Of a stretch of DNA of 64,000 nt, positions 1 through 64,000 are shown piece after piece. The notes beneath the pieces were generated by a model that did no database searches, was not told the DNA's origin, and saw only the letters and a program-made list of their open reading frames with translations. The stretch lies in assembly GCF_000765675.1 (NCBI RefSeq), contig NZ_JRPA02000001.1:62001-126000 (forward strand), given 5' to 3'. A program made the position numbers and the translations under genes. The DNA comes from Helicobacter sp. MIT 05-5294 (GTDB taxonomy: Bacteria > Campylobacterota > Campylobacteria > Campylobacterales > Helicobacteraceae). Each line of letters begins with the position of its first letter. Position 1 is the stretch's first letter.

Positions 1-134
1 TTGAGTGCGAGAAGCATATCAAAATCGCTTTGAGGATTAGAATCTGATTGAAAAGCATTGCTAGAAGTGTAATTTTGGGTTGTAGAAGCTACGAAATTGG
101 AGCTTCGGGACAAGAAATTTTGAGATAAAAACAT
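1..134 (-). CDS. Unknown protein, N-terminal part only (runs off left edge)
   Basis: I do not recognise this gene. An open frame starts at an ATG at 134, a good ribosome-binding site (AAGGAATTCCT) lies directly upstream, and the frame stays open for 44 codons to the window edge. The visible part is rich in Ser, Asn, Gln and Thr and has no signal peptide or membrane segment. It follows mraY and murD on the same strand with a 106-base gap, so it may be co-transcribed or have its own promoter in that gap. The start is fairly safe; the function is open. Confidence 0.6.
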   Translation of the reverse strand, partial: MFLSQNFLSRSSNFVASTTQNYTSSNAFQSDSNPQSDFDMLLAL

Positions 135-240
135 AGGAATTCCTTTAGTTCTAGCTTTTAAGAATAAAGCAAAAAAGATTCCAAAATGCCATTATAGAAT
201 CCTAACCTACAATACTTACTCTTTGGGATTCTCTATTGCA

Positions 241-1548
241 TTAAGAATCACGTAATGCGTAAGCTTTGAATTTCTCGCCCCTTTCTTTGTAAGAGCTAAA
301 TTGGTCTAAACTCGCTGCTGCTGGGGAGAGAAGTGCTATCGTGTTGGTGGAATCTTGAGAGGTTTGGGAGCTTTGCACTTTGGAATCTAAAAGATTCTTG
401 TTTGCAAAAACTTCTTGAATCTTTTTCACAGCAACTTCTAGCGTATAACAAGCATTACAAGGAGTGTTGCTTGTTTTTGCGAGATTGCAGAGTTTATCGG
501 TATTGCTTCCAATGGCAAAAATCTCTATTTTGCATTGCGCAATCAGTTTAAAAAGAGGCGTTAAATCTGCGCCTTTGTCGTCCCCTCCAAGAATCAACAA
601 GATTTGCGAGTTTTGGTAACGCTTAATCGCTTCCATTGTCGCGTCAAGATTTGTTCCTTTGCTATCATCTACCCAAAGATTCCCGCATTTATCATAAAAT
701 TCTTCAATTTTGTGTGCGCCGATTTTAAAAGCGTTTAAGAGTGCGTAATCTTGGGTAGAAAATAGAATCTCACACGCACTCATTGCAAGGGCTGCGTCTA
801 ACAAAAAGGGTTCTTTGAAACGAATAGAATCCAAATCTAGGTGAAAAATCTCCGCTAAGTCTTTGGAATCTTGATAAAAGATGAGATTCGCCCTAGATTG
901 TTGGACAAATTCGTGCGATTCTAAGTTTTTTGGGAGAATCGCAACTTCTTTCTCGCGCAAAGAAAGAATCGGCTTGAGTTTGTCAGAAATATAATTTGCA
1001 TAGCTTTCATGCCAACTAATATGGTCTTGCGTGATAGGCAAAAGCAAATACAAAATAGGCTTGGCGATTTGCGTGTAATGCAGTGTAAAAGAGCTTGTTT
1101 CTAGTATCCAAAGGGGAGATTTTGGGTCAAGTTTCTCTAGAGGAGTGCCGATATTTCCTCCGCTTTGTGCGCCGCGGGATTGCAATAAATGCGTGAGGAT
1201 TTGCGTGGTTGTGGTTTTGCCATTTGTGCCACTAATCCACACAGAGGGCGGCATTTTGGATTGGAATGCGAAAAAATCATATTCACTTAAGAATAGCGTT
1301 TGTTTATGCGTTTCCATAAAGCAATAAACGGCTTGAATCATTGCATTATGAGGCGGAATCCCTGGGCTTGTAACAATCAAGGATTCTGGATTGTTTGCCA
1401 AAACTTCATTAATATGCGCACTTGGAAGCAAGGAGTTACCCAAAGAATCCTTGCTTTCTTGTTCAAAACTATCATCTAATACAATGCAAGGCGCAAATTT
1501 CTCTGCGATTGCGCGATTCGTCCCACCAAATCCTAAAAGTATCAACAT
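241..1548 (-). CDS. murD: UDP-N-acetylmuramoyl-L-alanine--D-glutamate ligase
   Basis: MurD is the cytoplasmic ATP-dependent ligase that adds D-glutamate to UDP-MurNAc-L-Ala in peptidoglycan precursor synthesis. The 435-residue protein has the normal family length. It opens with a Rossmann-like segment (ILLGFGGTN), has the Mur ligase P-loop GTNGKTTTT near residue 107, and carries the C-terminal motif WVDDSKGTN expected of the ligase domain. It lies 9 bases downstream of mraY on the same strand, so the two cell-wall genes form one transcription unit. Nothing unusual was seen. Confidence 0.96.
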   Translation of the reverse strand: MLILLGFGGTNRAIAEKFAPCIVLDDSFEQESKDSLGNSLLPSAHINEVLANNPESLIVTSPGIPPHNAMIQAVYCFMETHKQTLFLSEYDFFAFQSKMPPSVWISGTNGKTTTTQILTHLLQSRGAQSGGNIGTPLEKLDPKSPLWILETSSFTLHYTQIAKPILYLLLPITQDHISWHESYANYISDKLKPILSLREKEVAILPKNLESHEFVQQSRANLIFYQDSKDLAEIFHLDLDSIRFKEPFLLDAALAMSACEILFSTQDYALLNAFKIGAHKIEEFYDKCGNLWVDDSKGTNLDATMEAIKRYQNSQILLILGGDDKGADLTPLFKLIAQCKIEIFAIGSNTDKLCNLAKTSNTPCNACYTLEVAVKKIQEVFANKNLLDSKVQSSQTSQDSTNTIALLSPAAASLDQFSSYKERGEKFKAYALRDS

Positions 1549-1557
1549 AAGAATCCT

Positions 1558-2616
1558 TTATCGTATTTTCAAGCTTAAAAGTGCGATGAGGTTGCTCATT
1601 AGCGCGACAATCCAGAATCGGACGATGATTTTACTCTCGTTTAAGCCTTTTTCTTCAAAATGATGATGCAAAGGAGCCATTAAAAAAATCTTTTTGCCGC
1701 GTGTTTTGTAGCTTCCGATTTGCAAAATAACCGAAAGTGCCTCTACAACGAAAATAAAGCCAATTAAAAAAAGCAAAATTTCGTTTTTGGATACAATCGC
1801 CATATAGGCAATGAATCCGCCCAAACTTAAACTCCCGCTATCTCCCATAAAGACTTGCGCGGGGTGGCAATTATACCAAAGGAATCCAATGAGTGCGCCA
1901 ATGAGTGCGGAGGAGAGAATCACGAGTTCTCCGCTATCTAAGACTTTAGGATACAAGAGGTATGCGCTCAATCCCGAATGTCCTGCGACATAAACAAAAG
2001 CTGTCAAGGAAGTAAGTGCATAGATAGAGGGAATCGCAACTAGTCCATCTAAGCCATCTGTGAGATTAACCGCGTTGCTTGTAGCGACAAAGACAAGCGT
2101 CCAAAATGCGATAGAAACGAAGCTCCAATCAAAAAGCGGATTCTTAAAAAAAGGTAAATAAAATTCTGAATTTAGCCCGATGAAATAAAGTCCAATGGAC
2201 AAAATCAAGCTAATAAGAATCTGCAATAAAAATTTGGTTTTTGCACCCATTCCAGCATTTTTGCGTTGCATTACCTTAGAATAATCATCGCTGATTCCAA
2301 GCATTGCAAAGCCTAGCAGAGTAAGAATCCCAAGCAAAATATAGATGTGATTGAGCTTCGCACAAAGCAAAGTAGCCAACAAAGTTGTGCTAACAAAGAC
2401 GATACCACCCATTGTGGGGGTATTTACCTTTTGTTGATGATTTTTAGGAGCAAACTTAGAGATAGGTTGGTTTGCGTGTTTGTTTCTCGCCCATAAAATA
2501 TAATAAGGCATTATAAAAATGGTCAGAAAAAACGCGACAAAAAACGCGACAGCAGAACGCACGGTGATGTATTGGAACAAATTAATATCCCAAAAAGAAT
2601 AGAGATAATACAACAT
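1558..2616 (-). CDS. mraY: Phospho-N-acetylmuramoyl-pentapeptide transferase
   Basis: MraY is the inner-membrane enzyme that transfers phospho-MurNAc-pentapeptide to undecaprenyl phosphate, making lipid I. The 352-residue protein has about ten hydrophobic segments and the family landmarks: the early loop motif TPTMGG, the [12 protein letters not shown] catalytic Asp cluster, and the late [11 protein letters not shown] histidine motif. Length is typical. It is the first gene of the mraY-murD pair and is divergent from gpmI across an 82-base gap that contains a small dyad. Confidence 0.97.
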
Positions 2617-2651
2617 AAGCCAAACTTACTAAATGAAATTTTAGGAAAAAA

Positions 2652-2671
2652 TTGGGTAGGATTCTACCCAA
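2652..2671. promoter_or_regulatory. Short dyad between divergent mraY and gpmI
   Basis: TTGGGTAG and CTACCCAA form a perfect 8-base inverted repeat around GATT. It sits in the 82-base divergent gap, 28 bases before the gpmI start. It could be an operator or a 5' hairpin. There is no T-run, so a terminator is unlikely. Confidence 0.3.
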
Positions 2672-2698
2672 AATAACTTTAAAAATGGGAAAATCTAA

Positions 2699-4174
2699 AT
2701 GAAAGCTGTTTTGGTCATCACAGATGGAATCGGATATAGTCAAAAGCAAGAATACAACGCGTTTTTTGCCGCAAATAAGCCAACTTATGATAGGCTGTTT
2801 CAAGAAGTGCCTTTTGGAATGATTCATACCTATGGCTTGTCTGTTGGTTTGCCAGAGGGGCAAATGGGAAATTCTGAAGTGGGGCATATGAGCCTAGGAA
2901 GCGGAAGAATCCTCTATCAAGACCTTGTGAAAATCAACAAGGCAATAGAAGAAGGAACTTTGATGTCTAATCCCGCCTTGGATTCTCTTGTGGGAGTCAA
3001 GCGTGTGCATTTGGTTGGGTTGCTAAGTGATGGAGGGGTGCATTCACATATTGACCATATCTTGGCACTTGCTTTAGGATTGGAATCCCAATATGAAGTT
3101 TTATTGCATTTAATTACCGATGGACGCGATGTGCCGCCTAAGAGCGCACCGAAGTTTGTCGCAGAGGTAGAATCGCAAATAAAGGGCAAAAGGATTCGTA
3201 TTGTAAGTCTTAGCGGACGCTATTACGCAATGGATAGGGACAATCGTTGGGAGCGCGTGGAGAGAGCTTATAATGTGATTGCCTTAGGAGAAAATGCCCA
3301 AAGCATTAGCCCACAAGAATATTTACAAAATCAATTTGCCAAAGAAATTTTTGATGAATTTATAGAACCTGCGAGTTTTGGGGATTCTGCAAATAATGGA
3401 ATCCAACGCCAAGACGGCTTGATTTTTGTAAATTTTAGAAGCGATAGAGCAAGAGAAATCGTCCGTGCTTTGGGTGAGGCAGAATTTAGCGGTTTTGCGC
3501 GCAAACAATTTACTAAGATTCCGCTTGTTACGATGACGCCTTATGATAAAACCTTTTCTTTTCCGATTCTTTTCCCAAAAGAAAGTGTGCAAAACACTTT
3601 AGCCGAAGTGATTTCAAGGCATAATCTGCGACAATTTCACACTGCAGAGACTGAAAAATACGCGCATGTAACTTTCTTTTTTAATGGCGGGATTGAAGAG
3701 CCTTATCCTAACGAAACGCGACTTTTGGTGCCTTCACCAAAAGTTGCCACCTATGATTTGCAGCCTCAAATGAGTGCCAAAGAAGTAGGGGACGCGGTTT
3801 TAATGGCAATGGAGGAGGGCTATGATTTTGTCGTGGTGAATTTCGCTAATGGCGATATGGTGGGACATACTGGTAACTTTGAAGCAGCAATCAAAGCAGT
3901 AGAAGCAGTAGATAGTGAGCTTGGAAGGATCTATACAAAGGCAAAAGAAAAGAACTATGGGCTAATCATTACAAGCGATCATGGGAATTGCGAAGAAATG
4001 AAAAACGAGAAAGGCGAACCGCTTACGAACCACACTATCGGTGATGTATGGTGCTTTGTCGCGGCAAATGGGGTAGAAAAAGTGCAAAATGGCGGGTTAA
4101 ACAATATCGCGCCGAGCATTTTAAAACTTATGGGAATTGCGATTCCAGATGAAATGGATAAACCACTTTTTTAG
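2699..4174 (+). CDS. gpmI: 2,3-bisphosphoglycerate-independent phosphoglycerate mutase
   Basis: This cytoplasmic glycolytic/gluconeogenic enzyme interconverts 3- and 2-phosphoglycerate using two metal ions and a phosphoserine. The 491-residue protein is close to family length. Visible landmarks are the N-terminal metal-binding segment ITDGIGYS, the nucleophile Ser59 in [10 protein letters not shown], the substrate-binding stretch DGRDVPP, and the C-terminal metal motifs [12 protein letters not shown] and TSDHGNCE. It starts at ATG 2699 after a GGGAAA ribosome-binding site and is divergent from mraY. The same mraY/gpm neighbourhood is known in Campylobacter. Confidence 0.97.
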
Positions 4175-4216
4175 AGGAATTATTGCGCATTTAAACAAAA
4201 ATATAAAAAATAATCG

Positions 4217-4222
4217 TATAAT
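4217..4222 (+). promoter_or_regulatory. Candidate -10 box of cheZ
   Basis: TATAAT lies 36 bases before the cheZ ATG in a very AT-rich gap, as expected for a Helicobacter vegetative promoter in which the extended -10 dominates. It would give a leader of about 30 bases. Confidence 0.5.
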
Positions 4223-4257
4223 TGTAAGCAATTTTCAACTTATTTCAAGGGTTAAGA

Positions 4258-4977
4258 ATGACACAAGAGGAATTGGATTCACTGCTAGGTAGCGATATGG
4301 ACGATGTTGCGCAAGGACAAGAACAAGAAAACACAGAGGAAAGCGCAAGTGAGGATTTGGGTGAGGATTCCATAGCTCAAGCAGACCCAACTATCAAAAG
4401 TGAAGCAAAAGCACATGATTTTTCTATCGAACAAGATGTAAGTTGGCCCCCACCTCCGCCAACAGCAGAGCATAAAGTGGTGCATCAACTAGATGATGTT
4501 ACGCGGGATTCTGAAATCAAAGCAACAGAAATGTTTGATAAGCTAGAGAAAATCAACAACCTAGACGCAGACATTGAAGATGCTTTTGGAGAGATTCAGC
4601 AGTTTATTGATTCCCAAGAGGAATTACTCCAAAAGCTTCACGCTAAATTTCCGGATTTTCATACTTTCAACGAGCAGTTAGAAGCTGCAGCGAAAGTGAA
4701 ATCCAATGTGCAAAAAGTTTCGGATTCCTTGCAAGAGATTGCAAACATTTCACTAGACGCAATGGAAGCCATGCAATATCAAGACATTCATCGTCAAAAA
4801 ATTGAACGCGTTATCAACATTATGCGCGCCCTTGCAAGATATATGAGTTCTCTCTTTGAAGGCAAGATTGACGATAATAAACGCGTAAGCTCCGCGGTGC
4901 ATATCCAAGGAGACAAAACCGAAAATGTTGTAAATGAAAGCGATATTGAAGCTTTGATTGCGAATTTTGGCAAGTAG
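4258..4977 (+). CDS. cheZ: CheZ-type CheY-phosphate phosphatase
   Basis: The protein matches the remote CheZ of epsilonproteobacteria, which dephosphorylates CheY-P at the chemotaxis arrays and flagellar pole. It has 239 residues: an acidic, disordered N-terminal third with a proline run (about 64-68), long helices, and the catalytic pattern QDIHRQ, in which Asp176 and Gln180 correspond to the CheZ acid and the inserted glutamine. The last residues (DIEALIANFG) resemble the C-terminal CheY-binding tail of enterobacterial CheZ. The first residues MTQEELDSLL look like the FliM N-terminal CheY-binding peptide. It sits 3 bases upstream of a U32 peptidase, the same neighbour as in H. pylori. Confidence 0.85.
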   Translation: MTQEELDSLLGSDMDDVAQGQEQENTEESASEDLGEDSIAQADPTIKSEAKAHDFSIEQDVSWPPPPPTAEHKVVHQLDDVTRDSEIKATEMFDKLEKINNLDADIEDAFGEIQQFIDSQEELLQKLHAKFPDFHTFNEQLEAAAKVKSNVQKVSDSLQEIANISLDAMEAMQYQDIHRQKIERVINIMRALARYMSSLFEGKIDDNKRVSSAVHIQGDKTENVVNESDIEALIANFGK

Positions 4978-4980
4978 TTT

Positions 4981-6267
4981 ATGCAAGAGCATAATCCAAC
5001 CCCCTCCAAGATTCCAGAGCTTCTTTGTCCTGCGGGTAACCTCAAAAAGCTAAAAATCGCCCTAGAATATGGGGCGGACGCGGTTTATGGCGGAGTGAGT
5101 CATTTTTCACTGCGGAATCGCTCGGGCAAGGAATTTGATTTTGAATCCTTTAAAGAGGGCGTGGAAATCACGCACGAGCGCGGTAAAAAGATTTATGTAA
5201 CTATTAATGGATTCCCCTTTAATTCACAATTAAAATTGCTAGAATCGCATATTGAAAAAATGGCAAGTCTAAATCCTGACGCTTTTATTGTCTCAACGCC
5301 GGGAGTGATTAGGCTCTCAAGTCAGATTGCGCCACAGATTCCGATTCATCTCTCCACACAAGCAAATGTATTGAATATCTTGGACGCGCAAGTGTTTTAT
5401 GAGCTTGGAGTGAAGCGCATTATCGCCGCTAGAGAGTTGAGCTTAAAAGATGCGGTGGAGATTAAAAAAGCCTTGCCAGATTTAGAGTTGGAAATCTTTG
5501 TGCATGGTTCTATGTGCTTTGCATTTTCGGGACGATGTTTAATTTCCGCGTTGCAAAATGGACGCGTGCCAAATCGTGGAAGTTGCGCGAATGATTGTCG
5601 GTTTGATTATGAATACTATGTGCGCAATCCCGATAATGGTGTGATGATGCGTTTAGTGGAAGAAGAGGGGATTGGCACACATATTTTTAATGCTAAGGAT
5701 TTGAATCTGATAGAACATTTGCCTTTGATTTTGGAGAGTGGAGCGATAGATTCTTTGAAAATTGAAGGGCGCACGAAATCTAGCTATTATGCGGGTATTA
5801 CTGCATTTGCTTATAAAACCGCTTTGCAAGATTATGCGCGAGGTGAATTTAAAGGCGAGAAATATATGCAGGAGCTAGAAACGCTCAAGAATCGCGGGTT
5901 TAGCGATGGTTATTTGGTGCATCGTCCTTTTGAGAAAAACAACACGCAAAACCACCTAACCGCCATTAGCGAGGGGAGTTATCAAGTCAATGCGGAAGTG
6001 GGCGAAGAGGGCAAAACTGCGCTTTGCAGGCACACGATTCGCCCCGGAGAACCAAAAGAAATCGTGAGTGCGCATTGGGATAGCATTCGGGTTGGGAAAA
6101 ACGAAATTGGCGAGATTTTTGAAGAAAAGGGCAAAAAATACCTGCGACTTTTTAAGATTCTGCTAGAGAATGGCAAGGAGCTAGAATCTATCCATAGCGG
6201 CAATGAAAACGCGTTTGTCTTGCCCTTTGCCTTGCCGCCTTTTAGCTTTTTGCGCCAAAGGATTTAG
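4981..6267 (+). CDS. U32-family peptidase-like protein (TrhP/YegQ type)
   Basis: This is a peptidase U32 family member, annotated as collagenase PrtC in H. pylori. Better-studied relatives (TrhP/YegQ) hydroxylate tRNA wobble uridine, so a role in tRNA modification is the likelier function; that is family knowledge, not something visible here. The 428-residue protein begins with the family stretch ELLCPAGNLKKLK. It carries the signature around residue 177 (VHGSMCFAFSGRCLIS) followed by a second cysteine pair in RGSCANDCR, consistent with an iron-sulphur site. It is translationally close to cheZ (3-base gap). Confidence 0.88.
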   Translation: MQEHNPTPSKIPELLCPAGNLKKLKIALEYGADAVYGGVSHFSLRNRSGKEFDFESFKEGVEITHERGKKIYVTINGFPFNSQLKLLESHIEKMASLNPDAFIVSTPGVIRLSSQIAPQIPIHLSTQANVLNILDAQVFYELGVKRIIAARELSLKDAVEIKKALPDLELEIFVHGSMCFAFSGRCLISALQNGRVPNRGSCANDCRFDYEYYVRNPDNGVMMRLVEEEGIGTHIFNAKDLNLIEHLPLILESGAIDSLKIEGRTKSSYYAGITAFAYKTALQDYARGEFKGEKYMQELETLKNRGFSDGYLVHRPFEKNNTQNHLTAISEGSYQVNAEVGEEGKTALCRHTIRPGEPKEIVSAHWDSIRVGKNEIGEIFEEKGKKYLRLFKILLENGKELESIHSGNENAFVLPFALPPFSFLRQRI

Positions 6268-6278
6268 GGAATCCTTTG
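6256..6278. terminator. Candidate bidirectional terminator
   Basis: CAAAGGATT and AATCCTTTG form a 9-base stem with the loop TAGGG. It covers the stop codon of the U32 gene and lies between two convergent genes. The T-run is weak, so this is tentative. Confidence 0.4.
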
Positions 6279-6298
6279 TGCGTTTTGGCAATTATATT

Positions 6299-6808
6299 TT
6301 AAGCTTTAATATCCTGCAAAATTGCACTTAAAATATCAATCGTTTTTGATTTTCGCACTTCAAATTGTGCTTGACTTTCATATTCTCCATTGCTTAAATT
6401 TCCGCTTTTTACTCTGTTATTTTGCAGTGCAAAGATGGTTTCATTAAGCAACTCTTGAACTTTTTGTGCGTCTGATTCTAGGCTAGTTTCCTTGCGCACT
6501 TGGTTAAAGATTGCCTTGTCTAGCTTAGAGACATCACGGATTCCTTGCAGATTCATCGCTTTTTCTATGTCATTGCCAAACTTCGCTGCAAGAGCAAGGA
6601 TTCGTGTCTCTCTGTCTAGTGTAGGGGTAGAATCCTCTTTGTTTTGCTTTTCTTTTTCCCATTGTTCTAATTTCTCTGCTGTTGGTGCTACCATACCTAG
6701 AAATTCACCAAAAGTTTTAGAATCCTCTCGGGGTTGTGTTGCTTTGGCTTGATTGGATTGATTTTTATACAATGATAAATCTTGATAATTTTGTGTATTG
6801 ATTTGCAT
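6299..6808 (-). CDS. Unknown cytoplasmic protein, 169 residues
   Basis: I do not recognise this protein. It has 169 residues, no signal peptide and no membrane segment. It is mostly helical and polar, with a Gln/Asn-rich first 25 residues, a charged linker (about 49-65) and predicted helices to the end. It lies 8 bases downstream of the exported 203-residue protein and is probably co-transcribed with it. The N-terminus (MQINTQNYQDLSLY) recalls small flagellum-associated proteins of this group, but I have no firm basis for that link. Confidence 0.7.
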   Translation of the reverse strand: MQINTQNYQDLSLYKNQSNQAKATQPREDSKTFGEFLGMVAPTAEKLEQWEKEKQNKEDSTPTLDRETRILALAAKFGNDIEKAMNLQGIRDVSKLDKAIFNQVRKETSLESDAQKVQELLNETIFALQNNRVKSGNLSNGEYESQAQFEVRKSKTIDILSAILQDIKA

Positions 6809-6816
6809 GGGAATCC

Positions 6817-7428
6817 TTACTTAATATAAATACTTGTGCTCATTGTGGGACCTACATTGAGGGAGCGGACAGTATAAGTGAATGTGCCATTAGAATTGCT
6901 TGGTTTTGAGATGTCCCAGACTTCTAACCAGCCATAAACGACATTGCTATTATTAACTGCACCCTCGCATTCTATCATTGTTACTTGATTCCCTGCGAAA
7001 GTCGCACTATCTGTGCTTCTACCCCCATAGCCCACTACGCCTGTGATAACTTCAAATGGATTGCCTCCGTGATTAATAATTGTTTCTGTTTGGGCATCAC
7101 TAGAAATCGTTTCACAATCATAGCCTGTTTGTTCTTTCATAGAAGCTGAACATACTGCTATAACATAAACTTCGCTTACGGGTGGAGCTGCTGCTTTTGA
7201 GGCTTCATTGTTTTTGTTTGCCTCATAAGCTTTTTTCATTCTCTCTAATGCTTTGTCAAGTTCTCCACTTTGGATTCTTTCTTTTAATAGCGAATTAGAT
7301 TCTACATAGAAATTCATTCCATTTCTTGTAATCTTTTCTTTACCCTCTGTGGTGTAGTTTTCCGCACCAAATGCGATTCCATAGCTTAAAACACTTGCTA
7401 GAGCAAGACTAAAGATTCTTTTTGTCAT
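6817..7428 (-). CDS. Unknown exported protein, 203 residues
   Basis: I do not recognise this protein. It begins with a clear signal peptide (basic start, hydrophobic core, cleavage likely after SYGIAFGA, about residue 21), so it should be periplasmic or on the surface. A charged helical stretch (about 50-80, lysine- and glutamate-rich) leads into an Ala/Pro hinge and then a glycine- and threonine-rich domain that looks like beta-sheet, with three cysteines in the mature chain that could form one disulphide. An AAGGAG ribosome-binding site precedes the ATG. It heads a two-gene unit with the 169-residue protein. Confidence 0.75.
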   Translation of the reverse strand: MTKRIFSLALASVLSYGIAFGAENYTTEGKEKITRNGMNFYVESNSLLKERIQSGELDKALERMKKAYEANKNNEASKAAAPPVSEVYVIAVCSASMKEQTGYDCETISSDAQTETIINHGGNPFEVITGVVGYGGRSTDSATFAGNQVTMIECEGAVNNSNVVYGWLEVWDISKPSNSNGTFTYTVRSLNVGPTMSTSIYIK

Positions 7429-7739
7429 TTTAGCTCCTTAAAATTAAGATATATAAATCTTCAAGCAAAAAGTATTCCTTGTATATGGTTTGGATTTTGG
7501 TTTTGATTAGATGATAGATTGCTTCGCAAGTTAAAAATGCTTAAACTTGCACAAAGGCGCATAATTTTGCTTTTGAAATCCCATTTGAGAGCTTTTATTT
7601 AGCTAAATTTAAATAATTTTTTAGTATTATATGTGCCTTTTATTTTATCAAAACTCACACACGCTAATCCTAGTTTAGGTTGCGCATTTGCGTTTAAGGA
7701 GCGTGGAGGGAAAACCAAAACTACAAATAGGAGAACACT
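7429..7739. other. Divergent intergenic region upstream of rpsB
   Basis: This 311-base gap holds divergent promoters for the exported protein (minus) and rpsB (plus). A TATTAT -10 candidate lies at 7625-7630. The leader between about 7665 and 7730 is G-rich by local standards and could hold a ribosomal-protein autoregulatory structure, but I cannot fold it reliably. A short ATAGATTGC...TTCGCAA segment near 7514-7530 may be a decayed copy of the dispersed repeat found elsewhere in this window. No tRNA or further gene was seen. Confidence 0.4.
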
Positions 7740-8528
7740 ATGGTAACAATGAAAGACCTTTTGGAATGTGGTGTGCATTTTGGACACCAAACAAGACGCT
7801 GGAATCCGAAAATGAAAAAATACATTTTTGGTGTGCGCAAGAATATTCATATCATTGATTTGCAAAAAACTTTGCGCTATTTCCGCTACACTTACAATAT
7901 CGTGCGTGATGCAGCAGCAGAGGGCAAAGTGGTGATGTTTGTTGGCACGAAAAAACAAGCAAGCGAGACGCTTAAGCAATACGCAGATAGCATTAATGCA
8001 CCTTATGTAAATTATCGTTGGTTGGGTGGAATGTTAACAAACTTCGCAACGATTAAAAAATCCATTCGCAAACTTGAAATTATTGAGGAAATGGAATCTA
8101 GCGGACAAATTGACTTGCTAACCAAAAAAGAAAAGCTAATGATTTCTCGCAAAAAAGAGAAATTAACGCGTTATTTAGGTGGTGTGCGCCATCTCAAAAA
8201 AGCTCCTGATATGATTTTTGTGATTGACGCGGCGAAAGAAAAAATCGCTGTGGCAGAAGCTAGAAGACTTGGAATCCCGGTTGTCGCGCCATTGGATACA
8301 AACTGCGACCCAGATATGGTGGATTATCCGATTCCGGGAAATGATGATGCAATTCGCTCTATTCAATTATTCTGCAAAGAAATTGCGGAGGCTATCACTG
8401 AAGGACGCGCGATTGCAGGGGGTGAAGCACCAGAGGCACAGGCGATAGAACCTGCGAGTGAAGAAGAAAAGCAAGAGGTGATTGATGAAGCGATGAGCGA
8501 AGAAGATTTCGCAAAAAGCGCAGAGTAA
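7740..8528 (+). CDS. rpsB: 30S ribosomal protein S2
   Basis: S2 binds the 30S subunit at the head-body junction and helps hold S1. The 262-residue protein has the highly conserved start [20 protein letters not shown] and the stretches GTKKQA and [12 protein letters not shown]. It ends in an acidic tail typical of the group. A good ribosome-binding site (AGGAGAACACT) precedes the ATG. It is followed 9 bases later by tsf, the almost universal partner, so the two are co-transcribed. Confidence 0.98.
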
Positions 8529-8537
8529 GGAGAAATT

Positions 8538-9605
8538 ATGGCAGAAATTAGTGCGCAACTCGTAAAACAACTTCGCGAAATGACTGACGCGGGAATGATG
8601 GACTGCAAAAAAGCTCTTGTAGAAGTGGGAGGCGATTTAGACAAAGCCGTAGAATATTTGAGAGAAAAAGGACTTAGCAAAGCGGCTAAAAAAGCAGACA
8701 GAGTTGCTGCGGAGGGAAGTATCGCGATTAAAGTATCTCCTGATTTCAAAAAAGTAAGTATGGCAGAAATTAACTCCGAAACAGACTTTGTTGCTAAAAA
8801 TGATGGATTCAAAGAACTAAGCGCAAAAACCATTGCGATGGTGCAAGATTCTAATGTTTCAAGCGTGGAGGAGCTAAATACTCTAAACTTTGAAGGTTCA
8901 AGCTTTGAAGAATATCTAAAGTCTCAAATCGCAAAAATCGGCGAAAATATCGTTGTGAGAAGAATCGCAAAAGTCGAAGCCAAAGGTAGTGGAATCGTCA
9001 ATGCTTATGTGCATTCCAATGGGCGCGTAGGTGTAATTATCGCGCTTAAATGCCAAAATGAAGCAAATGCAAGTAAATTGGCAGATTTTACCAAAAACCT
9101 TTGTATGCACGCTGCAGCAATGAAACCCCAAGTGATTAGCTACCATTCGTTTGATTTGGATTTCATCAAAAGTGAAAAAACCGCTATCATCGCCGAGCTT
9201 GAAAAAGAAAACGAAGAATTAAAGCGACTTGGTAAGCCTCTGCACAAGATTCCTCAATACATTAGCCAACTAGAACTAACTGATGAGATTCTTAAAAAAC
9301 AAGAAGAATCCCTCAAAGAAGAGCTAAAAGCACAAGGCAAACCCGAAGCGATTTGGGATAAAATTTTGCCCGGTCAATTAGAGCGATTCAAAGCGGATTC
9401 TACGATTTTAGATCAACGCTTGACTTTGCTTGGACAATTTTTTGTAATGGACGACAAGAAGACGATTGCGCAAGTTTTGGCAGATAAATCCAAAGAACTC
9501 AATGATGTGATTGAAGTAGTGGAATATGTGCGTTTTGAACTCGGCGAGGGAATCACAAAACAGGCAGCTAGTTTTGCCGATGAAGTTGCAGCGCAACTAG
9601 GATAA
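8538..9605 (+). CDS. tsf: Elongation factor Ts
   Basis: EF-Ts is the nucleotide exchange factor that recycles EF-Tu-GDP to the GTP form in the cytoplasm. The 355-residue protein begins with the UBA-like N-terminal domain motif LREMTDAGMMDCKKAL and has the core motif INSETDFVAKND near residue 80. It is longer than the E. coli protein by roughly 70 residues because of a charged insertion around residues 205-290, which is normal for epsilonproteobacteria. It lies directly behind rpsB. Confidence 0.98.
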   Translation: MAEISAQLVKQLREMTDAGMMDCKKALVEVGGDLDKAVEYLREKGLSKAAKKADRVAAEGSIAIKVSPDFKKVSMAEINSETDFVAKNDGFKELSAKTIAMVQDSNVSSVEELNTLNFEGSSFEEYLKSQIAKIGENIVVRRIAKVEAKGSGIVNAYVHSNGRVGVIIALKCQNEANASKLADFTKNLCMHAAAMKPQVISYHSFDLDFIKSEKTAIIAELEKENEELKRLGKPLHKIPQYISQLELTDEILKKQEESLKEELKAQGKPEAIWDKILPGQLERFKADSTILDQRLTLLGQFFVMDDKKTIAQVLADKSKELNDVIEVVEYVRFELGEGITKQAASFADEVAAQLG

Positions 9606-9618
9606 TAAAGGTCTGTCC

Positions 9619-10260
9619 TTGCCCTCTTTGGTGGCTGAAAATCTTAGCTTTAGTTATGATTCGCCCATTTTAGAAGATGTAACACTCCAGCTAAATGCGG
9701 GTGAAACGCTTTCTATTATGGGGGTTAGCGGAAGCGGCAAAAGCACACTTCTGCACATTTTATCTAGTTTTTTAAAACCGCAGAAAGGTTCAGTAAAGCT
9801 TCTAGGCAAAGATATTTATCAACTCCCCCAAGCAGAACTTCTTGCGCTTCGGCGTGATCAAATCGGAATTATTTTCCAATCCCATTATTTGTTTTTAGGA
9901 TTCAGTGCAGAAGAAAATTTAGAAGTTGCTTCATTGTTAAGCGGTCAAGAAATTGATCACGAGCTATTAAGCTTGTTTGGCATTTTGGAAGTTTTGCCGC
10001 TTAACATTGGTTCATTAAGTGGCGGACAACAGCAGCGTTTATCTATCGCAAGGATTCTTACAAAAAAACCCAAAATCATTTTTGCCGATGAACCAACAGG
10101 TAACTTAGATAGAGAAACAGCCTTTAGCGTAATGGAACTTTTGTTTGATTATGTGAATCTCACGCAATCTTCGCTCGTTTTTGTTACACACGACCCGATT
10201 CTCGCCCATAAGGCGTTGTATGCTTATCGTTTGGAACACACCTCTCTCAAGCCACTTTGA
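9619..10260 (+). CDS. ABC transporter ATP-binding protein, LolD-like
   Basis: This is an ATPase subunit of an ABC transporter, of the LolD/MacB-type clade that works in lipoprotein release or related export. The 213-residue protein has Walker A GVSGSGKS (35-42), a Q-loop in IIFQSHYLF, the signature LSGGQQQR, Walker B IIFADEPTGNLD and the switch His in VTHDP. Translation starts at a TTG at 9619 preceded by AAAGG. No membrane partner lies next to it. It sits between tsf and fliR, an order I also know from C. jejuni, so the substrate cannot be read from context. Confidence 0.85.
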   Translation: MPSLVAENLSFSYDSPILEDVTLQLNAGETLSIMGVSGSGKSTLLHILSSFLKPQKGSVKLLGKDIYQLPQAELLALRRDQIGIIFQSHYLFLGFSAEENLEVASLLSGQEIDHELLSLFGILEVLPLNIGSLSGGQQQRLSIARILTKKPKIIFADEPTGNLDRETAFSVMELLFDYVNLTQSSLVFVTHDPILAHKALYAYRLEHTSLKPL

Positions 10261-10287
10261 TAAGTCTCATGGATTGGTGGCTTTTTT
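10249..10287 (+). terminator. Candidate rho-independent terminator
   Basis: AAGCCAC (10249-10255) pairs with GTGGCTT (10277-10283), followed by a T-run. The hairpin starts inside the last codons of the ABC gene and has a long loop of 21 bases, so it may only partly separate the gene from fliR. Confidence 0.4.
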
Positions 10288-10315
10288 GCTTTCAACTCTT
10301 CACAAGTGTTAATCT

Positions 10316-11092
10316 ATGGAAATTTTGGCTTACTTAACTGAAGGTAATGTTGCGAATTTTTTGCTTTTGCTTTTGCGTTTTGCGGGGATTATCGCGTTTT
10401 TTCCATTCTTTGAAAATCAGATGATTAACGCCTCTCTTAAAGGCGCGTTGATTTTTTGGTTAACGATTGTGTTTATTCCGCTTTTAGATGTTGTGCCTCC
10501 TGCAAATTGGACGATTTTGCGTTTTATTGTCGCAGGACTTTCGGAGATTATGCTTGGATTCCTCGCTTCTATGGCACTTCAAATTGTGTTTGGTATGATT
10601 TCTTTTGGCGGGGAAATGATGTCTTTTGCTATGGGATTAACTATTGCCAATGCTTACGATCCTATCACGGGTGCGCAAAAGCCAATCGTAGGGCAGTTGC
10701 TCACGCTTCTTGCTTTGCTGATTGTTTTAGGATTGGATTACCATCATTTGTTTTTTTATTTTGTGAGTGATAGCATTGAGAAGATTCCGCTTGGAGGCTT
10801 TATGTTTAGCCAAAATTACATTGAATACATTGTGAAATCTTTTGCAAATCTCTTTGTGATTGGGCTTACGATGTCTTTTCCAATCATCGCGCTGATTCTG
10901 CTTTCTGATATTATTTTTGGTATGATTATGAAAGCCCACCCGCAGTTTAACTTACTTGCGATTGGATTCCCTGTTAAGATTTCTGTTGCTTTTGCGGTAT
11001 TGATTGTGATTGTCCCTGCGATTATGATTCATTTCAAGCGCGAGTTTTTAAGTGCGTTTGATGCACTCACGATTCTTTTTCAGCTTAAATAA
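10316..11092 (+). CDS. fliR: Flagellar export gate protein FliR
   Basis: FliR is a membrane component of the flagellar type III export gate (FliPQR core). The 258-residue protein is of normal length with about six hydrophobic segments. It shows family features such as the early LLLLRFAGIIAFFPFFEN segment, the GEMMSFAMGLTIANAYDP stretch around residue 100, and a C-terminal MKAHPQFNLLAIGFP motif. It starts at ATG 10316. It is separated from the major flagellar block of this window, as is usual in Helicobacter, where flagellar genes are scattered. Confidence 0.95.
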   Translation: MEILAYLTEGNVANFLLLLLRFAGIIAFFPFFENQMINASLKGALIFWLTIVFIPLLDVVPPANWTILRFIVAGLSEIMLGFLASMALQIVFGMISFGGEMMSFAMGLTIANAYDPITGAQKPIVGQLLTLLALLIVLGLDYHHLFFYFVSDSIEKIPLGGFMFSQNYIEYIVKSFANLFVIGLTMSFPIIALILLSDIIFGMIMKAHPQFNLLAIGFPVKISVAFAVLIVIVPAIMIHFKREFLSAFDALTILFQLK

Positions 11093-11268
11093 ATCTCACT
11101 AATTGTGCTAATAAATAAAACCAAAACGCGCTTTTTAACCAATCAAAGAATTGCGTGATAGTGCGCATTGCCGCAGGATTCTTAGGAATCCAAAAGTCAA
11201 TATTTTTTTATCTTTTTTTAAAATTTTAAGTAATAAAATCCGCAATCAAAATTCTGTAAGGAATCTGT

Positions 11269-12510
11269 ATGCAAAAACAAAGGATTTCCCCTTATCAAGG
11301 CTTCGCAAAAACAAGATTGATTGTTATTTTGGCTTTTATGTCTAGCCTTGCACCCCTTTCTACGGATATGTATTTACCAGCACTTGGAGAAGTGCAAGTG
11401 AGCTTTTCCACCACTCCTTTTTATACACAACTCTCACTTGCCGCATTTTTCGTAGCTTTTGCTTTTGGACAACTACTCTATGGACCGCTTAGTGATATTT
11501 ATGGCAGGAAAAAGCCTCTTTATGTCGGAATCATACTTTTTATCGTGGCAAGTATTGCGTGTGTGAGTTTTGATTCGGTGCATAGTTTTATTTTTTGGCG
11601 TTTCTTGCAAGCACTTGGTGGGTGTGCTGGTGTGGTGATTGCTCGGGCGATTATTAATGACAACTTTGAGCTTAAAGAAGCTGCGAGTGCGTTTGCTTTG
11701 ATGATGATTGTTTCATCACTTGCGCCGATGTTAGCTCCGGTGCTCGGCAGTTTTTTGCTTGATTTTTTCTCGTGGAAAAGTATTTTTACTACGCTTTTTG
11801 CGCTTGGGATTCTGCTTTTGGTGATGATTGTTTTTGGAGTTAAAGAGCAAAAGCCACAATTTGTGCAGAAACCAAATCTCACAACAATGCTTTGCAATTA
11901 TGTAGAGATTTCAAAAGACCGCAGATTCCGCATTTATGTGTTATCTACAAGTTGTGTTATGGCGACGATTTTTGCTTATATTACAGGTTCGTCATTTCTC
12001 TTTCGCGAATATTTTGATTTGAGCGAGAAAGCCTATGGAATCCTCTTTGGCATCAATGCTCTAAGTTCTATGATTTTTGCAAACATTAATGCAAGGATTG
12101 TGCGCAAAGTCTCGCCTTATGCGATATTGCCTTATGCGTTTGTAACAATGTTTGGAATCGCAATAGCATTGATTGTGGTGGGGTGGTTTGATTGGGGGTT
12201 CTTGCCTTTTGAGATTCTTTTGTTTTTGATGTTTGGGGCAAATGGATTTATCATTCCCAACACCACAACTCTTGCAATGGCGCGTTTCAAACAAGCTTCC
12301 GGAAGTGCTTCTGCGATTTTAGGTATGGTGCAGTTTGCGATTGCTGGGGCGATTTCCTTTTTTGTTGGCGCAGTAGAAGCCAACACGCCCTTTCCTTTGG
12401 CGTTAATCATCGCTTGTTGTTTGCTTTTTGCGTGCGGAATCTATTTTAGTTTAAATGCGCGAGAAGTGCGTAGATATAAGCAAAAGTTCTTTGATATTGG
12501 GAAGAAATAA
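11269..12510 (+). CDS. Bcr/CflA-family multidrug efflux MFS transporter
   Basis: This is a 12-helix major facilitator antiporter of the DHA1 Bcr/CflA subgroup, which exports drugs such as bicyclomycin or chloramphenicol in other bacteria; the substrate here is unknown. The 413-residue protein carries the subgroup motif LAPLSTDMYLPAL in the first helix, the loop 2-3 motif GPLSDIYGRKKPL and a charged Arg in helix 4 (IARAI). It is preceded by a 176-base gap with an AT-rich promoter-like stretch and a GTAAGGAATCTGT ribosome-binding site. Confidence 0.9.
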   Translation: MQKQRISPYQGFAKTRLIVILAFMSSLAPLSTDMYLPALGEVQVSFSTTPFYTQLSLAAFFVAFAFGQLLYGPLSDIYGRKKPLYVGIILFIVASIACVSFDSVHSFIFWRFLQALGGCAGVVIARAIINDNFELKEAASAFALMMIVSSLAPMLAPVLGSFLLDFFSWKSIFTTLFALGILLLVMIVFGVKEQKPQFVQKPNLTTMLCNYVEISKDRRFRIYVLSTSCVMATIFAYITGSSFLFREYFDLSEKAYGILFGINALSSMIFANINARIVRKVSPYAILPYAFVTMFGIAIALIVVGWFDWGFLPFEILLFLMFGANGFIIPNTTTLAMARFKQASGSASAILGMVQFAIAGAISFFVGAVEANTPFPLALIIACCLLFACGIYFSLNAREVRRYKQKFFDIGKK

Positions 12511-12579
12511 TGGCTTTGTGTTTTGGCAAAAGCACAAGGAGATTTCTGCTATGGAATCTAAAGCGTGCAAATCACGCGT

Positions 12580-13482
12580 TTAGGATTCCTTAGCGATATA
12601 TTCTGCAATCGTTTGTTTAATGGCTGGATTGATTTGCATTTCTAAATGCAAGAGGGACAAAGGCAAACCAAACTCTTCGAGCTTTGTCGCGTCCTTTTGT
12701 GTAACAAGCAAGGAAGTCGCTTCAAGGCGCGTGTATTCTTCTAGGATTTTGGATTTGTCAAAAAAGCAATGGTCATTTAAGATGATTTTGCCTACAACAT
12801 CAGGCAAATAGTCGTTTAATCGTGAGGGATTCGCGATTGCGGTGAGAAGCAGCATTCTTTTAGTTGGCGAGAGGAGTTGCACTTTGCGTTCATAATCCAC
12901 GCCCTCACGCGCTAGAATATCTGCATTTTTATAGGCGCGTTTATGTTCGCGATACCCACCACTTGGGATACAAAAGCTAAAATAGGGTTCAAGTTTGGGG
13001 CGAAGTAGAATGTTTAGCTTTTTGAAGTTAAAGCGAAATCCATCATCAAGAAAAATAACTTTAGCCCCTAATTCTTTGGCTTTGATAATAGCTTTTTGGC
13101 GATTTTCGCTGACGATTACACTAGCATTTGGGAGATTTTTTGCCAACATTATCGCTTCATCACCCGCATTTTGCACATTGGTTTGAATCTCTCCGCGAAT
13201 GCTTACGATTTGCAAACCTTTACTTTTTCTCCCGTATCCGCGCAAAATCACGCAAGAATCTTGATAGTCTTTAGCAATCTCTAAAATAAAAGGCGATTTG
13301 CCACTGCCGCCTAATACAAGATTGCCCACGCTAATAATAGGAATCCCAAAGTCCAAAAACCGCGCAAATTTTCGTTTGTAAGTTGCAACGATGCAATAAA
13401 CAAAACTAAAAGGCAAAAGGCAAAAGGCAAGAATCTTTTGTGGCGCACTAGGGGCGAAAAAATATTGTTCAATCTTACGCAT
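12580..13482 (-). CDS. lpxK: Tetraacyldisaccharide 4'-kinase
   Basis: LpxK phosphorylates the 4' position of the lipid A disaccharide precursor at the inner membrane. The 300-residue protein has an N-terminal membrane-anchor segment (about 16-33), the P-loop in SVGNLVLGGSGKSP (about 50-63), and the DDGF motif near residue 150 that is conserved in the family. Its start overlaps the stop of the DegT-family gene by one base (TAATG), so the two are translationally coupled. lpxK and nadE are also close to each other in H. pylori. Confidence 0.94.
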   Translation of the reverse strand: MRKIEQYFFAPSAPQKILAFCLLPFSFVYCIVATYKRKFARFLDFGIPIISVGNLVLGGSGKSPFILEIAKDYQDSCVILRGYGRKSKGLQIVSIRGEIQTNVQNAGDEAIMLAKNLPNASVIVSENRQKAIIKAKELGAKVIFLDDGFRFNFKKLNILLRPKLEPYFSFCIPSGGYREHKRAYKNADILAREGVDYERKVQLLSPTKRMLLLTAIANPSRLNDYLPDVVGKIILNDHCFFDKSKILEEYTRLEATSLLVTQKDATKLEEFGLPLSLLHLEMQINPAIKQTIAEYIAKES

Positions 13483-14612
13483 TAAACACGCTCACTTGCA
13501 AGGCGTAAGACTTGTTTGCAAACATAATCTATATCTTCTTTTTGCATCGCACTATAAATGGGCAAACTTAGAATTTGTTGATAGTTTTTAAGTGAGATAG
13601 GGAAGTCGCTGATTTTGTATTTATATTTGTTTTTGTAGTAGCTTAGCAAATGCAAAGGCACGAAATGCAGTGCGCTTTCAATCCCGCAAACTTTAAGCTC
13701 ACGCGCGAAATGGTCGCGATTCTTATCTACTTTGATAATAAAATGAAAAAAGATATGCTCACGCAGAATCTTTGGCATAAAAAGATGTGGAGCGTCTTGT
13801 AGGGCGTTGATATAATGCTTGGCAATCTCTTGACGCCTTTTGATAATATAATCAATGCGTTTGAGTTGGCTTAGACAAAGCGCAGTATCTAAAAAGCTAA
13901 TATTGTATTTGTTGCCAATACCTACAACATCATAGAGATATTGAGGGCGTGTGCTAGTAACGCGCTCACTTACGATTCCATGATAGCGCAACAACATTGC
14001 AGCAGAAGCAAGTTCGTCATCTTGCGTGGTGAGCATTCCTGCTTGTGCCACAGGATTTGAAGAATCCAGCACAATGCTAAAAATACTTGCAAAGCAACGA
14101 TGAGAGCCTATTTTCAAGCCATTTTGCGTTAATCCTAATGCCATTGTAGCGTCTTCAATAAGTTTGATATTGTAGCTTTTAGCGAGTTCATAAAAGGAAT
14201 CTATTTCACAAGCTTGTCCTGCGGTATGGCTGATGATGATTGCGCGTAGCTTTTTGTTGCCGATTCTTTCAAGAGTTTCTTTGCACTTTTGCAAGGAAAT
14301 CAAAAAGGTATCTTCTTCAATATCTACAAAAATCGGTTCAGCGTCAAAATGGCGAATCATCTCCGGAAAGCTAGGGTGGCAATTCACGGGACATAGGATT
14401 TTATCCCCTCGCTTTAAATCCATTGCAAATAGGCATAAATGAAAGGCAGCAGTGCCACTAACTGCAGAAACTGCGTGTTTAACGCCAATGTAGTTTTTAA
14501 ATTCTTCTTCAAGCTCCAAAACGATATTGTGGCTTGGATTCTCTAATACATTGAGGATTGCGTCTTTTTCGGCTTCGGTAATATCGGGGATAAAATAGGG
14601 GATATTTCGCAT
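13482..14612 (-). CDS. DegT/DnrJ/EryC1-family protein lacking the catalytic lysine
   Basis: The fold is that of the sugar aminotransferase family, which uses PLP bound to a lysine. The 376-residue protein keeps the start pattern (YFIPDITEAEKDAI), the SGTAAFHLC segment, the VDIEEDTF stretch and the PLP-pairing Asp154 in IEDATMALG. The segment that normally reads FSF..xK, then EGG, is here FSIVLDSSNPVAQAG (178-192), with Asp or Ser where the lysine belongs and no lysine nearby. The usual His/Gln after DA(A/C) is also changed. It may be a dehydratase-like, regulatory or inactive homologue. It lies 9 bases downstream of nadE and overlaps lpxK. Confidence 0.8.
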   Translation of the reverse strand: MRNIPYFIPDITEAEKDAILNVLENPSHNIVLELEEEFKNYIGVKHAVSAVSGTAAFHLCLFAMDLKRGDKILCPVNCHPSFPEMIRHFDAEPIFVDIEEDTFLISLQKCKETLERIGNKKLRAIIISHTAGQACEIDSFYELAKSYNIKLIEDATMALGLTQNGLKIGSHRCFASIFSIVLDSSNPVAQAGMLTTQDDELASAAMLLRYHGIVSERVTSTRPQYLYDVVGIGNKYNISFLDTALCLSQLKRIDYIIKRRQEIAKHYINALQDAPHLFMPKILREHIFFHFIIKVDKNRDHFARELKVCGIESALHFVPLHLLSYYKNKYKYKISDFPISLKNYQQILSLPIYSAMQKEDIDYVCKQVLRLASERV

Positions 14613-14621
14613 AAGATTCCT

Positions 14622-15380
14622 TTAAATTTGTGCAATTTGTGGCATTTTGCGTTTAAATTCAAAACGAGCAATTCGGCTTTGGACAAGCTTTAACGCCTCT
14701 TTTGATAGGTTTTGTTGTAGGATTTCATTCTCGTTTGCGCCTTTTTCTAGAAGTTGCATAATCTTGTCTAAGACCGCATAAGAGAATCCCAACTCTTTTT
14801 CATCGCTTTGCCCCTCGTATAAATCCGCGCTCGGTGCTTTTTCTATGATGCTTTTTGGAATCCCTAGAAGATGTGCGAGTTCGTAAATTTCGGTTTTGTA
14901 GAGATTTCCAATCGGGTTAATAGCACTTGCTAAATCGCCAAAAATCGTGCCATAACCAAGCATGATTTCGCTTTTGTTGCTCGTGCCAATAACTAGCGCA
15001 TGGTTGGCAAACGCATAGTCATAGAGGCAAACCATTCGCAATCTCGCACAGAGATTCCCCAAGCGCAAAGGATTAGAATCCAATCCTTGCAAAGTCGCTT
15101 CAAAAGCACTTTGTAGTTGGTTAAGCGGGAGGATTTGATAGGAGATTCCAAAAGATTTGCATAATTCTAGCGCGTGTGTTAAACTCGTTTGGGAGGATTG
15201 TTTGGAGGGCATCAAAAGTGCCTGATGGCTTTTGGGAAAGGCAAGCTGACAAAGACGCGCAACCACTGCAGAATCAATGCCGCCACTTAATCCAAGCACG
15301 ACGGATTCAAACCCTCTTGCTTGAACTTCTGTCGTAATAAATCGGACAAGGTTTTGCTTGATAGCTTCAAAATCTTTCAT
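14622..15380 (-). CDS. nadE: NH3-dependent NAD+ synthetase
   Basis: NadE makes NAD from nicotinic acid adenine dinucleotide, ATP and ammonia in the cytoplasm. The 252-residue protein is of the short ammonia-dependent type without a glutaminase domain. It has the PP-loop GLSGGIDSA (30-38), the substrate-binding stretch GTSNKSEIMLGYGT, the GDLASAINPIGNLYKTE segment and PSADLYEGQSDE. It heads the nadE-degT-lpxK unit, and its start lies in the 130-base gap that also carries the promoter of the CadF-like gene. Confidence 0.96.
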   Translation of the reverse strand: MKDFEAIKQNLVRFITTEVQARGFESVVLGLSGGIDSAVVARLCQLAFPKSHQALLMPSKQSSQTSLTHALELCKSFGISYQILPLNQLQSAFEATLQGLDSNPLRLGNLCARLRMVCLYDYAFANHALVIGTSNKSEIMLGYGTIFGDLASAINPIGNLYKTEIYELAHLLGIPKSIIEKAPSADLYEGQSDEKELGFSYAVLDKIMQLLEKGANENEILQQNLSKEALKLVQSRIARFEFKRKMPQIAQI

Positions 15381-15447
15381 TGAAGAATCGCCTTTATTAT
15401 GGATAAAATTACATTGAAATAAAAAATTAAATAAAAAATTTCAATAA

Positions 15448-15487
15448 AACTTATATTATAACCAAATTTTTAGCTATAATATAAGTT
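15448..15487. promoter_or_regulatory. 13-base perfect inverted repeat over the CadF-like promoter
   Basis: AACTTATATTATA (15448-15460) and TATAATATAAGTT (15475-15487) are exact reverse complements 14 bases apart. The right arm contains TATAAT (15475-15480), the best -10 box for the gene starting at 15511. The dyad would fit a dimeric repressor site covering the promoter. It also lies between divergent nadE and the porin gene. Confidence 0.55.
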
Positions 15488-15510
15488 CTAATATTGTTTA
15501 AGGAGAAAAT

Positions 15511-16407
15511 ATGAAAAAAGTTCTTGCGCTTTCACTCGTTTTGAGCGGCTCACTTTTCGCGGCAAATAATTTGTTCGAAATTACTCCACAAGTTGGAGGC
15601 ACTTTCCATATTGATAATGACCGCTATAAAGATAGTGCGGATTTGAGTTATGGTTTGAAATTCGCTAGTCGTGTAGCTCCAAGTGTGCTTGTAGAGCTTG
15701 GTTATGACAGAGCAGATACTGCAAAAGGCAGTGAGCCTAGGCAATCTACCGATATTAATCGCTACTATGTGAATCTCGTTAAAGAATTTGAAGTATGGGA
15801 TAAAACCGATATTTATATCTTGGGAGGTTTTGGATATGAGGATTTGCGTCATAATTTCCAAAATATGGACGATGACTTCTTCGGACAATATGGTGTAGGA
15901 TTGCGTCACGAACTCGCAGAATACCTCCATCTTAAGACAGAAGTAAGACATTTGGCTAGTTTTGATGGACGCAGTGATGTGATTGCAATGGTTGGATTTA
16001 GTATCCCATTTGGCACTTATACACAGCCTGAGCCAGAGCCAACACCTGCATCTGCACCGGCACTTTCTCACATTCACCAATTCTCTGTGCAATTCCCATT
16101 TGATTCTACTAACATTGCGCCAGAATACAACGCAGAGATTGCAGATTTTGCAGAATATATGAAACAAAATCCAAATCAAACTGCAATTATCAATGGACAT
16201 ACAGATTCAACAGGAAGCGCAGTTTATAATCAAAAATTATCTGAACGCAGAGCTACTGCTGTGAAAGAAAAAATCATTGAAGAGGGCGTTGCTCCAGAAA
16301 GATTAGAATCTAAGGGTTATGGCGCAACACAACCTGTTGCAACAAATGCAACATCAGAGGGCAGAAAGCAAAACCGAAGAGTTGAGGCAGAAGTTTATAC
16401 AAAATAA
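15511..16407 (+). CDS. CadF-like outer-membrane protein with OmpA C-terminal domain
   Basis: The protein is an eight-strand OmpA-type barrel with a periplasmic peptidoglycan-binding domain. It has 298 residues: signal peptide (cleavage near SLFA, residue 18), a barrel of about 150 residues, a Pro/Glu/Ala hinge (about 172-185), and an OmpA domain with FPFDSTNI, NGHTDSTGS, and QKLSERRA, ending in NRRVEAEVY. It resembles Campylobacter CadF overall, including IDNDRYK-like and GYED stretches, but the place of the CadF fibronectin-binding FRLS motif reads HELA. A ribosome-binding site AAGGAGAAA precedes the ATG. Adhesion is possible but unproved. Confidence 0.85.
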   Translation: MKKVLALSLVLSGSLFAANNLFEITPQVGGTFHIDNDRYKDSADLSYGLKFASRVAPSVLVELGYDRADTAKGSEPRQSTDINRYYVNLVKEFEVWDKTDIYILGGFGYEDLRHNFQNMDDDFFGQYGVGLRHELAEYLHLKTEVRHLASFDGRSDVIAMVGFSIPFGTYTQPEPEPTPASAPALSHIHQFSVQFPFDSTNIAPEYNAEIADFAEYMKQNPNQTAIINGHTDSTGSAVYNQKLSERRATAVKEKIIEEGVAPERLESKGYGATQPVATNATSEGRKQNRRVEAEVYTK

Positions 16408-16426
16408 AACTTAAAGGTTTAGGGAT

Positions 16427-17821
16427 TTGAGACCAATCATAAAGCATGATGTTGCCATTTACGCGCCTGATGTATGTTTGGAAATGAAAGAAGCCAAAGA
16501 AATTTGTGGCGTCCTCATTTCCAATAGTGCGACGATTCGTTCTCTCGCGCTGAAGGCGGTTTATTTTTCATTCGAGCATATTACTCGTTTTGATGAGGGA
16601 GCTACGATTCTTATCGCTAAAGCTCTACTTGCAATGCAAAACAAAGTAAGTATTGCAGTGGCATTTGTTGGCTATAATGACGCTCAATTTCCCAAGCTAA
16701 AGTCTCTTTTCCCTAACAAAAGTTTGCCGCTTTTCCGCACAGAATATATGGCGAATCTTTTGCTTGGGCTTAAAACTCCCCCTTTGAACCAGCGTATCAT
16801 TTACTATGATAGTGATGGTATGATGCAGACATTGATTTCCCAAGAACTTGCCGCTAAGGGCTATGAGATTATTTGTGTGAATAGCGGCGAAGAGTTTATG
16901 GATAAGCGGCGTCAATACCTTGATAAAGCAATCTATCTCTACGATATTTACTTTGATGTAACCAACAACTTTATACCTATTACAATTAACAATGGAATTG
17001 TAATCTACACTCTTTATAAAAAAGTGGATAAAAATATTTCACTTTTCTTTAATATTCAAGCGCACAATTCACGCTTAAGAGAGGGTTATAAGGTTTTCAT
17101 TTTTGATGCAAGCGATACAAAAGACTTCAATCTCGCAGTGATTGATTTTATTATGTCTTTGGCATTGAATAATACGAAATTTGGAGCTTGTATCGCAATT
17201 TGTGGATTGAAAACCCCTTTGGATTCTAGTAGGCAAGAGTTATGCGCTCGTAGTAATATTTTGTTTTTTGATAGTGTGGATAAGTGCAAGAATGACGCAA
17301 AAATTAAAGAACTTGCAAAAGCACATCAAGCTTCCCAGCAAAAGAGTGGGGGGCTTACTAAGCATTTAGTCGCGCAATTACCGGTGTTTATTAATGCTGC
17401 AATCGAAACGCTCTCTTCTCTTACAGGCGGAGAGGCAAAACGCACAGATTATAAAGTAACCAAATACAACAAAAGTAACGAAGCGGATATTATGGCGGCG
17501 ATGATTACCTTTGAAGGCGATGTGAATGGGCTTGTAGCTTTGTGCTTTAGCAAAGGGCTCGTCAAAGAAGCTTCTATGATGTTGTTGGGAGAAGAATCTC
17601 AAAGCGATGAAGAATTGCTAGATGTGATTTCGGAATTTACCAACATTATCGCAGGTCGCTCCAAAGCTGTTTTGGCTGAAAATAGCGTCTCTATTGGTAT
17701 TTCATTGCCAAAAGCCTTTAAAAACGAAGATGAAATCTATAAGGTGCTTACAGGCAAACAAGGTGTGCAAATCAACCTACTTTTGAATAATAAATCTTTG
17801 ATTCTATTTTTGGCGCATTAG
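16427..17821 (+). CDS. CheX-domain multidomain protein
   Basis: This 464-residue cytoplasmic protein probably acts in chemotaxis signalling. The first 110 residues look like a STAS-type domain, the middle (about 125-290) looks like a degenerate receiver-type alpha/beta fold, with YYDSDGMM near the start, and the last 140 residues match CheX/CheC phosphatases. The CheX helix reads EFTNIIAGRSKAVL, which keeps the Glu...Asn pair used to dephosphorylate CheY-P. Translation starts at a TTG at 16427 after AAAGGTTTAGGGA, 19 bases after the porin gene, so the two may share a transcript. Similar proteins occur across epsilonproteobacteria with unclear function. Confidence 0.7.
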   Translation: MRPIIKHDVAIYAPDVCLEMKEAKEICGVLISNSATIRSLALKAVYFSFEHITRFDEGATILIAKALLAMQNKVSIAVAFVGYNDAQFPKLKSLFPNKSLPLFRTEYMANLLLGLKTPPLNQRIIYYDSDGMMQTLISQELAAKGYEIICVNSGEEFMDKRRQYLDKAIYLYDIYFDVTNNFIPITINNGIVIYTLYKKVDKNISLFFNIQAHNSRLREGYKVFIFDASDTKDFNLAVIDFIMSLALNNTKFGACIAICGLKTPLDSSRQELCARSNILFFDSVDKCKNDAKIKELAKAHQASQQKSGGLTKHLVAQLPVFINAAIETLSSLTGGEAKRTDYKVTKYNKSNEADIMAAMITFEGDVNGLVALCFSKGLVKEASMMLLGEESQSDEELLDVISEFTNIIAGRSKAVLAENSVSIGISLPKAFKNEDEIYKVLTGKQGVQINLLLNNKSLILFLAH

Positions 17822-17930
17822 TGATTGCTTTTTGTGGTTTTAAATTCTGCGCTAAGCTAACTTTCCCGATTTGCCTTACAGGAATCTCATGGGGTATTTT
17901 GTGTTGTTTCTTGCTGTTGTAAATGTGGGT

Positions 17931-18019
17931 TTTTGTGGCAATCCATAATGTTGGGTTTTAAAAATTCACCCACTGCGTCATTACGAGAATTCGCTAGGCT
18001 TTGTCGCAATCCGTAATCC
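17931..18019. repeat. Dispersed palindromic repeat, copy 1
   Basis: Within the 230-base gap between the CheX-domain gene and ruvX, one arm reads GTGGCAATCCATAAT (about 17935-17949). A second segment at 17971-18019 starts CACTGCGTCATTACGAG and ends CGCAATCCGTAATCC. Both match the conserved arms of the repeat family seen at ten other places in the window. Confidence 0.6.
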
Positions 18020-18051
18020 AAGATTGTGCTTCTTTAAGTTGGCGGATAGCT

Positions 18052-18588
18052 TTAGGGTTGCTTGTCATTGTGTGACTCCTTTTTGGGCGGAATTTTAGCA
18101 TAATCCATTCCCAAATACCGCTCCAATATCACAAGTGCAGCCAAAGAATCCAAAGTCCCATCTCTGCTGTGCGCTCTTTTGCGCATTTTTTTGTCCTCTA
18201 GTTGTTGCAATGCTTCAAAGGAGCTAAAACTTTCGTCTAGAAAAAGAATCGGAAGATCTTTTGGAATCTCTAGCAAATTCACAAAATGCCTAATTCTGCG
18301 CTGCATTTCCAGAATCGGATTGTCTGCTGCCTGTGCTATGTTGGGATTGTCTGCTAATGGGATGTGCGTGTTAGAATCCAAATTCAAACTAGAATCTGTA
18401 ATCGGAATTCCAACAAGCAACAAATCCGCTTTGGATTCTATGATGAGTTGGCTGACTTCTTTTGCTGCTTGATTGCGGCTTTTGCGTAAAATTGGGGATA
18501 TTGGCAGCGCGATATTTTGGATTGCCTTTGCGATTCCGATTCTCTTTAGTCCAATGTCCAAAGCTAAGATGATTTGCGGTGTTTTCAA
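18052..18588 (-). CDS. ruvX: Putative pre-16S rRNA nuclease RuvX/YqgF
   Basis: YqgF/RuvX is an RNase H-like nuclease that trims the 5' end of 16S rRNA in E. coli. The protein shows the first catalytic Asp in LALDIGLKRIGIA, the LLLVGIPI strand, the LFLDESFSS motif and the DSLAALVIL end motif. At 178 residues it is about 40 longer than usual because of an insertion after the second strand (about 66-95, low complexity, Asn/Asp-rich). It is the last gene of the flhF-to-ruvX transcription unit and lies 8 bases behind hemW. Confidence 0.85.
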   Translation of the reverse strand: MKTPQIILALDIGLKRIGIAKAIQNIALPISPILRKSRNQAAKEVSQLIIESKADLLLVGIPITDSSLNLDSNTHIPLADNPNIAQAADNPILEMQRRIRHFVNLLEIPKDLPILFLDESFSSFEALQQLEDKKMRKRAHSRDGTLDSLAALVILERYLGMDYAKIPPKKESHNDKQP

Positions 18589-18596
18589 GCTTTCTC

Positions 18597-19751
18597 CTAT
18601 CCTACAAACAGCGCAATCTCATCGCCTAGAAAATAGTCTTGTGCATAAATTTTCTCCCCTTTTTTAAGGACTTTTTTGGAATCTAGCAAAAGCGCGAGAT
18701 TTTTTTTGTTTGGAATTTTGCTTTCTTGCACTCCCACACAAGAGCGAAATCCCAAAAATAAATGCTCCAAAAGCTCATCTTCTAGGCTTAAAATCTCTGT
18801 TTGTTCTTCAAATTTTTCTAGGAATCTTTCAAGGCTTTTAGGCATTGTCGTGCGTATCTTATCAATGCACCCCACAGCACCCGCCCCAATGCCCAAATAC
18901 GCTTTGCCGCTCCAATAGTTGAGATTATGTAAAGAGGGTTTGAAAGACGGCTTGGATTTGGCATAATTGCTCACTTCATATTGGCGGAATCCTGTGTCGT
19001 TTAAATACGCACAGACAAAATGCCCAATGCTTAAAAATCCCCCAAATTCTTCATTGGATTCCATGCTGTATTCCTTGTTGGAATCTTTGGGGAAAATGCT
19101 TCCAAATTTTTCTTTTTGTTTGTCAAAGAATCGGCTTTCTTCTTCAATGCTTAAGTGGTAAGCTGAAATGTGTTGAATAGGCAAGGAGGTGGCGCGTTGA
19201 AGTTCGGATTCTATGAGCTTTGGGCTACATAAAGGAGTGCCATAGATTAAGTCCACATTAAGATTCTCTAGCCCGACTTTAAACGCTAAATCAAGGGCAT
19301 TATAGATAGAATCTTCTTTGTGGTCGCGCTCTAAAAATGCGAGTTTTTCGCTATCAAAGCTCTGCACTCCCAAACTCAAACGATTGACGCCAAAACTTTT
19401 AAGCGAGGAAAGCCATTCTAGGTTTAGCGTGTTTGGGTTTGCCTCTATGGTGATTTCAGCGTCAGATTGCAGATAGGGATAAATCTCTGCAAATACCGCC
19501 TCGTAGGCTTTTGCTTCAACAATGCTTGGCGTTCCGCCTCCAATATAAACAGAAGTGATTGTGAGATTCTTATATTGTTGGAGAAGAAGTTTGAATTTAT
19601 AGGTGATATAGTGGGCTAAAGTCTCCATATAAATGGCTTGTAAATGGTTTTGGTTGGTTTTGGAATTAAATGCGCAATATCCGCATTTGCTATGGCAAAA
19701 TGGAATATGCAGATAAAGAGAGGTGGCAAGGGATTTGTTTTGGGATTCCAC
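18597..19751 (-). CDS. hemW: HemW-type radical SAM protein (HemN family)
   Basis: This is a radical SAM enzyme of the coproporphyrinogen dehydrogenase family. The cluster motif C19-x3-C23-x2-C26 is followed by Ala-Phe, without the extra Cys that marks true HemN, so it belongs with HemW, a heme chaperone. Other landmarks are YIGGGTPS, the IEANPNTL strand, and LSLGVQSFDSEKLAFLERDH. Length is 384 residues, normal for HemW. Translation starts at a GTG at 19751. It follows fliY by 12 bases, inside the flagellar block. Confidence 0.88.
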   Translation of the reverse strand: MESQNKSLATSLYLHIPFCHSKCGYCAFNSKTNQNHLQAIYMETLAHYITYKFKLLLQQYKNLTITSVYIGGGTPSIVEAKAYEAVFAEIYPYLQSDAEITIEANPNTLNLEWLSSLKSFGVNRLSLGVQSFDSEKLAFLERDHKEDSIYNALDLAFKVGLENLNVDLIYGTPLCSPKLIESELQRATSLPIQHISAYHLSIEEESRFFDKQKEKFGSIFPKDSNKEYSMESNEEFGGFLSIGHFVCAYLNDTGFRQYEVSNYAKSKPSFKPSLHNLNYWSGKAYLGIGAGAVGCIDKIRTTMPKSLERFLEKFEEQTEILSLEDELLEHLFLGFRSCVGVQESKIPNKKNLALLLDSKKVLKKGEKIYAQDYFLGDEIALFVG

Positions 19752-19763
19752 AATCTAATCTTG

Positions 19764-20612
19764 TTATAAAAGTTGTTCAATCCTATCTTTTTTGGGAGCG
19801 ATTTCGGTGATTTGGATTCCGAAGTTTCCATCTACGATGACGACTTCGCCTTTGGCGATTACTTTATCATCTACAAGCACTTCTAGCGGGTCGTTGGCGA
19901 GTTGGTTAAGCTCCACAACGCTTCCAATATCCATAGCAATCACATCTTTAAGAAGCATTTTTTTCTGCCCGATTCTAACTTTAACCTGCAAACGCACATC
20001 TAAAAGCATCGCCATATTTTTCATTTCTGAATTGTTCAACTCTACTTTTTGTGCGTTTCCGCCGCCATTTGTAGCTTCTCCGCTTGGAGCGGATTCTTCT
20101 TGTGCGGCAGCGGGATTGAAATGCTTTTCAAACGCGTCAGAAAAGGCAAAGTATAAATAATCTTGGATAGAATTGATATGAAACGAAAAAGTATAGAATC
20201 CGCTGTAATTGCCAAGCCCTAAATCCCCATCGGCTAGAAAGTTGATATTGCTAAGAGTGAAGCTAAGCTTGGGGAGCTCTTTTTGTCCGCCAAGAGAAGT
20301 GGAGATTGCCCCGAAAATATTGGAAGCAATTTCTTTGGTTGCGTCCAAATCGTCCGCCGTCATTGTATCTTGACTTTCTCCCTCGCCTCCTAGCATCATA
20401 TCTGCAAGTGCGGTGGCGACTTTAGGGGAAATAAAAAGCGCAAGTGTTGCCCCATCATCAGTGTTAATATCAATCTTTGCCATTGGAGGCTTGATAGAAT
20501 CGCTTTTGCCATCTTGTGCTTCTATATGGCTGACTTCTGGCGCACTTCCGAGCAAACCTTCAATCGTCGCACCTGTTTCTTGAATAATGAGTTTTAAAAA
20601 GTCATTTAACAT
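19764..20612 (-). CDS. fliY: Flagellar motor switch protein FliY
   Basis: FliY is part of the C-ring switch complex with FliM, FliG and FliN. The 282-residue protein combines a CheC/FliM-like middle domain with a C-terminal FliN-type domain (about 205-282: MLLDVRLQVKVRIGQKKMLL ... VDDKVIAKGEVVIVDGNFG), joined by a Gly/Ala/Ser linker. A KEIASNIFG stretch keeps the Glu...Asn spacing of CheC-type phosphatases, though activity cannot be judged. It starts 8 bases after fliM and is followed by hemW. Confidence 0.92.
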   Translation of the reverse strand: MLNDFLKLIIQETGATIEGLLGSAPEVSHIEAQDGKSDSIKPPMAKIDINTDDGATLALFISPKVATALADMMLGGEGESQDTMTADDLDATKEIASNIFGAISTSLGGQKELPKLSFTLSNINFLADGDLGLGNYSGFYTFSFHINSIQDYLYFAFSDAFEKHFNPAAAQEESAPSGEATNGGGNAQKVELNNSEMKNMAMLLDVRLQVKVRIGQKKMLLKDVIAMDIGSVVELNQLANDPLEVLVDDKVIAKGEVVIVDGNFGIQITEIAPKKDRIEQLL

Positions 20613-20620
20613 ATTTACTC

Positions 20621-21682
20621 CTAATCTTCTTCAATTTCGTTTGCTCTGGATTTGCGTTGCGCTTCAAGCATTTCAAGAATTTCTTTGACTTGGTCTTTTT
20701 CGGTTTTTATCATTTCTTTGACTTCAATCGTTTTGCGATAGCGGTGCAAACCAATCCCTGCGAGGAATTTCTCACGCCCATCTACATTGATAATCACGGT
20801 ATCATCAGCAGGTCTATCTAAGCGCACAATATCGCCCACTTCCAAATCCAAGATTTCGTGCATATTGAGCTTTGTTTCGCCAAGCATTGCCGCGACATTG
20901 ACTTTTGCACCTCCTAAAAGTGCTTGAAGTTCTTTGTTTCTTGATTTTTTTGAGCTTGTTTCGCTTAGCATAATATCCCGACTTGCCAATCTTGAAAGCA
21001 CGGATTCTAACGAAATAACAGGATAGCAAAGGTTCATCATACCGCTACTATGCCCGATGATAATCTCCATAACCACCATAATAACAATTTCGTTTTGTGC
21101 AACGATTTGCACGACATTAGGGCTAGATTCCTTGACATCTACCGTCGGGAAAATCTCTGTAACAGGTCCCCACGCGTCTTTTAGATTCTGCATCATTTGT
21201 CGCAGAATCGTATCTAGTAAGTTCAGTTCAATATCACTAAATTCACGCGTGGATTCGTAAGGGTCGCCTTTGCCACCAAGCAATCTATCAATCATCGGGA
21301 AAGCAATGCTTGGGTTAATCTCCAAAACGCCCGTGCCATCAAGCGGTTTCATAGAGAAAACATTGAAGCTTGTAGGGCTTGGCAAACTCATCAAAAATTC
21401 ACCATAAGTCATTTGATCCACGCTGTGGAGCTGAATCTCTACAATGGAGCGCATAATTGCAGAGATTTGCGAAGATAATGCACGCGCCATTTTGTCGTGG
21501 ATTCCACGAAATGCACGCAACTGCTCCTTGCTGACGCGGTTAGGACGCTTGAAATCATAAAGCGTGATTTGGTGTTGTTGGACAACCGCGGGTTTTTCCG
21601 CTACTTCGGTGCTTTCTGCGCCATCGTCATCTACGACTTCTAAGAGCGCATCAATTTCTTCTTGACTTAATATATCAGCCAT
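20621..21682 (-). CDS. fliM: Flagellar motor switch protein FliM
   Basis: FliM binds CheY-P and sets rotation direction in the C-ring. The 353-residue protein begins with the CheY-P-binding peptide ILSQEEIDALLE and the linker to the middle domain, has the FliG-contact motif region (about 150-165), and ends with a FliN-type C-terminal domain. Length is normal. Its start overlaps the end of fliA by 8 bases, which indicates coupling. Confidence 0.97.
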   Translation of the reverse strand: MADILSQEEIDALLEVVDDDGAESTEVAEKPAVVQQHQITLYDFKRPNRVSKEQLRAFRGIHDKMARALSSQISAIMRSIVEIQLHSVDQMTYGEFLMSLPSPTSFNVFSMKPLDGTGVLEINPSIAFPMIDRLLGGKGDPYESTREFSDIELNLLDTILRQMMQNLKDAWGPVTEIFPTVDVKESSPNVVQIVAQNEIVIMVVMEIIIGHSSGMMNLCYPVISLESVLSRLASRDIMLSETSSKKSRNKELQALLGGAKVNVAAMLGETKLNMHEILDLEVGDIVRLDRPADDTVIINVDGREKFLAGIGLHRYRKTIEVKEMIKTEKDQVKEILEMLEAQRKSRANEIEED

Positions 21683-22379
21683 CTAGTCCCCTTTGCTCAA
21701 GGTATTGTCGGATTTTACGAATCACTGCTTTGTGGAGTTGGGAAACTCTTGATTCTGTAATCTCCATCACCTCACTAATTTCCTTAAAGCTCAATTCTTC
21801 AAAATAATAAAGCTGAATCACAAGCTGTTCGTTTTGGGTTGCTTGTCCCAAAATCTGTTCTATGATTCCAACTAACTCTTCTTTTTCTATAATCTCTAAA
21901 GTTGCCTCGTTTTCTGTCCCTAATTGGTCTTCTAAGGGCATCACGCCATAAATCTCACCCGCAATTCTTGCCTCTTTGATTTTCTCTTCGCTCTCATTTA
22001 AGATTTTGCTTAAGTAAGCATTATCGGGTTCTTCTTGGTGTTCGTTATAATAAGCCGCAATCTCCTTGTCAATGCGTTTGATGAGTGTGCGGGTTTGACG
22101 CGAAATGCTATCAAGACTGCGCAAATAATCTATCATCGCTCCATGCACACGAGGTTTAGCATATCCCCAAAAGGAATCATTCATCTTGCTATCGTATCTA
22201 CGCGCTAGTTTGATGAGTTCCTCTGTGCCAATGGATACCAAATCCGCAAAATCCACAGAAGAAGGCAATCGTTCTTTAAGGCGAAATGCCATTGCTTTCA
22301 GTGCTGGGAGATAATCTAAAGCAAGAGAATCTTGAGATTGCTTTAATGCGGCTTGGTATCCATTAGAAGTCGTCAGCAT
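21675..22379 (-). CDS. fliA: RNA polymerase sigma-28 factor FliA
   Basis: FliA directs transcription of late flagellar genes such as the major flagellin, under control of FlgM. The 234-residue protein shows sigma region 2 (LVSIGTEELIKLARRYD, WGYAKPRVHGAMIDYLR) and region 4 with its helix-turn-helix (SFKEISEVMEITESRVSQLH). Its start overlaps the upstream membrane-protein gene by 17 bases and its end overlaps fliM by 8, so the three are tightly coupled. Confidence 0.96.
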   Translation of the reverse strand: MLTTSNGYQAALKQSQDSLALDYLPALKAMAFRLKERLPSSVDFADLVSIGTEELIKLARRYDSKMNDSFWGYAKPRVHGAMIDYLRSLDSISRQTRTLIKRIDKEIAAYYNEHQEEPDNAYLSKILNESEEKIKEARIAGEIYGVMPLEDQLGTENEATLEIIEKEELVGIIEQILGQATQNEQLVIQLYYFEELSFKEISEVMEITESRVSQLHKAVIRKIRQYLEQRGLDG

Positions 22380-22758
22380 AGCTATTCTTTTCCACCTCTA
22401 TTTTTTTATTTTTACTCGTTCTTGCTTCCTCCTCTTCGTCTTCACGCATTGTTTTTTCCATCGTGCGTAAGAATCCACGAATCTTATTAGTGATTTTTTC
22501 GCGTTTATCAAATTCTTCAATGTATTCTTCTAACAAATCATTATAAGCAGGTCGCTTGATTGTATGTTCTTGATTGCCCAAAAATCGCACAAATAGTGAA
22601 ATACTCACTAAGGTAATCAGATAGAATCCTATCGTAGAGATAAGCGTCCCTGCCACAATCATTTCAGGGTCGTCAAATTTCAAAAAGGATAATAAGAGTC
22701 CGATAAAAAATCCATTTACAATCGCAAAACTTAGAAAATTATCCATTTTTAAAGACAT
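22363..22758 (-). CDS. Small membrane protein of the flhF-fliA cluster
   Basis: This 131-residue protein has two hydrophobic segments (about 8-26 and 34-57) followed by a highly charged, helical cytoplasmic tail rich in Glu, Lys and Arg. The gene is conserved at this position between flhG and fliA in Helicobacter and Campylobacter, but I know no proven function. Position and overlap with fliA suggest a flagellar or polar role. The ATG at 22758 is chosen because AAGGAAACAAA precedes it. Confidence 0.8.
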   Translation of the reverse strand: MSLKMDNFLSFAIVNGFFIGLLLSFLKFDDPEMIVAGTLISTIGFYLITLVSISLFVRFLGNQEHTIKRPAYNDLLEEYIEEFDKREKITNKIRGFLRTMEKTMREDEEEEARTSKNKKIEVEKNSYADDF

Positions 22759-22776
22759 TTTGTTTCCTTACATTTC

Positions 22777-23634
22777 TCAAAAATGACCCAAAATCTTTTT
22801 TAAGAATTTACCAAATCTTTTATCTTCTTGCACTAGCACATTCCGTTCCATTTTTTTAGCAAGTTTCCGCGCAATCTCTTCAATCTCCATAGAGGGCGCA
22901 GAATTTGGCTCTTCCTTGACAAAGATTCCGCGATTCTTGCTGTAATGATTAATCAGAGTGGTTTTCGTGAGTTCCCCAATACATTCAAGCTGAATGTTGT
23001 GGATATTAGCTTGTGCGATTTTTTGCACTTTTTGGAAAATCATTTGCGCTTCTGAATGGTTTTTTGTCATATTAATTAGCATAAAGATTCGTTCTTTGAA
23101 ATTTGCCGCGAGTTTGATTGTTGCATACGCATCTGTGATTGCCGCAGGGTCTGGAATCGTAATCACAATGGCTTCATCGCTATTTTTTAAGAAAGTTTGC
23201 GTGTATTCGCCAATCCCTGCGCCCGTATCTATAATGACAAAATCCAAACTATCCAAAAATGCAGAATCTTCAATCAAAGATTCAAACATAAATTCGCTTT
23301 TGTAGCGAAAAATATCTGTCCCCGAATCGCCGGGTATCAAATAGAGATTCCGCTCTATGGGCATAATAATATCTCTAAGTTTAGCTTGGTTTTTTAAGAC
23401 ATGCAAAAGATTCTTCTCGCAACGCACACCAAACATAATATCTAGGTTTGCAAGTCCAATATCGGCATCAAAGATTCCGACTTTGAATCCTAGCTGCCAA
23501 AGTTTATAGGCAAGATTCGCGCTAAAGGTGGATTTCCCAACGCCTCCTTTGCCGCTTGTAATAGTGATAAATTTGGTATTAGAAGTTTTTGGGGTTTCTA
23601 AAAGCAATTCCAAATTTGCCGCTTGATTCTTCAT
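22777..23634 (-). CDS. flhG: Flagellar number regulator FlhG (MinD-like ATPase)
   Basis: FlhG (YlxH/FleN) is a ParA/MinD-type ATPase that limits flagellar number and stimulates the FlhF GTPase. The 285-residue protein has the deviant Walker A SGKGGVGKST (26-35), the switch stretch GIFDADIGLANLD and Walker B in DFVIIDTGAGIG. A basic amphipathic C-terminus (KRFGKFLKKILGHF) may serve as membrane-targeting helix. It lies one base behind flhF, which it partners. Confidence 0.95.
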   Translation of the reverse strand: MKNQAANLELLLETPKTSNTKFITITSGKGGVGKSTFSANLAYKLWQLGFKVGIFDADIGLANLDIMFGVRCEKNLLHVLKNQAKLRDIIMPIERNLYLIPGDSGTDIFRYKSEFMFESLIEDSAFLDSLDFVIIDTGAGIGEYTQTFLKNSDEAIVITIPDPAAITDAYATIKLAANFKERIFMLINMTKNHSEAQMIFQKVQKIAQANIHNIQLECIGELTKTTLINHYSKNRGIFVKEEPNSAPSMEIEEIARKLAKKMERNVLVQEDKRFGKFLKKILGHF

Positions 23635-23635
23635 T

Positions 23636-25093
23636 TTAGCCCTTAATCAATCCATCAAGTAGGCAATCAATTAGAAAATCACTCGTTGCGACATTTAAAT
23701 CATTAGGCACTTCTTGTCCAACAGAGAAGTAGCTGACAGGCTTTTTGGTATCGTAAATGAGTGAGAAAATGTTGCCATAACTATGCGTTTCATCAAGTTT
23801 AGTAAAAAGCAAAGTATCAATGCCTAGCGTGGAGAAAGTATGATAAATGTCTTTTAAATCCTCGTATTTTGTGGTGGCACTCATTACCAAACTCACATCA
23901 ATTTTTGTATTTGGGTCTGCATTAACAAAGCTTTTAAGGGATTCTAACTTTGCTCTATCGTGTTGTGAGCTACCCACCGTGTCAATCAAAATATAATCAC
24001 AATATTTCAAAGAATCCAAAGCATTGACAAACTCTTCTGTATCCACCACGGTATCAATGCTTAGTTTCATCTTTTTGGCATAAAACATTAGTTGATCTAC
24101 TGCGCCGATTCTATAAGTATCCAAAGTGATGATTCCAACTTTGTAGTTTTTGTTCAAAAGCCTTGAATAACGCGCGGCGAGTTTGGCTAAAGTCGTGGTT
24201 TTCCCTACGCCTGTGGGACCCACTAACATCATAATGTTCTTAGAATTACTGCTTAGATTCTCTGCTCTTGCGTAAACCATTTTGCGCAACACTTCCCTAA
24301 AATATCGCTTGATAAGCACCGAATTTTCACGCATTTTAATTGGCATTAACTCCAAAGTGAGCTGCATAATTTTCTCTAAATGCTCTTTTGCCATACCACT
24401 TGCTTTGGTGATTCTGTAAATCTCTGCAAATTCGTGCGGGATAATCAAGCCATCGCGTTTAGGTCCGCGCTCTTCCCAAAACATATTTTGAATCAATTTG
24501 AGCTTATCATTTAGCCTATCAATTTCCCCGCGAATCAGTCGCAAATCATTGTTTTCGGAGCTTGGAGAATCTTTCTTTTTGGTTTCGCTTTGGGATTCTT
24601 TATCCTTTGCCTTTGTTTGCGACTCTTCTTTGAGTTTTGTGGAATCTTGGGGCTTTATAGAATCTTGGATAGGATTGGATTCCTTTGTTATTTGTGGTAT
24701 AGGATAGGACGATTTGGGCGGTATCTTTGTAGAAACTCCGGCAATTTGTGAGATTTGGCGCACGGCATCAGAGAGTTGCAACGAAACATCTTCAGGAAGC
24801 GTGTTTTGTAAATTTTGTGCCATACGCTTTTTTTCTAATTCTTTTTGCGCAATCAATTCCAAGCGGTCTGCGATATTGTTGCTTTTTGCAGTTAGTGTTT
24901 CGTTTTTTTGTTTTTCTTGCTCGGCTTTTGCCTTTGCTTCTTTTAAATCTTCCTCACTAATGGCAACAGAGATTTCATACATTCCATCACTTAGTTTTTT
25001 TTGTGAGATGATTGAAAACTCATCGCCAAGCTCTTGCTTCGCTTCTGCTAAGGCTAAAGCCGAGCTTTCTCCTGTGTAAGTAAATAGCTTCAT
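23636..25093 (-). CDS. flhF: Flagellar placement GTPase FlhF
   Basis: FlhF is the SRP-type GTPase that sets polar flagellar position and in epsilonproteobacteria is needed for sigma-54-dependent flagellar transcription. The 485-residue protein has a variable B domain rich in Lys, Ser, Gln and Glu (about 50-200), an N domain, and a G domain with Walker A GPTGVGKTTT (292-301), DTYRIGAVDQ and TKLDETHSYG. Its ATG overlaps the folK stop in an ATGA junction, and flhG follows after one base. Confidence 0.96.
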   Translation of the reverse strand: MKLFTYTGESSALALAEAKQELGDEFSIISQKKLSDGMYEISVAISEEDLKEAKAKAEQEKQKNETLTAKSNNIADRLELIAQKELEKKRMAQNLQNTLPEDVSLQLSDAVRQISQIAGVSTKIPPKSSYPIPQITKESNPIQDSIKPQDSTKLKEESQTKAKDKESQSETKKKDSPSSENNDLRLIRGEIDRLNDKLKLIQNMFWEERGPKRDGLIIPHEFAEIYRITKASGMAKEHLEKIMQLTLELMPIKMRENSVLIKRYFREVLRKMVYARAENLSSNSKNIMMLVGPTGVGKTTTLAKLAARYSRLLNKNYKVGIITLDTYRIGAVDQLMFYAKKMKLSIDTVVDTEEFVNALDSLKYCDYILIDTVGSSQHDRAKLESLKSFVNADPNTKIDVSLVMSATTKYEDLKDIYHTFSTLGIDTLLFTKLDETHSYGNIFSLIYDTKKPVSYFSVGQEVPNDLNVATSDFLIDCLLDGLIKG

Positions 25094-25755
25094 ATTTTCC
25101 TCTCTAATAATGGAATCTTAACACTTTCTCTAAAGCTCCAACTAATGTGTGGAATCTGCAAATGCTCCAATCGCAAAGTTTTGTTTTTGAATCCAATAAT
25201 ATCAATATCCAACGAGCGCGGTGCATTTTTAAAAGGGCGTTTGCGATTCCTCCCAAAAATGCGTTCCAAATAGGCGCATAAACTCCAAAACTCCACATAG
25301 CCAAGCTTTGTTTCTACCCATAAAATCGCGTTATAAAAATCCGCTTGTGCGGTGTAGCCAAAAGCAGGATTTTTGAAAATAGACGAAAAAGAAATTATAG
25401 CATTTTTAGTTTTCAACCTAAAGACAAGTTTCCAAAATGTTACCAAACATTCACCACAATTCGCCCCGATTCCTAAAATCACATAGTTTTTAAGCTTTTG
25501 ATAGGCTTTAAATTCTCTGTAAGGATTAGGACTGCGCACAGCGCAAAAGCGCTGAATCCTAGAAGAGGGCGCGAAATGTTTAGGCTTACAAAGTTGCGTT
25601 GCCAAAGGAGGAACTGCATGGGTAAAAAGCGTAGAATCCGCATTGATTTTTGTTTTTTTGTAAGTTTTGATTCCAAAATAATGCGAAGAGGCTTTTAAGC
25701 CTTTGCTTTCTTGGTTTGGCGATTCTCGTTTGGGGTGCAGATTAAGAGGTTGCAT
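25090..25755 (-). CDS. folK: 6-hydroxymethyl-7,8-dihydropterin pyrophosphokinase with N-terminal extension
   Basis: FolK transfers pyrophosphate from ATP to hydroxymethyldihydropterin in folate synthesis. The kinase core begins near residue 91 (YVILGIGANCG) and contains the substrate stretch NPAFGYTAQADFYNAI, the Arg-rich loop FGRNRKRPFKN, and the catalytic RSLDIDIIGF. The protein is 221 residues, about 60 longer than usual, because of roughly 90 basic, unstructured-looking residues before the core. No good internal start was seen near the core, so the extension may be real. It overlaps flhF by 4 bases. Confidence 0.82.
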   Translation of the reverse strand: MQPLNLHPKRESPNQESKGLKASSHYFGIKTYKKTKINADSTLFTHAVPPLATQLCKPKHFAPSSRIQRFCAVRSPNPYREFKAYQKLKNYVILGIGANCGECLVTFWKLVFRLKTKNAIISFSSIFKNPAFGYTAQADFYNAILWVETKLGYVEFWSLCAYLERIFGRNRKRPFKNAPRSLDIDIIGFKNKTLRLEHLQIPHISWSFRESVKIPLLERKI

Positions 25756-25758
25756 ATT

Positions 25759-26802
25759 TTAGATTCCAAGCACACGCGCACCGCTTTTTTCTAGCACTAC
25801 CAAATCTTCAATGCGCACACCATAATGGTTAGGGATATAGATTCCCGGTTCGATAGAAAATACCATACCTTCTTCCAAGATTGTTTTTGAACGCGGTGAA
25901 ATAACAGGCAATTCGTGAATATCTAATCCGATTCCATGTCCCAAAGAATGCACGAAATACTCGCCAAATCCAGCCTTTTCAATCACATTCCGCGCCAAAG
26001 CGTCCGCTTCAGAAGCAAGCATTCCGGGTTTGACTTTGGCAATCGCATATTCTTGCGCCTTTCGCACGACATCATAGATTTTTTGCAATTTCGCGTCTTT
26101 AAATTTCTGTTGTTTTTTGAAATTCAAGCCATTTTTACCAAAGCTCCCCGTGCGTGTCATATCAGAGCAATAGCGTTGGTATTTTAGCCCTGCGTCAAAA
26201 AGCAGTAAATCTCCCTTTTGGAGCTTAAGAGATGAGGGGAGGGCGTGGGGTTTGGCTGCGTTTTGGTTGATTCCAACGATTGGATTGAAGCTTAAATCAA
26301 AGCTTCCTTTGTGGGTTAGGAATCCTTGTGCTTTGAAATGCAAATACAATTCTTCGCGTTCTTCGCCCTTTTTGCTAAGGAAATCTGCAAACTTCGCAAA
26401 GGCTTGAAAATTAAGCTTTTGGGAATGGTGGAGGAGTTCAATTTCTTGCGGAGTTTTGAGGATTCGCTTTTGCTGATGGAAGTTTGGTTTTGGTAAGAAG
26501 TTGATTTTGAGATTGTTTTTGAGCTTTTCAAAGGCAAAAACCGAAAATTCTTGCGGATTATATACAAGAGTAGAATTTTCGTGTTTTTTAAGAATCGTGC
26601 GTGCGGTGCGGATAAGGTCGCGCGAGATAAGAATCTCTACTTTGTATTTGTCGTGCTTGATAGATTCTTCCGCTTCGGTTTTATAACGCCCATCAGTGAT
26701 AAAGAATCCATATTTATCAAACGCGATAAATAGGGCATTATCACAACTATAACCCACTTCAAAATAAAGGGCATTTTCATCTTTGATGATAAAGTTTTCC
26801 AA
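25759..26802 (-). CDS. M24-family Xaa-Pro aminopeptidase/dipeptidase
   Basis: This is a cytoplasmic metallopeptidase that cleaves next to proline. The 347-residue protein has a creatinase-like N-terminal domain and the M24 core with the five metal ligands in order: Asp in LLFDAGL, Asp in CSDMTRTG, His in HSLGHGIGLDIHE, Glu in FSIEPGIY and Glu in GVRIEDLV. Translation starts at a TTG at 26802, supported by AAGGAGGG six bases upstream. It lies between aroQ and folK, the same place as in H. pylori. Confidence 0.92.
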   Translation of the reverse strand: MENFIIKDENALYFEVGYSCDNALFIAFDKYGFFITDGRYKTEAEESIKHDKYKVEILISRDLIRTARTILKKHENSTLVYNPQEFSVFAFEKLKNNLKINFLPKPNFHQQKRILKTPQEIELLHHSQKLNFQAFAKFADFLSKKGEEREELYLHFKAQGFLTHKGSFDLSFNPIVGINQNAAKPHALPSSLKLQKGDLLLFDAGLKYQRYCSDMTRTGSFGKNGLNFKKQQKFKDAKLQKIYDVVRKAQEYAIAKVKPGMLASEADALARNVIEKAGFGEYFVHSLGHGIGLDIHELPVISPRSKTILEEGMVFSIEPGIYIPNHYGVRIEDLVVLEKSGARVLGI

Positions 26803-26825
26803 TTTGCCCTCCTTGCCAATAGCGG

Positions 26826-27329
26826 TTAAGCTTGTTGAGGCTGTGCGCCTTGCTGTGCAGCAGCTTGTTGTTTGCGTGCTTCTTTGATGGCATTAAGTTC
26901 GGTTAGAATCTGAACTAAGCCTTGCAATGCCAAATGATAGCCCATAGGACCAAACCCTGCGACAACACCCGCGCAAACTGCGGCAGTTAGGCTTTTATGT
27001 CGGAAATCTTCTCTTGCGTGAATGTTGCTAATATGCACTTCAATAGTTGGGAGATTCACCGCAGAAATCGCATCACGAATCGCGACAGAAGTATGTGAAT
27101 AAGCGGCAGGATTGATGATGATTCCGTCATATTGTCCTAAGCATTCTTGGATTTTATCCACAATCTCGCCTTCAAAATTGCTTTGGAAAAAATCCACTTC
27201 CAAGCCGATTTGTTCTGCGTGTTGTTTGATGTTTTGGTGGATTGTTTCAAGCTTCGCCGGACCATAAATGCGCGGGTCTCGGATTCCTAACATATTAAGG
27301 TTTGGACCTTGAATAATCATTGCTTTCAT
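26826..27329 (-). CDS. aroQ: Type II 3-dehydroquinate dehydratase
   Basis: AroQ converts 3-dehydroquinate to 3-dehydroshikimate in the shikimate pathway; type II enzymes are dodecamers. The 167-residue protein has the start [19 protein letters not shown] with the flexible-loop Arg and Tyr, [15 protein letters not shown], and [18 protein letters not shown] Gln/Ala-rich tail of about 12 residues follows the fold. It is the first gene of the long minus-strand block running to ruvX; its GGAGCAACA ribosome-binding site is clear. Confidence 0.96.
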
Positions 27330-27473
27330 TGTTGCTCCTTTTAAAATTTTTAAATTATAGCAAAAAAGATTCTAAATGCAAGAATTTTGCACTCTTTAAA
27401 TGTAAAAAAATCATAAATTTAAGTGCAGATTCCGCTATAATTAATAAAACTTTTTGATTTTAAGGATTCTTAA

Positions 27474-28064
27474 ATGAAAATTGCGCTGATTTGCGATTCT
27501 TTGTTGTTGGATAGAAGTTTGGAAATGTATCTTAAAGAGCATTTGACAAGCTATAAACTTTGTGATTTTGTCGTGGCAACACAAAAGGTAGAATCCCAAA
27601 AACCCGTGTTTTTGATTGGTGATTTTGAAGGTGCGAATCTCAAGATTCCTTTTACAAGGGAAATCTTGTTGCAAGAGTTAGAGGCTTTTGATGGGCAAGT
27701 GAGAGGAAAGGCGATTCAAGAATCCCAAAACGAAGAATCAAGGATTCCGCTTGGAATGCAAGAACAAGGCAGAAACGAGGGGTTTATCAAAGAAACCAAT
27801 CTTGCAAGTGCGAGTTTTGATACTTTTGAGATTTCAAAAAATCAAGAAATCTTTGCTCCTAAAGAATCGCTAGAATCGTCTTTTGTAAAGGATTTGCCAG
27901 AGAGTGCATTCTCTACAAATTCTCTTACAAATCCTGCAAATAATTTTGAATCCTCTAAGTGCGAAGATTCGGCGTTGAATGCGAAGATTGAAGCAATTTT
28001 GCGCCGCTTTGCAAAGGAGATTGAAGCCGAAGTTCTCGCGCACTATAAGGATAAAAATGCCTAA
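27474..28064 (+). CDS. Unknown protein with low-complexity middle, 196 residues
   Basis: I do not recognise this protein. The first 65 residues form a compact alpha/beta-looking domain (IALICDSLLLDRSLEMYL, then PVFLIGDFEG). The middle (about 80-165) is low in complexity and rich in Ser, Glu, Asn and Phe. The last 25 residues form a charged helix (AILRRFAKEIEAEVL). No signal peptide or membrane segment is visible. It overlaps rsmD by 8 bases and is divergent from aroQ. Confidence 0.75.
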   Translation: MKIALICDSLLLDRSLEMYLKEHLTSYKLCDFVVATQKVESQKPVFLIGDFEGANLKIPFTREILLQELEAFDGQVRGKAIQESQNEESRIPLGMQEQGRNEGFIKETNLASASFDTFEISKNQEIFAPKESLESSFVKDLPESAFSTNSLTNPANNFESSKCEDSALNAKIEAILRRFAKEIEAEVLAHYKDKNA

Positions 28065-28674
28065 ACACCATAAAGAGAATCCAAAACGAGATTCTACAGC
28101 TAAGCCTCTCCAATCCACGCTTAAAGTTTTAGGTGGAATCTACAAAGGGCGCAAATTGCAAATGGCTTCGTTGCAAACTACGCGTTCTTCTAAGGCGATT
28201 TTAAAAGAATCTTTTTTTAACACGCTAGGATTCCAACTTTTTGGGGCGAATTTTGTGGAATTTTTTGCCGGAAGTGGGAGTATTGGGATTGAAGCATTAA
28301 GTCGTGGGGCAAAAAGCGCGTTGTTTTTTGAGCGAAGTAGCGCAGCTTGTGAAATCTTGCAGATGAATTTGCAAACCATTTGCCAAAATGACGAAAGTTA
28401 TCGGGTGGTCTTGGGTGATACTTTTGAGTGTTATCGCACCGCCTTAAAAGACTTGCAAGTCCGAAGTATTGCCTATCTTGACCCTCCGTTTCCGCGTGAG
28501 GATTCGCAGATTTATCCCAAATGCTTTCAGATGGTAGAGGATTTGGATAGGGATTGCTTCGCTCTTGTAGTGATAGAACACATTTCTTCTTTGGAGATTC
28601 CGCAAAATATTGGTGATTTTGTCTTGGTGAAAACGCGAAAATTTGGCAGAAGTTCGTTGAGTTATTTTGAATAA
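28057..28674 (+). CDS. rsmD: 16S rRNA (guanine966-N2)-methyltransferase
   Basis: RsmD methylates G966 of 16S rRNA in the 30S head. The 205-residue protein has a basic N-terminal tail, the RsmD start motif VLGGIYKGRKL, SAM-binding motif I FVEFFAGSGSIGIEALSRG and the catalytic AYLDPPF. The ATG at 28057 is chosen over an upstream in-frame ATG at 27979 because it gives normal length and avoids an 86-base overlap with the previous gene. Confidence 0.9.
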   Translation: MPKHHKENPKRDSTAKPLQSTLKVLGGIYKGRKLQMASLQTTRSSKAILKESFFNTLGFQLFGANFVEFFAGSGSIGIEALSRGAKSALFFERSSAACEILQMNLQTICQNDESYRVVLGDTFECYRTALKDLQVRSIAYLDPPFPREDSQIYPKCFQMVEDLDRDCFALVVIEHISSLEIPQNIGDFVLVKTRKFGRSSLSYFE

Positions 28675-28684
28675 AGGGGCAAGA

Positions 28685-29584
28685 ATGAGAATCAAAGATT
28701 TAGAGATTTTTTTGGATTTATTAAAAACCAAAAGTCCCACGCAGAGTGCCGAGCGATTCTCCATTAGTCAGCCCAATGTTTCTATGGTGATTAAGCGATT
28801 GGAAAAACTCGCTGGATTTACGCTATTTGAGCGCATTGGGAAGAAGCTAATACCTACATCTAGGGCATTGTTTTTAGGTGGAATGTGGCTTGAGGTTGTG
28901 CAAAGCTATTATGCAAGTCTTAAAAGCTTGGAGAGCGCGAGTTTGCAGGAGTTTGTGGGAGAGTTGAATTGTGTCGCTACGCCTACGATTAGTGAGCATT
29001 TTTTGCCAAAAATTCTTTTTGGATTCGCGAAAACCTATGAGGGAGTGAAGCTGAATCTAAAAACGCTTAGTGTGCAAGAATGTTTTGAATCTATTAAAAA
29101 TGGCAAGGCGGATTTGGCTTTGTTAGAGGGAGAAATCTCGCCCCAATATGCGAAATCCCAAAAACTCTCCATAGAAATGTTTTATACAGATTCTTTGGTT
29201 GTGGCGAGTAATGATTTTATCCTTGCTTCAAGGGCTAGGAATCTTGAAAGTTTGCTAGATAAGGATTGGGTTTTAAGAGAATGTGATTTGCCGCAATGTC
29301 AGCAATTTTTAAACGCGGTGGCAGAAAGAGGCGTTGAGATTCCAATTTTGCTTGAATTAAGCTCGATGGAGGCGATTAAGGAGTTGGTGCTACATCAAGG
29401 TGCGCTTTCTGTGTTTCCACAAATCGCTATCAAAGAGGAATTAGAAAACAAGTCTTTGTTTGCGATTCCAATTAAAAATCTCGCATTAGAACAGCATTTT
29501 TATGCGCTAAAGCGCGAAAATCAGCCACATAATGAAATCTTAGTTAAGCTTGAGGAATCTATTTTGGATTGGAGCAAACTATGA
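28685..29584 (+). CDS. LysR-family transcriptional regulator
   Basis: This is a cytoplasmic DNA-binding regulator with a small-molecule sensor domain. The 299-residue protein starts with the LysR winged helix (IKDLEIFLDLLKTKSPTQSA, FSISQPNVSMVIKRLE) and continues with a two-lobed effector domain of normal length. The ATG at 28685, preceded by AAAGGGG, is chosen over an earlier in-frame TTG. Its target genes are unknown; it overlaps the next gene by 4 bases, so that gene may be regulated with it. Confidence 0.9.
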   Translation: MRIKDLEIFLDLLKTKSPTQSAERFSISQPNVSMVIKRLEKLAGFTLFERIGKKLIPTSRALFLGGMWLEVVQSYYASLKSLESASLQEFVGELNCVATPTISEHFLPKILFGFAKTYEGVKLNLKTLSVQECFESIKNGKADLALLEGEISPQYAKSQKLSIEMFYTDSLVVASNDFILASRARNLESLLDKDWVLRECDLPQCQQFLNAVAERGVEIPILLELSSMEAIKELVLHQGALSVFPQIAIKEELENKSLFAIPIKNLALEQHFYALKRENQPHNEILVKLEESILDWSKL

Positions 29585-30672
29585 GGATTTTATCTAATAA
29601 TTGCATTGGAGCATTTTTGTATAAAGATTATGGAATGCCCTATAAGACGCCCTTAGCAATGTTACAGGTTGCCCCTAGTGATTTTGTGAAACTTTGTTTG
29701 GATTTTGATAATTATCTTGATAGTGGGTTAGAGAGCGCAGAATCTAGCGATGAAGAGGTGATAGTCAAATGGGTGCAAGTTGGAGGAAGTGCTGCAAATA
29801 TTAAATTTCCAGTAGGAAAGATTGGTGGTGAGATTGTCTTATTTTTCCAACATTCTAAAACTTTTGAACATGCAAAAGAGGCATGGAATCGCAGAAAAGA
29901 GAGATACCAAAAAGACAAAAGTCAAATTTATGTGATTTTAAATCTAATGGGATATGCTCGGTTTATGTCAAATAAAGAAGCAAGAGAAAGAGTGATTGGG
30001 GAGTTTTTAAAACTTCCTTTTGGGCAAAAGATTCTCTTGCACACAAATGCGGAAGTGGCTATGACATATAACAAGCAAAAAGAAATTATATATGTTGGTG
30101 AAATACAAAATTCTTGGTTTAAGTTTATGGGTGAAAATCCTCGTAATCGTAAAAATTATCATAGGTTTGATTTTGATAAATGGCTAAAATTTCCAAAGGC
30201 TAAAGAGCAAAAAGCAGAGTTGAATCCTAAAAACAAGATTACCTCAAAAGACAATACTCTTAATGCACTCGACCAACAAGCCATTGCTTTAGAATCTCTC
30301 ACACCTGAAAAGCAAAAGCATATCAATGAGCTAGATAATGCCAAAATAAGAATCCATAATCATTTAGCTTACAAACTAGGAGTTGCTATGATTCTAAATT
30401 CCAAAAGTCTATGGGGATATATCAGAATGCCCTATGTGTTGAGTTACATAAAAGAATCTCATAAAATAGAACAACAAAAATATCAAGAAAAAATAGCAAA
30501 GAATCCTAGCTTAAAACTTCCAAAGTTAGAATTTTATCCAGACTATCAAGAAGCTTTGAAAATAAAAAATCACCTCTCTTATAAATTAGGAGAAGCTTTG
30601 ATTGAAGCTAGTAATGTGCGGGGGGGGGGGGCGAATATTTGCTTATTTGCGATTCTTCCAAGAAGTGCGTGA
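29581..30672 (+). CDS. DUF1919-like surface-glycan protein, phase-variable 3' end
   Basis: The first 190 residues resemble DUF1919 proteins found in polysaccharide or phosphorylcholine-related loci: the start MRILSNNCIGAFLYKDYGM, a DFVKLCLDFDNYL stretch, and a central strand region. The C-terminal part has two copies of a motif NHL(A/S)YKLG(V/E)A(M/L)I (about residues 259 and 329), as seen in some Campylobacter and Helicobacter glycosyltransferases. A run of 12 G (30620-30631) near the 3' end makes the length variable: with 12 G the protein ends at 30672 (363 residues). With 11 G it would run to 30718 (378 residues) with a basic tail, and with 10 or 13 G it ends early. It overlaps the LysR gene by 4 bases (ATGA). 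Confidence 0.75.
   Translation: MRILSNNCIGAFLYKDYGMPYKTPLAMLQVAPSDFVKLCLDFDNYLDSGLESAESSDEEVIVKWVQVGGSAANIKFPVGKIGGEIVLFFQHSKTFEHAKEAWNRRKERYQKDKSQIYVILNLMGYARFMSNKEARERVIGEFLKLPFGQKILLHTNAEVAMTYNKQKEIIYVGEIQNSWFKFMGENPRNRKNYHRFDFDKWLKFPKAKEQKAELNPKNKITSKDNTLNALDQQAIALESLTPEKQKHINELDNAKIRIHNHLAYKLGVAMILNSKSLWGYIRMPYVLSYIKESHKIEQQKYQEKIAKNPSLKLPKLEFYPDYQEALKIKNHLSYKLGEALIEASNVRGGGANICLFAILPRSA
30620..30631 (+). repeat. G12 homopolymer tract (phase-variation site)
   Basis: Twelve consecutive G lie inside the 3' end of the DUF1919-like gene. Such tracts change length by slipped-strand mispairing in Helicobacter and Campylobacter. Here each one-base change alters the C-terminus. Confidence 0.85.
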
Positions 30673-30718
30673 GTTAAATAAAAAGTTGAAAAAGAATCGG
30701 CGAGATTCCAAGTCATAA

Positions 30719-31044
30719 ACTTCAAGTGTAGGTTTGTTGCTATGCAACGCACACTCTATCTTCCATTTTATTTATCTCTTGCAATAATATCATAATGGAT
30801 TTGGAATGATGGGTTGTCATTGCGAGCGCAGAGAAGAAATCCATAATCTAATATCTCGCCGATAGTTTTTAAATTCCATTGCAATGTTTTGATTATTTGG
30901 CATTTAGATTGCTCCACACATTTTAGTTATTTGCAATGGAAAAGTGGATTTTACGCAATAAAGTTTAATTGTCAAGGAATAAAAATGTCAAATGGAATCC
31001 ATACAACAGCAAACAGGATTCTTAATGTAATGCAGAATCTAAAT
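30719..31044. other. Convergent intergenic region with hairpins
   Basis: The 326-base gap between the DUF1919-like gene and convergent ribD holds a small hairpin GTTGC-TAT-GCAAC (30736-30748), a dispersed repeat copy (30813-30850), and an exact 11-base inverted repeat TTCCATTGCAA / TTGCAATGGAA (30874-30884 and 30931-30941). These may terminate transcription from both sides. A 25-codon frame with a good ribosome-binding site starts at 30985. Confidence 0.5.
30813..30850. repeat. Dispersed palindromic repeat, copy 2
   Basis: The segment has GTTGTCATTGCGAGCGCAG and, after a short core, AAATCCATAATC. It keeps both conserved arms of the family in the CATTGCGAG orientation. Confidence 0.6.
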
Positions 31045-31062
31045 TTAGCGTTTTGGGATTAG
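30985..31062 (+). CDS. Possible 25-residue small protein or gene remnant
   Basis: An ATG preceded by AAGGAATAAAA opens a 25-codon frame (MSNGIHTTANRI...) that ends at TAG, overlapping the 3' end of ribD. It could be a short peptide gene or the start of a lost gene. Only the ribosome-binding site supports it. Confidence 0.2.
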   Translation: MSNGIHTTANRILNVMQNLNLAFWD

Positions 31063-32211
31063 CCAAAGAAACAAATCCTCCCCAAATTGCATACTATGAA
31101 GGAAATGGAAAGATTCTTGAAGTCGCATAGTTAGCGTATTATCGGCATTGAAGCTTGGATTTAAGATAATGAGAAGCATATCAATGTAAGGCTGCATATT
31201 TTTAAAAAGCCCCGCTCCGCCCTCGCAAAGAACAAAGCCCAAATTGGAAGATTCTAAGGATTCTGCGAATTTCAAGGTTTTCAAAGGCTTTTGGGATTCT
31301 AAAGATTCTAGCGAGTTTAATGCTTTTTGGGATTTCGCGTTGGGCGCACTAGAGAGCAAAAAATCCAAAGTGTGCAAAATCCGCACTTCTCTATTTGGTA
31401 TCCCAAATAATGGCGCGTCTTTGGGGAAGTTTTGATTGCGTGTCAAAATCAACACATGAGGTGCGCGTTTGGAATCTAAAGTCGCAAAGCGCGAATCAAG
31501 TGTAGGTTTATCTAGTCGCACACTTTTGCCTGAAATGAGCAAATAATTTGCTTTGGTGCGGTAATTGTGCATTTGGCTTTGCGCAGGTTTGGAGCTGATT
31601 TGTCCGCCATTGATACTGCCATCAAGCCGACAAGCGTATTTATAAAGCACGAATTTCCCGCGCTTTTGCAAGGATTCAAAAGGAATCAGCAAATCTTTAG
31701 CGTGTTGCGCAATAGGTTGTAGGCTTGTGATTTCCCAAGCTTTAGTGGTTTGGATTCCATGGGATTCAAGCTCTTGCACTCCGCCTTTGGCGGTGGGATT
31801 GAAATCCTTTGCTCCAATCACAATGCGTTTGGGCTTAAGTAGATTCAAAAGCGCGGCACATGAGGGAGTTTTACCGCATTTTTGGCTACTGCAAGGTTCT
31901 AAGGAAACATAGATTGTAGAATCGTAAAAGAGATTTTTGGCGTTTTTTGCAAGGTATTGGTGGATTTGCGCGGAATCCTCCAAAGCAAGGATTGCATCGT
32001 CTTTGCTTAAAATAGCATAGGCTTTTTGGAGGGCAAGGACTTCCGCGTGGGGCTTCCCGCACTCTTTGTGGGATTCTAGGCTTAAAATCGCACCATTGCC
32101 ATCAAGCACGAGCGCACTAACTGCCGGATTGGGAAGTGTTAGAAGTTGATTTTGCCAAGCGTTTTGGAGGCAAAGATTGAGATAAAATTCATCAAGAGGG
32201 TTTAGGTGCAA
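31045..32211 (-). CDS. ribD: Bifunctional riboflavin deaminase/reductase
   Basis: RibD deaminates and then reduces the pyrimidine intermediate in riboflavin synthesis. The 388-residue protein has an N-terminal cytidine-deaminase-type zinc domain (HAEVLAL near residue 53; PCSSQKCGKTPSC near 107) and a C-terminal reductase domain (ACRLDGSINGGQ, LDKPTLDSRF). A Ser/Leu-rich insertion (about 295-320) extends the reductase. It is the last gene of the long minus-strand unit that starts at comEC and lies 3 bases after rimP. Confidence 0.93.
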   Translation of the reverse strand: MHLNPLDEFYLNLCLQNAWQNQLLTLPNPAVSALVLDGNGAILSLESHKECGKPHAEVLALQKAYAILSKDDAILALEDSAQIHQYLAKNAKNLFYDSTIYVSLEPCSSQKCGKTPSCAALLNLLKPKRIVIGAKDFNPTAKGGVQELESHGIQTTKAWEITSLQPIAQHAKDLLIPFESLQKRGKFVLYKYACRLDGSINGGQISSKPAQSQMHNYRTKANYLLISGKSVRLDKPTLDSRFATLDSKRAPHVLILTRNQNFPKDAPLFGIPNREVRILHTLDFLLSSAPNAKSQKALNSLESLESQKPLKTLKFAESLESSNLGFVLCEGGAGLFKNMQPYIDMLLIILNPSFNADNTLTMRLQESFHFLHSMQFGEDLFLWLIPKR

Positions 32212-32214
32212 GTT

Positions 32215-32688
32215 TTACCATTCAAAATAAGTTTGGGCTTTTTTGATAGAATCAAGCGGAATGCTTTGCTTTGTGTTTTTATCTTCTAGCACGATAGAAT
32301 CCGCGCCGACTTCTAAAAGTTTGCCTTTCCACTCTTTTTTATCGGTTGTTTTGATTTTCACGCATTCGCCAATTGCGCCTTGATAGTGCGTTGGCTTCTT
32401 AAGTGTGCGTTCAATGCCCGGTGAGCTAACTTCCAAAAAATACTTTTCAGAGTTTGGCATTTCAACATCTAGCAAGGGAGAAAGCGCAAGGCTGACTTCT
32501 TGGCAATCTTCAAGCGTAACACTAAGGGGAGTTTGAGAATCTTTAGAACCCTGCGATTTGGGCTTTGTGATACAAATCCTCAAGATTTGATTGTCATTTT
32601 CTTTGACGCTTACAATATCATAGAGTTCTAGCCCGAAGCTTTCTATTAAGCGTTGGATTTGATTTTCTAAAGTTGGCGTCAGGGTCAT
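32215..32688 (-). CDS. rimP: Ribosome maturation factor RimP
   Basis: RimP helps assemble the 30S subunit. The 157-residue protein has the N-terminal alpha/beta domain with LELYDIVSVKENDNQILRI, the family motif EVSSPGIERTLKK (about 87-99), and a C-terminal SH3-like barrel. Order infB-rbfA-rimP is a conserved translation cluster, and the stop of rbfA directly abuts its start. Confidence 0.92.
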   Translation of the reverse strand: MTLTPTLENQIQRLIESFGLELYDIVSVKENDNQILRICITKPKSQGSKDSQTPLSVTLEDCQEVSLALSPLLDVEMPNSEKYFLEVSSPGIERTLKKPTHYQGAIGECVKIKTTDKKEWKGKLLEVGADSIVLEDKNTKQSIPLDSIKKAQTYFEW

Positions 32689-33057
32689 TTAGGATTCCTT
32701 TTGTTTGGTTTCACGCTCTTTTTGAAGTGTATCAAAGATTCTATCTAGGCGGTTTTCTTGCTCCAAAGTTTCATCAAAGCTGAACTTAAAATCCGGACAA
32801 CGAAACCAACCTGTTTCTTCTAAGCAATATTCTTTTAGGATTCCGTGCGCTTTTTTAAGTTGGGAGAGGATTTCGGTTTTTTCTTTTTTGGTTGCAAAAG
32901 GAGCGTTTAAGGAAACTTCTGCAGAATACTTGCCACGCGAACACTTTACATCTACGACATTTAGAGAGTTTAAGCGCGTATCGCTAAGGTTGGCTAATGC
33001 GCTAGGGAGAATCTCTTTTAGCAAAGATTGTGTGCGGGCAAGTTTAATGTCTTGCAT
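32689..33057 (-). CDS. rbfA: Ribosome-binding factor A
   Basis: RbfA binds free 30S subunits near helix 1 of 16S rRNA and supports maturation and cold adaptation. The 122-residue protein has a KH-type fold pattern: the basic first helix, LNVVDVKCSRGKYSAEVSL as the central strands, and a charged tail. It overlaps the infB stop by one base and is followed at once by rimP. Confidence 0.88.
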   Translation of the reverse strand: MQDIKLARTQSLLKEILPSALANLSDTRLNSLNVVDVKCSRGKYSAEVSLNAPFATKKEKTEILSQLKKAHGILKEYCLEETGWFRCPDFKFSFDETLEQENRLDRIFDTLQKERETKQKES

Positions 33058-35882
33058 TAAAGCGTCCTTTGCTTTTCTACTTCTTTGTAGGTTTCAAAGA
33101 CATCGCCGACTTGAATTTCGTTGTAATCCTCTAGCATAATTCCACATTCAAAGCCTTTTGCAACTTCGCGCACATCGTCTTTGAATCGCTTAAGTGAGCT
33201 GATATTGCCCTGATGAATCACTACGCCGTTGCGAATCAAGCGCACTTTGATGCCTCTTTGAATCACGCCATCAGTTACGAAGCAACCCGCGATTGTCCCG
33301 ACTTTGGCAATGCTGAAAGTCTCGCGCACTTCTGCTTGTCCCGTGTTTTCTTCTTCCATAATGGGCGAAAGTAATCCACCAAGCAAGGCTTTAATATCAT
33401 CAAGAAGCGCGTAAATAATGGAATAAGTCTTGATTTGGATTCCAAGCTCTTTTGCCTTGTTTTTTACGCTTCCTGTGGGGCGCACATTGAATCCCAAAAT
33501 CACGCAATTCGCACTCGCACCTGCAAGGGCTAAATCACTCTCTGTAATGCCCCCTACGCCTTTGTGTAGGATATTGACTTTGACTTCTTCGTTTTGGAGT
33601 TTTTCTAAACTTCCGCGAATCGCCTCTAGGCTACCTTGTGTGTCGGCTTTGATAATAACGGGCAAACTTTTAAGCTGTCCAAGTGCAACCATAGAACTTA
33701 GCTCATCAAAAGAAACTTTAGTAGAGTGTGAAAGCTCTTTTTGGCGTAAATGCGCCGCGCGTTTTTGCGCGTAATCTCTCGCGATATTGTCGTTTTCTAC
33801 TGCGAGTAAAACAGAACCAGCTGGAGGCACTTCGTTTAGCCCGGTAATTACTCCCACGCCTGAAGGTGTGATTTGGGTAATGGATTTGCCCAAATCATCG
33901 CTAATAGCGCGGACACGCCCAAATGCAGTATCTGCGATAATGCTATCCCCGACATGCAAAGTTCCGTTTTGGACAATCAAGGTCGCCACAGGTCCTTTGC
34001 CCTTTTCAAGACTGCTTTCAATCACCACAGCACGGGCGGATTTGTTAGGATTTGCTTTGAGTTCCAAAATCTCTGCTTGTAGCAAAATCGTTTCAAGCAA
34101 AGTATCAATCCCTTCGCCACTTTTGGCAGAAATATGCACAAACTCATATTCTCCGCCCCATTCTAATGGGGTGAATCCAAGCTCCGCCGCTTCGGCTTTA
34201 AGCTTGTCGGGATTCGCTTCGGGCTTGTCAATTTTATTAACTGCGATGATAATAGGCGCATTAGCGGCTTTGGCGTGGTTTAATGCTTCAATTGTTTGAG
34301 GTTTGACGCCATCATCTGCGGCAATTACGATGATTGCAATATCTGTTACCTGCGCTCCTCGCGCACGCATTTCGCTAAACGCCTCGTGTCCGGGAGTGTC
34401 AATAAAGGTAATTTGCTTGCCATTTTTGTTAATCGTGTAAGCCCCGATATGTTGGGTGATTCCTCCGGCTTCTCCATGCGCAATTTTGGTGTTTCTAATG
34501 TAATCTAGCAAGGAGGTTTTACCATGATCTACATGCCCCATAATCGTTACCACAGGCGCACGCACAATCAAGTCTTTTTCATTATCACTTTGTTCTTCTA
34601 GTTGTGTATAGTCTAGCTCTTCTGCGTTATTAATCAGCTCTATTTGGATTCCAAATTCTTCGGCTAGAATTTCAATCGCATCTTTTTCCAAAAAGTCATT
34701 TTTGGTTACCATCATACCAAGGCTAAAAAGCACTTTTATGACCTCGCTTGTGTTCCTTCCGACTTTTTCGGCAAACTCATAGGCGCGAATTTCCTCTGGA
34801 ATCTTCACAATGCCACTAATGGTTTCTTGCACTTTTTGCACTTTGGGAGCTTTTTTGCGACTGAATCTGCGCGTGCTTCCTTGCTCCATAAAAGGATTGT
34901 GCCTTTGAATCTTAATGCGCTCTGTCGTGGCTTTGCGCTCGTTGTCTTCTTCTTCCATATTGCGCTCATCTTGCACACTAAGGTCAAAGAGGATAATGTC
35001 TTCTTCCTCGTCATCATCGTGTGAGCTATAAAACTCTCTATTGTCTAGCAAGTCTATTTTTTGTTGCCCTAGATTCTTACTTGTGTGGGTATTGGGTTTT
35101 TCTTTTTTCTTTTTTCTGTCTTTGTTGCGCCCGAGATTGTCGTCTAAATTGCCGAGCAAATCTTGCAAAGTGCGCGGGGATTCCTTATGGGTTTCTGTTT
35201 TGCTTATCTCACTTGGAGATTCTTTCACATCGCGTTTTTTGACGATTCTTAAGCCTGTGCGTCTAAGGGCTGGGTTTTCTTGTAGTGTTGGAGATTGTGG
35301 TTTGCTTTCAATCTTGTCGGATTTTGTTTTTGGAGATTCTGCGTTGGCTGGTGTTTGGGTCTCTGCAATCGCTTCTTGAAATGACTCCTCTGTGCTAATG
35401 GGTTCTTCAAGCAGGTCTTGAAACTCTTGAATGACTTTTTGGACATCTTGTTGGATTTCTTCTTGAGTTTCTTGGCCAGATTCTAAAGCGTTTTTAGCGG
35501 AATCTTTTTTGACTTTTGCAGTCGTTTTGGGGGCTTCTTTTGGAGCAGATTTAGAAGATTTACTTGTAGTCTTTGTAGCGGAAGATTTTGGTTTTTTTTG
35601 TGTTTCTTCTTGAGCTTTTTTTTGTGTTTTGCTCTTGGAATCTTGCACGGGTTTGTCAGAAGACTTTTTGGCTTTTGCGCTTTCTTTGGCTGTTTTTGGC
35701 TTAGATTCTGCGATAGGTTTTATGCCAGATAAGATATAGTTGTAAAGCATTTCGGCTTGTTCTGCGCTAACGCTACTTGAAGCGGCTTTGGATTCAAAAC
35801 CTAATTCTTGGGCTTTTTGTAAAACTTCTTTGCTAGTTTTGCCTAGTTCTTTAGCAATCTCGCTAATACGGATTTTATCCAT
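33057..35882 (-). CDS. infB: Translation initiation factor IF-2
   Basis: IF-2 is the GTPase that brings initiator tRNA to the 30S subunit and promotes subunit joining. The 941-residue protein has a small N-terminal IF2N domain (residues 1-50), a long Lys/Ser/Glu-rich linker (about 55-330), a second IF2N domain, and a G domain with [14 protein letters not shown] (near 447), [15 protein letters not shown] and NKIDKPE. C-terminal domains include [13 protein letters not shown]. It overlaps the upstream ylxR-type gene by 8 bases. Confidence 0.98.
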
Positions 35883-36120
35883 ATAGAAAAATCTCCTTTA
35901 ATGCAAATTTAATCATTTCTTTGTGTTTTTTATCTAATTTACAAATTCTTGCAATGCAATCACTCGCTTTAGGCTTTTCTTTGCAGTTAGGGCAAAGATA
36001 AAAACTCCTCCCTACGCCACAGAAGCGAACCAACACAGAATCCTTATATTGCAAACGGATTAATTGTGCTTGTGGAAAGCGGTCCCGACAAACGATACAC
36101 ATTCTCATTGGATTAGACAT
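35875..36120 (-). CDS. YlxR/DUF448-family nucleic-acid-binding protein
   Basis: This 81-residue protein belongs to the YlxR (DUF448) family, small RNA- or DNA-associated proteins usually found in the nusA-infB operon. It shows the family start RMCIVCRDRFPQAQLIRLQ and the GRSFYLCPNC segment with a second cysteine pair. It is coupled to infB by an 8-base overlap. Confidence 0.88.
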   Translation of the reverse strand: MSNPMRMCIVCRDRFPQAQLIRLQYKDSVLVRFCGVGRSFYLCPNCKEKPKASDCIARICKLDKKHKEMIKFALKEIFLYG

Positions 36121-36141
36121 AAAAACTCTGATTATAGCAAT

Positions 36142-37041
36142 CTAAAGCTTAAATTCATCATCAAAAACAACGCCAAAATTATCAAAATTCAATGTTAGAA
36201 TCTTGAGTTTTGGAAATTTTTGACTTAGGGTTTTGTGCAATCGCGCACTATCGTCTTGATAGCATAGATTAAAAAAAGTCGAGCCACTACCCGATAGAGT
36301 GCTCATTAGCGCACCACAATTTAGGGCGCATTTTTGCACTTCAAAGAGTAGAGGGATTTGCTTCATACGATAATATTGGTGGAATCTATCCATACTTGCT
36401 TCGCGAAAAAGTTCAAAACGCCCCGTGATAAACGCACTTGCAAGGACGCTTGCGTGGGAGAGATTAAACACAGCGTCTTTTTGGTTGTATTTTTTAGGTA
36501 AAGTTTGGCGCGATAAATGGGTGGAAATGGATTGATTTGGAATCACAACAACAGCTTGAATAGAATCGGGCAGGGGCGTATGGATAAAGCGCACTTCTTT
36601 GTTGTGGTTTGTGAGCATACAAACATCAAATCCTCCCATACAAGCTGGAGTGATATTATCCGGGTGGGATTCGTAATGTAACGCGAGATTAAGAATCTTT
36701 TGCCGTTCCAAAGGCAACCCTGCGACTTTAAAAGCAGCACTGATTGCCCCAATAATCACAGCGGAGCTACTTCCAAGTCCGCGTGAAATCGGGATAGAGT
36801 TGCTAAAAGTAAATTTAAAAGGCAGAGTTTTGCCTGTGAGTTTTTTAAGCTGTTCGTTAAAGATTCTCACAAACACATTATCTACGCGCAATTTAGGATT
36901 TTTCGCCCCTTCTCCATGGATTTGGATTGAGGTGAATTTGGAGGGCTTAAGGCTGAAGTGATTATACAATCCTAAAGCAAGTCCCAAACTATCAAAGCCG
37001 GGTCCTAAGTTCGCACTTGTAGCAGGAACGCGCAATTCCAT
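36142..37041 (-). CDS. thrB: Homoserine kinase
   Basis: ThrB phosphorylates homoserine in threonine synthesis. It is a GHMP kinase with the start VPATSANLGPGFDSLG, the ATP-binding PISRGLGSSSAV, and a late LSGSGSTFFNL glycine motif. The ATG at 37041 is preferred to an in-frame TTG at 37068: AAGGCGGCG lies just upstream and the previous gene stops 10 bases before it. This gives 299 residues, the normal length. Confidence 0.94.
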   Translation of the reverse strand: MELRVPATSANLGPGFDSLGLALGLYNHFSLKPSKFTSIQIHGEGAKNPKLRVDNVFVRIFNEQLKKLTGKTLPFKFTFSNSIPISRGLGSSSAVIIGAISAAFKVAGLPLERQKILNLALHYESHPDNITPACMGGFDVCMLTNHNKEVRFIHTPLPDSIQAVVVIPNQSISTHLSRQTLPKKYNQKDAVFNLSHASVLASAFITGRFELFREASMDRFHQYYRMKQIPLLFEVQKCALNCGALMSTLSGSGSTFFNLCYQDDSARLHKTLSQKFPKLKILTLNFDNFGVVFDDEFKL

Positions 37042-37051
37042 TTTCGCCGCC

Positions 37052-37612
37052 TTAGTTGAGGTTGGCAAATTTGAGAGTAAATTCTACTTCTCCTTTGCCA
37101 ATACGCAGTTCTTTAGCGATGGAATCCACACTCCAGCCGTCTTTAAACATTGAAATAATCCGTCCCTCATCAATATTTGTCGGATTGCTTGGAGTATAAA
37201 CAAACTCTTTTAGTCTCTCTTCAAGGCGGAAAATCTTGTCTTCTAAATCATTGAAATCCCCGAGATTATTTTTGCAATCATTCCATTGTGTTTTGAGGGA
37301 TTCTATCTCCACTTTGATAGGCATTACTTGCGTGTGCAAGTTGGAATCCAATAAGTTTTTCATCTCCAAACGCGTATCTTGATAGATTTGTGCCTTGATG
37401 TTTGTTTTGAAATGGTCTAGCTCGTTTTCTTGTTCCTTGATTCTTTTTTGTAAGCGATAGACTTCTTTATTAAGTTCTTCAATAGACTTTTCATAGCGGC
37501 GTGCGCGTTTGGCGTTTTCTCCCTCCTTGAGATATAAATACACAATTAACAGAATAAAGACTATGGCAACCCCGATTCCACCCCAAAGTAGTAGATTTGC
37601 GTCATTGATCAT
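37052..37612 (-). CDS. Membrane-anchored coiled-coil protein, 186 residues
   Basis: I do not know a function. One N-terminal membrane segment (about 9-27) is followed by a coiled coil (about 30-135, rich in Glu, Lys and Arg) and a C-terminal helix-turn-helix-like segment (GRIISMFKDGWSVDSIAKEL, about 148-167). The anchor-coil-helix layout recalls small membrane proteins tied to cell shape or polar structures; that is only a comparison. It overlaps the upstream gene by 11 bases. Confidence 0.8.
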   Translation of the reverse strand: MINDANLLLWGGIGVAIVFILLIVYLYLKEGENAKRARRYEKSIEELNKEVYRLQKRIKEQENELDHFKTNIKAQIYQDTRLEMKNLLDSNLHTQVMPIKVEIESLKTQWNDCKNNLGDFNDLEDKIFRLEERLKEFVYTPSNPTNIDEGRIISMFKDGWSVDSIAKELRIGKGEVEFTLKFANLN

Positions 37613-38150
37613 TACTTGCCTTTTTGTTGAGTTTAAGAGAGCGAATCAACGCCCTTTCTTTTCCTGCGACATAGCTATCCCACTCTATCTCATCTCTTGC
37701 GTGGATTTGTTCAATCCAAGCCAAACCCGAATGATAAACAAAATAAACAGGCACAATGCGTGTAGGAAAAGTTGGAAGTTCAATTCTACCATAATAAAGT
37801 ATGTTTTCTGAAAGCTTTGTATCCAAAAGCGCAAAACAACCATGCCCGATTGTATTAATGATGGCTTTTTCGCCCAATGGCACATAATCTTTGGTGCTTC
37901 CCTCTATTTTGGATTCTAGCGATTCTATTTTGCGATAGATTTCTACTAAAAGTTCCAAAATCACGACATTATCGCCCTCCAAATTTCCCTTTTTTGCGCG
38001 CATAAGGCGTAGCCATTCGCCAATGGGGTCTTCATCGTTTTGTGTGAGCTTGTTAAACTCTAATGCGTAAGATTCTGCGTTGGTGTGTGTTTTGTCAAAT
38101 TCAATCTTTAAGGCAGTATCAATCAAGCGACTTTTGATGAAGTGTTCCAT
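37602..38150 (-). CDS. Unknown cytoplasmic protein, 182 residues
   Basis: I do not recognise it with certainty. The first 95 residues are helical and charged; the rest looks like a beta-rich domain (LGEKAIINTIGHGCFALL, IVPVYFVYHSGLAW), broadly compatible with a PilZ-like barrel, but the RxxxR and DxSxxG c-di-GMP signature is absent. It lies between mqnP and the coiled-coil gene with tight spacing (3 bases and an 11-base overlap), so it belongs to the same transcript. Confidence 0.72.
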   Translation of the reverse strand: MEHFIKSRLIDTALKIEFDKTHTNAESYALEFNKLTQNDEDPIGEWLRLMRAKKGNLEGDNVVILELLVEIYRKIESLESKIEGSTKDYVPLGEKAIINTIGHGCFALLDTKLSENILYYGRIELPTFPTRIVPVYFVYHSGLAWIEQIHARDEIEWDSYVAGKERALIRSLKLNKKASNDQ

Positions 38151-38153
38151 ATT

Positions 38154-39017
38154 CTAAAACTCCAAACCCGATAAATCCAAAATACAAAATCCCAAAAACG
38201 CGATTCCAAGATAAGCATTAATCGTGAAAAAAGCGCGTGGAATGTTGTGAAAATTCTTAGAAACAAGATATTGTTCAAAAAACAATGCAACCGCGCAGAG
38301 TGTAAGCCCAATCCACATAAAGATTCCGCGATGAGATTCTATAATAAAGAATCCCCAAAAAACAATTGTAAGCAAATGAAAGAATCGTGAAATCCATAGC
38401 GTTTTAGAGATTCCAAACACGCTAGGAATAGAGTGTAAGCCCTCTTTTTTGTCGTGTTCAATATCTTGCAAGGCATATAATAAATCAAATCCTGCCACCC
38501 AAAACAACACACCAACGCACAAATAAACACTCCATAGCGGAATCTCTCCGCTTGTCGCAGCAACTCCTGCAATGGGTGCTAATCCCAAAGAAAGCCCAAG
38601 CACTAAATGTGCGGCACTTGAGAAGCGTTTAAAGAGTGAATAACTCGCTAAAATAAAAAGAATCGGAAAGGAGAGATAAAAGCATAAAGGGTTGATAAGA
38701 TAGCCCATACAAACAAAAATAGCCGCATTTATGGCGATGAAAAGCAGAATCATTTGCGGTGGGATTCTGCCATCAACACTTGGGCGATTCTTAGTGCGTG
38801 GATTGGTGCTATCAAACTTGCGGTCTGCATAGCGGTTGAAAGCCATTGCAAAGTTTCTTGCGCTAATTGTAGCAATCACGCCAAAAGCAAAAAGCCTCCA
38901 ACCAAACCAACCATTAGCGGCGACGAGCATTGCGATAAAAATAAAAGGCATAGAAAAAACGCTATGCGCAAACATTACAAGTTCGTTGAAGTCTTTGAGT
39001 TTTTGTCGCAATTGCAT
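38154..39017 (-). CDS. mqnP: UbiA-family prenyltransferase (menaquinone pathway)
   Basis: This integral membrane enzyme attaches a polyprenyl chain to an aromatic ring. Both Asp-rich motifs are present: NRYADRKFDSTNPRTKNRPS (near residue 62) and YALQDIEHDKKEGLHS (about 180). It has about eight membrane segments in 287 residues. Helicobacter makes menaquinone by the futalosine route and not ubiquinone, so MqnP is a better name than UbiA; mqnC in this same window supports that. It follows the DUF502 gene by 3 bases. Confidence 0.88.
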   Translation of the reverse strand: MQLRQKLKDFNELVMFAHSVFSMPFIFIAMLVAANGWFGWRLFAFGVIATISARNFAMAFNRYADRKFDSTNPRTKNRPSVDGRIPPQMILLFIAINAAIFVCMGYLINPLCFYLSFPILFILASYSLFKRFSSAAHLVLGLSLGLAPIAGVAATSGEIPLWSVYLCVGVLFWVAGFDLLYALQDIEHDKKEGLHSIPSVFGISKTLWISRFFHLLTIVFWGFFIIESHRGIFMWIGLTLCAVALFFEQYLVSKNFHNIPRAFFTINAYLGIAFLGFCILDLSGLEF

Positions 39018-39020
39018 AGG

Positions 39021-39587
39021 CTATTTTACACCTAGAGAAATGATTTTTTTAAACCCATCGCTTACGGACAAATCCGAAAGTCGCACTTGAGTTTTGGGAA
39101 GTTTGAGTAAGAATCCTGAAGTCGGGTTTGGAGTGGTTGGCACAAATACCCAATAGCTTCCCCCTTTGTCGTCGTTTTCTCCTCCTGATTCTTCTTTTGT
39201 GATGAATCCGATGAGTTCCATATTGCCGACATTAATATAAGCCACACCTAAATACCCCTCTTTGTTTTTGCCAGAAAAAATGCTTAGAACCTCTTTGATT
39301 CCGGAATAAACGCTTTTGACAAAGGGAATCTTAGCAATCGCCATTTCGGTGAATTTAATCAGCAAAACTTCTTTGTTTTTTTCTACCAAAACGCCGATAT
39401 AATAAAGCAAAGCAAGGCTTAAGATGAAAATCAAAAGAGTAACAAAAAGATTCGCATTTGTAATGCCAAAAATAGAATAAAAGATTTTGGCGCAGAAATC
39501 ATAAACAAAAGAAAAAATCCAAAAAAGCAACAAAAAGGGTAGAATCGCAAAAAGACCTTTGCTGATTTTGGAAACAATAGGATTCAC
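39021..39587 (-). CDS. DUF502 membrane protein
   Basis: This 188-residue protein belongs to the DUF502 family of unknown function. It has two membrane segments (about 12-37 and 45-68), then a soluble domain with IPFVKSVYSGIKEVL and a VPTTPNPTSGFLL motif typical of the family. It lies between comEC and mqnP on the same strand. Confidence 0.85.
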   Translation of the reverse strand: MNPIVSKISKGLFAILPFLLLFWIFSFVYDFCAKIFYSIFGITNANLFVTLLIFILSLALLYYIGVLVEKNKEVLLIKFTEMAIAKIPFVKSVYSGIKEVLSIFSGKNKEGYLGVAYINVGNMELIGFITKEESGGENDDKGGSYWVFVPTTPNPTSGFLLKLPKTQVRLSDLSVSDGFKKIISLGVK

Positions 39588-39626
39588 GCACTTGCCTTAA
39601 AAATGAAATAATCCGCGCATTTTAGC

Positions 39627-40910
39627 CTAAAATCCATAAAAATACAAATAGATTCCATAGCCGAAATAGGCGCAGTTGATTGCCAAGAGTGCAAGAAAAG
39701 CGCGTGAGGAAAAAACCGCCCATAAAGTCAGCGCATTACACAGAAGAAATAAAGCAAAACTAGGCTGAAGCAGAATCGTGTGCGTGGGCAAATGTAACCA
39801 AGCAAGAAGCAAGGAATCCAAGATTCCGCCAAGTTTTAGCAGATGAAGCAACAAAACAAAAGGATAATACAGCGCAAAAAGAGGCGTGATGAGAAGCGAA
39901 AAAAGCGACAAGGGCGAAAAATAAGGAAAAAAATAATAAACCACGATTCCCATAGAGAAAAACACATAGGCGTTTAATGCTGCGCCATAGAGGACTTTGC
40001 CAACGAAGCTTTGCGGGGTTTTGAAGTATTTAAAAAACAAAAAAATATACAAAACGCCTAAACTAGAAAAATAGAATCCCACAGAAAAAACCAAAGAGGG
40101 AAAAAACGCAAGTAAGCAAAGAACGCACCACAGCAAGGATTCTAAACGCAACACATCTAGCCCACGATAAGCCAAGAAAAACGCAACACAACTCATCGCG
40201 AGTGCGCGTAAATACGATGGGGATTGCGTGAGGAAGAAATAATAAACAAAAAGCCCTAAAATAACTAAGAATCCCAAGTCAAAAAAGGCGTTGCGATAAG
40301 GGAAAAACCGCCTATGTAGAGGCTTGTAAATCAATCCTAAAATGAAGAATCCCACAGCACTTAGGATTCCTGTGTGGAATCCAGAAATAGCAAAAATATG
40401 CGAGATTCCATAGCTTTGGGCGAGTTTGCGCCAATCTTTGGGCAGACTATCAGAGAGAAAAAGCGTCCCATAGTATTCGCCCATAAGTTGGGTTTCGTGT
40501 TGGTTTGCAATCGCTTCTCTTAAGGGTGTTTTGAAGTCTTTGTCGGGAAGTAGAATCAGGCTAAAACTCGGTGCATAGAATCCGCGCAAAAAGTCCATAA
40601 AAGAAACTTTATCTAGTATCAAGCGCAAAGCAAGGAATCGGTGTTGCAAGGGGCGCAAATCCTCGCGTGAAGTGGTATAAAAGATTCCAAAATCGCTTTT
40701 TAACTTTAGCACAAAGTAAGTTTTGTTGTTTTTGATTTTGGGATATTGTAGTAAGATTTGCGCGGTGATTTGGGGGTTGTTTTGGGATTTTAGAATGTGG
40801 AATTGATAGAATTTAAATCCAAGCGAAGCGCATAAGATGAGAATCAAGAATCCCAAAAATACCAAACGCTCCTTGAGGGTAAAAAACAAAGGCGGCGATA
40901 GAGTTGACAT
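39627..40910 (-). CDS. comEC: ComEC/Rec2-type DNA uptake channel, short form
   Basis: ComEC carries transforming DNA across the inner membrane. The 427-residue protein has many hydrophobic segments and the competence-domain motif YGISHIFAISGFHTGIL (about 170-186). It lacks the C-terminal metallo-beta-lactamase-like domain found in longer ComEC proteins (about 700-800 residues), which agrees with the short Helicobacter form. It is the first gene of the unit running to ribD. Confidence 0.88.
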   Translation of the reverse strand: MSTLSPPLFFTLKERLVFLGFLILILCASLGFKFYQFHILKSQNNPQITAQILLQYPKIKNNKTYFVLKLKSDFGIFYTTSREDLRPLQHRFLALRLILDKVSFMDFLRGFYAPSFSLILLPDKDFKTPLREAIANQHETQLMGEYYGTLFLSDSLPKDWRKLAQSYGISHIFAISGFHTGILSAVGFFILGLIYKPLHRRFFPYRNAFFDLGFLVILGLFVYYFFLTQSPSYLRALAMSCVAFFLAYRGLDVLRLESLLWCVLCLLAFFPSLVFSVGFYFSSLGVLYIFLFFKYFKTPQSFVGKVLYGAALNAYVFFSMGIVVYYFFPYFSPLSLFSLLITPLFALYYPFVLLLHLLKLGGILDSLLLAWLHLPTHTILLQPSFALFLLCNALTLWAVFSSRAFLALLAINCAYFGYGIYLYFYGF

Positions 40911-40941
40911 AAGCTATCCTTTGTGTTTAATGCTAAACTCC

Positions 40942-41048
40942 TCTGTCGTTGCGAGGATTGCAAGGACGAAGCAATCTGCAATCCAAAATCTTGCAATGAC
41001 GCAATATTGCCCCCTGCTATTGCAAACGCAGCGAAATAATCTATAATC
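40942..41048. repeat. Dispersed palindromic repeats, copy 3 (two adjacent units)
   Basis: The gap between comEC and the Usp gene holds GTCGTTGCGAGGATTGCAAG with GAAGCAATCTGCAATC, then GCAATGACGCAATATTGC, then a third partial arm GCTATTGCAAACGCAG ending in AATCTATAATC. These are overlapping or adjacent units of the family. Confidence 0.6.
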
Positions 41049-41108
41049 TAAAGGAGTGTAGCAATCACAACTTGCTAACCCATTATGCCTTTGTTTGCGA
41101 GATTTGGG

Positions 41109-41930
41109 TTAGAATTTCCAAATCAACACATCAACATTTGCGTGTTGCAAAACATCTAGTGCAAAAAAGCTTACTTTTCCGCTTGTCGGTAATGCGATGA
41201 GCGAAACATTTTTGGATTCCGCGACGCTTAAGAGGCGTGTGTAGGATAGAATCCCGCTATCAAGCACCATTTCGCCTTTGCTTGAGAAGCTTTCTAAAAA
41301 TTCTTTGGAGCATTCTCGCGCTTCTTCTTCTGCGCCTTTGTTGAATTTTGAGATTTGCTCCTCATCTGCTCCATAGCGACCCAAACGCAATTCAAAAGGG
41401 CGTGAAATCATATGATAAAAGATAAAATTGGCTTCGGGAAAAAATCTGTTGGTTGTTTTGGCAAGTTTTAAAGAATCGTCTGAAAAGTCTGTTGGCGAGA
41501 AGATATTAACATAATCTGGCAACGCTTCGTTTTTGGTAACAAGCACGGGAATATCGGATTTGCGAATGATTTTTTTGGTTACAGAACCAAGCAAAACCTC
41601 GGTTAAATACTGCGTCTCACCTGTCGCACCGACAAGCAATAAGCGACATTCGCGCTCTTTGGCGTGTTTATTGATTTCTTTGTGGATTGTGCCGACATAA
41701 CAGAATTGCGAGATTTCTACTTCTGGTTTTGGGAAATTATCCGCGATAAACTTCGCTAACGCTTCTTTGCCGACTTTCTTGTCCTTTTTGGGGTCGTGAA
41801 AAATGGAATATTCTACGACATGCACAACATCAAGCGTGTATTTTTGTTTCTTAGCCAAAAACATAGCTTTAGTAAGTGCCGTCAAACTGCTTTGGGAAAA
41901 GTCTGTTGCTACAACGATTCTGTTTTTCAT
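41109..41930 (-). CDS. Tandem universal stress protein
   Basis: Usp-family protein of 273 residues with two Usp-like domains. The first (1-140) starts IVVATDFSQSS and ends with the ATP-binding pattern LLVGATGETQYLTEVLLGSV...SDIPVLV. The second (about 145-273) starts FSPTDFSDDS but its end (LIALPTSGKVSFFALDV) lacks the Gly-x2-Gly-x9-Gly loop, so it probably does not bind nucleotide. It has its own promoter-like upstream sequence and flanking dispersed repeats. Confidence 0.87.
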   Translation of the reverse strand: MKNRIVVATDFSQSSLTALTKAMFLAKKQKYTLDVVHVVEYSIFHDPKKDKKVGKEALAKFIADNFPKPEVEISQFCYVGTIHKEINKHAKERECRLLLVGATGETQYLTEVLLGSVTKKIIRKSDIPVLVTKNEALPDYVNIFSPTDFSDDSLKLAKTTNRFFPEANFIFYHMISRPFELRLGRYGADEEQISKFNKGAEEEARECSKEFLESFSSKGEMVLDSGILSYTRLLSVAESKNVSLIALPTSGKVSFFALDVLQHANVDVLIWKF

Positions 41931-42094
41931 AATTTGAGCCTTTGTTTAAAAATTCTTGTATTATACTGCAAATAGAATAAAATGATAATTTTTTTGTGTG
42001 TTTGTTTGGCAAAAATCGTGTGTCAATGTGTAGAATCTGCGTGTTTTTGCGTTAATATTTGGGGTTCTGCTACTTTTGCCATTGCCAAGATTCA

Positions 42095-42144
42095 TAGATT
42101 GCCACGATTCTACTATCGCAGAATCTCACAATGACGCAGTAGTG
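42095..42144. repeat. Dispersed palindromic repeat, copy 4
   Basis: The unit starts with ATAGATTGCCAC, has an inner hairpin GATTCT/AGAATC, and ends with CAATGACGCAGTAGTG. It lies between the Usp and AEC genes. Confidence 0.7.
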
Positions 42145-42153
42145 TAAAAAAGC

Positions 42154-43062
42154 TTACAACAAAACATAGCACAAAATAGGCACAGAAACAAACGAAAACA
42201 GAATCCCAAAGGCAATGGAACTCACTGCGAGATTGGAATCTAGTTTCGCCTTGATAATCATCGCCCCCGCAAGTGCCATTGTGGGCATTCCGCATTCCAA
42301 AATCGCAAGGACTTGATTGGGGCTAATCTCTATTTCAAGGAGCTTTAGGATTCCGATAAACAAAAAAGGTGCAATGAGTGTTTTGCACAAAATCACAATG
42401 GTTGCGCTTTTGTAAGCACTTTTAATCGCGCCAAATCCAAGCGATAGCCCAATGGCGAAGAGCGCGACTGCCGTAGTCGCACCGCCTAATGCGCGAATAG
42501 GACCAAAGATGAAATCTGGTAGCGTAACGACTTTAGCGCAAAATCCAAGAAGCAACGCAATAAAAGGCGGGAAAATCACAATGCGTTTGACACTTGCAAA
42601 AAGGCTTATGGGTTCTTTCGCTCCAAGTGAGAGGACAAAAGGCGCGATGAGTGAGAAAGGCAAAGCAGTGGCCAAAGCGTCATAAAACACGACTTTGCCA
42701 ATAAAGCTTGAATCGTAGATTCCAATCACGATAGGAATCCCGATAAATAGCGTGTTGCCAAAAGAAGCGAGTAGAAACATACTCACGATAGTCGCGCGCG
42801 AAAAGCGAAAAAAATATCCAACAATCACAGCGAAGAATCCCCCAAGCAAACTGCATAGAAACCCTGTAAGAATCGTCAAAGTCAAGCTTAAATCAAGGCT
42901 AAGGTGATAAATGCCATCAAAGATTAAACAAGGAATCGTAAAGGTAATGGCGAAGTCTAAAAGGGTTCGTGATTGTTTTTGTTTCAAAACACCAATGATT
43001 TTGGCGATATAACCGCCCATAAGCAAAACAAAAATCGTCCAAAGCGGATTGAAAATAAACAT
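42154..43062 (-). CDS. AEC-family auxin efflux carrier-type transporter
   Basis: This inner-membrane permease has ten predicted hydrophobic segments in 302 residues. AEC-family bacterial members often export malate or malonate; the substrate here is not evident. Family features include the first-helix stretch LWTIFVLLMGGYIAKIIGVL, the re-entrant segments around 95-120 and 250-275 (ECGMPTMALAGAMIIKAK). ATG 43062 is chosen over an in-frame start 45 bases upstream because AAGGATT precedes it and it begins at the first helix. Confidence 0.85.
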   Translation of the reverse strand: MFIFNPLWTIFVLLMGGYIAKIIGVLKQKQSRTLLDFAITFTIPCLIFDGIYHLSLDLSLTLTILTGFLCSLLGGFFAVIVGYFFRFSRATIVSMFLLASFGNTLFIGIPIVIGIYDSSFIGKVVFYDALATALPFSLIAPFVLSLGAKEPISLFASVKRIVIFPPFIALLLGFCAKVVTLPDFIFGPIRALGGATTAVALFAIGLSLGFGAIKSAYKSATIVILCKTLIAPFLFIGILKLLEIEISPNQVLAILECGMPTMALAGAMIIKAKLDSNLAVSSIAFGILFSFVSVPILCYVLL

Positions 43063-43291
43063 TTTAGAATCCTTAAAAGTGGCATTTGAAAACTTAAGAA
43101 GAATCAAATTTTACAAATATTAAGCTTAAGTTGCGCCCTTTTGTTGTTTGGAATGTTTTGATTTTATCGCAAGGGTAGTTAGAATCTTGTATTGGGTAAA
43201 TTTACAAGGAATCTAGTGGTTTAGATTTGCTTTTTAGTTTGCATTAAAGTGAAATGCGCCAAGATTCCAAATAAAATTTTATGGAGTTTGT

Positions 43292-43786
43292 ATGCGAACG
43301 ATTTATTTAGCGGGTGGCTGTTTTTGGGGAGTGCAAGGGTATTTTGATAGGCTTAATGGCGCAGTAGAATCGCAAGTGGGTTATGCAAATTCCAAGATAG
43401 AATCTCCAAGCTATGAGGAAGTATGCAGTGGAGCAACAGGCGCGGTGGAGGCGTTGGAGTTTGTGTTTGATGAGGAAAAGTTGGGCTTAGATGAGGTATT
43501 GGTGCGATTCTTTAGCATCATTGACCCTTACGCACTCAACTATCAAGGCAATGATGTCGGCACACAATATCGGAGTGGGATTTATGCTACGGATTCTGTG
43601 ATGTTAGGGGAGATTCAAGGATTCGTGGAATCCTATCAGCAGGGGAAGTCTAAGCGAATCGTTACAGAGGTGGGAATGCTCCAAAACTTCTATCCTGCAG
43701 AATCTTATCACCAAAAATACCTCGCTAAGAATCCGCAAGGTTATTGCCATATTGATTTAAATGCGGCTTTGCGTCCATTACTTTAG
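43292..43786 (+). CDS. msrA: Peptide methionine-S-sulfoxide reductase
   Basis: MsrA repairs oxidised methionine. The 164-residue protein has the catalytic motif GGCFWGVQGYFDRL, the substrate pocket stretch YEEVCSGATG, DPYALNYQGNDVGTQYRSGIY, and ends NPQGYCHIDL with a possible resolving Cys. It is a single-domain form without an MsrB fusion. The start follows ATGGAGTTTGT. It lies alone between an AEC transporter and repeats. Confidence 0.95.
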   Translation: MRTIYLAGGCFWGVQGYFDRLNGAVESQVGYANSKIESPSYEEVCSGATGAVEALEFVFDEEKLGLDEVLVRFFSIIDPYALNYQGNDVGTQYRSGIYATDSVMLGEIQGFVESYQQGKSKRIVTEVGMLQNFYPAESYHQKYLAKNPQGYCHIDLNAALRPLL

Positions 43787-43835
43787 TTGCAAACTTTTGG
43801 ATTTTATTTGCAAATCTATAATATGGGCTAATTTT

Positions 43836-43884
43836 TCGTCATTGCGAGAGATTCGCTAGAATCTCGTGGTGTGCAATTTGTGGA
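43836..43884. repeat. Dispersed palindromic repeat, copy 5
   Basis: CGTCATTGCGAG, the hairpin AGATTC-GCTA-GAATCT, then CGTGGTGTGCAATTTG. This is the opposite orientation to copy 4; its core is the same as copy 8. Confidence 0.7.
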
Positions 43885-43968
43885 GCAAATTTCACCCATA
43901 CTTGCAAATCCACAATATCGCACATCAAAAGGTATTACAATAGAATCTTTAAGGCGAGATTTTAGATT

Positions 43969-44016
43969 ATAGATTGCCACAGCCCTTTATAAGGGCTTCG
44001 CAATGACGAAGCAGTG
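43969..44016. repeat. Dispersed palindromic repeat, copy 6
   Basis: ATAGATTGCCAC, the hairpin AGCCCTT-TATA-AGGGCTT, CGCAATGACGAAGCAGTG. It differs from copy 7 mainly at a few bases of the loop and end. It lies just downstream of the lipoprotein operon. Confidence 0.75.
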
Positions 44017-44083
44017 AATTTCTTAACAGGTTGGTGGATTTTGTTTATCGCCACGCATTTCTGATAATGGCAGCAAAGAGGTG

Positions 44084-45286
44084 CTACCACCCTAGATTTA
44101 TGCCACCACCTTCTTCAAGCTGATAGTTGGCGTCTTTGCCGATTGTATAGCCATTACCGCTTCCGCCTCCTAGCGGACGACAAATATCTCCTTTTTTCAC
44201 ACTGCCCTCTGTAATTCTTGCATAAGAAAGCTTCGGAGTAGAACGCACGATTTCAATGCTTCCGCTTTTGGTTTCTACTCTGCCTGTTGGTTCTTTGGTG
44301 TAAGGGTCTCTAATCACATCTCCTAGCGCGAAACATTCAAAAGTATCGCCTTGTGCAATGGTTTGTGTGAAAATCACTTCATCATTTTGAATATCTGAAA
44401 TTTTTAGTGGGTAGATTGCGTTTAAAATATCGCTACTAATCCGCGCTGAAATTTGCTCAAATCCTGCATTTGTCGCGCTTAAGCCGCCGTCTTTGAAATT
44501 CACTTTCATACTTAAAGTGTTTTGAAATTTGATTTGCCTTGTTGCAAAAAGCATTACGCGATAATCCACAACCACTTCGGCTTTGATTGTCTCTTTGCCT
44601 GTGAGGTTGCTTTTTTTGGAATCCGCATCAATCCCGCGCATAGAGACTAACAAAATATAATCTGTGGCTAAAACATTTTTAAGCTTATAGACTTCATCAC
44701 TTGCCACATCGCCACTTTGAATGATTGCCTTTTCTGCTTCATAATATCCCTTTGTGTCTCTATCTAAGACATTGAATTTGCGCGAATGGAGCAAATCTTT
44801 AATAACGCTTTGTTGTAGAATCGGGCTGATTTTTCGCACATTGGAATCCGCTGTGGCATCAAAAACAATAATACTGCGCCTAGAATCTGCACTCAGCCCC
44901 GGAGCTTTGTATTTTTTGGTTGTGGTGGTTTTATTGATAACCACTTTCACTTCATATCCATCAGAAGTTTTATTTGACGAGATAACATCATAGGAGCTAA
45001 AAGAGCCTTTTGTAGCCTTTTGGATAGCATCTATATAGCTTTTTTCTAGGCTTTGTTCTTTGCCGCTTTTGACGCTATTAGTTAAAAATGCAGTGTTTTG
45101 TTGCAAGGTCCCGCCATACATACGCGAAATAGCGTCTGCTAGAGCTTTGTTGAGAGCTTCTTCATAGGTCGCCCCATAACCTTGCCCTTGTGCTTTTCTG
45201 GTGGTTGTCGTGGTTTCAACTTTGGCATAAAGCGTTAAGTTGGTGGCAAATAATGCTAATAATATCCCTAAAATTATTTTTTTCAT
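44084..45286 (-). CDS. Exported FlgT/CsgG-like protein
   Basis: The 400-residue protein has a signal peptide (cleavage near TLYA, about residue 21) and no lipobox. Residues 30-115 look like a LPP20/FlgT N-terminal domain (YGATYEEALNKALADAISRM). Residues 130-260 look like a CsgG/LpoB-type fold (RRSIIVFDATADS, FNVLDRDTKGYYEAE). The last 100 residues, with GDVIRDPYTKEPTGRVETKSG and VKKGDICRPLGGG, resemble the FlgT C-terminal domain. FlgT forms part of the flagellar H-ring in Vibrio; whether it does so here is unknown. It is the last gene of the five-gene unit. Confidence 0.75.
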   Translation of the reverse strand: MKKIILGILLALFATNLTLYAKVETTTTTRKAQGQGYGATYEEALNKALADAISRMYGGTLQQNTAFLTNSVKSGKEQSLEKSYIDAIQKATKGSFSSYDVISSNKTSDGYEVKVVINKTTTTKKYKAPGLSADSRRSIIVFDATADSNVRKISPILQQSVIKDLLHSRKFNVLDRDTKGYYEAEKAIIQSGDVASDEVYKLKNVLATDYILLVSMRGIDADSKKSNLTGKETIKAEVVVDYRVMLFATRQIKFQNTLSMKVNFKDGGLSATNAGFEQISARISSDILNAIYPLKISDIQNDEVIFTQTIAQGDTFECFALGDVIRDPYTKEPTGRVETKSGSIEIVRSTPKLSYARITEGSVKKGDICRPLGGGSGNGYTIGKDANYQLEEGGGINLGW

Positions 45287-45295
45287 TCTGACCCC

Positions 45296-46645
45296 TTAAA
45301 AATCATCAACTTCTATATTGCTAGAGCGTTTTACGCTGTTGCCATAGGATTTTTGCGTTTCTTTTGCGCTATAATCTTTACCATAGTTTGGGTCAAACTC
45401 CCTATTTGCCGCTTCAATGCTATCCATAGAATAATACCGAATCGTGCCGACAAGCATATAATCGCCCTTGTCAATACTCCAAATTCGTGCATCTTCTAGC
45501 CCTCTTAAACTCATAGAAGAAGAGCTTGTAAATTCTTGTGAGATTTCTTTAATCATACTTGTGCGATTAGTTTTGTTGTTTTTATATGTGGTCTTTTTGG
45601 CGTCTTTTACGGCATTAATAGACGCGGTGCGCACTTTTTCTGATAGTTTAGAAGTTATGGATTCTACATTGACATTAGAAGAGAGGAAGTTAGAAATGAT
45701 TTTATCCGCCATACTTCTAGCGTGTTCTATGCTAATGCGGCGATTATCGGCATTCATACCTTCTTCTTTCATAAAGCTATCTAAGCCATAAGCAAGGAGT
45801 GCAGGGCGGCAATTTTCATTGTAATAATATTGCAAACCTAGTTTGGAGTTTAGCGCGTTATCATCTAGGGTATCAACTATGGATTCTGCACTTTTGCATT
45901 GTGCGGTGTTGGTTGTTTTTTTGGATTGGTGTCCTTGTCTTAAATCTCTAGCTAATGCCACTGAACGCTCGGTAACATACGCTAATACGCCCAACTCCAC
46001 CTCTCCATCGTTTTTGGTAACGATGAAATTCTCATAAGGCACAAGTCCGCTAATCTCATCAAAGCCACTTTTGATAGCTTTTTCCATCATCGCCTTATTA
46101 AAGAGTGTTTGCTCCACTTCGGCTTCTATTTTCTTCTTCTCCTCCTCATTTTTGCCATTGCTGACAGCTTTATCTATAATCTTGCCTACAAGCGCAAACA
46201 AATCATTCTCTTGGGATTCTGCTTCTTTGATTTTCTCATCAACTTCTTTTCTAAGTTCGGCTTTTAGCAAATCATCGGGAATTTGCTTTTGGTAGAGTTT
46301 GTAGGATTCCTCTACTTGTATTTCACCGGTTTTTCGCAACACCATTTGAGCTTTAATATCTAGCACTGCTTGATTGTAGGCAGAAGCTAAATATTCGTAG
46401 TATTGGACATCATCAGGTCCGACATCTACGCTAACGACTGCTTGATAGACTTTGGCATTAGGTTGTCTTTTGCGCAGTTCTTTTTGTGCTTTGGATATTA
46501 GTTCGTATATATCTGCCTTTTTGGGTTTATCTACATTTTGGTCTATTATGGGTTTGCTTAGGTCTTCTAGTTCTTGTTTTGTGTTTTGTGCAAATAGCAT
46601 TGTGCTAAGCACGATAGAGCCAATGATAGCGGTTAGTTTTTTCAT
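45296..46645 (-). CDS. Exported protein, Cj0092-like, unknown function
   Basis: I place this 449-residue protein with Campylobacter Cj0092-type periplasmic proteins by position and general look; the function is unknown. It has a signal peptide (cleavage near TMLFA, about residue 19), a helical N-terminal half with coiled-coil segments (about 105-185, Glu/Lys-rich), and a mixed C-terminal half including a Ser/Thr-rich stretch before MSLRGLEDARIWSI. A hairpin with T-run lies right upstream of its ribosome-binding site (AAAGGA). The next gene starts after 9 bases. Confidence 0.72.
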   Translation of the reverse strand: MKKLTAIIGSIVLSTMLFAQNTKQELEDLSKPIIDQNVDKPKKADIYELISKAQKELRKRQPNAKVYQAVVSVDVGPDDVQYYEYLASAYNQAVLDIKAQMVLRKTGEIQVEESYKLYQKQIPDDLLKAELRKEVDEKIKEAESQENDLFALVGKIIDKAVSNGKNEEEKKKIEAEVEQTLFNKAMMEKAIKSGFDEISGLVPYENFIVTKNDGEVELGVLAYVTERSVALARDLRQGHQSKKTTNTAQCKSAESIVDTLDDNALNSKLGLQYYYNENCRPALLAYGLDSFMKEEGMNADNRRISIEHARSMADKIISNFLSSNVNVESITSKLSEKVRTASINAVKDAKKTTYKNNKTNRTSMIKEISQEFTSSSSMSLRGLEDARIWSIDKGDYMLVGTIRYYSMDSIEAANREFDPNYGKDYSAKETQKSYGNSVKRSSNIEVDDF

Positions 46646-46660
46646 TTTTTTCCTTTAAAA

Positions 46661-46685
46661 CAAAAAAGGCGCAAAGTCTGCGCCT
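46661..46685 (-). terminator. Hairpin with T-run just before the ribosome-binding site
   Basis: On the minus strand AGGCGCA-GACTT-TGCGCCT is a perfect 7-base stem followed at once by six T, 15-25 bases before the ATG at 46645. It would stop most transcripts coming from the lpoB-like gene, so it can act as an attenuator or lower expression of the last two genes. Confidence 0.65.
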
Positions 46686-46690
46686 AAATG

Positions 46691-46767
46691 GAATCTTAAC
46701 GAATCCCTATTTAAGGATTCTAGGCGCGGAATCTCAAATCACGCTAGAGATTCCAAACCATAGAATC
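46691..46767. repeat. Cluster of six GAATC/GATTC pentamers
   Basis: Six GAWTC sites in both orientations lie within 77 noncoding bases between the lpoB-like gene and the next gene: at 46691, 46701, 46716, 46729, 46749 and 46763. Several pairs form short dyads such as GAATCC/GGATTC. It is the densest cluster noticed in the window. Confidence 0.6.
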
Positions 46768-46783
46768 CCAAACAACTCTAAGC

Positions 46784-47404
46784 TTACCAACTAACGGATT
46801 TGCTAGAGCCGGTTTTGTCAATCGTTTCTTCCTCTTCCCAATATACTAGCCCTGAAGTAAGGTCTGTGAGACGAAGCAAGAAGAAGTATTCCACTTGTGT
46901 TTTGCCATTTTTAAGTTTGACATTGTCTTGACGAATCTTCCCTGCGAGTGAAAAGTCAGGTGAAACCAAAGTGCCTTTTTTAGCGATTGTTTTTTGGTTA
47001 AACTCATCATTATCTCTAAGTTCCCTCACATCTTCACTCATAGAATCCAACGCACCACCCGCAGCTACCGCGCTAGTTAGCACGAATTTACCGGATTTTC
47101 TTAGCGCACTTGTGATTTTGGCAGTTAGCTTTTCGGTATCAAGGCGCAATGCAGTATCATTTACGACATTTCCGATTGCAATGACTTTTCGTGTGCCGGG
47201 CTTAATATTTACAAACGCTGGGTCGCTAAGCAAACTTTGAATCATTTTTTCTGCTGTGTTTTCAAAATCTTCTCTATCAAGCCCCATAGTGAGTGCGTCG
47301 CCCTTTTTGACTTGTCCTGCTTGTCCGTCTGTATAAACGCTTGGCGCGCACCCTGCTAGTAACAATCCTGCCAATGCGATACTCGCAAAACTTTTTATTT
47401 TCAT
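46784..47404 (-). CDS. LpoB-like outer-membrane lipoprotein
   Basis: A 206-residue lipoprotein: signal with lipobox LLAGC (Cys19), followed by the LpoB-type domain with FVNIKPGTRKVIAIGNVVND, LRKSGKFVLTS and DFSLAGKIRQDN. LpoB in E. coli activates the PBP1b peptidoglycan synthase. Helicobacter is not known to have PBP1b, so the partner is unclear. A counterpart in C. jejuni (Cj0091) has been linked to host-cell adherence, from memory. The neighbour is YcfL-like, the same pairing as E. coli ycfL-lpoB. Confidence 0.8.
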   Translation of the reverse strand: MKIKSFASIALAGLLLAGCAPSVYTDGQAGQVKKGDALTMGLDREDFENTAEKMIQSLLSDPAFVNIKPGTRKVIAIGNVVNDTALRLDTEKLTAKITSALRKSGKFVLTSAVAAGGALDSMSEDVRELRDNDEFNQKTIAKKGTLVSPDFSLAGKIRQDNVKLKNGKTQVEYFFLLRLTDLTSGLVYWEEEETIDKTGSSKSVSW

Positions 47405-47414
47405 TTTTTCTCCT

Positions 47415-47792
47415 TTAATTTGGTTGAATTTCTATGGCAAAGTCTTTTGCCCTTTTGTCTATTGCTATTTTTTTGAGCGTGATTTCGCGATTCTTGATGA
47501 GCCTAAGTGTTTTGTATTCTTTGTTGATAGGGTCTTGCAAGACGAATCCATCGGAATCTAGCCAATCAATCTTGTAAATCACATCTCTATTGCTTGTGCT
47601 ATTTAAAATAACTTCAATCTCTAGTAAGCCATTGTCATTAACGCGTTTGTTGTAGCTTTGGACTAACTCTTTGGATAATCCAATCAGCGTGAAACCTATA
47701 TCGTCTCTGCTTTTTTCTGCGATATGCGTGGTTTGCCTAGCGCAACCGCTAAACAAAAGCGCAATGACGCCTAAAACAAATAAGAATCTCAT
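47415..47792 (-). CDS. YcfL-like lipoprotein (DUF1425)
   Basis: A 125-residue lipoprotein with lipobox LFSGC (Cys17) and a beta-sandwich-like domain containing LLEIEVILNSTSNRDVIYKI and DWLDSDGFVLQDP, matching YcfL-type proteins found next to LpoB in E. coli. The function is unknown in either group. It lies 9 bases behind the large lipoprotein gene and 10 bases before the lpoB-like gene, so the three are translated from one message. Confidence 0.78.
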   Translation of the reverse strand: MRFLFVLGVIALLFSGCARQTTHIAEKSRDDIGFTLIGLSKELVQSYNKRVNDNGLLEIEVILNSTSNRDVIYKIDWLDSDGFVLQDPINKEYKTLRLIKNREITLKKIAIDKRAKDFAIEIQPN

Positions 47793-47801
47793 ACTATCCC
47801 T

Positions 47802-49172
47802 TTAGTTTTCTATGATTTCTATATGAGTAGGCAACAAGGGCGAGAATGAGCGGACAAATACAAGGACATTTTTGTTTTTATCTAAGTCTGCTTTGTGGAT
47901 TTCTGCGCCCTCTGGATTCTTAATAGAGATTGCGCCTTTGTTTTCTATCATCGCGACAGAGACGCTTTTGGGTAATCCACGCCAAGAGCGCACATCGGCT
48001 TGTGTGGTTAATGCGGTGAGTGTAGAAGTGCCAAGACTTAAGAATCCACCGGTTTTGTCGTTATTGGCTACTGCGGCATTTAGGGTTGTTTTTAATGCAG
48101 TTTGCACGAGTGCTTTTGTAATCATACTTGGCATATTGATTTTAAACTCTGTGGCAATAATATTATCCAAATCCACGACTTGTGCAGTTTTAGTGCCGTT
48201 TGCTTCAAGGTAAGGATAAGAGGCATCGCGTCTTTTAAGGGTTTGTAGTGCGATACTTGTCGCAACAACATTGCTTCCCTCAACAAGCCAGACAGGAAGA
48301 GTTAGCGAAAACTCCTCTTTGACTGCGCCAAAACCATTTTCATAGACGACAAAAATATATTTGCCTTTCGCCTTTGTGCTTTTGGCGAAATTATTGAAGA
48401 TTTTGGATTCTTTTTGAATCTCTTTGTCTTTAGGGTTGATGATAGCAACTTCGCGGAATAAGTCTCGTGCGCGTTTGTAGTCTTGGTCCATAAAGAAAAA
48501 TACAGAAGCAAGATAAGTTGCATAAGGATTCGTAAATCTCTTAGCGGTATCAAATTCTGCAAACAAATGCGAATATTCCGCTTCTATAACTTTCTTGCCC
48601 TCTTTGAAGTTTTTGTCAAAGTTTTCGTCTTTTTTCGCCTCTTTGCTTTGTTCTTCTAGTTCTTTTTTATCGCGTTCAATTTGTTTAGCGAAATAATCCT
48701 TAGCTTTCTCTTGTCTCAAAAGTGCGCGGTTAAACTCCACTCTTGCATCTTTAAAATTACCTAAATTCATAAAGTTTAGTGCTTTATAACTATTTACCAT
48801 AATGCGCTCATACAAAGAGCCTTCATAATCTACAATTGTATCGTTGATTAAGGTTGTCGCTACGAGTTTTGCTCCCTTTTTACCGACATTTTCCAAATCT
48901 ACATCGTATTTATAGGATTCCTCTGCCGCGTCAAATAGCGTATTGCTTGTTTCAAATTTGCCACAATTTTTAGCTAATAATCCCGTGTTTAGTCCAGTGT
49001 AAATTACATCGTTATTGTTTTTGATTTTGTTTAGATTGTCCTCAAAGAATTTTTCGCCACAATGTTTTTCTATCAACGCCTTTTCATATGTTTGATTAAC
49101 TTGCGCATGGTTTGCACAACCGCTCAAGATTAAAAAACTACTACAAATCGCCAAATAAGCACTTAGGTGCAT
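47802..49172 (-). CDS. COG3014-like lipoprotein with helical repeats
   Basis: A 456-residue lipoprotein: signal ending in lipobox ILSGC (Cys18 from the chosen start), then helical TPR-like repeats (about 60-220, including NFKDARVEFNRALLRQEKAKD and a charged coiled segment around 165-190) and a beta-rich C-terminal half. The pattern fits COG3014 lipoproteins, which in other bacteria also precede YcfL and LpoB. The ATG at 49172 is preferred to a TTG at 49190 because AGGAAAG precedes it and it places the signal at the start. It is first in the operon behind the G14 promoter. Confidence 0.75.
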   Translation of the reverse strand: MHLSAYLAICSSFLILSGCANHAQVNQTYEKALIEKHCGEKFFEDNLNKIKNNNDVIYTGLNTGLLAKNCGKFETSNTLFDAAEESYKYDVDLENVGKKGAKLVATTLINDTIVDYEGSLYERIMVNSYKALNFMNLGNFKDARVEFNRALLRQEKAKDYFAKQIERDKKELEEQSKEAKKDENFDKNFKEGKKVIEAEYSHLFAEFDTAKRFTNPYATYLASVFFFMDQDYKRARDLFREVAIINPKDKEIQKESKIFNNFAKSTKAKGKYIFVVYENGFGAVKEEFSLTLPVWLVEGSNVVATSIALQTLKRRDASYPYLEANGTKTAQVVDLDNIIATEFKINMPSMITKALVQTALKTTLNAAVANNDKTGGFLSLGTSTLTALTTQADVRSWRGLPKSVSVAMIENKGAISIKNPEGAEIHKADLDKNKNVLVFVRSFSPLLPTHIEIIEN

Positions 49173-49225
49173 TGCTTTAACTTTCCTCAATACCTACTCC
49201 TAATCTTAAAATAATTAAAGCTAAA

Positions 49226-49256
49226 ATAATACCCCCCCCCCCCCCTTAAAAGTCAA
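49226..49256 (-). promoter_or_regulatory. Promoter with G14 spacer (phase-variable)
   Basis: On the minus strand TTGACT (49256-49251) is followed by TTTAA, then fourteen G, then TATTAT (49231-49226). These are good -35 and -10 boxes with a spacer of 19 bases. A change to 12 G would give the ideal 17. Transcription would start near 49219 with a leader of about 47 bases. Slippage in the tract should change promoter strength of the lipoprotein operon. Confidence 0.75.
49232..49245. repeat. C14/G14 homopolymer tract
   Basis: Fourteen C on the plus strand, i.e. G14 on the strand of the downstream operon. It is one of only two such long tracts in the window. Confidence 0.9.
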
Positions 49257-49358
49257 TTAATTTATAAATTTTGAAATTTAAACCAAAAATAAATACTAAT
49301 AAATTCCATTGATTGCTTTTTTAAAATTCCATTATGGAATCCTCTTTAGGTTTGAAGT

Positions 49359-49405
49359 TATGGATTGCCACAGCCCTTTACAAGGGCTTCGCAATGACGG
49401 CGTGT
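49359..49405. repeat. Dispersed palindromic repeat, copy 7
   Basis: ATGGATTGCCAC, hairpin AGCCCTT-TACA-AGGGCTT, CGCAATGACG. It is almost identical to copy 6, about 5.4 kb away on the other side of the lipoprotein operon. Confidence 0.75.
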
Positions 49406-49424
49406 AAATCTTCAATGGTTTTTT

Positions 49425-49525
49425 GTAATGACGCAGTGGCTGACATTATTGATTTGCATAGTGCGGGTGAAATTTATTTCACAAATTGCACGCCACGAGA
49501 TTCTAGCGAATCTCTCGTAACGACT
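49425..49525. repeat. Dispersed palindromic repeat, copy 8
   Basis: A right-arm fragment GTAATGACGCAGTGG (49425-49439) is followed by a unit with TTGCACGCCAC, hairpin GAGATTC-TAGC-GAATCTC and TCGTAACGAC (to 49525). The core equals that of copy 5 in the opposite orientation. Confidence 0.6.
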
Positions 49526-49678
49526 AATGGATATTCTTATTGTTATTGTGAGAAATGAGCGTAGCGTTCGCGACAATCCACAATCTTATATAGAGTAGGT
49601 TTTACTACGGAATCTTTAAAGGTTTTTAGTAGGCTTTATTTAGGGATTCCATTGCATTATTCTTTGGTTGCTTAAAGC

Positions 49679-49730
49679 ATAGATTGCCACGAAGTTGCAT
49701 TGAGCAACTTCTCGCAATGACAAGGTAGTG
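49679..49730. repeat. Dispersed palindromic repeat, copy 9
   Basis: ATAGATTGCCAC, hairpin GAAGTTGC-ATTGA-GCAACTTC, then CGCAATGACAAGGTAGTG. The arms match copies 4 and 6; the hairpin core is unrelated in sequence but similar in size. Confidence 0.75.
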
Positions 49731-49767
49731 TATTTTCTTTATGATATTAAGGACGACTTGCTAACTC

Positions 49768-49806
49768 ACGATTCTATTACCGCAGAATCTCGCAATGACA
49801 GCGGGT
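49768..49806. repeat. Dispersed palindromic repeat, copy 10
   Basis: The left arm is decayed (TCACGATTCT), the hairpin GATTCT/AGAATC equals that of copy 4, and the right arm CGCAATGACAGCGGGTAG is intact. Confidence 0.6.
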
Positions 49807-50052
49807 AGAGCCTTTACGACTTCTTGCAATAGCGACTAATTTTGTCTCAAGGAAAACAAGAGTGATGTAAGGATAAGGGAATGGTAGTCAATGTGCAATA
49901 GCGCGATAAATTATGCGCACAAACTCATACATACGCATAAATTGCGGGTTTATTGTCGGAATTGGAACTATCACAAAGGCATTATATAGAAGCGCAACAT
50001 ATTCTTAGAGAAACAAAGCAGAACCCCAAAAGGTGAGATTCTTGCTTTGGAA

Positions 50053-50301
50053 TTATTTTGAAACTTTCTTCAGTGCTTTGCGAAGCTCTTTGATTTGTTT
50101 TCTAGGGACAAAGACTTTCCATTCCGCAGATGTGGAATCTTTGCTGTCGTTATCTTCTAGTTTAACTGCGATAGAAACGACTTGGTATTTTTTGTCTTTT
50201 TTGTTGGGAATATCAAAAGAAGAAACGATGATATTGCCATTTTTGACCAAATCCCCGCGTAGTGGAATCGTATAAGCTACCTTTTTGATTTTTTGTTTCA
50301 T
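50053..50301 (-). CDS. Small basic protein, 82 residues (paralogue B)
   Basis: I do not know this family. The 82-residue protein is lysine-rich with a short beta-strand pattern (YQVVSIAVKLED) leading to EWKVFVPRKQIKELRKALKK. The same last segment (WKV-x-[IV]-P-x-x-QIKE-[LV]-R-x-ALK) occurs in the gene 5 bases upstream, so the two are paralogues in one operon. The strand-turn-strand-helix end recalls PC4/PUR-type nucleic-acid-binding proteins; that is a guess from shape. Confidence 0.7.
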   Translation of the reverse strand: MKQKIKKVAYTIPLRGDLVKNGNIIVSSFDIPNKKDKKYQVVSIAVKLEDNDSKDSTSAEWKVFVPRKQIKELRKALKKVSK

Positions 50302-50306
50302 TGTGC

Positions 50307-50657
50307 TTACTTCTTAGGTGTCTTGACTTCTTTTGTAGTGTTTTGTTTGTCTGCCTTTACTTTTTTGGCTTCTTTGACTTTGACTTTTGTTTTGTCTTTT
50401 TTAGAATCCTTGCATTTCTTGGAGTCTTTGCATTTCTTATAAGCTTTTTTGCTTTCTTTTAATGCTTGACGCACTTCTTTGATTTGGCTTAAAGGAATAT
50501 GGACTTTCCAGCTTTCTTTGCCTTCTCCTAATGCAGCACAAATGCTAACAACCGCTTTACTTCCCTCTCCATAAGGCTCTTCAATGATTGCAAACTCTAA
50601 TTTTCCGCCCTCGCAATCTTTGAGTGGCATTGTTTTATAAATCGCCGTTTCTTTCAT
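50307..50657 (-). CDS. Small basic protein with lysine-rich tail, 116 residues (paralogue A)
   Basis: The first 70 residues share the plan of the neighbouring 82-residue protein: strands (SKAVVSICAALGEG) then SWKVHIPLSQIKEVRQALKE. A tail of about 45 residues is almost half lysine with the internal repeat KKCKDS-KKCKDS, and looks like histone H1- or Hc1-type DNA-binding tails. AGGAGGAAAATCTT is a strong ribosome-binding site, and a promoter candidate lies upstream, so expression may be high. The function is unknown; a nucleic-acid-binding role is likely from charge alone. Confidence 0.75.
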   Translation of the reverse strand: MKETAIYKTMPLKDCEGGKLEFAIIEEPYGEGSKAVVSICAALGEGKESWKVHIPLSQIKEVRQALKESKKAYKKCKDSKKCKDSKKDKTKVKVKEAKKVKADKQNTTKEVKTPKK

Positions 50658-50701
50658 AAGATTTTCCTCCTAATCTAAATGGTATTGCAACTCAAGCAAT
50701 C

Positions 50702-50709
50702 ATAATATA
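50702..50709 (-). promoter_or_regulatory. Candidate -10 of the small basic protein pair
   Basis: On the minus strand TATATTAT lies about 45 bases upstream of the ATG at 50657, in the 94-base gap after lpxD. It suggests the pair has its own promoter. Confidence 0.4.
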
Positions 50710-50751
50710 AAAATGTAACTGAAAATATCATTAAATTAAATAATACTCCTG

Positions 50752-51756
50752 TTATTTTTTCTTCAGCATTTTTTTAAGCAAAGCTTGGAGCTTTAGCCAA
50801 TCTTGAATCGGTAAAATAGGGTGTCCTGAAAATTTCCCAAACGCAGGTAGGCTTTTGCTGATTGCCGCTTTTGCTCCTACTTGCGTGAAGTCGCCAATAT
50901 GCAAATGCCCCGCACTACCGCTTTGTCCGCCCAAAACAACATTACGCCCTGTGGTGGTGGAACCAGAGATTCCCGCTTGTGATACAATGATAGAATATTC
51001 TCCGATGTTACAATTATGCCCAATTTGCACGAGATTATCTATTTTTGTGCCTTGTTGGATTCTTGTTTGCCCAAAAACTGCGCGGTCAATCGTCGTATTT
51101 GCGCCTATTTCTACATCATTTTCTAGGATAACTTTGCCATTATGATAGATTTTGATATGCTTTCCATCAGCAGTGTGTGCATAGCCAAACCCATCGCTTC
51201 CAATCACGCTATTTGCGTGGATTCTGACATTATCTCCAATTTCAGAATCATTATAAACACACACACCCGGAAACAGCACGCAATTCGCGCCAATTTTGAC
51301 ATTTTCACCGATATTTACACCTGACATAATCACACAACTTTCTCCAATCTCGCTTCCATTACCGATATTTGCACTAGGCGCAATTTGCGCTGATGGGCTG
51401 ATTTTTGGGGAAGATTTTGCGCTAAAAAGCGGTTTGGCAAAATATTCTGTCAAATATGCCATTGCAAGGTAAGGATTCTCACACAAAATCGCAAATGCAG
51501 AATGTGGAATCGCGTTTAAATGCGCCCTTCTAACCAAAATCGCTTTTGCTTCGCTATGTGTGATTTGTTCGCAATATTGTTCCTTTTCTAAAAAAGTGAG
51601 AGAATCGCTTGTCGCGTCTTTTGGGGATTCTAAATTTAAAATGGCAACCGAATCTAACGCATTATGAGATTCTTCCCAATTACTGCCATTATGCCACAAA
51701 ACGGATTCTAGCGCGTTGTGTTTGTGTAGAATTTCAACAATATTTTTAAGCTTCAT
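50752..51756 (-). CDS. lpxD: UDP-3-O-(3-hydroxyacyl)glucosamine N-acyltransferase
   Basis: LpxD adds the second 3-hydroxyacyl chain in lipid A synthesis. The 334-residue protein has a uridine-binding N-terminal domain and a long left-handed beta-helix of hexapeptide repeats (about 105-290), with the catalytic His in [11 protein letters not shown] and the [13 protein letters not shown] loop. A C-terminal helical segment follows. It lies 8 bases behind ilvH on the same strand. Confidence 0.95.
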
Positions 51757-51764
51757 TTTTTGCC

Positions 51765-52238
51765 CTAATTGTTTGTTTCAATCGCCAAGATTCCACTGCG
51801 CGTAATGTCTTTTGGCTTGTGGATTTTAAGCGCGTTTAAAAGCATATCAATGCGCGTATGTGTATCACACGCCACAAAAATCGCACATTTATCATTGACT
51901 TCTAAGATTCTCCCATGAAAGGCATTAAAAATCGTGTGAATCTCACTTAAGTTGCTCTCTAATGTGAATTTTACCAACAAAGATTCTTGTTCAATCATTT
52001 GTTCATTTTCTAGCACTTTAAGCACGGGGATTAGTTTGTGGAGCTGTTTGATGATTTGCTCTAACACTTTGTTGTCGCCTTTGGTGGCAATCGTAATGCG
52101 TGAGAGATTGGAATCCAAAATTGGCGCAACCGTGAGGGATTCTATATTATACCCCCTCCCTGAAAACAATCCGCTAATGCGCGAGAGAACGCCGTGTTCG
52201 TTCAAGACGGTAACTGCAATCGTGCGTCTAATTTCCAT
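51765..52238 (-). CDS. ilvH: Acetolactate synthase small (regulatory) subunit
   Basis: IlvH activates the catalytic subunit and confers valine feedback inhibition. The 157-residue protein begins with an ACT domain ([32 protein letters not shown]) and has the usual C-terminal domain ([29 protein letters not shown]). It starts 3 bases after ilvB, so both subunits are made from one message. Confidence 0.95.
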
Positions 52239-52241
52239 ATT

Positions 52242-53933
52242 TTACTCCTTATACTCTAACATCATATTAAATAATGCCCCACCGGTTGGAACCATAGGCA
52301 AAACATTTTCCATTCGATCTATGCGCACATCTAGGAGTGCAGGTTTTTGGGAATTGATTGCAGCATTTAAGGCGTTGGTAAATTCTTCTTTAGTATGGCA
52401 AACATAACCCACTCCACCAAAGGATTCTACAAGCTTCACGAAATCCGGCTGTTTTTCTAAATCGGTTTCAGAATAATGCTTGTCATAGAAGAAAGTTTGC
52501 CATTGGCGCACCATACCTAAGTAGTTGTTATTCAAAATAACATTAATTACAGGGATTCCATAAACCGCACAAGTCATTAGTTCTTGAATATTCATCAATA
52601 TTGAGCCGTCTCCGCTGACATTGATAGAAATTTTATCAGGAAATGCGCATTTTACGCCCATAGCGGCGGGTAATCCGAATCCCATCGTGCCTAAACCGCC
52701 ACTGCTGACGAATTGACGCGGGAAGCTAAAGGGATAAAACTGCGCCGCCCACATTTGGTGCTGTCCTACATCGGTGCTGATGATGGCGTTTTCTCCAAGT
52801 AGATTGCCGAGTTGTTCAATCACCCATTGGGGCTTAAGAGGTGTAGTAGAATCCTGATAGCTTAGCGGGTGCAGTTTGTTGTATTGGTTAAGACGCTCCC
52901 GCCATGGAAGAATGTTTTGTGTGTTATAGCCTTCGCGCAAAAGCGGCAAAAGATCTTCTAATACACTGCTCACATCACCAACGATTGGGAAGTTTGCTTC
53001 TACGATTTTACTAATACTGCTAGGATCAATATCTACATGGATAATTTGTGCATATTTGCCAAACTCGCTTAATTTGCCCGTTACTCTATCATCAAAGCGC
53101 ACTCCAAGCGCGATAATCAAATCCGCTTCACTCATCGCCATATTTGCAACATAGCTTCCGTGCATTCCTACCATACCCAAAGAATCCGGGTTATTCGTGC
53201 TTAAAAGCCCGCAAGCCATAAAGGTATTTACTGCTGGAATATGCGTCATCTCACAAAGTTCGCGCACTAAATTAGCGGATTTTGAAGCGATACAGCCTCC
53301 GCCTAAATACAATAAAGGCTTTTTGGCTTCTTTGATGGCAAGGGCTGCTTTTTTGATTTGGCGCAAATTGCCTTTGTAGGTTGGTTTGTAGGTTTGGAGT
53401 TTAATCGTGCTAGGATAATCAAACTCCCCAATCGTCGCGGTAATGTCCTTTGGAATATCAATATGCACAGGACCAGGACGCCCACTACTTGCGATATAAA
53501 ACGCTTCTTTTAAGATTCTAGGCAGTTCTTCAATATGTTTAACTAGATAGTTGTGTTTTGTGCATGGGCGCGAGATTCCGACCGCGTCAATCTCTTGAAA
53601 TGCGTCTGTGCCGATGAGGCTTGTCGGGACTTGCGCACTAATAATCACCAAAGGCACAGAATCCGCATAGGCAGTCGCAATGCCTGTGATTGTGTTGGTG
53701 AAGCCCGGACCGCTTGTAACAATCGCAACGCCTACTTCCCCACTTGCCCTCGCATAGCCATCGGCAGCGTGGATTGCCGCTTGTTCGTGGCGTGTAAGGA
53801 TATGTTTAAAAAACTTCTGCTTATAAATTTCATCATAAATATTCAAAGCCGCCCCACCGGGATAGCCAAAGACGATTTTTACACCCTCGTTTTTAAGGGC
53901 GTGGATTACCATTTCTGAACCATTGAGTCGCAT
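52242..53933 (-). CDS. ilvB: Acetolactate synthase large (catalytic) subunit
   Basis: This TPP-, FAD- and Mg-dependent enzyme makes acetolactate or acetohydroxybutyrate for branched-chain amino acids. Features are the catalytic Glu in TRHEQAAIHAADGYARASG, the FAD-domain stretch GMHGSYVANMAM, and the TPP motif GDGSILMNIQELMT...NNNYLGMVRQWQ. The ATG at 53933 is chosen because AGGATTCTTT precedes it and the family start MRLNGSEMVIHAL follows, giving 563 residues; a longer frame to 54053 looks like leader. ilvH follows. Confidence 0.95.
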   Translation of the reverse strand: MRLNGSEMVIHALKNEGVKIVFGYPGGAALNIYDEIYKQKFFKHILTRHEQAAIHAADGYARASGEVGVAIVTSGPGFTNTITGIATAYADSVPLVIISAQVPTSLIGTDAFQEIDAVGISRPCTKHNYLVKHIEELPRILKEAFYIASSGRPGPVHIDIPKDITATIGEFDYPSTIKLQTYKPTYKGNLRQIKKAALAIKEAKKPLLYLGGGCIASKSANLVRELCEMTHIPAVNTFMACGLLSTNNPDSLGMVGMHGSYVANMAMSEADLIIALGVRFDDRVTGKLSEFGKYAQIIHVDIDPSSISKIVEANFPIVGDVSSVLEDLLPLLREGYNTQNILPWRERLNQYNKLHPLSYQDSTTPLKPQWVIEQLGNLLGENAIISTDVGQHQMWAAQFYPFSFPRQFVSSGGLGTMGFGLPAAMGVKCAFPDKISINVSGDGSILMNIQELMTCAVYGIPVINVILNNNYLGMVRQWQTFFYDKHYSETDLEKQPDFVKLVESFGGVGYVCHTKEEFTNALNAAINSQKPALLDVRIDRMENVLPMVPTGGALFNMMLEYKE

Positions 53934-54345
53934 AAAGAATCCTGATTTTAAAGATGATTTTCTTAAATTATATTTCAAAAAAGCTTTAGGAATGCTTCCT
54001 GCTTTAATCAAACGCGTGATTTTATCATAGAATTTAAGAGATAGTTTGCACAAAGTTTAAAAACTTCAATTTTGATTTAAAGAAAATTTTCTATTGTGCT
54101 ATTGCAAGGATTATAAGGACGACTTACCAACCTGCGATTCTACTATATTCTGTCATTGCGCGGAGCGAACGAAGTAAGCAACAAAACAATCTATAATGCT
54201 ACATATCAGAGATATTGCAATGGAATCATAAATTGCCAAACATTATCAAACTTATAATGAAAAATATTCTCATAATTATTTTATTTTAAAGTTTTTTAGT
54301 CTAAAATAAAAATGATTCTTAAAATTTTAAAACTAAGGATAAACA
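53934..54345. other. Divergent region between ilvB and fldA
   Basis: This 412-base gap holds the ilvB leader and promoter on the minus strand, a dispersed repeat (54151-54199) and an AT-rich fldA promoter region. The stretch CATAATTATTTTATTTTAAAG (about 54271-54290) is loosely Fur-box-like, but too degenerate to claim. Confidence 0.4.
54151..54199. repeat. Dispersed palindromic repeat, copy 11
   Basis: CTGTCATTGCGCGGAGCG is followed by GAAGTAAGCAAC and ACAATCTATAATGC. It fits the CATTGCG...AATCTATAAT orientation, with a preceding decayed hairpin half (CGATTCTACTA). Confidence 0.55.
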
Positions 54346-54843
54346 ATGCAAAAAATAGGACTATTTTATGGTAGTGATGGTGGAAACACTGAAAATGTAG
54401 CAAAAAGAATCGCAAATGCTCTAGGAGATGTGGAAGTTTTTGATGTCGCAAAAGTAGAAAAATCAAAACTCTTAGAATATAAGAATCTAATTCTTGCAAC
54501 CCCAACTTATGGTAGCGGAGATATGCAAGGAGATTGGGAAGAGTTTTTGGATACATTAAAGTCGGAGGATTTTAGTGGCAAAGTCGTAGCGTTCGTAGGT
54601 TTGGGCGACCAAGATACTTATGGAGAGACTTTTTGCGATGGTTTGTTGCCAATCTATGAGGTTGCGCACAAAGAGGGCAGAATCGTAGGATTTACCGCGA
54701 CAGATGGCTATGAATATGAAGAGAGTAAGGCGGTGGTTGAGGGGCAGTTTGTCGGACTAATTCTTGATGAAGACAATCAAGAAGAATTAAGCGAACAAAG
54801 AATCCAAGAATGGACGCAGAATCTTAAAGGGCAGTTTCAGTAG
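54346..54843 (+). CDS. fldA: Flavodoxin
   Basis: Flavodoxin is an FMN electron carrier; in Helicobacter it serves pyruvate:ferredoxin-type oxidoreductase and is essential. The 165-residue protein has the phosphate loop GLFYGSDGGNTENVAKRIA, the first FMN loop ATPTYGSGDMQGDWEEF and the second loop GLGDQDTYGETF, plus the longer loop of the long-chain class (about residues 115-140). AAGGATAAACA precedes the ATG. It stands alone. Confidence 0.95.
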   Translation: MQKIGLFYGSDGGNTENVAKRIANALGDVEVFDVAKVEKSKLLEYKNLILATPTYGSGDMQGDWEEFLDTLKSEDFSGKVVAFVGLGDQDTYGETFCDGLLPIYEVAHKEGRIVGFTATDGYEYEESKAVVEGQFVGLILDEDNQEELSEQRIQEWTQNLKGQFQ

Positions 54844-54930
54844 CGTTGGCTAGGGCTTTTAGGATTCTTGTTTGAAATCTAAGTCTTAAACCTATACTTT
54901 AAAAGATTCTTGCTTTTTATTATGGATTTT

Positions 54931-54985
54931 TGCGGAATCTTATTTAAGAATCTTTATTTGTGATTTTTAAATTTAGGATTCCGCA
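54931..54985. terminator. Inverted repeat between convergent fldA and tyrA
   Basis: TGCGGAATC (54931-54939) and GATTCCGCA (54977-54985) are exact complements 37 bases apart, in the 171-base convergent gap. A bidirectional stop is possible. The gap holds several further GAWTC sites. Confidence 0.25.
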
Positions 54986-55014
54986 GATTGCTTTTAGCTT
55001 AAATCTTGCGGATT

Positions 55015-55842
55015 CTAAAAAATTTCATACAGAGAATTTGCCTTTGCCATCCATTTTTCTAACTCTTCCCAGTGCTCTTCTTGAATCAGCTTTTGGGCAT
55101 AACGAATCTCCTCTTGAAAAAACTCTAGCGATTTTAATAATTCTTGGCGGTTTTGTTTAGAAACATCACACCACATTCTTGAGGAGCTTTTCGCGATTCT
55201 TACCATACTTTTGAATCCTCCACCTGCAAGGGCTAGAATATCGTTTGGATTCTGTTGGGATAACACGGTGTTAGCAAGTGCATAGCTGATAATGTGGGGC
55301 AAATGGCTAATAAACGCCGCGTGATTATCGTGAGATTTGGAATCCATTTTGATAATATTCATCTTGAGTGCGACAAAAATTTCTTTTGCCATGGCAACTT
55401 GCAATTCTCCACTTTTCTCCAAATCTGTCAAAACCAAAATATGATGCGGCAAAAGTTCTTTAAAAGCCGCTTTGGGTCCGAAATTTTCTGTCCCACTCAT
55501 CGGGTGTGCGCAAACAAAGTTTTTGCGAATCTCCTTTGGCACACTCATAGAAATTAAATGTTTGGTGCTTCCTAAATCAATAATCGTGCAATGCGGTGCG
55601 ACACCAACGAGGCTAGGGAGAATCTGCAAAATCGCCTCTACGGGAGTTGCGAGAAATATCACATCGCAAAGCTTGATTTCTTCTAACTCTGCTCCCTCGT
55701 CTATTAACCCAAGTGAAAGGGCTTGTTGGAGATGTAAGGGATTGTTGTCTAACCCTATAATGCGCTTAAACATTCCGATTTCTTTAAGAGCTAACCCTAA
55801 CGAGCCACCAATTAATCCAAGTCCAATAATTCCTGCTTGCAT
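55015..55842 (-). CDS. tyrA: Prephenate dehydrogenase
   Basis: TyrA converts prephenate to 4-hydroxyphenylpyruvate in tyrosine synthesis using NAD. The protein starts with the Rossmann motif GIIGLGLIGGSLGLALK and has the catalytic region HPMSGTENFGPKAAF and SHLPHIISYALAN. No chorismate mutase domain is fused. The ATG at 55842 is preferred to one at 55854 because GGAACGACTT precedes it; length is then 275 residues. Confidence 0.92.
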   Translation of the reverse strand: MQAGIIGLGLIGGSLGLALKEIGMFKRIIGLDNNPLHLQQALSLGLIDEGAELEEIKLCDVIFLATPVEAILQILPSLVGVAPHCTIIDLGSTKHLISMSVPKEIRKNFVCAHPMSGTENFGPKAAFKELLPHHILVLTDLEKSGELQVAMAKEIFVALKMNIIKMDSKSHDNHAAFISHLPHIISYALANTVLSQQNPNDILALAGGGFKSMVRIAKSSSRMWCDVSKQNRQELLKSLEFFQEEIRYAQKLIQEEHWEELEKWMAKANSLYEIF

Positions 55843-55970
55843 AAGTCGTTCCATTTGTAAAATTTTGTAAAATTATATATTTTTTTTGCTTTAGTTGTGT
55901 TATTTAATCTACTAAAGGGTATAATCACAAATTTTTAAGTAATAAAATTAATTTTTAAGGTTTTTTAAAA

Positions 55971-58226
55971 ATGCACTCTTTTTCTAAAGCTTTTTTGTTT
56001 CCTTTAGGTTTATTAGCGTTTGTTCCTAAGATTTTTGCAGCGGATCTCCCGACGATTAAAGAGGTGCGCTATGAGGGTTTAAACTATATTTCTCCCTTGA
56101 TTGCAAATGAAATTTCTAGAATCCCTTTGAATGCGCCCTTAGATATTAACCGCGTAGATACTTCCATTCATAATTTTTATGCACAAGGCTATTTTCAAGA
56201 TATTTGGGTTACAGAAGAAAACGGGATTCTTACCTTTCACTTCGTAGAAAAGCCCGTGATTGCTAGTTTGATTATTAGCGGTTATGGCGCAGGGAAAGAC
56301 CAAGAAGTCTTGGATAAAGAAATCGGGCTAAAAAAGGGTGATGTGTATGATGAGGCAAAAATCGCGAATGTGCGCAAAAAAATCGTTGATTTGCTAGAAG
56401 CGCAAGGCTACTATGATACAATCGTCGAAGTCAAAACAGAAGAAATTTCCCATAATGCACTTAAGGTTACGCTAGAGATTAATAAGGGAGAAGAAATTAT
56501 TATCCAAAAAGCCAACTATTATGGCAGAGAAAACTTAAGAGTTTCGCGCATTGAGGCGGCAACTGCCAACAAAGAAAGAGAGTTTCTTGGCTGGATGTGG
56601 GGGTTTAATAGTGGAAAATTGCGCATCAATGAGATTGAAACTGATGGGCATAGAATCCGTGATTTGTATATGCAAAAAGGCTATTTGGACGCGGAAGTGG
56701 GTGCGCCTTTTTTGAAAACAGATTTTACAACTTACAAGGCAGAACTTGATTTTTATATTGATGAGGGAGAGCTTTATCGGATTTCAGAGATTGAGATTGT
56801 GCTAGAAGAAGATGTGATTGAGATGGAAGAATTATACGATGTGATTAAAGCGAAAAAGGGCAAAAAATTCAACATTGATACGATGCGCAAAGACACAGAG
56901 GCGATTCGTTATAAAGTAGGGGATTTGGGTTATGCTTTCACAAGAGTAACGCCGGATTTAGATAAAGACAAAGAAAATAGCGAAGTAAGAATCGTTTATT
57001 ATGTGCAGCCGGGCAAAAAGGTGCGCGTGAATGATGTGCTGATTTCGGGCAACAATAGAACGCTAGACCGCGTGATTCGTCGTAATGTTTTATTAGCTCC
57101 GGGCGATCAATATGAAATGAGTAAAATCACGCTCTCTAAAAATGCGATTATGAGAACAGGGGGATTTGATAGCGTTGAGATTGAGGAAGAGCGGATTGAT
57201 GAGGAGCGCGTGAATCTTCTTGTGAATGTCAAAGAGGGCAAAACGGGGGAATTTACTTTTGGAATCGGCTATGGAAGCTATGATGGACTAATGGGTAGCG
57301 TTTCTGTTAAAGATAGAAATATTTTTGGCACAGGTTTGACTGCAGGGGTTTATTTGGATAAAAGTGAAGTTTCTGATTCTTATCGTGTGAATCTCTACAA
57401 TCCTGCGGTGTTAGATAGTGATTATTCTCTTGCAACCGAAGTTTATCGGCTAGAATACGATGATTATGATTATACTGAAACAATGACAGGCTTTAATGTC
57501 GTGGGCGGACGCAGAATCTGGAATCAGCTAGATTTGACTTTGGGCTATACCTATCAAGAAACCAAGCTTTCAAACTTTGAAAACTCTTATTTGCGTGATC
57601 ATTATTATAAATATTACAGAGGTGAAAAATACACAAAATCTTCTGCAATTCCCGGTCTTAGCTATGATAGCACAGACGCGTATTTTTTCCCTAAAAGCGG
57701 AATCAAAGCAACAGGTAGCACAGAGGTAGCAGGTTTGGGAGGAGACGCGGAGTTTATCAAATATTATGGTTCGTTTAACTTCTATCAATCCATTGAAGAT
57801 TGGACGGATTTGGATTTAATCTTCCGCTATCGTGCAAGGGCTGGATATGCCCAAGATGAGGGATTTTTGCCCATTAATGAGAAGTTTTATCTAGGGGGTG
57901 TAACAAGCGTGCGGGGATTCCAAAACCGCTCCATCACTCCGCGCGATAAAGATGGGCTAAGAATCGGTGGAAAATCTATGTTTTATAACACTTTTGAGCT
58001 TAGTTATAGTATGTTTGAAACCGTGCAAATGCGCTTCCTTGCATTTTATGACTATGGTATGATTGGAGATAAAAACATTAACGATATTAGGCGTAGCTCT
58101 GTGGGGCTTGGAATCGAATGGATTTCTCCTATTGGCGCAATCACTTTCTTGTTCCCGCGCGCACTTGATGATAAGCCCGGAGATGATACTTCATCGTTTG
58201 AATTTACTATGGGACAAAGATTCTAA
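55971..58226 (+). CDS. bamA: Outer-membrane assembly factor BamA
   Basis: BamA folds and inserts beta-barrel proteins. The 751-residue protein has a signal peptide (cleavage near KIFAADLP, about residue 24), five POTRA-type repeats (about 25-350) and a C-terminal barrel (about 355-751) with the conserved VRGFQNRS loop 6 motif and terminal Phe in FEFTMGQRF. Its stop overlaps the mqnC start by one base (TAATG), the same gene order as in H. pylori. Confidence 0.97.
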   Translation: MHSFSKAFLFPLGLLAFVPKIFAADLPTIKEVRYEGLNYISPLIANEISRIPLNAPLDINRVDTSIHNFYAQGYFQDIWVTEENGILTFHFVEKPVIASLIISGYGAGKDQEVLDKEIGLKKGDVYDEAKIANVRKKIVDLLEAQGYYDTIVEVKTEEISHNALKVTLEINKGEEIIIQKANYYGRENLRVSRIEAATANKEREFLGWMWGFNSGKLRINEIETDGHRIRDLYMQKGYLDAEVGAPFLKTDFTTYKAELDFYIDEGELYRISEIEIVLEEDVIEMEELYDVIKAKKGKKFNIDTMRKDTEAIRYKVGDLGYAFTRVTPDLDKDKENSEVRIVYYVQPGKKVRVNDVLISGNNRTLDRVIRRNVLLAPGDQYEMSKITLSKNAIMRTGGFDSVEIEEERIDEERVNLLVNVKEGKTGEFTFGIGYGSYDGLMGSVSVKDRNIFGTGLTAGVYLDKSEVSDSYRVNLYNPAVLDSDYSLATEVYRLEYDDYDYTETMTGFNVVGGRRIWNQLDLTLGYTYQETKLSNFENSYLRDHYYKYYRGEKYTKSSAIPGLSYDSTDAYFFPKSGIKATGSTEVAGLGGDAEFIKYYGSFNFYQSIEDWTDLDLIFRYRARAGYAQDEGFLPINEKFYLGGVTSVRGFQNRSITPRDKDGLRIGGKSMFYNTFELSYSMFETVQMRFLAFYDYGMIGDKNINDIRRSSVGLGIEWISPIGAITFLFPRALDDKPGDDTSSFEFTMGQRF

Positions 58227-59377
58227 TGACAAAGATTGCCAAAGAATGCGTGGAATCACACGAAAAAGAAGCATTGCAAAGGGCATTTGCTAGAAATTCG
58301 CAAGAGGCAAGGACGATTGTTGATGTTAAATTGCCACGAGTTAGTCGCGAAGAGATTTTGGATTTAATGCAAAACGCCCCGCTTAAAGAATTGGGAGAAC
58401 GCGCGTTTGCGGTAAAGAAGCAGTTGCATTCAGACAATCTTACGACTTTTGTTGTGGATAGAAATATTAATTATACAAATATTTGCTGGGTGGATTGCAA
58501 GTTTTGCGCGTTTAAAAGACGCATTAACGAGAATGAAACTTATATTTTAAGCTTTGAAGAAATTGATAAAAAAATTGAAGAATTACTAGAGATTGGTGGC
58601 ACACAGATTCTTTTTCAAGGCGGTGTGCATCCGAGCTTAAAGATTGAATGGTATGAAGATTTGGTAAAGCATATCGCACAAAAATATCCGCAAATCACTT
58701 TGCATGGATTCTCTGCAATTGAAATTGATTATATCGCTAAGATTTCTAAAATCTCCATTAGTGAAGTTTTAGAGCGTCTGCATAAATGTGGATTGGCTTC
58801 TATTCCCGGTGCGGGAGCGGAGATTCTAAGTGATAAGGTGCGGGATATTATCGCGCCCAAAAAACTAGATAGCGACCAATGGATAGAGGTGCATAAAGAA
58901 GCGCATAAGCTAGGAATCAAAAGCACAGCTACAATGATGTTTGGAAGTGTAGAGAGTGATTTGGATATTGTAGAACATTGGGAGAGAATCCGCGACTTGC
59001 AGGATTTAACCAATGGATTTAGAGCGTTTATTTTGTGGAGTTTTCAACCTGCTTTTACTCCTTTGCAAAAGGAATTCCCAAATCTGCATAAAGCCTCTTC
59101 TAATCGCTATCTAAGGCTTCTTGCGTGTAGTAGAATCTTTTTAGATAATTTCCAAAATATCCAAAGTAGTTGGGTTACGCAAGGGTCTTATATCGGGCAA
59201 CTCGCCTTGCTTTTTGGGGCAAACGACTTAGGAAGCACGATGATGGAAGAAAATGTCGTCGCTGCCGCAGGGGCTAGAAATTCTATGAATCAAGCCGAAA
59301 TGATTTCTTTGATTCGTGATATTGGAGAGATTCCTGCTAAACGCGATACAGCTTATAATATTTTGGAGCAATTTTAG
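58226..59377 (+). CDS. mqnC: Cyclic dehypoxanthinyl futalosine synthase
   Basis: MqnC is a radical SAM enzyme of the futalosine pathway to menaquinone, acting on dehypoxanthinyl futalosine. The 383-residue protein has the cluster motif C-x3-C-x2-C in NICWVDCKFCAFKRR (near residue 85), QILFQGGVHPSLKIEWYEDL, and SIPGAGAEILSDKVRD. These fit MqnC better than the related MqnE. It follows bamA by overlap and precedes the M16-type gene. MqnP, encoded elsewhere in this window, acts in the same pathway. Confidence 0.93.
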   Translation: MTKIAKECVESHEKEALQRAFARNSQEARTIVDVKLPRVSREEILDLMQNAPLKELGERAFAVKKQLHSDNLTTFVVDRNINYTNICWVDCKFCAFKRRINENETYILSFEEIDKKIEELLEIGGTQILFQGGVHPSLKIEWYEDLVKHIAQKYPQITLHGFSAIEIDYIAKISKISISEVLERLHKCGLASIPGAGAEILSDKVRDIIAPKKLDSDQWIEVHKEAHKLGIKSTATMMFGSVESDLDIVEHWERIRDLQDLTNGFRAFILWSFQPAFTPLQKEFPNLHKASSNRYLRLLACSRIFLDNFQNIQSSWVTQGSYIGQLALLFGANDLGSTMMEENVVAAAGARNSMNQAEMISLIRDIGEIPAKRDTAYNILEQF

Positions 59378-59432
59378 CGTGAAAAAGTTTTGGATAATTT
59401 TTTTTGGCTTTTGGATTATGAAAGGAAATTTA

Positions 59433-60677
59433 ATGGCGATTGAAATGAAGAGTTTATCTGTAAAGGGCGTAGAGATTCCTGTGATTTATGAGCAAAACAC
59501 GCAATTACCTTTGTTTTATCTGCAACTTGTCTTTAAAGGCGGGGGTGGTGTGAGTAATGGCAAAAGCTTGGGATTGTCCGATATTACAAGCTCTTTGTTA
59601 AATGAAGGCACAAAAGAATTGGGCGTTACAAGATTCTCTAAAAAGCTAGAAGAAAAAGCTCTCGCACTTAGTGTGGGTAGCGGTTTGGAGACTTTGAGTT
59701 TTACGCTAAGCGGAATGAGTGCGGTGCAAAGAGAGGGAATCTCATTTCTTAAAGAATTGCTAAAAAGCCCAAATTTCACACAAAAAACATTAGAAAAAGT
59801 CAAAGAAAATTCTTTGGTATCCATTTTGGAAAAAGAAAGCGACTATGACTATCAAGCAAGTCGTGCGCTTAAATCCATACTTTTTAAAGGCACTCCTTTA
59901 GAGTTTCCCCTAAGCGGTACACAGGATTCTATTGGCAAGATTACATTAAAAGAAGTAGAAAACTTCTATGGGCAACACATTAATTTAAATTCCTTGATTC
60001 TAGTTGTGGGTGGAGATGTGGAGTTTGCTAGTGTTGCTAAGGAATTAGAAAAAATGTTAGAATCGTTGCCACAAGGTAAAAAGGTCACATTAAAGCCGAT
60101 TGTCGCTAAGGATTCTATGCAGACAAAAGTTATGGCTAAAGATACGCAACAAGCTTATATTTATTTTGGCGCACCTTTGGAGGTTAGGGATTTGCAAAAG
60201 GAATCCGCTTTGATTAAAGTCGCTTCTTTTGTGCTTGGAGGCGGTGGATTTGGAAGTCGTATGCTAGAAGAAGTGCGTGTCAAGCGCGGGTTGGCTTATT
60301 CGGCTGTGATGCGTTTGAGTGCGACACATACGCAATCTTTTGCGCAAGGATATTTGCAAACAAGCTTGGAGAATGAAAAAGAGGCGAAAAGGCTTGTGCA
60401 AGAAGTTGTCAATGAGTTTGTTAAAAATGGAATCACAAACAAAGAATTGCAAGAAGCAAAGCAGTATTTGCTAGGAAGTGAGCCTTTGCGTAATGAGACA
60501 CTTTCGCAGAGATTGGGTGCGGCTTTTAACTGCTATTATAATGGTTTGCCATTGGATTGTAATAAGCAGGTTTTAGATGAGATTTCAAAACTAACCTTGC
60601 AAGAAGTTAATCAATACATTAAAACACATCAAGAGATTCAAAAGCTTAGTTTCGCGATTATTAACGCAGAAAATTAA
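59433..60677 (+). CDS. M16-family protein without the zinc-binding motif
   Basis: The fold is that of the insulinase/processing-peptidase family. The 414 residues keep the second half landmarks (GGGGFGSRMLEEVRVKRGLAYS). The position of the HxxEH zinc motif reads GLSDITSSLLNEGT, with no His or Glu ligand, so the protein should not be a peptidase on its own. It may be a partner subunit, as in mitochondrial processing peptidase alpha. ATG 59433 has AAAGGAAATTTA directly upstream; a GTG at 59379 would add a hydrophobic N-terminus (signal or anchor) and cannot be excluded. Confidence 0.82.
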   Translation: MAIEMKSLSVKGVEIPVIYEQNTQLPLFYLQLVFKGGGGVSNGKSLGLSDITSSLLNEGTKELGVTRFSKKLEEKALALSVGSGLETLSFTLSGMSAVQREGISFLKELLKSPNFTQKTLEKVKENSLVSILEKESDYDYQASRALKSILFKGTPLEFPLSGTQDSIGKITLKEVENFYGQHINLNSLILVVGGDVEFASVAKELEKMLESLPQGKKVTLKPIVAKDSMQTKVMAKDTQQAYIYFGAPLEVRDLQKESALIKVASFVLGGGGFGSRMLEEVRVKRGLAYSAVMRLSATHTQSFAQGYLQTSLENEKEAKRLVQEVVNEFVKNGITNKELQEAKQYLLGSEPLRNETLSQRLGAAFNCYYNGLPLDCNKQVLDEISKLTLQEVNQYIKTHQEIQKLSFAIINAEN

Positions 60678-60689
60678 CTAGAGTTAAGA

Positions 60690-62486
60690 GTGATTCAAGA
60701 TTCCTTTGATAAGCTTGGTAAAACGCCCTTTGAAGCGATTTTGCACCATTTACCAAAGACCTACACAAATGCCTTTATCAGCGAATCTTTGGAAGTGGAC
60801 AAAAATGTTGTGCTAGAAGTAGAAGTGCGCGGATTTAGGAATCTCAAAACGACTGCGTGTGTTTCGTGCTTCGCTCCGAAGTTTCAATGTGAAATTGAAA
60901 TGGTGATTTTCCACCCAAAATCTTACCATAAGACTATTTTTAAATCAGATTCCACACTGATTGTCAGCGGGAAGATTCAAAAGGCGGGAGGAATTTATAG
61001 TTTGTTGCAGCCCAAAGTATTGAAACACACAAATGAAATTGTGTTGGGATTTGGGTTTAAAGGCGCGAAAGAAAAAAGCTTAAGAGACTTTGCGACAAAA
61101 ATTTCTTTGGAATCCTTGCATTCTTTTTATCCCAAAGTGCCTTTGTGGATTTTAGAATCTCTTGTTAGCATTTATCGTCCTAGTGTTGGTTTCGTGCAAA
61201 GCTTTACACAAAATCATGGGTATTTTGGCAAGTTTTTAGAGGCGATTAAGTTTGTTGAAATTTACGAATATATGAGGCTTTTACGCATTAAAAAGCGTTC
61301 TTTCCCAAGCCTCACTCCTCTAAAAGGTGAAATACAATCGTGGGTTGCTTCGCTGCCCTTTAAGCTAACTAAGGGGCAAGAAAAAGCGATTGGTGAGATT
61401 CAAGAATCCCTTGCAAGTAATCAATCTGCAAGACGCGTGATTGTGGGTGATGTGGGCTGTGGGAAAACCATCGTGATTTTGGCTAGTGTGATGATGGCGC
61501 GTCCTTTTAGGAGTATTCTTATGGCACCGACTTCAATCCTAGCAAAACAGCTTTTTAACGAAGCGAAGAAGCTTTTGCCAACGACCCTTAGAATCGCGCT
61601 TTTTACGCAGAGTGAAAAAATCGGTGTGCTAGAGCAAAGCGATTTTGTGATTGGCACCCACGCCTTGCTTTATCAGGATTTGAGTGATTGTGCGCTTGTG
61701 ATGATAGATGAGCAACATCGTTTTGGCACAGCGCAGAGGCATACGCTAGAAAAAATGTTTGAATGCGATTCTAAACGCGCACATATTTTGCAGTTTTCCG
61801 CTACTCCGATTCCGCGCACACAGGCGATGATAGAATCCAACTTCTTGGATTTTAGTTTCATTAGGGATTTGCCTTTTAAAAAAGACATCACGACAAAAAT
61901 AATCTATAAAAGTGATTTTAAGGATTTATTGGAGCATATCAGGGCAGAAATCGCACAACAACACCAAATCGTCCTTGTTTATCCTTTGGTAGAAGAGAGC
62001 GAAAGCTCCAATTACACAGCCCTTAAAGAGGGTGAAGAGTTTTGGCGTAAGAATTTTGAAGGCGTTTTTAGCACACATGGCAAGGATAAAAACAAAGAGC
62101 AGGTTTTGGAAGAGTTTAGGGAAGGGGGCAATATTTTGTTGGCAACCACGGTGATTGAAGTTGGAATCTCTTTGCCGCGCTTAAGCACGATTGTGATTGT
62201 AGGTGCGGAGCGATTGGGATTGGCGACTTTGCACCAACTGCGCGGGAGAGTGAGTCGCAATGGCTTGAAAGGATATTGCTTTTTATTTACCAAGCAGAAG
62301 GCAAGTGAAAGATTGGAGCGGTTTTGCCAAACCCAAAATGGCTTTGAGATTGCGCAAATGGATTTGGAATATCGCAATAGTGGGGATTTGTTGAGTGGAG
62401 AGGTTCAGAGCGGAAAGCAGTTTGTGTGGGTGAATTTAGGAAGCGATGAGAAGATTATCCAACAAGCAAAGGAATCTTTGAATTAA
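60690..62486 (+). CDS. recG: ATP-dependent DNA helicase RecG
   Basis: RecG remodels stalled replication forks and branched DNA. The 598-residue protein has an N-terminal wedge/OB region (about 40-130), Walker A GDVGCGKTIV, MIDEQHRFGTAQR (DEQH box), the SATPIPRT motif, and C-terminal helicase motifs TTVIEVGISLPR and LHQLRGRVSR. It is about 90 residues shorter than E. coli RecG, normal for Helicobacter. Translation starts at GTG 60690, 12 bases after the M16-type gene. Confidence 0.94.
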   Translation: MIQDSFDKLGKTPFEAILHHLPKTYTNAFISESLEVDKNVVLEVEVRGFRNLKTTACVSCFAPKFQCEIEMVIFHPKSYHKTIFKSDSTLIVSGKIQKAGGIYSLLQPKVLKHTNEIVLGFGFKGAKEKSLRDFATKISLESLHSFYPKVPLWILESLVSIYRPSVGFVQSFTQNHGYFGKFLEAIKFVEIYEYMRLLRIKKRSFPSLTPLKGEIQSWVASLPFKLTKGQEKAIGEIQESLASNQSARRVIVGDVGCGKTIVILASVMMARPFRSILMAPTSILAKQLFNEAKKLLPTTLRIALFTQSEKIGVLEQSDFVIGTHALLYQDLSDCALVMIDEQHRFGTAQRHTLEKMFECDSKRAHILQFSATPIPRTQAMIESNFLDFSFIRDLPFKKDITTKIIYKSDFKDLLEHIRAEIAQQHQIVLVYPLVEESESSNYTALKEGEEFWRKNFEGVFSTHGKDKNKEQVLEEFREGGNILLATTVIEVGISLPRLSTIVIVGAERLGLATLHQLRGRVSRNGLKGYCFLFTKQKASERLERFCQTQNGFEIAQMDLEYRNSGDLLSGEVQSGKQFVWVNLGSDEKIIQQAKESLN

Positions 62487-62652
62487 AAGTTTTTGTGTTG
62501 GAATCTTGCAAAATAAAAGAGTTTCAAAAAGAATTGTAGAGATTCCTTATTCTAAGCCCAAAAAATTAAATGTAGAATCCCTTTGTTTTCTTGCAGAGTG
62601 ATAAAGCCAAAATGGGGTTGTGAGAGTGCTCTAAATGCACTAATAATGCTTC
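62487..62652. other. Gene-free stretch after recG
   Basis: These 166 bases show no complete gene. On the minus strand an open run of about 30 codons without a start may be part of the decayed gene next to it. No terminator is obvious. Confidence 0.4.
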
Positions 62653-62943
62653 TTATAACTTAGAATCGTCCAAAGGTTGAATCCCAAAACGACAATTTCC
62701 CTCCAAGCTTTCTTTTTGAAGTAACAAAGGCATATCGTCAATATACGCGACGATTTGATTTCGCACCAATTTATTGCCTTCTTGAATCTTGAAATCTACA
62801 ATTTTCCCCTCACTTCAGAAGAGATGGAAATCTCATCACTTTCAAAGGTCCCCCCATCGCATCGGATTCTATGTTGTTGCCACAAGCCCCCAAAATCAAT
62901 ATGCCCATTAAGCAAATACAGGCGCATTTATTATGGTTTTCAT
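62653..62943 (-). pseudogene. Remnant of an HlyD-family membrane-fusion lipoprotein gene
   Basis: The ATG at 62943 starts MKTIINAPVFA and then meets a stop. Shifting by one base continues LMGILILGACGNN (a lipobox), a second shift gives FESDEISISSEVRGK, a third gives IVDFKIQEGNKLVRNQIVAY and DDMPLLLQKESLE, the lipoyl-like N-terminal part of HlyD/YbhG-type fusion proteins. All three breaks look like single-base losses next to short homopolymers (T, G6, A4). Only about 95 of some 320 codons remain. It marks a lost export system. Confidence 0.75.
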
Positions 62944-62970
62944 TATCCGATTTCCTAAGGAATTTTGCAT

Positions 62971-63357
62971 TTAGGCTTTGATGAATACGAAAGAATCTTT
63001 GGCATTTTGACAATTCGTGTCCATTTTGCAGACTTTGATACCCTTTTGACTGAAGACTTTTGCGGTATTTGCACATGCTTTTTTGACAAGCACCACAGCG
63101 CAATCACTGATGATTTCGCCGAGTATATTGTGTTCTTTGGCGTGTGCGATTCTTTCTTCTTCGCTCATTTCTTCATCTTTGTGGGAGCAACCCTCACTTG
63201 CTTCTTTGTTGGCGCGTGGATTCTCTCGCAATTCGAGCAGGTCAATCTTTTTAAACATTCCCGCACCTTTTTGTTCAAAGATTGCAAAAAAGGGCGTATG
63301 TCCTGTGTTATTAAAGATTCTTAGGCTTTCATCATAAACAGGCACAGCAATTCTCAT
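62971..63357 (-). CDS. NifX/NafY-type (dinitrogenase cofactor-binding fold) protein
   Basis: The 128-residue protein starts MRIAVPVYDESLRIFNNTGH and ends with KKACANTAKVFSQKGIKVCK, the pattern of the NifX/NafY/VnfY fold. In nitrogen fixers such proteins carry the iron-molybdenum cofactor; in non-fixing bacteria, as here, they are small proteins of unknown, perhaps metal-related, role. Four cysteines and a GCSHKDEE loop could bind metal. Its start overlaps the stop of the upstream gene by 4 bases. Confidence 0.8.
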   Translation of the reverse strand: MRIAVPVYDESLRIFNNTGHTPFFAIFEQKGAGMFKKIDLLELRENPRANKEASEGCSHKDEEMSEEERIAHAKEHNILGEIISDCAVVLVKKACANTAKVFSQKGIKVCKMDTNCQNAKDSFVFIKA

Positions 63358-64000
63358 TGGTTTCCTTTCTTATTGGTTTCTTGAGTGTCATCTAAATGTG
63401 CGTAATCAAATAAGCTTTGCTCATGCGCATCATTGACAAATTCTTGTTCAAACACTTCTGTTTCCACGCCTAAGATAAGAGCGAAATTGTATTTCTCATC
63501 AAGGAGCTTCCCAAATAACTCTTGAGGGCTATCAAAGCAACGCACTGCGGCATAAGGCGCGTAAAGTTCTTGATAGATTTGTGGGACAAAAAGCATTAAA
63601 CGCGCCCATTTTGCATACATTGTGAAGTAGGCTAAATAGCGTTCATAAAGCTCTGTATCCATACAAGCAAGGAGGACTTTATTTGTCGCGCCGGGTTTGG
63701 AAATAAACCCTCGTTCGTCCAGATACAAGGGTCTAAAGCTAGAGATTCTCTCTAAATTATTCATCTGCACTTCTAAAGAATATTCTTCGCAAAACTTTAC
63801 TACACGCGCAAGAGGTTGGATAAAGAGTTTAGGCAATGGAATCTCATAATCAAAGGTTTTATAAAATATCTTAATGCCAAAGAGTGAATAAGAGTTGATA
63901 GCAAAAGGCAATGCGGAATCTTCAAGTTTTTCTTGGGGGAGGAGTTTGATTTCTTGTTGTTTTTTAGGTAGGGAGCTTAAGTTGATTTGAGAATTACAAT
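63354..64000 (-). CDS. Unknown protein, C-terminal part (runs off right edge)
   Basis: I do not recognise this protein. The frame is open from the stop at 63354 to the window edge, so at least 215 codons are present and the true start lies outside; a TTG at 63911 is unlikely to be the start because the frame continues upstream with protein-like sequence. Visible parts include a tyrosine/phenylalanine-rich middle (YERYLAYFTMYAKWARLM) and an acidic tail. It is coupled to the NifX-like gene by a 4-base overlap. Confidence 0.7.
   Translation of the reverse strand, partial: CNSQINLSSLPKKQQEIKLLPQEKLEDSALPFAINSYSLFGIKIFYKTFDYEIPLPKLFIQPLARVVKFCEEYSLEVQMNNLERISSFRPLYLDERGFISKPGATNKVLLACMDTELYERYLAYFTMYAKWARLMLFVPQIYQELYAPYAAVRCFDSPQELFGKLLDEKYNFALILGVETEVFEQEFVNDAHEQSLFDYAHLDDTQETNKKGNQ

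Follow-up and report, generated by a model that had tools for sequence, protein, structure and literature searches.

The 14-G tract lying between the -35-like and -10 elements upstream of a lipoprotein operon in Helicobacter sp. MIT 05-5294 is best explained, with a probability of about 0.72, as the slippery spacer of a phase-variable or graded promoter, a reading drawn from comparison of sequences. This kind of switch is already known, and what is new is that one slippery promoter is common to unrelated surface genes. Hereafter, the window denotes the whole stretch of 64,000 nucleotides analysed, and G000 denotes its genome (2.0 Mb, 100 contigs), which was surveyed for tracts by pattern searches and fetched stretches and in which the lipoprotein-operon copy of the promoter is locus G000:C38.

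The promoter and genes of the lipoprotein operon

The elements of the promoter and the genes behind it, all on the minus strand of the window, are as follows.

49251-49256, minus strand: -35-like element TTGACT, inside the conserved TTGACTTTTAA (exact TTGACTTTTAA-Gn-TATTAT in G000 three times, and in G006, G010 and G014)
49246-49250, minus strand: TTTAA between TTGACT and the G14 tract, read from the sequence
49232-49245, minus strand: G14 homopolymer (C14 on the plus strand) forming the promoter spacer, read from the sequence
49226-49231, minus strand: -10 element TATTAT directly adjoining the tract, with an identical G(n)TATTAT abutment in five further copies
49197-49201, minus strand: Shine-Dalgarno AGGAG, common to the homologous promoters (sequence and alignments)
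49183-49278, minus strand: segment homologous to the autotransporter promoters G000:C85 and G000:C100, covering promoter, 5' leader, ribosome site and start codon (BLASTN, masked alignment, leader shuffles)
47802-49190, minus strand: gene 1, 462-aa TPR-type lipoprotein with a TTG start at 49190 (domain search, comparison of the N-terminus with relatives)
47415-47792, minus strand: gene 2, DUF1425 (YcfL-like) lipoprotein, 125 aa (PF07233, E 1.4e-13)
46784-47404, minus strand: gene 3, LpoB-family lipoprotein, 206 aa (PF13036, E 1.6e-42)
46667-46685, minus strand: terminator-like hairpin AGGCGCAGACTTTGCGCCT followed by TTTTTG in the gap between genes 3 and 4 (fold z -4.4 for the surrounding gap)
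45296-46645, minus strand: gene 4, DUF6844 exported protein, 449 aa (PF20891, E 1.2e-7), co-transcription uncertain
44084-45286, minus strand: gene 5, 400-aa exported protein with weak CsgG similarity (PF03783, E 0.002, below the cut-off), co-transcription uncertain

Re-reading of the minus strand, which runs TTAATTGACTTTTAA-G14-TATTATTTTAGCTTTAATTATTTTAAGATTAGGAGTAGGTATTG at this locus, reproduced exactly the letters and positions of TTGACT, G14 and TATTAT given in the preliminary description, together with its spacer of 19 bp (5+14). The homopolymer is placed between recognisable -35 and -10 elements, an arrangement of the porA type that recurs in the family, and the start codon lies 41 nt past the tract end. 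When up to two mismatches were allowed, TTGACTTTTAAGGGGGGGG was found once in the window and in none of 100 dinucleotide shuffles; the promoter element at the lipoprotein locus is not due to chance. The tract itself is one of a large class of slippage-type sequences, the genome holding 80 G/C runs of at least 8. The standard promoter scan did not pick up the lipoprotein promoter because its spacer is longer than 18 bp. The intergenic DNA upstream of the promoter (window 49303-49830) carries imperfect direct repeats of the TCGCAATGACGGCG type.

The gaps between genes 1 and 2, 2 and 3, and 4 and 5 are about 10 nt each, and that between genes 3 and 4 is 138 nt (46646-46783), folds strongly and contains the terminator-like hairpin, AGGCGCAGACTTTGCGCCTTTTTTG, shortly before the ribosome site of gene 4. 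Since the corresponding gap in two relatives has only about 12 nt, the 138-nt segment looks like an insertion. The terminator-like hairpin within it makes it likely that genes 1-3 share a single transcript, and transcription of genes 4 and 5 may depend solely on read-through or on a different promoter. The earlier expectation that five exported proteins are expressed from one tract is therefore doubtful and not supported.

The gene order, the kinds of protein encoded and the hairpin after gene 3 resemble those of the three-gene operon cj0089-cj0090-cj0091 of Campylobacter jejuni, which also has a hairpin after cj0091 and whose product Cj0091 has a part in adherence to INT 407 cells and in the early colonisation of chicks (PMC3100323). 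The C. jejuni operon differs in being driven by an ordinary predicted RpoD-type promoter activated by CmeR, with no G tract reported (PMC3100323). Gene 1 is 56% identical to a protein of Campylobacter bilis. The proteins of relatives align to it from about MHLSAYL, which suggests that the ancestral ATG was probably at 49172 and that the upstream extension was acquired with the promoter.

Of 19 genomes searched in the genus, six contain gene 1, one of them being G000; the genus takes in H. burdigaliensis (G002) and, by the list of tracts, H. canadensis (G003). A scan of genome contigs gave matches in H. burdigaliensis and Campylobacter only. In the five other orthologues of the genus (L010-L014), the fetched stretches, including 1.5 kb upstream, held no G/C run of at least 7, and no tract was present in the upstream 400 bases of these loci or of three Campylobacter loci. 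A conserved switch of the operon was accordingly rejected (0 of 5 genus orthologues with such a run near the gene). Because the tract is absent from the related operons, it is a feature of the promoter of this lineage and not of the operon, and switching, judged from these loci, is not ancestral to the operon.

Homologous promoters of autotransporter genes

The exact TTGACTTTTAA-G13/14-TATTAT arrangement was found at three loci in G000 and at one locus in each of three other species of the genus, with the following tracts.

G000:C38, lipoprotein operon: G14
G000:C85, autotransporter: G14
G000:C100, autotransporter: G13
G006 copy, autotransporter: G14
G010 copy, autotransporter: G13
G014 copy, autotransporter: G14

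The spacing is 18 or 19 bp in all six copies. The genes downstream of the five other copies all encode the PF03797 autotransporter domain, and a PF03797 search of G000 returned two genes, both of which carry this promoter. BLASTN of 49150-49300 against its own genome revealed 84% identity to C100 over 49278-49196 (E 3.9e-18; E 4.7e-6 with the tract masked) and 84% identity to C85 over 49262-49183 (E 3.1e-16), so that the homologous stretch of about 95 bp (49183-49278) runs through the ribosome site up to the start codon. The C85 alignment takes in the ribosome site and TAT-TGAGGAA versus AATATGAGGAA, and thus sets the TTG of gene 1 opposite the ATG of the autotransporter. When the 45 bases after the tract were compared with those of the five autotransporter copies, z scores of 4.5-6.7 were obtained and none of 1000 dinucleotide shuffles equalled the observed score; against the other compared tract promoters of the genus, the same leader gave z 0.5-2.5, except for that of a DUF2971 gene (C40), with z 3.7. 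Among the three G000 copies, AATTAATTGACTTTTAA is more complete than in the copies of other species.

Poly-G promoters before autotransporter-type genes are also found elsewhere in the genus. H. canadensis (G003) has four tracts (G14, G14, G16 and G13) before genes with the leader M-K-(I/L)-S-x-(I/A)-A-S-R, and these match in length and order the promoter candidates of HCAN_0075, 0234, 0457 and 0714 (PMC2823697), for which tract lengths of 11-17, 12-16, 12-20 and 10-14, respectively, were read; the reads were obtained by 454 sequencing, which by the authors' own remark is weak on homopolymers (PMC2823697). In G001, G008 and G009, a tract lies 46-54 nt ahead of the start of an autotransporter gene, and no tract occurs at that position before the autotransporter genes of G002, G017 and G018 or before the second such gene of G006. 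The poly-G promoter is therefore common, though not universal, in this autotransporter family.

The promoter of the lipoprotein operon shares with those of H. canadensis the same genus-level group, a poly-G run abutting or nearly abutting the -10, which in H. canadensis is that of genes with the autotransporter-type leader, and the distance to the start, which is 41 nt at the lipoprotein locus and 38-43 nt in the homologues, within the span of about 35-45 nt taken as typical of autotransporter poly-G promoters of the H. canadensis group. It differs in its boxes: in the four H. canadensis promoters the tract is preceded by TTTAAG-type boxes and followed by CATAAT or CAAAAT, with no TTGAC, in place of TTGACTTTTAA and TATTAT, and the homology outside the tract is to the TTGACTTTTAA type (G000 and the three other species), with none to the H. 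canadensis type. It also differs in its target, gene 1 being a TPR-type lipoprotein and not an autotransporter, and none of the H. canadensis promoters drives a lipoprotein operon.

Several further G tracts came to light in these surveys. Small lipoprotein-like genes of two other species (L116, G001:C21; L125, G011:C39) are preceded by G11 or G13 abutting TATTAT or TATAAT. Several G000 genes (tracts L034, L035, L037, L042 and L086) contain G11-12 within a reading frame, followed by a nearly identical CGAATATTTGCTTATTTGCGATTCTTCCAAGAAGTGCGTGAGTTA, a pattern perhaps akin to the C-terminal phase variation that has been proposed in H. canadensis. A scan of viral contigs with the promoter gave no match. 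Spread of the promoter to another genus was considered on the basis of exact TTGACTTTTAAGGGGGG matches in G049-G052 and rejected, since these were mostly G7 runs with a repeated AGTGGTA-type sequence and no gene start. Among these genomes, boxes resembling TTGACT(T/C)TTAA are confined to G050 and G051, where they come with G13 and with TAATAT or TAACAT ahead of a VWA-like gene:

L172 (G050:C6), other genus, VWA-like gene: preceded by a TTGACTTTTAA-like box, a G13 tract and TAATAT or TAACAT
L178 (G051:C6), other genus, VWA-like gene: preceded by a TTGACTTTTAA-like box, a G13 tract and TAATAT or TAACAT

Spacer length and the proposed mode of switching

A search of 121 Helicobacteraceae genomes for TTGAC, 1-31 nt, at least 8 G and TATWAT yielded 18 matches in 12 genomes, and the reversed pattern yielded none in the same set. 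The spacers were 13, 15, 17, 18 (four), 19 (eight), 20, 22 and 34 bp; 17 of the 18 thus fell within 13-22 bp, though far longer distances were allowed, with a mode of 19 followed by 18. The distances between the -35 and -10 elements cluster at 17-20 bp, in a set of which six of the 18 matches are copies of one promoter and in which the cluster was judged post hoc. The predominance of 19 and 18 bp suggests that the -35 may be genuine and its distance constrained. Permutation of tract length against the rest of the spacer gave no anticorrelation for all 18 matches (P 0.52), and a P of 0.018 was obtained only for 11 loci, with copies collapsed and two outliers dropped. The preliminary description had taken 17 bp as the ideal spacing that slippage by two bases would give. 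A single match of the 18 has this length, the six copies of the promoter are at 18 or 19 bp and these two values are the commonest in the family, so that an ON state at 17 bp, by analogy with E. coli, is doubtful. In G090, of another genus, four TTGACA-Gn-TATAAT promoters (L190, L198, L201 and L202) with spacers of 19-22 bp stand before unrelated genes.

In the proposed mechanism, G14 would serve as the spacer of the main promoter for the operon of TPR-type, YcfL-like and LpoB-like lipoproteins, with transcription predicted to start near 49219. Slipped-strand mispairing at the tract would add or remove Gs in this species, which would change together the distance and the helical phase between TTGACTTTTAA and the -10 box. 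Expression would consequently vary in a stochastic, reversible and probably graded manner with tract length.

The promoters of porA and opc in Neisseria meningitidis have a homopolymer as the spacer between a -35-like element and the -10 and drive genes for surface proteins, and the present promoter is like them in both respects. It is unlike them in that spacers of 18-19 bp are common, in that its host clade normally has no -35 and in that the promoter is common to unrelated gene families. The comparison with porA made at the outset holds insofar as poly-G occupies a sigma-70-type spacer, recurs in the family and is homologous to autotransporter promoters, and as variation in the H. canadensis reads has been published; it does not follow automatically, since the mapped promoters of the best-studied relatives lack a -35 and the H. 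canadensis tract promoters lack TTGAC.

This last point bears on an account in which the tract would act as a rheostat with no -35 involved. The sigma-80 holoenzyme would use the -10, the tract would provide the upstream G and TTGACT would be incidental, while tract length would shift the axial alignment of AT-rich or UP-like DNA relative to the -10, as in H. pylori sabA. The mapped promoters of C. jejuni consist of a -10 gnTAnaAT and a periodic AT-rich upstream signal with no -35, and those of H. pylori are similar (PMC3656092, PMC3847290); the four H. canadensis tract promoters and that of G000:C40 have TTTAAG-type boxes and not TTGAC, so that the -35 reading is not general; and sabA does operate in this way with a T tract, the length of which grades promoter output (PMC4081817). 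The likeness to sabA lies in a promoter homopolymer whose length grades output and in a limited set of transcription factors (PMC4081817), and the difference in the position of the tract, which in sabA adjoins the -35 on its upstream side and acts via UP-like elements and here lies inside the spacer. A poly-G spacer would remove the AT-rich signal, and such promoters may then lean on a true -35 or on a distance-sensitive upstream element. The occurrence of TTGAC before G-run/TATWAT in 12 genomes out of 121, with few exceptions at a promoter-like distance and never in the reversed pattern, and the retention of TTGACTTTTAA in all six copies of the promoter argue against an incidental TTGACT, and we consider this account unlikely. 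Still less probable is a neutral homopolymer, the promoter being constitutive or located elsewhere (e.g., TAAGAT at 49203-49208) and tract length irrelevant. Although G runs are abundant in the genome and the same operon is driven without a tract in relatives, six homologous promoters from four species all have 13-14 Gs in this position, and the tract is found genus-wide in many autotransporter promoters.

Origin and significance of the promoter

The homology to autotransporter promoters, taken together with the lack of a G tract in the related operons that were compared, makes it probable that the lipoprotein operon captured an autotransporter promoter, presumably by ectopic recombination within the genome. 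The same motif could instead have arisen a second time, shaped by a sigma factor or regulator common to both kinds of gene, which would concern the origin of the promoter and not its working. Outside the tract, the homology covers about 80 bp of AT-rich DNA with a promoter and a ribosome site; function limits such a sequence, and part of this short homology could reflect a common role as promoter. The identity nevertheless reaches the spacing, the leader and the TGAGGAA around the C85 start codon, and lower scores were obtained for other tract promoters that serve the same functions, so convergence seems a rather improbable origin. Going beyond the single capture, we tentatively suggest, at a little below even odds, that autotransporter genes were the source of a portable phase-variable promoter, about 95 bp long and consisting of an upstream box, the poly-G spacer, the -10, the leader, the ribosome site and the start codon, which ectopic recombination copied into the lipoprotein operon and, less exactly, in front of the DUF2971 gene at G000:C40. 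Unrelated surface genes would thereby have come to share one type of switch, in a clade where promoters can otherwise do without a -35.

If this is true, phase variation can reach new genes by the copying of a ready-made slippery promoter, with no need for a tract to evolve at each gene. The copies would also constitute a natural set of promoters whose chief differences are in the length of the tract and in the upstream box, and would allow testing of whether the Helicobacter sigma-80 polymerase uses a -35 when Gs replace the AT-rich spacer. The operon affected has a counterpart in C. jejuni that is tied to adherence and chick colonisation (PMC3100323).
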